NCBI GenBank assembly: GCA_022925895.1
Contig: JAKSYS010000654.1
Location: 1 to 34,965, forward strand
Origin: Fragilaria crotonensis
Taxonomy: Eukaryota; Bacillariophyta; Fragilariophyceae; Fragilariales; Fragilariaceae
Direction of reading: 5' to 3'
DNA length: 34,965 nucleotides
The stretch's first letter is position 1, and the number at the start of each line of letters is the position of its first letter. The translations under genes and the position numbers were made by a program. This document shows, piece by piece, positions 1 through 34,965 of the stretch. The notes under the pieces were generated by a model. It worked only from the letters and a program-made list of their open reading frames with translations. It was not told the origin of the DNA and searched no databases.

Positions 1-76
1 TATGTAGTAGTATATTCCGTTCCGTACCAGTGTACAGTATGCAAACAACGAACGGCGAACCATAGCGACGAGGACG

Positions 77-1099
77 ATGGGACAATTGCTGTCGTCGCAT
101 TCGACACCATCGGAGGATGATCCAGTTTCGAGCTTAGCCGCTCCTCTTCTAGTTGAAAATGACGCCAATGTTGTTGGCATGGTTGATGAAGGAACTGTTG
201 CTTCGGAGGATATCGCGAACAGGTACAGCCCTGATGAAGAATTGCCATCCATGGCGGCGATGAATGATGACGAGGATATTCAAGCATTGCCAAACGAAGA
301 ATCAGCATCCAATTTCATGAAAACATCACTGTTACCTTGGAATTCGTTATCGACTGGAGAAGCGCAATTGTTCAGCTTCGTCAAATTTTCCGTTATCACT
401 CTCTGTCTCGTACTGGCAATACATGTTTTGGTTCGACGACTTAACTGGGAGCACGATGCTCTCAATACGTTGGAAGCAATAGCACTGTATCAATCAAATT
501 TGATATGGCTGGACCTCGTTGTATTCTTTGTGGTCTGTCGGTGTCCCCTAGACCTGGATTCCCCCTCATGGCTCCTGGTCACCGCGACATCAGCGTTCTT
601 TTCTTCGTGGATTACTCGCTTTCCATTTTTGCAGCATTCGGCTACTCTGTTTGAGATACATTGCTCATGGTCATGGATGACCTGGGCGTATGCATTGGTA
701 GTTCTTCTCATATGCTCCGCCCTCGTCATTCACCATGTACGCTACGCGAGTCAAAACAAACGCCTGTTGTGCAAATTCGCCGAAGTCACACTCACAGCAT
801 GCGCGATGTTCGGACCATCCTTGTTGTTGGCACCGTCTGATTTTCATCTCCACCATTGGTTGGTGGGATGGTGGTTGGGTATGCACTGTAATTTCCCGAC
901 AATCTATTCCAAACTGGCCATGGCTTGGTGTTGGGGAATGTACATAAATGGGATAGCCGTCTATGGGAGGGATCCAGTACAAATGTGCGGCTATATTGAT
1001 TATTATTACGAGGATCAACATTGTCATGCTGATACGAAAGTACATGGCGACATTCCATCCGACTGGAGGAATTGTTCGTCATCTGGATACCATCCTTGA
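77..1099 (+). CDS. Multi-spanning membrane protein, uncharacterised
   Basis: A 340-residue reading frame of unknown function. The N-terminus begins MGQLLS, which fits the N-myristoylation pattern (Gly2, Ser6), followed by about 90 acidic, soluble residues. After that come roughly five to six hydrophobic segments, starting near residues 98-122. A His/Trp-rich stretch (DFHLHHWLVGWWLGMH, about residues 253-268) and the following YINGIAVYGRDPV stretch look like the conserved core, probably facing a membrane boundary. I infer an integral membrane protein, possibly also lipid-anchored. The C-terminus after DYYYEDQHCH is polar and could be intron read-through: a GTACAT donor lies near 1040 and a TTTTCTCAG acceptor near 1180. 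The coding status is quite sure, the function is not. Confidence 0.7.
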   Translation: MGQLLSSHSTPSEDDPVSSLAAPLLVENDANVVGMVDEGTVASEDIANRYSPDEELPSMAAMNDDEDIQALPNEESASNFMKTSLLPWNSLSTGEAQLFSFVKFSVITLCLVLAIHVLVRRLNWEHDALNTLEAIALYQSNLIWLDLVVFFVVCRCPLDLDSPSWLLVTATSAFFSSWITRFPFLQHSATLFEIHCSWSWMTWAYALVVLLICSALVIHHVRYASQNKRLLCKFAEVTLTACAMFGPSLLLAPSDFHLHHWLVGWWLGMHCNFPTIYSKLAMAWCWGMYINGIAVYGRDPVQMCGYIDYYYEDQHCHADTKVHGDIPSDWRNCSSSGYHP

Positions 1100-1309
1100 G
1101 GTCGATCGAATCGTTCTGTACCTCACAGCATGCGAATCTGGACGCAGCACTTTGACTCGATTTCTGACTCTTTTCTCAGAATGATAAACAACCTTCAGAG
1201 GGCGCTGGAATCAGATGCCGCCAACCGCCAACTACGTTGGAGTAGGTTGAGCCGACTACGACAAGTGAAAGAAACTTTCCAAAGAATTTTCGTCGTCGAC
1301 TGCAAAGAA

Positions 1310-1625
1310 TCATAAGAGCCTCACCCGGTATATCATCGGCCACATCTTTCCAGTGACCCAGTACTCATCAACCACATTCGTCGCAGATATGCCATTGAGA
1401 ACATCACTGGAAGTAGCTCGGTCAGGATACATGGTCGAAAAGTCGTATCGCGTCGCTACCATCCCAGATTGAATGTCAATCTTGACGATACGATCTGTCA
1501 GCCAGACATGGGCCAGTACATACTTTCCGCCGTGCATCAACTCCAATTCATTCAGTCTGCTTTCGGCGCGCAGGAGTAAGGGTGTTCCTCCCGCACTGCG
1601 TGTTACGGCGATCGGATCCATGGCG
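1310..1625 (-). pseudogene. Glutaminyl-peptide cyclotransferase, C-terminal fragment
   Basis: The last ~100 codons read on the - strand match the plant/bacterial-type glutamine cyclotransferase family, which converts N-terminal Gln to pyroglutamate, usually in the secretory pathway. Visible family blocks, in order, are LNELEL, HVWLTDRIVKID, a DVLNGI block and VTGKMWPMIYRVRLL, followed by the stop. These are the C-terminal blades of the beta-propeller. The open frame continues to 1822, but beyond about 1622 it is only the antisense of the trypsin fragment. The N-terminal half of the enzyme, including its signal peptide, is missing. It ends exactly where the trypsin homology on the other strand begins. 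A rearrangement or assembly misjoin is more likely than a missing intron, because no further cyclase sequence lies to the right. Confidence 0.6.
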
Positions 1626-2224
1626 ACATTATGATGTGCGCTGGAGTCAGTAGAGGGGGCAAGGACAGCTGTCAAGATGATTCTGGTGGGCCTCTTGGCA
1701 TCGTCGATGGGGAAAACTTCACCCTGGTGGGGATCGTGAGTTGGGGCGACGGATGCGCGAGGCCAGACGCTCCCGGAGTGTACAGCCGCGTTTCCGGGCA
1801 AATTGACTGGATCAAAAGTCAAATTTGCGATCTTTCTGACAACCCTCCAGAGTACTGCGCAGGTGTGATTCCAGCCACAGTCAGTCCAGTGGCTTCAGTC
1901 ACTTCATCTAGTGACCCCGTGTCCGCAATTACACCAAGCCCAGCACCCACACCTCCATCGCCAACTAGCACTCCAACGACTTCTAGTCTTGTGCCGACTC
2001 CCAACGCATGCGTGGATTCGAACGACGATACTCTCCTCATTGATGAAATCATTGGCCGTAAAGATTGTGTTTGGCTTAGCGAGAACCCTTTGTTCGGCTA
2101 TCTTTGCAAGTTCATTGACGTCGCGGCATCGTGCAAAAAGAAACATGTAATGCCTGTGATTACTTCTATCCTGCTGGCACTCAAGGTCATAAGCGCAGAT
2201 AACATGATAAACTTGTTAGATTAG
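1622..2224 (+). pseudogene. Trypsin-like serine protease, C-terminal fragment
   Basis: The frame opens with the MMCAG block of chymotrypsin-fold (S1) proteases and continues [13 protein letters not shown], so the equivalents of Asp189, Asp194 and Ser195 are present. VSWGDGCA and APGVYSRV complete the barrel. The His57 and Asp102 halves are absent: upstream sequence belongs to the cyclase fragment on the other strand. Gly193 of the oxyanion hole is replaced by Asp (CQDDSGGP instead of CQGDSGGP), which would harm catalysis. A Pro/Ser/Thr-rich linker (about residues 80-125 of the frame) leads to a small Cys-rich tail. In the A5 run at 2135-2139 the frame breaks. Reading one frame over gives [10 protein letters not shown] and a stop at 2200-2202, a natural ending for this Cys module. 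I call it a truncated, probably inactive gene. Confidence 0.65.
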
Positions 2225-3047
2225 CAGTTTGAAGAATTCTGAATCCTTCCGTCTGCTTTATCACTCACGGGGATTTCCAAGCTGGCGTCAATCGTAAGGA
2301 CGCACAAGTAACTTGCCATGCAGTCTTCCTTGCAGCCGTCTCACAGCTTGGGAAGGCTCCCGCGTTACAGAACTCATCGCTGTACACTGTACCACACAGG
2401 ATGCATCATCCCTCGAGGGGAACCGTCCTTCATCACAGTTTGAGCCATAGGCTGCAGGGTCGATACGAGGGTGGAAATTCAAAGCAGCGCTCAGCACAAG
2501 GAGCCACACATTTGACGAGACTCTAGCGTGTACTGGAGTAGACAATAACAAACATCGTCTCCATCAAGTTGGCCAGTGCACCTGCTGCACTGGATTCGAG
2601 TGGGTAGTGCAAGCCATACTCTAATAAGTTCAAAATTTGGTCTATCGTCAAGGAAACACATTTTGCAATCTACGTGCATCATGAACTCGCCTTCCCGTGG
2701 CAATCCTTGCACTCTCTCGCCAAGGCCTCATCGCCGCTGCCACTGAGCATGATCTCGTCGACAAACGATCTCGATCCAAGAATCTGGAGGCGAAGGAAAT
2801 CTACCCCGCCTCTGCCTCGTCCGCGTTCAAGGGTAATCGCGTTCGTCCGACACCGTCAAAGCCGCGACCGGAGTGTCTCTCCCGTAGTGGATGAATCCTG
2901 ACATTCGCTAACTTCCAGCAGGCATCAGCGTTGTCGCGAATGCGATTGGCTATAGTGGCAATGCAGCACCCAGCCACGATTGCGATCGATGATGTGGACG
3001 GTAGTCACATTCCAAAAGTTTACTAGCCAAAAATGTCACCGCGTTGA
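2225..3047. other. Intergenic, with weak trace of exons on + strand
   Basis: No gene can be called. Between 2697 and 2832 the + strand shows coding-like codon use (many GCC, CTC, AAG), reading LIAAATEHDLVDKRSRSKNL. A possible short intron follows (GTAATC at 2833, CTAAC-TTCCAG ending at 2918). Two frames stay open after the acceptor, to TAG at 3024-3026 or TGA near 2991, and neither resembles a family I know. Upstream stops prevent extending this leftward without another intron. It may be the 3' end of a small or decayed gene. Confidence 0.25.
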
Positions 3048-3878
3048 TTATCCCATTCGACGCCAAGCAGTCTTTTTCCTATACACTTCCTCTCGCTGGT
3101 CCTTGGAAATAACGACACTCACACCGGTAATGGTGGAAATCACTGCAATACCGATTGCTCCCAGCTCTAAAGGGCCGAACGTTTCTGGCGTGAACGCTCT
3201 CTTGACCAAAAGATGGCCATACGTGTAAAACAAGGATAATATGTTGGTCCCGAATCGCAATCCCTCTCCTCCTCCCGCGGCTACTCCTCGATTGACAATG
3301 CTCGTTAGCAGCAAGAAACTGGCCAGACAAATTCCGGCGCAGGACGCTCCAATCCGTCCCTTGTTGGCCACAAAGTAGGCTCTCGAGCAAACGACCCACA
3401 TGAATCCCATCATACCAAGGACAAAATGTGCATTGGTGGCAACCCATGGCATTTGAAAATCACGCAGAATCAAGTGCCAAACACTTGAGGTGAGTTCCAA
3501 TTTGGTTTCCACAAGTTGATTGACGGCAATTGTAGCCCACATGACGGATAACAGTTCGGAAGTGAGCGCCGTGACTGCAAATAGTGGATACGATCGACGT
3601 AAAAAAATCTCGAGACGTCCGTCGTCTTCGTCGGGTTCATACTTGAGAGGATTCAATAACCCAACGGGGACCATGGCAGCAGCAAGAATCGACGCTGTCG
3701 TTTTCATATTGTTAAACAGCGACGCTGTCGCGGATGAATAATCCGCCAGAACAACAGGGGTTGGTAATTCAATTGCGAGAACGGAACCTCCGCGATGATG
3801 TGCCGCGGTGATCCCAATCATTAGGAGCTGCAATGATCTCTTCATGTTCCTTATGTCGATGATGTCAAGTGTCAACAA
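3048..3878 (-). CDS. Membrane protein with signal peptide, uncharacterised
   Basis: The frame has 276 codons. The better start is Met12 (3845), which gives a short basic n-region and a hydrophobic stretch ending near SVLA, a plausible ER signal peptide. The mature part has about five further hydrophobic segments: TASILAAAMVPVGLLNPL, the YPLFAVTALTSELLS region, the HFVLGMMGFMWVV region, the AGICLASFLLL region and LGAIGIAVISTITGVSVVI. Between the first two lies an acidic loop (EPDEDDGRLE). No plastid ASAF motif is seen, so an endomembrane location is the simplest inference. The gene is divergent from the one starting near 4383 and shares a ~500-bp upstream region with it. I do not recognise the family. 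Confidence 0.65.
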   Translation of the reverse strand: MLTLDIIDIRNMKRSLQLLMIGITAAHHRGGSVLAIELPTPVVLADYSSATASLFNNMKTTASILAAAMVPVGLLNPLKYEPDEDDGRLEIFLRRSYPLFAVTALTSELLSVMWATIAVNQLVETKLELTSSVWHLILRDFQMPWVATNAHFVLGMMGFMWVVCSRAYFVANKGRIGASCAGICLASFLLLTSIVNRGVAAGGGEGLRFGTNILSLFYTYGHLLVKRAFTPETFGPLELGAIGIAVISTITGVSVVISKDQREEVYRKKTAWRRMG

Positions 3879-4382
3879 GGATTATGCACAAACTAACGCC
3901 GACTCGATAACATGCGTGTCGGCAAGACTCTCATTTTGCTTGAGCACTACCGGTAGTAGACTTTCGTCCAGTAGCGTTCGTAGTGCAATGTACTAGTACT
4001 GGAGTACCAGGTACAAGTACTTTAGAAGACTGCAAAGAGGAATTCAAATATATGTATAGAGAGGTCTAGGCTTTAGGCGCATAGAAAACCACATGTATGC
4101 GTAATGCGTAGTGAACAATGGGATATATGATATATGATATATCATACAATATACACATCATGTGTACTGTATGTACAGCTGTATATATATATATATGTAT
4201 GGTAAGCAAGGCTACCAGGTACTGTTAGCACGTATATACTGGTAGCACTCCGAGCACGGGATAGGGGGTTGTCAATTGACAGTTGTCAGGTGTCAGCTCG
4301 GGCCTGAAAAGATACCGCCGACAAAATCCTTTTGACTCAATATCCTGCACACAAAACTTCGCGGAATCTAGCCAAGAAGTTC
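3879..4382. promoter_or_regulatory. Divergent intergenic region with AT-rich palindromes
   Basis: This spacer must hold the promoters of both flanking divergent membrane-protein genes. It contains a GTAC-rich cluster (3990-4022), three consecutive GATATAT units around 4121-4141 that fold back on themselves (ATATGATATATCATA), and a (TA)n tract around 4182-4196. No coding potential is visible. The promoter role is inferred from position only. Confidence 0.4.
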
Positions 4383-5081
4383 ATGATGATATCCCCCTCC
4401 ATCACGATGATAGCCTTGTTGTTGCTATCCGTGTCGCTCCCGATGTCGCTAGCAGCGGATTCGCCATTTTCAACTCAGGTCAAAAGTTCCATGACCCACA
4501 TTGGAGGCGTACCTGTGAATCACATTTCACGAAAGTACAAAGATTCTGGAGTTCATCAAGTATCCAGCAACAACGACATCGTGACTGAACTCCGCGGTGG
4601 AGGTGCTGTCGCGTCCAAGACGAAACAAAAGTCAACCGTCGCCACAGCTCCTGTTGCGGTTGAGCGCTTTGGGTGGTTCAAACCGGGCATGACAGTTCGA
4701 GCCAAGTGGCTTGGGTTCTGGTTGCTCTTGTGGAACTCCATGGCGCTTGTGGATGCGTTGATGTTCACCTTTCGTGCGAAACAAAACCTGGATGGTTACC
4801 TCATTGGTGAATGGGGACCACATACGCTAGCGATGACCCGCATGCTTGCCAACTGCCAAGTAGGCCTGATCGCAACGATTGCAATGGTGGCGTTGGTCGG
4901 TGATGAAAAAACCATCAAGAACATGTTCAAGATCCTCATCCTCGTTACTCTTGGCGCTTTCCGTTCGGTATTTGCTGGTGTGGCGGAGGGAACGATTAAG
5001 GCTCCATGGAAAACAGGATACGCCTCGGCCTTGACGTTACCACCGCTTCTTTTGTTGTCCTATTTTGCTTTCGTCTTCTAA
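4332..5081 (+). CDS. Secretory-pathway membrane protein with ELRGGG motif
   Basis: The frame has 249 codons. I prefer Met18 or Met19 (4383 or 4386) as start because they are followed directly by a strong signal peptide (MISPSITMIALLLLSVSLPM, cleavage near SLAADS). The luminal stretch contains TELRGGG, a short motif repeatedly seen after signal peptides in stramenopile secretory proteins. About four hydrophobic segments follow: the WLGFWLLLWNSMALVDALMF region, MLANCQVGLIATIAMVALVG, the MFKILILVTLGAFRSVFAG region and ALTLPPLLLLSYFAFVF, the last ending the protein. Function and family are not recognised. Its divergent neighbour is also a signal-peptide-bearing membrane protein, so the two may be co-regulated, but that is only inference. 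Confidence 0.7.
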   Translation: MTQYPAHKTSRNLAKKFMMISPSITMIALLLLSVSLPMSLAADSPFSTQVKSSMTHIGGVPVNHISRKYKDSGVHQVSSNNDIVTELRGGGAVASKTKQKSTVATAPVAVERFGWFKPGMTVRAKWLGFWLLLWNSMALVDALMFTFRAKQNLDGYLIGEWGPHTLAMTRMLANCQVGLIATIAMVALVGDEKTIKNMFKILILVTLGAFRSVFAGVAEGTIKAPWKTGYASALTLPPLLLLSYFAFVF

Positions 5082-5357
5082 TGAGACGAAACGAAATGAT
5101 GATGGTTCAACAAAAATTTCCACTAATCAGTGAAAAATTAGTAAATATCAATTTTGTGTTTCTATGTGCATGCAATCCGCATAATCAATGCCTTCATACT
5201 GTATTCAAACACAATATTCACGGCAGGTGCTTCTGCAGAGGCTGAAACGGGTTTTCCGCCGCCTCTTCGTTCGTCGACTTCTGTCGCGTGCGTCTAAGAT
5301 CAGAAAGCAAACGTTGACAGAAGCGCAGATTGTCCTAGTCTTTGAAACATTGGCTAC

Positions 5358-8300
5358 CTACTGCAATCCTAACAAAAACAAAGTCTGATCTGCATCACCT
5401 TGTTCGCTGTCCACGTCATCGTCATCCGCACTACCATCAATGTCACTCTCACAACCATCGACGTCCATAATGTCATTGTACACAACTTTGGTATCGGCTC
5501 GCGACGCAGCTGCGACTTGTTTGCGCCATTCCAACAATCTGGACTCGACCGTCACGGGTGAGAAATATACCTTTGCATGAACGGCGTGAACTTGGCCGTA
5601 GCGATGACATCGAGCGAAGGCTTGTTGCTCTTCTTCTTGACGCACAAACGGTTCCAAGAAGAACATCTTGCAAGCCGCTGTCAAGGTCAAACCCGATGCT
5701 GCAGCACCAGATTGGACTATCAAGACAAGTGGGTTATCGAGGGGAGACATTGCGGTCTCGTCAGTTTTCTCCTCAAGGTCGCATCCAACCAATGATCCTT
5801 TCCAGTCAAAGACGGCTCGCTCCGCTTGCGCAGGACTTTGGCCCGAAAAGACAGCTCGGTTGCCAATTTTGTGATATGACAAGAGTGCCATAAGGTGTTG
5901 TACTGCGGCGCGCGAACTCGTGAAGACGACGCTTCGTTCCTTGCGAGGCAAGTCGCGTAACAATGCCTGCATCTTGCTTGAGAGTCCGTGAGCAGGCTCC
6001 ACGGTCGGAAGTGCAGTTGCATTGTTGTGTACTTGTTCAAAGCAAGTTGCGGCTCGAAAGAAGGAAATGACTTCCCTTGGGATTGCGGACACTCGAGGAT
6101 CACCTCGTTGCGAAACATGGGTTGGAGGATCAATTGCAAGAAACAGTTGGAGCCACATGTCTTGATCCAATTGACCGTTGCTCTCGTCAAGCATTTTGGC
6201 TGCCTTCCGGATCAGATTTTTCGCCCCGGACCGCTGCTTTGCTTCTATCTGCTCCGCATCTGTACAAAGAGATGGGTCGACGACGACCAATGCCGTTTTA
6301 TCGAGTTCCTTTCGACACGTCGGGCACTTGGCTTGTCGGTTAGACGCAAGTTGGCTCGCGATGTAGTCGCTGATACAACTGGCGCAAAACAAATGGCCAC
6401 ACGGAGTCAAACCAACCAGCCCAGGAATTGACTCGTCGACAGAATACGCATCCGACGAGCCAAGGGGTCCCACACAGATGACGCACGAGGTTTTTTCGTA
6501 CTCCTTGAAGGACATTGCCTCGAGACTTTCAAAGGCTGACATTTGCTTCACATCGTCTGGCACCTCAATGGCTCGTCCAAGATTTTTCAACAATTTCGCC
6601 TGCTCTTTGGCTACGGGGATGTGTTCGGCCAGGCGTTGCTTCGAGTCCACAATGTCGGCTTCAAGCGTGCGATAGAGAATGACCGCCATCTGAGGATGCT
6701 GCGATCGCGGCGGGCCCTTGGCTCGAACCAGTCGTATATGGGGACTGTCCCCATCCAAGACGATCAAGAGACCTCGACTGGCGCTTTCCATTTCTCGTTG
6801 TGCTTCCCTGACGCGTTTCCTGCTGTCGATGGTAGAGTACACGTCATTTTCATTTCTAGCTTGCTCGTAGGCAGCGTTGCTCTCCCTCAATGCTTTCTCG
6901 ACGAACGGCACTCGGTCCACCGTTGTTACTTCAACGCCCTTCTTGGCATGTTGGCGCAAGATCGTGGCTTTTTCGGCATCGCTGAATTGAATGATCGCGC
7001 ATCCATTCGATTTTGTCACGACCTTGTGTGCGGTCGATTCCACTACACTCGCGATCGCACGGTGCAATTCTTGCGCTTTCACGGTCGGAGGGATATTGTG
7101 CAGCGCCAAAGCCACCGGATGTGCCCAGCCATAGTCAGGGTGGTTGTTCGGCAACGCCCGCTTGAATCGTGAAGAAGGTCTCCAACCACGTGTCAACAGG
7201 CCAGGCAGTTTCTGGCCCGTATCAACATTCACCGGTACATCTCCTCGTTCGGCCGTTCGGCATCTCGAAAGTCCTCCAATTGGTCGATCGACCGTTGAAC
7301 GAATCGAGGAAGGCCCCACTGGCATTTGTTGCGATGCTTGAGATACATGTTTTGGAAACGCGGATCCTTGCACTGCAGCTCGCCATCGCCAAAGAGCAGC
7401 AATTGATCGATCTATTGTGGACGGAAGCACGACTTCTCCCATGGTGACTCGCTCCAAGGCTAGGTGCCAGTAGGCCTTCGCTTTGGTGGTTCTGGCCGCT
7501 TTGATTTCTCGTTCTGCCTCGACCAACTTCTTGCGACACTCCTTCCGACGTTCTTCCAATGAATCTGTCGCCCGGTTGCGTTTCGCCATGCCGCCTCCAG
7601 CGCCAAGTGTTAAATCGGACACAAAGTCGTCCATTGTTTGCACTTTCGCCTGCACCTGAGAGAGGTAACGAATGGCTTCAGCGCACGACAGAGTGCGATT
7701 GCGGGTCAGCCCCGATCGGATTTGGGTCAGCCCTCGATAAAGGTCATTGTCCGGACGTCTTTCCAATTCCTCATCAGGGTCCAAGCCAGCAGGAAACTGT
7801 TCAAAAAAGGCTCGTCGATTGTATAGTTTCACCAAATTGTCAAGTTTCACGAGCTCGCTAGTGACCCCCAGGCCTCCTGCTAGGAGCATGGGAGAGATGC
7901 ACAGCTCTCGAAGCAAACGCAGACAGAGACGAGAAACCCCACCGACAACGTCCTCGTCCTTCAGTTGGGTGGAAACAATGTACTCGAGAAAGCAATATAT
8001 CGCTCGTTCGTATGGTGATTGAGGGACAGGAGTGAATTCCACTGTCATGGGCTTCAAACCCATGAGGGGCGCTCCTGTTTTACAGATCGTCATTGCCTTG
8101 CTGCGCCTCAACAGTAAGAGACCAAGCACCTTGAGAGTATCCAATCCGTGTTTGCTATGCAGCTTCCAGTGGTTCGTGATACTGAAATCGAAGAAGCCAT
8201 CTTCCGACTTGGCGGCATAGGGTTCGAGACTCAAAAAATTGAGCTCTCCTCTCAAGTCTTCGATGCCATCAAAAAGAGGCGTACCTGAAAGCATCCAACG

Positions 8301-10322
8301 ACGCCGAGCTTTGAGTTTGTCGCAATTCCTGGCAATAGCTGTCGACGACGATCGAATTTCTTGCATCTCATCCAAGACAATTCGACCCCAGCTCATTTCG
8401 CGCAACCATTTCGACGTTTTCACATTGTCGAGGACTTGGTACGTTGTCAAGACAATATCTGCCTGCTCAAGTTCTTGTTGTTGTTGCGAAGACATATGGG
8501 GACTATTATACAGACGAACAACCAGATATGGCGCTGCCTTTGAAATCTCAGCCTTCCATTGCCACATCAGGGCCGGCGGGACGACAATCAGTGTGCAATG
8601 TGATCCTGAAGGCCTCAAATCGTTCATTGTAGTTATTATGAGAGCGAGTATCATTATCGTCTTGCTGCAAGCACAGTGTGAAATGCATGACAGTGAGCTT
8701 CATTTGCACGACAGTATCGAAAAAAGAGACGTCGTAGTATCGCCGTGCACGTACCCTAATCCCATTTCATCTGCGAGAATACCGCCATGCATCATTGCTG
8801 GACGATCGAGTCGTAACTGACCCAATGCAGGACTGTAGTAATACTTACCTCCGTCGTGCCACTCGCGCTCTTCCCAGATAATCGAATTGATGCCAAAGCC
8901 TCCAAGTGACTCCATCTGACGCATCCAGCAAAGAGCGTGTTGTTGGTGGCATAGGAGAGGCATGGTGAGGCTGTGTTGCAAGCTACGTTCGAGTTGAGGC
9001 CATTCGGAAATGTCATTTCCAGTATTCTCCCACATTTTGAGTAATCCAGGAATAGTAAATGCCGAAAGAACATCTGGTGTCTCCCGCGTGGAATCGCAGA
9101 GTGTCAAATCCACCTTCGAACCAGCTGTCTCCTTCGTTTCGTCCTCTTCATGAAACACGAGTTTTGGCAATGGTGCGGATGCAAACACCGGTTGAGTGGG
9201 GGTCGGTGCGACATGAATAGGTTCTGTCGTATGATATGAATCACGATCCAACGCTGTCATGACTTTCAAGAGATCTTGTTCCACCAGCACTTCTGGTAGT
9301 AATCGATGGGCGTATACACCAATTCGAAGTTTGTAAGTACCATTCGATGTTTGTTTCAAGACAGGATACGTCATGACAAGGGGAATGTCATAGAGCCCTA
9401 AAGGCGACTGTAATTCAGCCAAGGAATTCAAGACGGATCGAGTGTCAACAGGGACCGTCCGCAGACCTTGATAGAGGTCTACGACTCCGTCAGTTTGATC
9501 GAATTTCCAGGTAACCAAGTCTTGCAGTGGCACGTGGTGATCGTCATGAATCATATGTGAGTGTAGGTGACCATACGTAGGATCCCATATTTTGGGAATA
9601 CCGTCCGAAGACCAATGTCGATCCCACAACGCTTGAATCTCAGAGATGCGGGTCGCACGCTCTGTCTTGGAATGGTCCGGCGGCAAGTCGGCCAAGGCTT
9701 GCTTGTTGAGGTGTGGCTTTGGAAATTTGGTACGTTTCACAGAAGCCACAGTATGTGCTGCTGATGGTTTATGCTTTGTCGCGTTCTTCCATCGGGAAGA
9801 TGGCGGGCCACGGGCACGGACAGTTCGAGTAATGGTTCCCAAGAGGCGATAGACCGATAGTGGGAAACCGTGTCGTGCCGCTTCCATAGCAGAATACTTG
9901 TAGGACCAGACTTCCGGTTGAGGCAAGAGTGGTGAGTATGGATACTTAGGATGCCCATAGGCTGCGACCATATAATCTTGGGGTAGAAGCATTCGCTTGC
10001 CATCGTAAGAAATCAAGATCCCGTTCGAGTACTCGACATTGGTGTAGATAGTTGGCGGAAAGCATCCTTCTTCGGATGCCAACCCCTTTGCAGCTGCGTA
10101 GGGCATTGTCCGCGGGAGACGTTGCGCTTTTGATAATTCTCGGCGATGGACAGTAATCGATGACGATGCAGAAGATGTTGCTACTGCTGTTGGTGCTTCA
10201 GATGACGAGGCTCGTGAATCGCCATTCTTCGCCTGAGTCGCGCTTTGTTTTTTCTTTTTCTTGGTTCCTTGGTCGTTCGTTTCACCATTCTGCTTGCCGT
10301 GATTGCGCTTGCGTCCAGTCAT
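5358..10322 (-). CDS. SNF2-family ATPase with RING finger, RAD5/SHPRH type
   Basis: Two exons, 10322-8755 and 8664-5358, encode 1,624 residues. The intron (8665-8754, GTACGT...TTGCAG) splits the Walker A codon so that splicing restores DEMGLGKT (about 518-525). A Lys-rich N-terminus suggests a nuclear signal. ATPase lobe 1 has the Walker A motif, VVPPALMWQW, a DEMQ box (about 621-624, in place of DEAH) and LSGTPLF. Lobe 2 has VVFTSS, VQSGAAASGLTLT and a motif VI with ARCHRYGQ. Between the lobes lie a coiled-coil-like stretch, a ~40-residue tandem repeat (about 938-1018), an RRM-like fold (about 1038-1106, ALHNIPP ... NGCAIIQF) and a C3HC4 RING (about 1250-1306: CVIC, CGHLFCASC, CPTC). A RING between the lobes is typical of RAD5/SHPRH/HLTF ubiquitin ligases acting on stalled replication forks. 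The acidic tail (DGSADDDDVDSEQ) is low complexity. The family is sure, the exact orthologue is not. Confidence 0.9.
8665..8754 (-). other. 90-bp GT-AG intron splitting the Walker A motif
   Basis: On the - strand the donor is GTACGTGC directly after ATGGGATTAGG, and the acceptor is GTGCTTGCAG before CAAGACG. Joining gives GG+C (Gly), then Lys-Thr, completing GLGKT. Without splicing the frame stops 17 residues later, giving a 540-residue protein with no usable ATPase. The splice is strongly supported by motif restoration. Confidence 0.9.
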
Positions 10323-10909
10323 GTTAACTCCAACGAGTGATTGTCAAAGTGCAGCACCACACTACTGATAGCTCCAGAACGGCAAACCGCCAATGCAATC
10401 CTCGTCGGTCACTAGTCACGAGGACGATCGTCGATCGGGACGGTTTGTTTTTATGGGGATAAGAGTTCTTAGAACTTTGATGCACATCGAATGCCGTATG
10501 GTGACTTACTATTCACGAGTACCGTGACTGACGGATCAATACGGGGAGCTTCTTTCGCGAGTGTGTTTGAAATACCTCGTACATGTACTGGTACATGTAC
10601 TTGTACCAGGTATGTACAACATGAGAACAAAACCCTGGTCGCAGAAAGTGTGGTCTCCCGTCACAATTTTGGAGTCGAACACACTTGCTCTGAGACCCAT
10701 TTCAATAAGATATGCATACCCAGTTCACATCAACATGCTTCCACATCAGGGAGCCTCACCTTCATTTATTCACACTTTCCATTCCGAGTCTACCAAGCAA
10801 ATCAAGGAATTCATATTATTCCACGATGACTCGACGTGGTTTACATGGATACACCATTTGATGTCATGGCTCAACAATGCGTCTTTCTAATTGGAAAAGG
10901 TGATGCTGT
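10323..10909. other. Intergenic, upstream of the SNF2/RING gene
   Basis: No gene is seen. A dense GTAC-type block lies around 10577-10617 (repeated TACATGTACTGG-like units), similar to blocks near other genes in the window. A poly-T run ends near 10918, just before the MFS remnant. Open frames here show no family resemblance and biased, non-coding-looking composition. Confidence 0.4.
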
Positions 10910-11192
10910 TTTTTTTTTGCTCAATCATGTTTAATTATTTGTCTTTCACTTTGGGGAAGCGCCCATGATGATTGGTTGGTGGAAAGTTTTCCACCAGATG
11001 CAAGATTGACTAGTGCCGCCATTGGTTGCAACGTTGCTCAGGCAATCATGGGTGGTGCGACCTCAAGTCTCACAACGGTCATGACCGATGCTGAGTGGTA
11101 CGCGAGCGAGTCCAGGATTCTTGCTGACAGCCATTGTACTCTGTTCCTTATTTGGACTCCCACTGTGTGGCGCCAACCGCCAGACTACTTGA
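10910..11192 (+). pseudogene. MFS transporter, C-terminal remnant
   Basis: The + strand reads CLIICLSLWGSAHDDW and then LVESFPPDARLTSAAIG and NVAQAIMGG. This is the segment between the last transmembrane helices of major-facilitator metabolite:H+ symporters (ShiA/ProP-like), where WLVE-FP-E-R-TS-A--YN-A-A--GG is characteristic. After MTDAEW the frame breaks at about 11096. One frame over it continues SPGFLLTAIVLCSLFGLP, the expected last helix, and stops at 11190-11192. There is no start codon and nothing upstream of the poly-T run: the first ten or more helices are missing. A 5'-truncated, frameshifted copy is the simplest reading. The open frame running on to 11515 is not part of the transporter. 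Confidence 0.6.
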
Positions 11193-11558
11193 GCTCGTGG
11201 GACAGGACGAGGCGTCGGAATGTGACACGGCTGGGGATCCTAGTCATGAGAGAAAAGGTGTGGTGTCACCATTCCTTGCATCTCCCCGAGGACAGCGCTT
11301 ATGCTATTGCTGAACAAGAAATGAGTTACACCCTCCGGTCTATAGTCAATCGCTGTGTGAAAGGCTCTCCCACATGGATTGCGCCCGTCACCAGCTCACA
11401 TCGCGAAATATACATCATACAGGGTATTGTCAAGTCTTCAATTAGGTGTGAAATGAGTTTCTTTATAGTGCGAAATGAAGTTTCTTATAGTACGAACATG
11501 GACGTACTCGATTAGATAAAACACAAACCAAACACTGATGACACCCCCAAGACAACAT

Positions 11559-12597
11559 CTATGCATGCGCTTCTCCTTCTTCTTTGCCGGCATCTTCATC
11601 CGACGAAGTGTCCTCTTTGGTATAGTTGACCGCCTTCTCCTCGTCGACCGCGTCGCCGGCTTGAAAGATAGTATCCGCATTGGCACGGGCGATCTTGGTG
11701 TTGCGCCACTTGAGGAAGTGAAGGAGGACTCCGAATGCGAGCCACAGCCAGAAGCTGCAAATCTGAAGAACAGTTCGACTCGACGAGTATCCGAAAGGCT
11801 TGAGCACGGCCATGGGGAGTTGCGAGCTACTAAGAGCTGGGTCTTCAATGACATACACATCTGGGGTCTCGCCAGCAACCTCTTCGAATTCGTGCAATCC
11901 ACCGACAAAGAGTCCGACGGAGAGGAAGAGCATGATGCCCCCATGAAGAATGCGAGCCAGCCCTTGTTTTGAATCTGAAATTGGCAATGTAGATAAGTCC
12001 TCCCAATACGAGAGCAATGGCGATTCCGGCAAGGGCGGAGATGGGAATTGATTTAGCGGTGTTTCCGAGGAAGAAAGGAATTAAGAACACTCCGCATTCG
12101 GCGACCTCACGCCAAATGTTCCATGCAACGTTGAATCTAATCTCCTGCAGGGTGATACCAACATCCTTTTCCGTAGTTTTCTCTTGGAATGATCCATTGG
12201 CCCACATACAAAGGTTCTTCCTGCAAGGGAGGAGAGGGACCTTGGCGTACACTCCGAGCCAGACAGGGATCTTGACTGAGAGCTGCAAGATGCAAATGGC
12301 TGCCACAACCTTGGAGACTCCTTCGATAATTTCGACAACTCGATCATCGAGCTCGCCGGACACGACACCAAGGGGGATGGCAACTGCTAGAATGACCAGA
12401 GTGGCCACCAGGGTAGCGAACGCAGCAGCAATAGTAACATTCTTGAGCTTCTCTTTCTTTTCTTCCTCATCGGATTCCTCGCATCTCAGAATGGCAGTTC
12501 TGTAATTACCAATGATGAGACTTGCCTCGAGGAATTCACGTGCGAAGATGGTCGCAACGGCGATGTTGAAGAGGGAGTCTGGGTCTTCGTCGCTCAT
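11559..12597 (-). CDS. FTR1: FTR1-type high-affinity iron permease
   Basis: The protein starts [10 protein letters not shown] and carries both Fe-binding REXXE motifs of the FTR1/EfeU family: REFLE (residues 20-24) in the first helix and REVAE (163-167) in a later one. FTR1 moves iron across the plasma membrane after reduction and re-oxidation by a partner multicopper oxidase, which is not in this window. About seven hydrophobic segments are visible. The last block ([37 protein letters not shown]) is family-typical, and the tail is acidic. The frame changes twice within 36 nt, near 11974 and at the G5 run 11938-11942. Reading through both gives a continuous helix ([10 protein letters not shown], then [13 protein letters not shown]). 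Each break needs one extra base, so sequencing error is likely. With both bridged the product is about 346 residues. Confidence 0.85.
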
Positions 12598-14291
12598 GTT
12601 TACCTTTTGAGTTCAAGATTTGGATGTTGGTAATTTGTGATCCATTTCTGGTCTCAATTTTTTGGACAGGGGCAGTTTGAGGCATCAAAGAGGAGATTGG
12701 ACACACGCCATGCCGCATTATTGACGGTAGCCTTTCTACCAGGATCTAAAAAAGACGTTTCCGATGTGTGTCCACTTACGAGGGACGGGTGTCATATCGT
12801 CGGCAGTGCGGGTTACACGCGCAATTCCGTGGCGGGCGCGTGGCTCGAAGGGCCCCGGAGGCAAGGGCGCGTGGAGTTTTTCCACCTGGAGGGTTGGGAT
12901 TGACCCATCATGAGAGTGGGAAGAGGTGATGACCAATGTACCTATGTATACTTATGCACGACGTGACGATGACCTCAATCGAGGACGTGGGACGCAAGCA
13001 CATACTCCGAGCAAGATTTTGTTGCTGCAACAAGAGAACCGTTCTGCACACAGAAACACTGAGTCAACGGAAAAAATAGATCAAATGGACATGGGCCATG
13101 ACCATGAACCATGATGATGACCCATGACTCTTGATGCAACTGCTTTGAGATCCTGCAACAGATGACGCATTTTTCGATTTGACATGCGTTTTATACGCAG
13201 ATTATGGATTATGTACGTGCTGGTAGTATCTTTACGAATCTGGAATTTGCGGTTAGCAGTTTGCAGTTTGAATACTGCGTATCCTTCAGACTGCCATTGT
13301 TGAACTTGCATGTTGCATGAATGCATGAACGATGACACCTGAACACGCATCAGTTGGCTAGTAGTGCAGGAGTCGTGTGTCCAGGACGAGCGCACCGTGC
13401 CGCGACGCTCTCTAGAGTGCAATGCTAAACCGCTAACCATGCGTTTGTCTCTGATATGTCGGCGAGTGGTAAACTGTACTATCGGTAGCACCTTGAGAAT
13501 TGCTATCTCGAAAGGATGAAGGTTTGCAGTGCTCGTTTGTCTCACTTGACACTTGACACCCATGGTTTATGATTTATGAACCTTTTAAACGAGATTCAAT
13601 GCAATCGACAATCCACAATCCATAGCGTTCGAGTTATTTGCATTTCGTATCTGTCACTACAGTACCAACCCCGACTTCATCCCGTAACTGCCTTATTATG
13701 TGCGCTCGGATCAGAAGTTGAAGTGTTATGAACGGAGCCTATCCACCACACCAACGATGGACCACTTTTGTTTCTGGCGCAAGAGTTCCCAGCGCTTGTG
13801 TTAATCATCATGAAATGCAACAGTGTCCACATAGCACGAGCATTAATGTGGATTAGAACGACCAGCACCAAATCCTTTAGGAAGAGGTGCGTTTTCGAGA
13901 TATGCTCATTTATGTGCAGTTGAAACAGGCGGAGAAGAAATGGCAAATCTGTTGGTTCCGCGCCATGCACGAAAATTTCGTCCTGCATCGGCGCACGGGG
14001 TTTCGGTTCACGCGGACTCCCAAAAATAGGGTTGTAGTCCCCTGATCATCACCAGATACATCACCCTCCCTTGCACGAAGTTGCTTTCACATTCACAAAT
14101 TGTGTGTGCCGATCGCCAGAACTTGAATTGAAAAGCTCATTCAGCCTTGACAAGTTCTCCCCTGTCGCAGGCACTTGCAGTCTTTCGCAAAAGGATACGG
14201 GCCTTACGAACAACTCGAGAAGGAAACGAAACAGAACGAATTCTGGTCTTGAAGCCGTCTCGCAACATCGTTTGATAAGTATCGGTGAAGT
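12598..14291. other. Intergenic, no gene recognised
   Basis: This is 1.7 kb between the start of the iron permease and the 3' end of the GT90 gene. The longest open frames (13081-13563 and 13677-13988, both - strand) have irregular composition, no recognisable motif and no signal or membrane pattern. The first few hundred bases next to 12598 should contain the permease promoter. No inverted-repeat operator was identified. Confidence 0.4.
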
Positions 14292-16016
14292 TTATAGCGT
14301 GTCTGTCATTTGCGCCAGTCTCGTCACGACCAGCCCCTGCATTTCTGGTGTGGGTTGAAGCGCCCTTTTCGGCACGCCTTTAAACTCGGAGACGAACCCA
14401 CCATGTAATTGGAACTGATCTGTACCTACAAATGTGTCTTGAACATCCCTCCATCTATTGACCCAATTGGGATCGGCGGTAGTCAAGCCTTGGATATAGC
14501 CATTCAACAATGCCAAAAAGTCGCGATTCAGTTCGTCGGGGTTCACCTTGCGTTTACACCAAGCATTCGCATTCTGGACAATCTGCTTAACTTGCATTAA
14601 ACTTGAATTCTGAACTGCCCACTTTGCCACCTCGGTGAAATTCTCGAGTGACGCGGGAAGGTAGTGAACGCCAGGAATCAGGTCTGCCATGAAATATTCC
14701 TCATAATCTTCTTCGATTTCCAATCGAATCACAACGGAATTGTAACACAATAGTTTTGAAAATCGTCCCGAGAATGAATTCCCATCAATGTCCAAGACAG
14801 CCCGATAGCGCATCGATTCTTCCGATGGAGTGAAATTAGCTTGTTCCGTCTCACGAGCGCATGGTTTGGTGAATCCGAAATCCAGGTGGTCCCCATACTC
14901 AACCTGCTTTACAATCTCCATCATCTTCTTTCGATGATCCCGTTGTTGGGTGCAACTACCTCTCCAAAATGTTTTGGGTATCTTGTCCTCCATCGCCGGA
15001 AAGGTGTCGGTCCATTGCGAGAAGATTGTGTCCCAACCGCTAATACTGTTCGGCGAGGGCATGGTGGCAAGGCCGTACAACTCAAATGCAGGAAAGGGAA
15101 AGGCATAGTGACAACGAACATGTCGGCACAACGTCAGGAAAGGAACTGATTTCATGACATACGTCCCTTGCACTGACATGTTATAATTGTCCTTGTTGCA
15201 CCCCAAGAAATCGCTCAGGTCCATAATGACTGGGAACGAACCGACTTGTTTCAGTACGTCAACAAGCGCAGGGTATGGCTCGGGATCGTCCAAGAGTTGG
15301 AATCTCAAGGCGCGTTGAAAGTTAGGGAATAGTGGCTTGAGACGGCTTAGAATATCCACCGAGTGCCGTCGTCCCAAAACATTTTTGGCGAACCACAAGG
15401 TCGGTCTCGATCCGTTGTGCATGGCAACGAAACCAACGAATGGGCCGTACAACTTGTAATTCCAACCTGGATCAGGTTTGTGGTACGAGTTGTTTATAAA
15501 GTCGAGGATTGGGTCAAGCTCGATACCCTCAGCACCCCATGAATGGTAACTTGAATTCCGTTGTATTAGCTTTGGTTCGGCATCATTGGGACTGCGCACC
15601 ACTTTTGTCGTTGTCACCCACCCCACAGAGGACGTGGCATTCAACAGAAAGTCTTCTTGTCCAGCACCAAGGGCGCTGCGCAAGCTGCCAGAGAGCTGAT
15701 TGATTTGGATGATGCATGTCACAAATGCAAACAAGATGCAGATGCGGCCAACACTCAGTGAAGTACGAGATATCATTGGATGTCTCATGGCAGAATGCAG
15801 AATCGATTCAACCAAATCGACGGATGGCGTCCGGGAATTGGAACTCGGGACTGCGTCTACATGTGTGAAAATCGTGTTCGTAAACCTACCAGGAAGGTCC
15901 GGCCGCACCGTCGGAATCGTGGAAAATCCGAGAACACGTGACACATCATAGTAAGAGTATCGTTCCCACGCTGCGTGGTTTTCAACAGAAAAAAGCAAGG
16001 CCGGCGCGCTTATCAT
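14292..16016 (-). CDS. GT90 (CAP10-like) glycosyltransferase, type II membrane
   Basis: The frame has 574 codons. I prefer Met77 (15788) or Met81 (15776) as start: the following ~25 residues (about 87-104, GRICILFAFVTCIIQI) form a signal anchor typical of Golgi type II glycosyltransferases. The catalytic part has family-90 blocks in order: PKTFWRGS (about 348-354), DFGFTKPC (379-386), YRAVLDIDGNSFSGRFSKLL (404-423) and a C-terminal acidic segment EYFMADLIPGVHYLP (440-454). GT90 enzymes transfer xylose or glucose to proteins or polysaccharides (POGLUT, CXT1 of Cryptococcus). Here the acceptor is unknown; cell-wall or frustule-associated glycan is a guess. Several N-glycosylation sequons (NATS, NSSY, NGSR) fit a luminal domain. 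The 5' end of the open frame touches a palindromic repeat array that probably lies in the promoter. Confidence 0.85.
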   Translation of the reverse strand: MISAPALLFSVENHAAWERYSYYDVSRVLGFSTIPTVRPDLPGRFTNTIFTHVDAVPSSNSRTPSVDLVESILHSAMRHPMISRTSLSVGRICILFAFVTCIIQINQLSGSLRSALGAGQEDFLLNATSSVGWVTTTKVVRSPNDAEPKLIQRNSSYHSWGAEGIELDPILDFINNSYHKPDPGWNYKLYGPFVGFVAMHNGSRPTLWFAKNVLGRRHSVDILSRLKPLFPNFQRALRFQLLDDPEPYPALVDVLKQVGSFPVIMDLSDFLGCNKDNYNMSVQGTYVMKSVPFLTLCRHVRCHYAFPFPAFELYGLATMPSPNSISGWDTIFSQWTDTFPAMEDKIPKTFWRGSCTQQRDHRKKMMEIVKQVEYGDHLDFGFTKPCARETEQANFTPSEESMRYRAVLDIDGNSFSGRFSKLLCYNSVVIRLEIEEDYEEYFMADLIPGVHYLPASLENFTEVAKWAVQNSSLMQVKQIVQNANAWCKRKVNPDELNRDFLALLNGYIQGLTTADPNWVNRWRDVQDTFVGTDQFQLHGGFVSEFKGVPKRALQPTPEMQGLVVTRLAQMTDTL

Positions 16017-16026
16017 GTGGATCCTA

Positions 16027-16332
16027 ATCAGTGAAATTCCACTTACGGTAAGTGAAATTCCACTTACGGTAAGTGAAATTCCACTTATCGTAAGTGAAAT
16101 ACCACTTACCGTAAGTGGAATTCCACTTACGGTAAGTGGAATTTCACTTACTCACAATCCGAAAGAGATACGTGTCGCCTACGCAAATCAGTATGAAGAC
16201 ATTTCTCGTAAGTGATATTTCACTTACGGTCAGTGGAATTCCACTTACGGTAAGTGGAATTTCACTTACCGTAAGTGGAATTTCACTTACGGTAAGTGGA
16301 ATTCCACTTACGGTAAGTGGAATTCCACTTAG
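16027..16332. repeat. Two six-unit arrays of a 20-bp palindrome
   Basis: Twelve units of consensus GTAAGTGGAATTCCACTTAC, a perfect self-complementary 20-mer, are arranged as six units (16027-16151), a 56-bp unique spacer (16152-16207) and six units (16208-16332). Adjacent units are separated by one base (G or C), so the period is exactly 21 bp, two helical turns. Variation is mostly limited to the centre (GAAATTCC, GGAATTTC, GGAATTCC, GATATTTC). Because 21 is divisible by 3 and the unit is a palindrome, both strands read as open heptapeptide repeats (EIPLTVS/GIPLTVS), which I regard as incidental. The block lies about 240 bp upstream of the preferred start of the GT90 gene. Confidence 0.95.
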
Positions 16333-17061
16333 CATGAGAATACCTTGCCGGCTCGTTTGGATCAACCGTTCCAGCTACAAATATCGCAACAGACGTTATT
16401 GGAAGCCAGCGTTCGTGGAAATTACTCCCGGTAACGCAGCTTAACGGCTAGAACTTGTTTTGGCCGGACCTTCCAGGTACTACAGTAGTCGTACATACCA
16501 CGTACTGTACCTCTACTCTCTATGCATTATTCCGAGACTCCCAGTACACTCGATCTTACAGAATGTACAGTATTTTGTACTACCGTAGTGCTCCACATGA
16601 TACAGCTGATGTTGTACTGGAGACTGGTCTGGAGTACTTGTGCTGTATCATACCTGGTACTACAGTACTCGAGTACCTGATACTGGAGGCTGGAGGGTTG
16701 TACCATGGAAATCATTCATGGTGTACTGGTACACATGATGATGGCCTCAACTCTGCTGATACAGAAGCCTCTTTGAAAGGAACCATCAGAAAGATTACAC
16801 GACAGTGGATTACGCATGTAGATGAAATGCGAATAACTACAGTGCTTCGTCCTCTTATATCTTGTATATGAGCGCCTATTATTAATTATGGTTTTGTCTC
16901 AGGCCCTTGCCGTAATTCGGAGCATGCTGGCAAGTCATACCTGGATCGTCCTCACTTGTGCATCGTCCCACCAACGATGCTTCTCACTTACACTCTCATC
17001 ACGTAAAATCTATCGCCAATCGCTGGCTCTAGAGGGAATCTTTATTACGGTTGTCGGGACA
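16333..17061. other. Intergenic, rich in GTAC and ACTGTAC palindromes
   Basis: No gene is supported. From about 16470 to 16740 the DNA is packed with short TAC/GTA palindromes (GTACTACAGTA, GTACTGTAC, GGTACTACAGTACTCGAGTA), which keep frames open by composition. The rest, up to the end of the interrupted secreted-protein gene, shows nothing notable. Confidence 0.4.
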
Positions 17062-17254
17062 TTACTGCTGGTCCCCGGCAACAAAAGCCAAACAGTCCGA
17101 CTGCTTTAGACTGCCGGTGAAGAACATGTTGAATTTTCCAATGTTGAACTTGTTGCAATCGGACCTGATGGTCGGGAAGCATTTTCCTCGATCCTCACAC
17201 TTGTCTGAGTCTTTCACAAGAACACGAATGGCGGCCCTGGCAAGCAATGCTCCC

Positions 17255-17942
17255 GATCCTCTCGCCCTGATAATAATAACATAACTAATTATAGGGTTTT
17301 CACCATGCTCCGGCCGTGAGGCCAGACCTGTGTACCCCATCCTGGCGAGTTTCCTCGCGAGGACTTGTGTGTTTTTAACTAATACTCATGTGGGACTGAA
17401 AAATGAAGTGATTCGTGTTTGTCGCGATCCTTGTACCTTCTGAATCTCAATTGATGTCTTCACTCGTCGTAACCACCTGCGTCTATTAGATGATCGTCCA
17501 TTCAACAGTTTTGCCAAAGAACCTTCACAATAGTGTCGATCGTCAAAACGAAGCAAATGAGGTCGACTGAAGTAATACTTGATTTCTGCGATTTCCATCG
17601 ATCTGACATCGCGCATTTCCTCATCCTTTGTATCGTGTAGGACTTTGTTGCGTGCCTCCCAAAGCCGTGAAAAATGCTCTGCTAATCCTTTCATTGTTGT
17701 CTTAATCGTAGATTCTCCTTGTCGATCATCATTTGTCGGCTTTTCAGCAAACATATCCTTTGATGCGAGCGTTCGCCACGTCGTGCTTAGAAAACCCTTC
17801 ATCATCTGTTCCCAACCAATCTTTGCTTGTGAATCAAGTGCGGAAGTTATTAATGAATGCAGATGTGACGGATATTCGGATATGTCAGGGTTATACGGAT
17901 CATCCTGTGTCGACCAGTGTCGGATGATCCTCTCGCCCTGAT
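17255..17942 (-). mobile_element. 5'-truncated non-LTR-type retroelement with 17-bp TSD
   Basis: The 17-mer GATCCTCTCGCCCTGAT occurs exactly at 17255-17271 and 17926-17942, flanking a 654-bp insert. On the - strand the insert begins inside an open frame that runs to a stop at 17386. Then come ~114 bp of 3' UTR with two hairpin-forming stretches (TCCTCGCGAGGA at 17352-17363; GGCC-GTGA-GGCC near 17312) and a short (ATT)3 tail at the 3' junction. Perfect duplication, 5' truncation and a simple-repeat tail are the signature of target-primed reverse transcription. Confidence 0.85.
17386..17925 (-). CDS. Retroelement ORF, C-terminal fragment with PIP-box-like end
   Basis: This 179-residue open fragment begins at the 5' junction of the insertion (IRHWSTQDDPYNPD) and contains the block IGWEQMMKGFLSTTWR followed by LWEARNKVLHD. 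I recognise this as a recurrent C-terminal module of reverse-transcriptase-type elements in diatoms and oomycetes. No RT or endonuclease domain remains, so it cannot be autonomous. The protein ends QTRITSFFSPT. QxxIxxFF fits the PCNA-interacting peptide consensus. It has no start codon of its own; translation, if any, would begin at Met-Met at 17805. Confidence 0.65.
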   Translation of the reverse strand: MRHWSTQDDPYNPDISEYPSHLHSLITSALDSQAKIGWEQMMKGFLSTTWRTLASKDMFAEKPTNDDRQGESTIKTTMKGLAEHFSRLWEARNKVLHDTKDEEMRDVRSMEIAEIKYYFSRPHLLRFDDRHYCEGSLAKLLNGRSSNRRRWLRRVKTSIEIQKVQGSRQTRITSFFSPT

Positions 17943-18707
17943 CCTAAGGATAATGTCGTAGATACCTTCCGCGTCGACAAGCCGTCCACTGGTATAATTA
18001 CTGAGTCTGAAGGGAGCAGAAATTGGATCAGGAAATTTGCCGTAGTCGTAGTAATTCTGAACGACATGATATTCTCCTCCTGTAATCGTGCCGATGTAAT
18101 CTTCGAACAAAAGAAAATCTGTAGGGATTAGCGAAAGAGGAATGCGGTCTTCCTCCGTTGCAGTGGTTCTTCCGAAAAAATGATCCGACGTAAATTCAAC
18201 GTTGATCGGGTCGAATGTAACCCACGTTGTCTTGATGGTCGGATTAACATCCGCTGCAATTTCATACACAAACGTCGAAAGTGGAGTGCAGGAAGTAGAG
18301 GTGTCAGGGCATCCGACATCGGAGTCGAACTCAAAGTCAAAGGCCCACTTGGGAATACCTGACTGGGTCTCTTCGTCTAGGAATCCTTGGCCAGTCTCGA
18401 ATATGTATTCAAATGGCTTGGCCGGGTTGGGCTCAGTGACGCCAGCGGAGGCATCATAGGCGCGTAGACCAATGCTCACTCTCTTGCCAACACCGTTCGG
18501 GATACTTGTAGCAATTACCCAATTTCCATTGGGAATTTCTGTTCCGTAGAAAACACCAGGATTGACAAGGTTCTGCTCGAAGGCAACAGTGAAACGACGT
18601 GTGGAGAGGCCACGAACACTGGATTGGCCTTCATCTTGAGCGGCGGCGAGTTTTGCCGCTAGGATCGTTAGGACTGGAAAGAGAGTGGATGCAATTGTGA
18701 GCTTCAT

Positions 18708-21700
18708 CTTGGAGCAGCAATGGTTTCGATAACGTGCTTGTGAAAATGATCTGGAGATAGTTTTTTTCTAGCCTGAACAAAAAGTGCTCCGGAGGATTCG
18801 AGTAATATGGGGTTGAGCTTGGGATGTACGTCGAAATGCGAATCTTGATTGATTGGCTTCTCGCTTGTATGACATAGTCGTGGCAAATTGTTCGCTTCAG
18901 GATAGTACGTAGCTGCGACAGAGTCCTCGGATTCTCCATCGTCGACAGATTTGTTAAGCTCCTCGATAGTAGTTTTGATTTGTTAGTCGTCCATCTCGAC
19001 ATCTCGACTGGTTGTCGATGGTTGATGCATAAAAACCGTTTTTCGAGTACCGAGCATCACTTGCACACGCATTCAACCGTATCGTAGCTCAAAGTTCATA
19101 GCGGCCGCAGGCTGATTAGTATTTAACCCCAGACGGAGAGTCATTCATATGCCGTAAGTGATTGTTGGCATGAAAATTGGTTAATGACCCATGACATTTT
19201 AGTTGCATCCTCGATGACTGAGTCTTAAAGAATTTGGATGTCAAAGGACTTCGAATGCGGCTGAGGTGGGTTACAAGGTTACAAGTACCAGGTACTCTAA
19301 AATGTAAAGGGGCTAAATAAAAAGCGGCTAGAAATCGGTTGGGCGAAATCGATATCAATAAAAATATAAATGTACTGTAGAAATATCAAGTACACACATC
19401 GCTTGTGGGAGTCTCATGGCTCATGGGCAGTGTGGCATATATCCATTATGCATATGACACAGTTATGGTCATACAAAAAAAACAGAAAACTATTTAACGT
19501 ACTGCCGCGACACCCATACGGTACCCGTACGGTGAAACCTTACCTCGGGCAAGAAAGACGTTAATGACCTGACACACAACAAAGACGCACAGAGAGAATT
19601 TTTCCATGTGTATTGCGAATTTGCCCAATGATACACATGTAGCTATACACAACGCCATTTCCGGTTCTAAGCTTGTGAAGTTACGCAACTTTGTTCACAC
19701 ATCACACGAAAAAAACCCCTTTTCTGTGATCGGTGGGTTGACAAGGAACATTTGGTGGGTTAATCAGTACTCCGAGTACATCCTCGACAAACGTTATCCG
19801 CATAACACTTCCCCGAGCAGGCCCAGTGGATTGTCGATACAATACTATTGCTAACTCCACTCGATGCGTACTCGGTGTTTACGCGGCATCCCTTATTTTC
19901 TTATCAATCCTTCACTCTCTATGGAGAAAGCGACACAAATGCAACTTCCGCTGGATTACCGACAGTAAAACGGCGATCACGAATGTCGTCGCAAAAATAA
20001 CAATAGATACCATCAGAAACGACGAAAACTGAGTAATGCGGATTATTTGGGTTAATTTCAGGTAGAGACATCAACACTGCAAAGAAGTTTCATCCAATTT
20101 AAGTGAAAGGTCACCAAACACAAACATCATGCGGCGATCAAAGTCATGACTCTCAAGGGACACGAGGGTCAATCACCGCGCAACATGGTATCAATCACAA
20201 AGTTCTCAATGACAGCAGTCAGTAGAATCCACTGATCATTCACCAGAGACATGAGTGTCTATCTCGGTTAACAATATTTGCCTTGTCAGTCAAGAGGAGT
20301 AGTGTTTGCGTTACCATACTGACAGATACTACCACATCAGCCACTATCTTCAATCTTGTCAGCAACGACAATGGTCAAATAACACTCGGGATCAAATTGA
20401 TTTGGAGCTGTTTGTTATCTTCCTTCTGAAAGAGGGAATCATGGCGTGGCTTGAAGGAAAGAGTACATTCTGGACATAAAGGAATTTGCCATTAAAATGC
20501 ATCACCGAATTAAGATGGCACTACAAGATCAAGCAGCAATCATCGATGGATCAATGCAGTCAAGGGCTACATGAGCATGGAGTGGCAACATTAAGCATAA
20601 AAACCAGTCCATATGGAAATTAACGCACAACTCCACATGGACGAGCAGGATTACACAGGCTAACCACCGTACCACGGCATCTCCACCGGACAGCAACACA
20701 ACATTTATGGCAGAGTCTGGTGAACCAAGTTCTGCACAGGTCCAATGAGCATGAACTTCAGGCCATCAGAGACTCTGAACTAGCGGCAATTTGTGAAGTA
20801 TATGCCCATCCAGATCAGAGGTCAGCTACAGGCACCAGTGGCTGGATTGGCATTATTCTGAGAGACCAGCAATTGAATCAGTAGCTACTAATCAAGAAAA
20901 GCACGGCCACAAGAAGGCAACGGCGGTTACGTAACACACACATATCAAGAGCTCATCAACTAAAAGGAGGAAATGCCAACTGTTTATGACAAACTTCTAC
21001 TGTAGCCTAAGCAGTTACTGCTACAAAGGCAAGGACTAAATTGGAATTCTTGGGACATAAGGGTTAGGAGTAGTAGATTACTATCCCCAACCTGGAGTAC
21101 TACGGTATGATCATGGTCGTGCGGTACACGCCTCAGCCTTGTACAAAGATTGAGGATGGTGACAACCCAATAATAAGTTCAATATAGATCTTGTGTGATT
21201 GGTGAACAAAGTGGTGGTGCAACTACACAAGTCCCTTTTTTCATTAGGGGCACTATTTTGATATAGTTCTGACATCAGAAAAATATCTCACAACAAAATG
21301 AAGTGAATGTGTTGTCCACTGTACTGTATATATTTGCTAGGTCAATACACGACGGTTGTGTATGATACATGAATCAAGTCAAACAATTGTATCATCTGCA
21401 TTTATGTCATCACCATGAACACGGTAGGCAAATGAAAAGCAGCAATTTTCTGATCTCCTGCCAACACTTGGAGGAGTTGACATGTCTTTTCTCCCCGTGC
21501 TTGCCATCAACAGTATGCCAACAATATCTGATCTCCTCAATTCCAGTGCGTCCTGAAAGACCATAAGACATTATACTTTTCCGGCATGTCACCAGACAAG
21601 GACATAACATCAAATCCAAACTGGTTAACATTTGATTCAAAAAATTTCTGAGAGCAGAATCCCAGCAAGGAAAATCTTGTTCATTATTGAGGTAGACAAC

Positions 21701-22249
21701 AGGATCCATGCTGCGTTTACACATGTAGGGCCCTTTGATCTTTTGTTTTGCTTGTGCCCCAGCATCATCAGGACCCGATCAATTCTAATCATTAGGATCT
21801 GCCGAAAAACGAACACAAACCAGGAGGTGATGACACGTGTAATGCTCTCCCATTACTCCGCCAAGCAAGTAGGGGGCGGGAAGGTGACTTTGTTTTTGCT
21901 AAAGTTTGAGCATTGCTCAAGCACCAGCAGACCCTCCAGGTCAGTCATCAATATCTCTTCTTCTTAAAGAGAGAACATAAAAAACACAGAAATATCCACC
22001 ACCCAAAAGCAATTTCTGACGGTCCTCTGGAGTTGACGCAGATCAAGTTTTGTATTCCGTACTAGCAGTCAACTGCTCAAGAATCAATGGATTGCTAATG
22101 GCGCCCTTCAGTTACCACCAATCCCGCTCCATTCGCATCCTGCATCCATCAATACTAAACATCTGAAACCAATGAGACCTTCAGGATTCTGGCGTTAAAT
22201 ATTGATACAATGACCCTTTGTTGTCTGCCAATTACAAGTTAGGTCATAT
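18708..22249. other. Gene-poor region, no gene recognised
   Basis: The first ~400 bp are upstream sequence of the interrupted secreted-protein gene. The remainder is AT-richer than the genic parts and broken by stops in all frames. A frame on the - strand at 21410-21724 (KRSMDPVVYLNNEQDF ... WDSALRNFLNQ) faintly recalls the start of a Copia-type Gag (KRDPS-x-LK-x-W), but support is too thin to call. From 19.9 to 21.4 kb only short open stretches exist. This looks like old transposon debris. Confidence 0.4.
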
Positions 22250-23330
22250 CATTGGCACGCTTCGAAGACCTGGTATGACTGCAATAAGCGGAACGAAGCT
22301 GACGATGAATAGTGTCCTAGTTCTTGTGAGAAGGCGAACACCTTCTGGGGCCGGTAGATGGCAGCACCATCTCCATGGCCACCTCAAACTACGACCTGCA
22401 GTGATCACGAGGCAGCAGAGAGCATAGGGCAAGTAAGCTTGTAAAACAAACAATTCTTGCGCATCCATGATAGGGTAACTGAGAAACAACTTAAATGTGA
22501 GCAGAGTCCTGGAGCCTAGCTACTAGTTCTTGTTTTTTGACGTTCAGCTAGGGCCACATCAGCCATGTTTGGAGGTGCGAGGTCAAAATTCATGCATAAT
22601 TTAATGTTCTGGGCTCTCTTAAACCAATCCATGGGCTTCAGGTGGATAGTAGCTGTACTTGAAGACTATGACCAAATCCAATCAATCAAGTTAGAGAATT
22701 TGTCCAAAGATGAAAGGTATATGCGTATGTAGACTTTCATGGCATTTCCATCCATGATCCTGTGAGCCAGGTCTCCCCTGGAAACCCTGCCTGTCCCCTG
22801 AGTGATCATCCACATGATACCACCTACATGGAGAATCTGGAGCCTGATCAAATATTTGACTGCCAGCAGCAGACGGATGAGGCAAAACACCAGAGCAAGT
22901 AACTTCTTGGGAAAAGAAGAGGTACCCCACCCAACAAGCTTGGCAGCACACAACTCCACAGTTGAATTTTCTGTCGTGAACATAGAAATTTTGATGTTGT
23001 TCAATATTCCGGTGCTTATTTCATCTTCTAAGGCTTCCTCTGTGTTTTGTGAATTCTTTCCAACTAGGGGGCTCATTCAAGAAATCAGAGGAACTCCAAA
23101 TAGGGACTCCATTTGAAAACCCTGTTCCACAAGTGGTCAAACCTCTCCTAAATCAGTTCCAGAAAGAATTGCCAAAACCGTAGATGACAGCTATAATCAA
23201 TCATGTGATGGATACGGGAGCGTTCTGGTCAGACAAGACGTTGAGGACAAGCAATGTCATCAAGCTCCTCTTCCAATATTAAAGCCTTATCGAATTGGGA
23301 GAACAAATTGCATGCACAAGTTCTGTCAGA
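22250..23330 (-). mobile_element. Decayed retroelement, RNase H region and downstream
   Basis: Reading the - strand across several stops and frame changes gives pieces in a consistent order. The first is an STVE-containing stretch followed by KKLLALVFCLIRLLLAVKYL. The second is ILHVGGIMWMITQGTGRVSRGDLAH (23 kb), which mirrors the HVAGTRMI-QGTDG-SRGD block near the end of retroelement polyproteins in protists and fungi. The third is WFKRAQNI with LAPPNMADVALAE (about 22.6 kb). The order and spacing suit one element's 3' half. No intact frame, LTR pair or duplication was found, so it is an old, inactive copy. The class (DIRS-like, LTR or other) is not settled. Confidence 0.45.
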
Positions 23331-24222
23331 AATCTTGCAGTCTTCTTAATTGTTTCATTGAAAATGCCAGCTATTCATGGACAAACAAAATGCTTTTAGA
23401 AATGGTGGTGATGTCTTCATACGTCATTGCCAAGTGATTAAGAATCCAGTTGTTCCTTCAAATTTCTCCTTCCAATACACCAGTGATGGTCTTGGTTCAG
23501 TTAAACATAGAAAGAATAATGCCTCGCCACGCTTTTCCCATTTCTTCATTTACCACATGAGATGGTTGTGGAGATAGAATTCTTGGAGACAACAAAAGCA
23601 AATCCATGCCCCTGCCTTTGACTGACGAGAATTGGGACGGAATTTACTCGTGACATGGAGGATGCCAAGCACGATACTGAATTTGACTTGAGGAATGCTG
23701 TGAACCTCATGACAATTCTCTTTTGAGTGTCGCAGGATTTGTCCATTGTCTACAACTGTGTCCACATTGCCAGGCATACGCACTGCTGGGGTCGGATTGT
23801 TTTGAGCCAGGTGAATTCAACATGCCACAATCATATCTCATTGGGTCGTCCTGGCAAGAAGGGTCCCCCCTCACAAATTCCTTGCCCCAATAACAGTGAT
23901 GACGAGTGTTTTTGTAAGAGCTAAGTCTCATTCCAATAAAGGACGACAGTAAATTTTTGCGGTTGCAAGAAGCCTTCTCTAAACACAACAGTATTGTACA
24001 CTTTACTTATCGGAAGTTCACTAGTGATATATGTAGTTTATGCAGAAGAATTGGAAGAGCCATTCACCTTGTTAGGACCACTAGCTAGCATGTGTCTGGT
24101 TATAGTGTTATGCATCAGGCATCAATAGTATAGCCGTGAGGTTTTTGTGTATGTTACCTAGCCACTTTGATCGAACGAGTTGAATCAGTAGAGTAAATGA
24201 GTAGCAACAACGTGTGCCGGGT
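23331..24222. other. Probable continuation of retroelement debris
   Basis: There is no intact gene. On the - strand around 23.6-23.9 kb short frames share style with the neighbouring decayed element (PTPAVRMPGNVDTVVDNGQI, then QVKFSIVLGILHV) and may be its more upstream coding part. This is inference only. Confidence 0.25.
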
Positions 24223-25118
24223 CTATTTGAGAAAGGTGTGCGTCGAATCCAAGGAAAAACCTCGATCGGAGTATGACAAGTCCGTGAAATCTTCTCCTAT
24301 TCCAACTGCTTCAAATGTCGCTATAACAGGTCGAAACCAGTGCTTTGGAATGATGGATTGATCAGATCTACTAGTAGGAACGAAAAAAATGGCGCAAAAC
24401 ACAAGATTGTAGTGTTGTTAGACGTGATGGTGACGGTAACATCATGACACATGACGACATTAGATGTGGGATTTTCGTTTTGCTCGAGTTCACGCACGTA
24501 CCGTTCACGGACGACGATTCCTCGCAACATGCGAGGATGATCGGCAAAGGGTTGTAGATGGACTTCCGCCCAAAATTGCAAGGAAGAAAAGTTCCACCAA
24601 ACACCCGCGGGAATCATGTTCCATTTTCCCACACAACCGTGATATATTGGATCAACCAGATTGTTATTATCAGAGATAGAAGGAGCTGTTGTCTTCGTAT
24701 CGTGGTTTTCGTCTTCCTGGATTACCTTACAATATCCGCGAGCATCAAATTCCACAATCAACGATTCGTCGGGAATGTACTTGCGATTCCTAGATGTCAA
24801 ACGGATTCTCCAGACATTGGTTCTCAAAGGATGTGGCTCTTTATTTCGAACATTCGTTCGTCGGATAGTATGCTTTTGACGCTCAAGTGGCCTCCAGAGC
24901 AGGATGGGGCGTTGTTGTTTGTCCTCGTCACCCCATTCATGCCTGTCGCTGCTGCTCGGAACCGGCGGAGGGATTTCTTCCTCCCAATACAGATCATTAC
25001 GATTGCCTTGTATTCCTAACGGTGTTGAAACAGAAGAAGCAAGTGTAGGGGCGACGTAGAGGATCAACAGACACAGATGCAGGGACAGTAACAGCAACCG
25101 CATCCGGTGCACACGCAT
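24223..25118 (-). CDS. Secretory protein, uncharacterised, two exons
   Basis: I place the start at Met127 of the long frame (25118; Met132 at 25103 is an alternative) because a strong signal peptide follows (MRLLLLSLHLCLLILYVAPT, cleavage near TLASS). The frame extends upstream to 25496, but that part enters a transposon-like inverted repeat and looks non-coding. Exon 1 (25118-24498) ends RERY. An intron (24343-24497, GTGCGT...CCAAAG) is inferred because the sequence after it, HWFRPVIATFEAVGIGEDF, continues the protein naturally to a stop at 24223. The predicted product is 246 residues. Recognisable blocks are WRIRLTSRNRKYIPDESLIV, VGKWNMIPAGVWWN and HPRMLRGIVVRER, the look of a small beta-rich domain conserved in algae. 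No function is known to me. Confidence 0.65.
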
Positions 25119-25488
25119 CGTTTGTGTGGAGCAAGGTGTGCAATGTCGTGATTCATGACGTTCTGAGTTTTTCATGCGTCGGAAGGACAGCAAGGCTGAT
25201 CGTGGCGTACCGTACTGTCCACTTTTCACTCCGGTATTGCATACGTTGCGGAACACGCTGCTAATCGCACGGGACACGGGACTGCATTGATGAATTCCGG
25301 CATCAATTGGGTTTACCTGACACCTGCCACCTGACAGATGGCTGAGTACCAGGTTACGCGATAGGAACGTCCCATCATGCATACTGCAGTCTGCAGTCTG
25401 ATTGGAGTCCATTGTATGTAAACTTACGAGATGAAATCTGTGTTTAGAATCGTACAGAAAACAAGTACTCGCGAGCGCACTGGTACCT

Positions 25489-26198
25489 GGTACCACCTAA
25501 AAACTGCTTAGAACCAATAATTTAACGCATGTTACGACTCAATTTATCCATTCCTTCAAGCTTCGCACTCTATTTCCGTTCCGTTACAACTTCTTCTCCG
25601 TATAGTTCTCCACGTTATAATTGAATCAATCTTGTACTGGAGCAGATATTCATCAAGAAATGGAAAGATTTCATCGCCTCGTTTTGAGATTATTGGTTCT
25701 AAGTGATACATAAAAATTTATCCATGCATGAAGAAAAATTTATATGTGCGCGCGTAATCTTTTTCACACGTTCGCCCAAAATCGATGTAATCTTCGGTCT
25801 ACTGTTACGCTGGTAGCCACGTGTGTCTTGTACCACCAACGTTGGACCACAAGTAAAATACGGCGCGGTATCGTGTGTCACGCGTTTCTATAAAAATCGC
25901 AACAGTGAAAAAAATACTCCGAGCATTCATGGGAAGCCCACCTCGATGTGTTAAAATCGTGAGCTCGATTTGAGCTCAATTGCCAAAATACAGTGTGAAA
26001 TATTGAAGCGACCGCTCACTCAACCTCACTTTCCTGCAAGTATACGAAGGCTGCAAGATGAATAAAGGAATGAGGTTGTCATACATATTCTTTGGGAAAA
26101 ACATAATTTGAGCAACTTTTGTGTAGGGGATACGGATTTTAACGCGTTTATTGGTTCTAAGTGATATTATTGGTTCTAAGCAGTTTTTTGGTGGTACC
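25489..26198. mobile_element. Non-coding element with 33-bp terminal inverted repeats
   Basis: The 33 bp at 25489-25521 and at 26166-26198 are reverse complements with a single mismatch (5 T + A versus 6 T). The core of each arm contains ACTGCTTAGAACCAATAAT or its complement. The motif TTGGTTCTAAG recurs inside, near 25688 and 26153, as subterminal repeats, the latter as TTATTGGTTCTAAGTGATA. TGGTACC is present at both outer ends (25488-25494 and 26192-26198) and could be a 7-bp target duplication, but GGTACC is itself a palindrome, so ends and duplication cannot be separated. The ~645-bp interior has no convincing gene. I read it as a non-autonomous DNA transposon (MITE-like). Confidence 0.75.
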
Positions 26199-26948
26199 TT
26201 GTGGGTATCCTTTCACACACAAGTCACAAGGCGGAGTTGAAATTGACACAGCGCATAATTACAAATTGGTTCCCAGACAACTTTATGTCTCACTTAAAGA
26301 TCCAGTGACCTCTGTAGCTCTCTCGGAAAAGAAGATCAGCAATACATTACGGCACTCGCGAGTCGCGAGCCAGGCCGATAGTCTGTGGGGCCTTTTAGAT
26401 TGTGATATTGTAGTCCTGCTGCGACGTTCCTCCGACATAATCGAAATACATATTCTATAGCAACGCTGACACAAGGTGGCTGGTGATCTGGTTATCATGC
26501 GGTTCCGTGGCGTGCGAAAATTCTTGTGGAATGATGCAACATAATGACGACGGCATGTGTACATTGGCATTTGTCCACTAAATGAATCTTAGACAAGGGA
26601 CATCCGTACGGCCACCTCCAAAAGCACGACGTACAATTTAGTACCTGCAGAAACTTGAAGCAACATCAAGGAAACCAGTGTTTTCTAGCAATCTGGTAGC
26701 GACGTTCGATAAGATACATATTGATGAAATCTTAATGCGACACTGGTTCGTTCCTAAACATGGACGAGACGTGTTGCTGAGAGAAGACTGGCATCATGGA
26801 ATGCTTCACTAATCCTTCGTTTCCATGCACAACGTATTGACAATACTGAACGTTGGTTCGCATTTTTGCATCAATCCAAAAATCAATTTCAAAGTAGGTC
26901 TACCATTTGTCTCACAATTTAACTTCTGCGTAAGTAAAAAACAGGAGC
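26199..26948. other. Intergenic, upstream of secreted-protein gene
   Basis: Nothing recognisable. Two opposite open frames around 26161-26570 overlap each other and show no family pattern. The last ~100 bp should hold the promoter of the gene starting at 26949. Confidence 0.35.
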
Positions 26949-27859
26949 ATGAACCTCAAACTTGTTTTCGCCGTGCTTTTTCCAGTAGCCACCGTCTGGG
27001 CTAATAAGTTTCCAAAGCCCTACAAGAACAGCTTTGAGAAGAATGCGGACGTTTTCCTTGGCGGCGACACCCTTCCACAGGGCGACGCGTTCTTGAATGT
27101 CAACAAGGAAGCCGCAAAAGGTAGAACACCAAGTAAGGCTACGCACGGGAAATACTACGGCATAGTCCCCCCTTACCGGCGATTATGTTTATGTCTACAC
27201 AAGATATGGTGGGTTCAACATCGCCAGTTTTCCTCGCTACGGCTACACGACCAGTATTGACATCTACCTTGAAAAAAGCTAAGGTAACTTTCCCGGGAGC
27301 TAACACCCCTCCCATTCAATTGATTGAGTATACCTCTGCCATCAACGAGAATGTGGACCCCAACGATCCTCACCTTCGGGACTTCGTATTCCACATTGGC
27401 GCAAATTCCGACGGTAATTTCATCGTTACAGCCGACAACAACGCTAATTATGGAACGGATTTCCCTGGAGGTTCTGACCACCCCATTACTACCATTGTCG
27501 AATCCGGATGGTACACCTTCAAGCATGACTTCCACAGAAAGCAGCAGGATGGAACTGTCGAAGTGACCATGTCCGTTCACAAACGCGGCGTCACTGCGCC
27601 TCTTGGGATAACATGGACGCGAAATACGTCGACCGACATTATTGATACCCTGGTTGCTGGTAACCGCTATGGCCTTTTCACATACAACGGAATCGCAGAC
27701 CTTCCCATTGACAACGTGACTCGCTCTGGTGGGGCCATCGTGAAGCAAGCAAGCGAGTGTACCGGCAATGTCTATTTGACAGTCTTCAAGAAGGATTACA
27801 AGCCTTTTACCAGTCAGAAGGAATGCACTGACTATTTGAAGAAAAAACTCAGAGTCTGA
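26949..27859 (+). CDS. Secreted protein of bacterial look, two frame breaks
   Basis: It starts with a signal peptide (MNLKLVFAVLFPVATVWA, then NKFPKP). The protein is then spread over three frames: KATHGKYYGIVP, next GDYVYVYTRYGGFNIASFP with TTSIDIYLEK, then AKVTFPG through DFVFHIGANSDGN, VESGWYTFKHDF and NRYGLFTYNG to the stop at 27859. Each switch falls on a homopolymer, C6 at 27167-27172 and A6 at 27272-27277, where one base fewer restores the frame. The reconstructed product is about 303 residues. The TRYGG ... SIDIYL ... RDFVF ... GWYTF order resembles an extracellular family I associate with bacteria and cyanobacteria; no active site is apparent. The C-terminus adds a Cys pair (ECTGN, ECTDYLKKK). 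Sequencing error is more likely than decay because the rest is clean. Confidence 0.65.
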
Positions 27860-28400
27860 TTCTGGTTACAGAACTGTGGCTTGTGTGGCGTAAGTCGTAA
27901 GTGTAAAATGTGAGGAGAAAGGAAGTTGGAACGACGAGCGATTGCGTACGGTGGACTAGGCGTTACGGTAGATAAATGCAGTAGTACTGTATGATGATTG
28001 TTAGATGCACATGAAAACTGGCGTCAAAGCTTCAGAGGCACGGTAAGGTCCGGCAAATGACCGTTTTCAATGTAAGCTAAATTTTCTCGTTGCTTGACAT
28101 TACATAGGAGTCATTGAATATGAGCGTTCCTTGAATACTCCAGATGCTCCTTAAATGTAGAATGTTGACTGCCCACTGCCCACCTACCCACCACCCACCA
28201 CCCACTTGTCACCTTCAAGGCAAGCAAGTATAAAGCAATTCGCAACGACGGCAAACAAGATCTGCGAAGCCGGCAACTACTTCATTCATTCATCAACTTA
28301 CCGTCCGACTGAAGATCAACTCATCACCTGTAATCTAGTAGGATTTCTGCCTTCCCCTTCGATCCACGAAGCACATTGCTCGGTAGAGACATCACAGAAC
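27860..28400. other. Intergenic, upstream of plastid gyrase A
   Basis: No gene. A short CCCACC-type direct repeat lies at about 28177-28206. An in-frame extension of the gyrase frame reaches 28206 but has no ATG before 28401. Promoter elements were not identified. Confidence 0.4.
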
Positions 28401-31183
28401 ATGCCGATCGGACCCATGCTACTGGTTGTTGCGGTGTCACTGACTCTGTCAATAAGGGCATCTGCCTTCCTATCTCCAATTCAATCGAATCTGCTGGGAG
28501 TACCGGAGAAACATCACTACCGACACGAACATACAGCTATTCACTCATCAGCTATTCCCACCGACCCGGAAGAAATCATCGAAGAAGAATTCATTTATGC
28601 ACCTGTACAAGACTTTACCTCGGAAGCCGACACAGCATCTCAGGCAAATTTGTTGGCTCAAAACGGACAAATCGAAATCCAAAAAGAAATCGAACAATCC
28701 TTCCTCCAGTATGCGTTATCCATTATTCTCGGCCGCGCCTTGCCGGATGCCCGCGATGGACTCAAACCGGTGCACCGTCGCATTTTGTTTGCCATGAATG
28801 AGCTCAAATTGGACGCTTCCAGTCCGCATCGCAAATGCGCCCGTGTGGTGGGCGAAGTGTTGGGCAAGTTCCACCCGCACGGGGATATGGCCGTCTACGA
28901 TGCCCTCGTCCGCATGGCACAGGACTTTAGCACCAACATGCCACTCATTGATGGACACGGAAATTTTGGATCAATCGATGCCGATCCGGCGGCGGCCATG
29001 AGATACACGGAATGTCGATTGACAAAGGTGGCGCAGGAAAGTCTATTGGAAGATTTGTATGAAGATACAGTGGATTTTGTACCAAATTTTGATGGAAATG
29101 AAGTAGAGCCGACTGTCTTACCAGCGAAGCTGCCAATCTTATTGCTCAACGGTTGCTCCGGCATTGCGGTTGGAATGGCAACGAACGTTCCTCCCCACAA
29201 TCTTCGAGAGCTCATGGCCGCTTGCAATGCTATCCTTGCCGAACGCAAGGATGATGGCACAGCCATACCCCTCAGTGATGCCGAACTGTTTCGTTTAGTA
29301 CCGGCACCGGACTTCCCGACAGGTGCCACGATTCTCGGGACCAGTGGTGCCAAACAATTGTACAGCACTGGCAACGGTGGAATTCAAATGCGCGCCGAGA
29401 CACAAATCGAGACGGTCCGTGTCAGCAAGTCGCAAACACGGACTGCCATCATCGTCACATCACTACCCTATCAAGTGAACAAGTCTCTGTTGTTGGAAAA
29501 AATTGCTGACCTTGTGAATGATAAGAAATTAGAGGGCATTGCAGACCTGCGAGATGAATCTGATCGTGATGGGATTCGAGTTGTCATTGAGTTGAAACGA
29601 GATGCCGTCGCGGCTGTGGTGTTGAATAATTTGTACAAAAAGACGCCGCTGCAAACCAGCTTTTCGGGCAATTTCTTGGCGCTCATGGGGTCGGGGACAA
29701 AACCGCAGCGATTCACCCTCCGATCGGCACTCGAATGCTTTCTTGATTTCCGATTCGATACCATTCGACGCCGATCCGCTCATTTGTTGGACAAGGTCGA
29801 AACAAGGACTCATATTGTTGAGGGACTGTTGAAGGCGTTGTTGTGCATTGATGAGGTGATTGGTATCATTCGGACTGCGTCGGATCAAAATGCGGCTCGG
29901 GAAGCATTGATGAATGGAGAAAACGCGAATCTCGCGCTGTCAGGGAACAGGCTGATGCTGTCCTTCGTCTTCAATTAGGACAATTGACCCGGTTGAACAA
30001 AGACAAGCTGGAGGACGAACGCAATGACTTGAAAAACACCGAGAAGAATCTTCAGCGACTCTTGACCGTGGACCAGGCAGTTCGCGATCTCATCACCGAG
30101 GAAAATAATGCACTTTCTGACAAATTCGGAGTTGATCGACGATCCAAAATTGAGGTCGACGACGCGGAAGAGCTAAATGACATGGATCTCATCAAGAATT
30201 CACGGTCGGTCATCGTCGTCACGCGTAGTGGTTACATCAAGCGCATGGCTTTGGTAGAATTTGAGAGCCAAAACAGAGGAACTCGGGGAAAGCGTGGTAT
30301 TTCGGATGGGAAGGCCGCTGACAACGAGATTGCTCACTGCTTTACATGCAATGATCACGATACCCTTCTTATGGTGACACAGAAAGGCATTGCGTATGGG
30401 TTGAGAGCCTATCAAGTTCCTACAGCAACAAGAACAGCGAAAGGAACTCCAATTCCTGCAGTTCTTCCGATTAATGCTGACGATACCATCAACTCAATTC
30501 TACCAGTATCTGAATTTTCAGAAGAAGAATACATCGTCGTGACTACTGAACAGGGTTGGATAAAAAAGACTTCACTCGCTGCGTTTGACAAACTCTCCAG
30601 CCGAGGGCTCACCATTGCTACCCTGGAAGACGGCGACCGCTTGGTGTGGTCATTGCTTTGCAAAGACGGGGACGACGTGCTAATTGGTACCAAACATGGC
30701 ATGGCAACTCGCTTTGAGTCGAGCAAACTCCGTGCCACTGGACGAACGAGTCGGGGTGTGCATGCCATGAAGTTAAAGGCTGGGGACGCAGTGGCTGACA
30801 TGAATGTCTTGAACGGCGATGCCAAGGTGACGAAAGCTAACCAAGAGTATGTGCTGGCGGTCACATCCCAAGGATATGGCAAACGCGTCCCAACGACTGA
30901 ATTCCGTACTCAAGCGCGCGGCGGGCTCGGCGTGGTGGCCATCAAGTTTAAGGCTTCCGCTTCTGGCCGGGATTTCGTCACGTGCTTGCGGACTGTGAAG
31001 GAGGACGACGAGGTCCTTGTTATTACTGCCAAGGGAGTGATTGTTCGACAACAAGTCAAGAACATCTCGTCACAGGGAAGAACTGCAACAGGTGTTCTGG
31101 TGCAAAAGCTAGATGCAGGGGATCACATAACTTCTGTCAGCCTTGTCCCTAAGTACGACGAGACGGATGCGACTAGGAAATAA
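28401..31183 (+). CDS. gyrA: DNA gyrase subunit A, plastid-targeted
   Basis: The start at 28401 gives a signal peptide ([20 protein letters not shown]) ending in ASAFLSP, the diatom motif for import through complex-plastid membranes. The mature enzyme has the canonical GyrA blocks: [32 protein letters not shown] with the DNA-linking Tyr at about residue 202, [18 protein letters not shown], and later [16 protein letters not shown]. The C-terminal beta-pinwheel includes a GyrA box ([10 protein letters not shown]), which marks gyrase rather than topoisomerase IV. With GyrB, not in the window, it supercoils plastid DNA. The frame breaks at the G3 run 29943-29945; one more G joins LSG to EQADAVL. 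The sequence otherwise reads cleanly, with a total of about 927 residues (E. coli GyrA has 875). Because this gene is expected to be essential, the break is probably an error in the sequence. Confidence 0.95.
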
Positions 31184-31967
31184 GTCGTTCACAAACTGAT
31201 GCAACATATTAATAGAAACCGACCCAGGCAGTAGCCGTGAGATGCACAACATCATGTTCAATGAATAACAATAGTTTGCACTCTACTAGTCCTTTGCTCA
31301 TACATACATAAAACAACAGACGGGCTGACGGCACCCACGTTCATCCTACCTCGTCCCAGCAGTAGTCTGTGTCGAAGTCCATCCTACAAATTCACCTATA
31401 AAATGACGAGATGGCATCAACTTGGTTCAACGCTACCTACAAATCACAATGGTATTCCCATGTCAACACCCAATTGATCTGACGACGCTGGGCAGCATTT
31501 GTGCGCACAGAGGTGTCCAAACCAATTGACTCCACAAGCGGCGGCCTAATCACGAACCTCTAAATAGAACTACGATTTTCACGGCTCATTGAGATAAAGA
31601 GCCATCAAGCTTCTTGCACTCCTTGCAACCTCCAGTCTCCAGGGGTAGTATACAAATTACAAAGGAGAATCTCAAGCGTTCATCTGGCAGGCTTTGTCCC
31701 TGCGTAACCACTCGCACTCCAATAACGTCTAATAACAGTTTTCCATTGATCAGGTATCAGCTCTTCCCGATCTTCTTTGTAAAGTGTCTTCGAGAGTCCA
31801 GTCCACCGCAGCGAGGAACTCTCTGGTCTTTGCATTGAAATCTACGAAGTCTTCTGCAAATATTTCGGCTTAGTCATCAAAGCCTTCAGTGCATGACATC
31901 GCATGCACCTCTTCATCAGAATTCGATGCTTCCAGGCTCCTCAACGTTTATTGCAGTCAACAAATAT
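31184..31967. other. Intergenic between convergent genes
   Basis: This is the 3' flank of gyrA (+) and of the DUF6824 gene (-). Only short frames are present and no repeat, RNA or family motif was seen. Confidence 0.4.
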
Positions 31968-32679
31968 TCAGGTGGATGCATCAAAAGGCTGCACACACAC
32001 AACACCAGAAGGCACAAACAGGAAAGCATTGCTCGCGGCGCCCGCAACATGGCAAACGGGGGCGCGAGGAGTAAGGGGTCCCAGAGGAAGCGCGATACCT
32101 TTCTTTTTCGGTTCCACCATTTTCGTACGACCACGTCGCGCAACATTAGGCGCTGACGTGCCGACATCGGTCGTCCTTGATGCTGCAGAGGAACCTGGAT
32201 GCAATCCTGGACCAGAATGCGTTTGATTCGGTATTGGAAGGCCTCTCAAAGGATTACAACTTCGTTTTTTGGTGATGAATGCCTTTAACGTCTCCATGCA
32301 TTTCACCTTGTTCGTTTTACTGGCATCCCGGAACGCTGACCCGATTCGTTGTTTGCCTGCCTGAATGCCTCCATCGTACCATAACCCAATCGTATAATCG
32401 AACTTCAGGAACCTTCCCCCCTTCGGCAAAAACATCGGCGATAATGGAATCGATAACCTTGGTTTTCATCGTTGCCCTTACTTGCCGGCGGTACTCCTCA
32501 AGGTGGAACGCTACGCGAACACGCAACAACCCATTTCCAGGGTGTTCGAAACACTTTCTACCCCGGCCACACTTCACATCGTTCTGCTGAGGGATAACAT
32601 AGGCTTTCTTGGGGGCTCGAGGAGGAACGGCAACCACGTTCGATGAGTTATTCTGTTGGGATGCTGCTTCGTGTTCCAT
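31968..32679 (-). CDS. DUF6824 domain protein
   Basis: From Met at 32679 the protein reads QQNDVKCGRGRKCFEHPGNG, the diagnostic opening of the DUF6824 domain that is expanded in diatoms (NDVLxGRGxxxxxHxGN). The second half, EGGRFLKFDYTIGLWYDGG and RIGSAFRDASK, follows in another frame. The switch is at the six-C run 32416-32421 (G6 on the coding strand), where one base fewer gives EGGRFLK. The product is about 236 residues, domain roughly 31-130, then a basic Pro/Ala-rich tail. The domain has no proven biochemical function; a nuclear or DNA-associated role has only been guessed from its basic surface. The upstream side of the gene holds two CRE octamers. Confidence 0.8.
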
Positions 32680-34436
32680 TTTGTATTTGCGCCTGAGAAA
32701 TGATCATCGCTGCTTTTTGCAGCTTTGAACTTCAAACTTCAAACGCGGCACCCGTCCGGGATTCCGGAGGTTAACATCCGTGGAACTGCAGATCACTGCA
32801 CTTTCGCACTGTCAGAAACATATAATTCTCATTTGACTATTTATTTAAGCATTCCCTACCGTCCGAATCTCCTTCCAAAGGCCAGGCGTTTCGCAAATCC
32901 GGCTATGTGAGGTACGAGCATACAATACGTCTGGGACAAGTTCTGTACTCGCAGTACTGAACTGGGTGATTGAGCAGGTGTCGATCCCGTCACAGACGGC
33001 TTCGATGAGAATGCGACGAAATGACGTCAAGTATGACGTCACCGTACTAACCTTCAGCGGATGACATACTCTACCGGTAGTCTACATACTGTACCTCCGT
33101 TTTACAAATACTCGTGTTGTTGAAGTTCAAAACAGCATTCTGGCGAGCCTACGCACGACTCTGCTATTTACGCAGCACGCTCGACTACCGTAAAACTCTG
33201 AAGAATTCCACCACGGTTCACCTAGCATGGATGATTCTACTATTGAAGGGAGGTGTGTTGCAAATTGTTGCTTAGTGGGCAGACGCAAGGCAATGGAATC
33301 AATCCTCCCCAGCAGTGTGGAGATATAAATTACAAGCAACTGACAGCAAGCAACAAAATCAAGAATGGCATCTTTGTACATATGCCAAACAAACATCATG
33401 CGCAGGGAACATCACATTTGCTTATCGACAATGTTTGCACCATTGTTGTATGATGTTGAGCAAGAAGGTTCATATTCCAGCTTTGAGCATTTGTTGCCAA
33501 TAAGAACCACTTCTTGCAGCCAGGAGTGTTGACAATGTTGTTGGTTGTTGCCTTCTTTCACACTTGGGGAATAGCCCAGTTGCCCAATCATGTGTATGAC
33601 AATAGAAATCAGCTCATGCTTGCATTGATCTTGGCAGGAGCTGTGACAGATGTTCATGCCTGCTGTAAGCATTGTCACCTTCTTCAAGAATGCTGCCATC
33701 ATCTACCATTGGCTAGTTGAATTAGAGAAACTTGACAGTGTTGTTGCTATGCTGGCTGATGCATGGTTTTGTTTTGATACAGTGCCAGCATGCTGGGTCA
33801 TTGCTTCTGCACCAGACGTGATTAATGATAACTTTTCACATCACTTGTAGGTTCACTATTTTATGACTTCTGGCACAGAAATCAACGTGATGGTACCACA
33901 CATGAGGAAGGAGCCCACACTACTACTATCTAACAACTTCATTATTATGTGCACTATCAAACAAAAGTGTCACTATATCACGTCGAACAATGATCTAGCT
34001 AGAGTAGTATCCTTTATCTTGCCCTTTCGAGCATATGCTTTATCCTCACGTTCAGCTTACTAACCTTCAACCTGGCTTCTGTCAGTAGTGGGTAAAAAAT
34101 GTTAAACGGTAAAACCATGCCGAGTGCCGCGAAAAGGACACACATAACAAAATGGGCGCGAAGAAAGGCATGACAAAAAAATACTAATAAAAATATTTCT
34201 ATATAATATATACGTGGATTCGAAGGATTCCTATATACAATACACGAAAATGATAAAAGTTACTGTGGGAAAGATCCTGTAAAAAATGGTCACATGCGTT
34301 CCAAGTTCCAACACATTCGCCGTATAATGCACTTCACTGGAGTCTGGAGTACTAGTATATCACATGTCATTGTTGTTGCGAACAAACAGTAAGGCAAAAG
34401 CGCCCACTACTATCTAGAGTCCGCGCCATCAGTAAG
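32680..34436. other. Intergenic, upstream of two divergent genes
   Basis: This is 1.75 kb between the DUF6824 gene (-) and the ankyrin gene (+). It contains the CRE pair and a GTAC-like cluster (33065-33100). Between 33.25 and 34.05 kb several overlapping open frames occur on both strands, with low-complexity, stop-broken neighbours. They may be transposon debris; no family was recognised. The last 300 bp are AT-rich. Confidence 0.35.
33022..33041. promoter_or_regulatory. Two CRE octamers (TGACGTCA)
   Basis: Perfect TGACGTCA palindromes lie at 33022-33029 and 33034-33041, 12 bp centre to centre. TGACGT/ACGTCA elements bound by bZIP factors drive CO2/cAMP-responsive transcription of carbonic anhydrase PtCA1 in Phaeodactylum. 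The pair is ~345-360 bp upstream of the DUF6824 start. Function here is inferred from sequence and position. Confidence 0.45.
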
Positions 34437-34965
34437 ATGCCACCCAACGACTACGACACTTTAGACAAGGAGTTGATCCAGAACGCTAGAGATGGTAATC
34501 ACGACAAGGTTCGTGACTTGTTGCGAATGGGCGCAGACGTGAATGCCAGAGATGTATTTGGCGAAACATGCCTTCTCCGGGCCGCATTCAATGGCCGTGT
34601 GAACGTCGTTCGCGAATTGTTGAAGCACGACAATGTAGACGTGAATGCCGAAGATGGTGCTGGTGATACGGCCCTTATTCTTGCAGTGCGTGAAGGACAT
34701 GTGGACGTCGTCTCCGAATTGTTGAAGCACGAGGACGTGGATGTCAACACCGAAGATTTTGAAGGGAACACGTCCCTTATCATCGCAACCTGTCACGGTC
34801 ATGTGGAAGTTGTGATCGAATTGTTGAAGCACAACAACGTGAATGTAAACGTCACGTCTCTAAGTACCGACGCATCTTATAGACTGGCGAGCACTGCTCG
34901 TCGTACAGACGTCGCCTCGAATCGACGCAAGGAGACTACATGGGGTATAGTAGCGAAAATGATGA
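34437..34965 (+). CDS. Ankyrin-repeat protein, 3' end beyond window
   Basis: An open frame from ATG 34437 (MPPNDYDTLDKELIQNARDG) stays open to the window end, 176 codons so far. Four ankyrin units of about 34 residues are visible: DGNHDKVRDLLRMGADVNARD, then three with the pattern G-T-L--A---GHV-VV-ELLKH--V-VN. The last three share near-identical DNA around GAATTGTTGAAGCACGA, indicating recent duplication. After the fourth unit the sequence becomes basic and non-repetitive (ARRTDVASNRRKE). There is no signal peptide, so it is probably a cytosolic or nuclear protein-binding scaffold; the partner is unknown. Confidence 0.8.
   Translation, partial: MPPNDYDTLDKELIQNARDGNHDKVRDLLRMGADVNARDVFGETCLLRAAFNGRVNVVRELLKHDNVDVNAEDGAGDTALILAVREGHVDVVSELLKHEDVDVNTEDFEGNTSLIIATCHGHVEVVIELLKHNNVNVNVTSLSTDASYRLASTARRTDVASNRRKETTWGIVAKMM

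Follow-up and report, generated by a model that had tools for sequence, protein, structure and literature searches.

A short non-autonomous DNA transposon contains the row of near-palindromic units upstream of a GT90 gene

The row of twelve 20-bp palindromic units that stands upstream of a GT90 gene in the window (the whole stretch of 34,965 nucleotides analysed here) forms the inner part of a small non-autonomous DNA transposon (MITE), and it is either the machinery or the baggage of that mobile element itself. The GT90 gene is the landing place of one copy, and the element is no dedicated operator. The structure is real and tidy and its kind, a MITE, is ordinary; what is unusual is the palindrome array, which relatives of the element rebuild in other geometries. 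The preliminary description, which placed the feature at 16027–16332, delimited the array correctly, but these positions are only the inside of a longer unit (Table 1).

The limits of the element were set by comparison with its other copies, whose similarity to the window copy reaches about 15892–16474 and ends there. Counted from GGAAGG to CCTTCC, the element is 583 bp long (581 bp if the outer G and C are assigned to the CAG duplication), and the array lies about 135–145 bp inward of its ends. The element thus has the short length and the terminal inverted repeats (TIRs, 13 bp here) of a MITE. As to a transposase of its own, none was found: the sole listed ATG-started open reading frame of at least 150 aa that enters the element is the start of the GT90 frame. 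Among the families read, the left subterminal region is specific to family A, to which the window copy belongs. A foldback transposon was ruled out, the TIR being only 13 bp and long terminal inverted repeats being absent; indeed, the self-complementarity of the element is due to its palindromic units and not to a long TIR. Just right of the element, window positions 16475–16760 hold a short palindromic stretch rich in GTAC and TACTG, and such DNA also lies beside some other copies (e.g. L005 and L006).

Table 1. Features of the window element and its surroundings, and loci at which the sister families were read
Feature	Position or locus	Strand	Remarks
Whole element, family A1	15892..16474	+	583 bp; match boundaries against other copies
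Left target-site duplication, CAG	15890..15892	+	
Right target-site duplication, CAG	16474..16476	+	
Left TIR, GGAAGGTCCGGCC	15892..15904	+	13 bp
Right TIR	16462..16474	-	GGCCGGACCTTCC on the + strand
Left subterminal region	15905..16026		40 scored matches, 82–100% identity
Block 1	16027..16151		six 20-bp near-palindromic units, 21-bp period
Centre	16152..16207		56 bp without units, common to copies; 25 matches
Block 2	16208..16332		six 20-bp near-palindromic units, 21-bp period
Subterminal box, CGAGCCGGCAAGGT	16342..16355	-	families A, B, C and D
Right subterminal region	16356..16461		40 scored matches, 75–100% identity
GT90 open reading frame	14292..16016	-	PF05686, E 3.4e-18
Family B	L034, L036, L037, L045		
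Family C	L032, L048		GGCA at the other end
Family D	L035, L048		GGCA at the other end

Family-A elements, incomplete copies included, occupy at least 46 places in the 62-Mb source genome, a lower bound that counts the distinct places recovered with the left and right subterminal regions (40 scored matches each). A genome search for the unit, proposed as a check in the preliminary description, revealed dispersed copies: the exact pattern GTAAGTN8ACTTAC occurs at 92 sites, compared with 7 for the reversed pattern. Family-A ends were present at the same place for all 50 palindrome sites listed of these 92, a coincidence that argues against satellite DNA. When the array region itself was used in a DNA search, it gave ten full-length matches at 91–100% identity, plus many weaker or partial ones. 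Thirty loci were cut out, six of which (L015, L019, L020, L023, L027 and L028) were reverse duplicates and were dropped, leaving 24 places; as a single end remains in L016 and L022 and the left flank is missing from L021, 21 copies entered the duplication count.

An identical CWG trinucleotide is found on both sides of the element in 18 of these 21 copies, the flanks being unlike in L009 (GTG/CTG), L024 (CAG/CTG) and L029 (CTG/CAG); the sole readable flank of L021, the right one, is CGG. With G and C as the terminal bases of the element, duplications of one, two or three bases look the same at family-A ends, and it is the C on the left and the G on the right of the element that point to a CWG target. 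Over the clan of related families described below, W agrees between the two sides in 67 of the 69 pairs of C/D-type ends. The two mismatching pairs are on contigs C131 and C184, the latter enclosing the nested copy L026. This count used 194 places, i.e. 99 of the CWG plus GGCA variant (100 listed of 135) and, for the rest, TIR+CCC places (58 of 79 preceded by CAG and 37 of 57 by CTG, contigs after C548 being left out, since the places listed for the GGCA variant stop at C549).

Evidence of an empty site came from L026 and L030, both nested inside a family-C element; their flanks are identical, so that the two could be a single insertion that was duplicated together with the DNA around it. Their joined flanks match four uninterrupted family-C copies with 203 of 203 bases aligned (L052, 98.0% identity; L032, 97.5%; L049, 97.0%; L053, 95.6%). 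Target-site duplications and empty sites, the further marks of a MITE, are thus both present, and these data show that the element is dispersed and inserts at CWG with duplication. The "selfish satellite" of the preliminary description was therefore apt in its adjective but not in its noun.

Most of the geometry first reported for the array was recovered on re-measurement: twelve units, two blocks of six (starting at 16027, 16048, 16069, 16090, 16111 and 16132, and at 16208, 16229, 16250, 16271, 16292 and 16313), steps of 21 bp throughout each block, one-base linkers and a 56-bp centre. Tandem Repeats Finder (TRF) scored the two blocks 195 and 199. The units are not, however, the perfect palindromes they were said to be, since only two of the twelve pair at 10 of 10 positions; nine positions are paired in seven units, eight in two and seven in one. 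Likewise, the 21-bp steps place the units of one block on a common face of the helix, but the blocks are 76 bp apart from start to start, which is no multiple of 21 or 10.5. Folded as a single strand, the array reaches -115.5 kcal/mol versus -29.1 (sd 3.7) for its shuffles (z -23), and a fold as good was obtained with none of 100 dinucleotide shuffles.

Family A divides into two subfamilies. A1 consists of the window copy and fifteen others read, nine of which (L002–L010) are 92–98% identical to the window copy, the remaining ones being shorter or cut; the eight A2 copies read are about 77–80% identical to it. Most A1 copies have 6+6 units, and A2 blocks usually have 6 or 7, although some copies are several units short: compositions of 6+6, 7+6, 6+7, 7+7 and fewer were seen, all differing by 21-bp steps (the "units" scored near the right end, at 82- and 16-bp steps, match by chance and lie outside the array). 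In L013 and L025, much of the array is lost and the CAG flanks are still identical. Within the unit, positions 4–7 and 14–17 (AGTG/CACT) hardly vary among 171 A1 and 106 A2 units (a few chance matches are counted among these). In A1 the central AATT hardly varies either, and position 10 is T in 14 of the 106 A2 units. Positions 8 and 13 vary without compensation, the 171 A1 units showing paired GC (51) and AT (17) and unpaired GT (48) and AC (42). The outer positions differ between the subfamilies: most A1 units do keep the GTAAGT arms emphasized at the outset, with their resemblance to a splice donor, but the arms are mostly CTAAGT or CGAAGT in A2, so neither the arms nor the resemblance is conserved.

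Comparison of seven 12-unit copies showed that orthologous units differ by 3.2% across copies versus 11.2% among the units of one copy; the array is therefore inherited whole, and its units are not freely turned over or homogenized at present. Variable sites, counted over seven copies, amount to 3 of 96 in the core (positions 4–7 and 14–17) against 21 of 156 at the other unit positions (p=0.007), a deficit that is not significant when the core is set against the element flanks (22 of 274, p=0.15). Pairwise divergence among nine copies was 0.24% in the core, 4.0% in the left flank, 2.2% in the right flank, 7.6% in the centre, 10% at positions 8/13 and 11.6% in the linker, which favours constraint on the core; because the pairs are not independent, we prefer the site counts. 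Constraint on the core positions is thus suggestive, and the selection on the arms put forward earlier is discernible relative to the rest of the unit but not relative to the flanks, i.e. weakly.

The 13-mer TIR occurs 319 times in the source genome (once for the reversed control) and ends at least three further families of about 0.5–0.7 kb, B, C and D; the ends of this clan are of the GGAAGGTCC type. These sister families have the terminal repeat, the subterminal box and the two-cluster layout in common with family A. In family B, the units are again 21 bp long, partly palindromic and inverted (GTCAGY...RCTGAC). Families C and D carry a hexamer almost only in one orientation, as direct repeats, with spacings of 13/17/20–21 and 10/19/29 bp. 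What is kept across families is therefore a hexamer like GTMAGY, and neither the palindrome nor the helical phase: the terms "helically phased" and "palindromic" suit families A and B but not C and D. The box, with at most one mismatch, is located 115–120 bp from the same end in all ten elements compared, representing the four families, and the first hexamer past it begins 22–23 bp after the box start in nine of the ten. GTMAGY or its complement is present 21 times per element in A1, 11 in A2, 17–21 in B, 14–16 in C and 14 in D, the hexamer being weakened in A2, where three of the 11 sites are outside the array. Shuffled elements (500 mononucleotide shuffles for each of the ten) contained about one, and six at most. 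As the motif was chosen by inspection, this enrichment is post hoc and descriptive, and it partly restates tandem repetition and common ancestry. Note that, for this comparison, the family-B copy at L034 was cut at its 1.3-kb interruption and that the A1 row lacked the two outermost bases on either or one side; the array was untouched in both cases. A separate 82-bp solo element, with ends GGAAGGTCCGGCC and GGGAGGTCCGGTA, was observed at L039 (in tandem), L040, L042, L043 and others, as well as at L031:702-783.

An autonomous element bearing the family-A TIR was not found when the places listed for the TIR were checked by eye against the listed DDE_Tnp_4 matches. The TIR places were the first 100 of 319 (13-mer), 100 of 139 (CWG+TIR+Y) and 100 of 135 (GGCA variant), along with all 79 CAG+TIR+CCC and all 57 CTG+TIR+CCC places. 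DDE_Tnp_4 domains are abundant in the source genome (150 scored of 333 candidates), and among those checked none was seen to belong to an element that bears this TIR. The candidates read, which had a DDE match nearby or a long span between ends, revealed no autonomous partner in contigs C228 (L047), C786 (L095), C704 (L096), C270 (L049), C365 (L050), C164 (L031 and L051), C179 (L032), C196 (L033), C218 (L052), C69 (L053) and C293 (L048). A search for the first 12 TIR bases about 1.5–1.7 kb upstream of 40 of the 150 DDE matches returned one match with a single mismatch, in L081, where the transposase sits within a different TIR and a TTA duplication; L056 and L080 contain matches with two mismatches, and those with three were taken as chance.

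Several of these loci hold other elements. L047 and L095 were rejected as partners, being other large elements that sit inside family-C copies (by eye for L047) and have their own TIRs (beginning GGGTGGATCC and GGCCCTCCC, respectively) and apparent TAA duplications. Each comprises a transposase frame overlapping the DDE_Tnp_4 match and a large second frame on the opposite strand (L047:557-4700 and L095:1474-5752). Other Harbingers may thus use the hexamer arrays to land in. The insert within the family-C copy at L049 (226-3896), with a 500-aa frame giving no Pfam match, was rejected for its TIR, TGGCTTGTTTC, and its TA duplication. L050 appears to be two separate elements flanking a gene, and a WRKY19-type zinc finger frame (PF24906, E 2.4e-9) is located between its two clan fragments (L050:1020-1334). 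The transposase element of contig C44 (L081 and L094) is about 4.2 kb long, has the TIR GGCGGTGTGTAT and a TTA duplication, and adjoins what by eye appears to be an old relic of the 82-bp element.

The GT90 frame as listed begins within the element, which supplies its first 41 codons. The true start is therefore probably outside, at one of the next two in-frame ATGs (15788 or 15776). Elsewhere in the window, two frames (28401–29978 and 30182–31183) are apparently two exons of one gene, which we take to be that of DNA gyrase subunit A; an ASAF-like N-terminal motif, as typically carried by plastid-targeted proteins of diatoms and their relatives, is seen in this gyrase-like frame. A 102-bp (34-residue) tandem repeat, which resembles the ankyrin type, is present at the window edge (34598–34850), and similar DNA is found near the family-A copy at L002.

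The account to which we incline, at slightly better than an even chance, is that family A is a MITE of a clan of at least four families, mobilized by a foreign transposase, and that its arrays offer a transposition protein many recognition sites. The transposase, supplied by another element and putatively a PIF/Harbinger enzyme of the NuwaI type, would recognize the 13-bp ends and move the element, with insertion at CWG and duplication. A Myb/SANT-like partner, or the transposase itself, would bind the repeated half-sites of the two clusters and gather the two ends into one complex. The number of units would drift by one-unit steps through slippage or unequal exchange, and new families would arise by re-amplification of the hexamer at a different spacing. 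A multi-site platform is, in our judgement, the best mechanism for the arrays, by analogy with known systems and given a two-cluster plan in which one hexamer recurs across differing arrangements. The multi-site protein binding first envisaged would thereby remain the preferred function, for a transposition protein and not for the control of GT90.

Its main rival, a serious possibility to which we nevertheless give distinctly less credence, is that the arrays are passive minisatellites, grown by slippage in an ancestral copy and hitch-hiking in the MITE with no role in transposition. Such repeats could well vary in number by 21-bp steps between copies and in period and orientation between families, and their core need not be less variable than the flanks, from which it does not differ significantly. 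L013 and L025, short of the array between intact CAG flanks, fit this account too, although the loss may have followed landing. What argues against passivity is that two clusters, one hexamer and a fixed box-to-hexamer distance recur despite the differing arrangements of the repeats, and that the closeness of orthologous units speaks against free turnover now.

Other explanations fare much less well. That the array is an operator of the GT90 gene or phases nucleosomes for it, as was initially suggested, is very unlikely: it lies some 0.1 kb upstream of where GT90 probably starts, and it could affect the gene after landing, but its presence at no fewer than 46 places, with TIRs and target-site duplications in the copies read, means that it did not evolve for GT90. 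We regard as similarly improbable that the palindromes act as structure, by extruding cruciforms or by giving a long hairpin transcript as a source of small RNAs; self-folding is very strong (z -23), but the uncompensated variation at positions 8/13 and the single orientation of nearly all hexamers in C and D are not what a selected fold would leave. The consensus splice donor matches GTAAGT arms, as in most A1 units, and it is hardly credible that the arms serve as donors on both strands, given their form in A2 and the GTCAG-type arms of B and D.

If the arrays are instead platforms for a transposition protein, the four families form a natural series in which the spacing, orientation and number of sites vary while the ends stay constant, and the effect of site architecture on transposition success becomes testable. 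A more tentative extension, which we hold to be rather doubtful, is a non-animal, CWG-inserting, Harbinger-type clan in which a single recognition hexamer was amplified (11–21 per element) and brought again and again into a new geometry (21-bp inverted units, 10/19-bp direct units), so that families compete for one transposition protein through the number and spacing of its sites. If true, it would extend the Harbinger relatives that insert at CWG beyond animals, as the window resembles DNA of a diatom or other ochrophyte. Passive arrays, by contrast, would leave no more than a common type of MITE family that has a minisatellite inside.

The closest known systems are the NuwaI group, Galileo and Tetris, Ac/Ds of the hAT family, and Harbinger3_DR, whose target site is CWG. 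A literature search, to which subscription journals were mostly inaccessible, found no paper on palindrome arrays of this sort (in the part of PMC12595863 consulted, "CWG" is only an author's initials). The NuwaI group of the PHIS (PIF/Harbinger) superfamily is defined by its CWG duplications, and most of its autonomous candidates encode a DDE transposase and a Myb/SANT protein; in the sections consulted, the 836-genome survey reports the group from animals only (section 7), or "mainly" from animals (abstract), and does not mention internal palindrome arrays (PMC4482050). The clan of family A has the CWG duplication, with empty sites, and a TIR within the reported 12–61 bp, but no transposase or Myb frame was found with its TIR, which begins GGA (or GAA, with the G assigned to the duplication) and not with the usual GGG (PMC4482050). 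A GGG start is typical of NuwaI without defining it, family A having GGAAGG. Its target site points to the NuwaI group of the PIF/Harbinger superfamily; because no autonomous partner was found among the elements checked, membership is that of a candidate.

As regards internal repeats, Galileo and Tetris are foldback elements; extra transposase sites in tandem repeats have been reported for Galileo, and the same is proposed for Tetris, according to the parts of PMC4079207 consulted. Like Tetris, for which no autonomous partner was found either, family A is non-autonomous, with tandem repeats that flank a middle region and vary in number; it differs in its 21-bp near-palindromic units (about 220 bp in Tetris), in its 13-bp TIR and in that no long satellite arrays were seen among the family-A places listed (PMC4079207). 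Ac transposase binds a repeated AAACGG, so that here too a short hexamer is repeated inside the ends, and some elements are alike in little beyond a short TIR; the Ac/Ds sites are, however, within the terminal 200 bp and their binding is known, whereas binding at the family-A sites is a proposal (PMC3260210, in part). Harbinger3_DR is a zebrafish element with proteins of its own, likened to family A by description; a 9-bp subterminal motif is bound by its Myb-like protein, much as the family-A arrays would be bound under our proposal (PMC9710019, in part).
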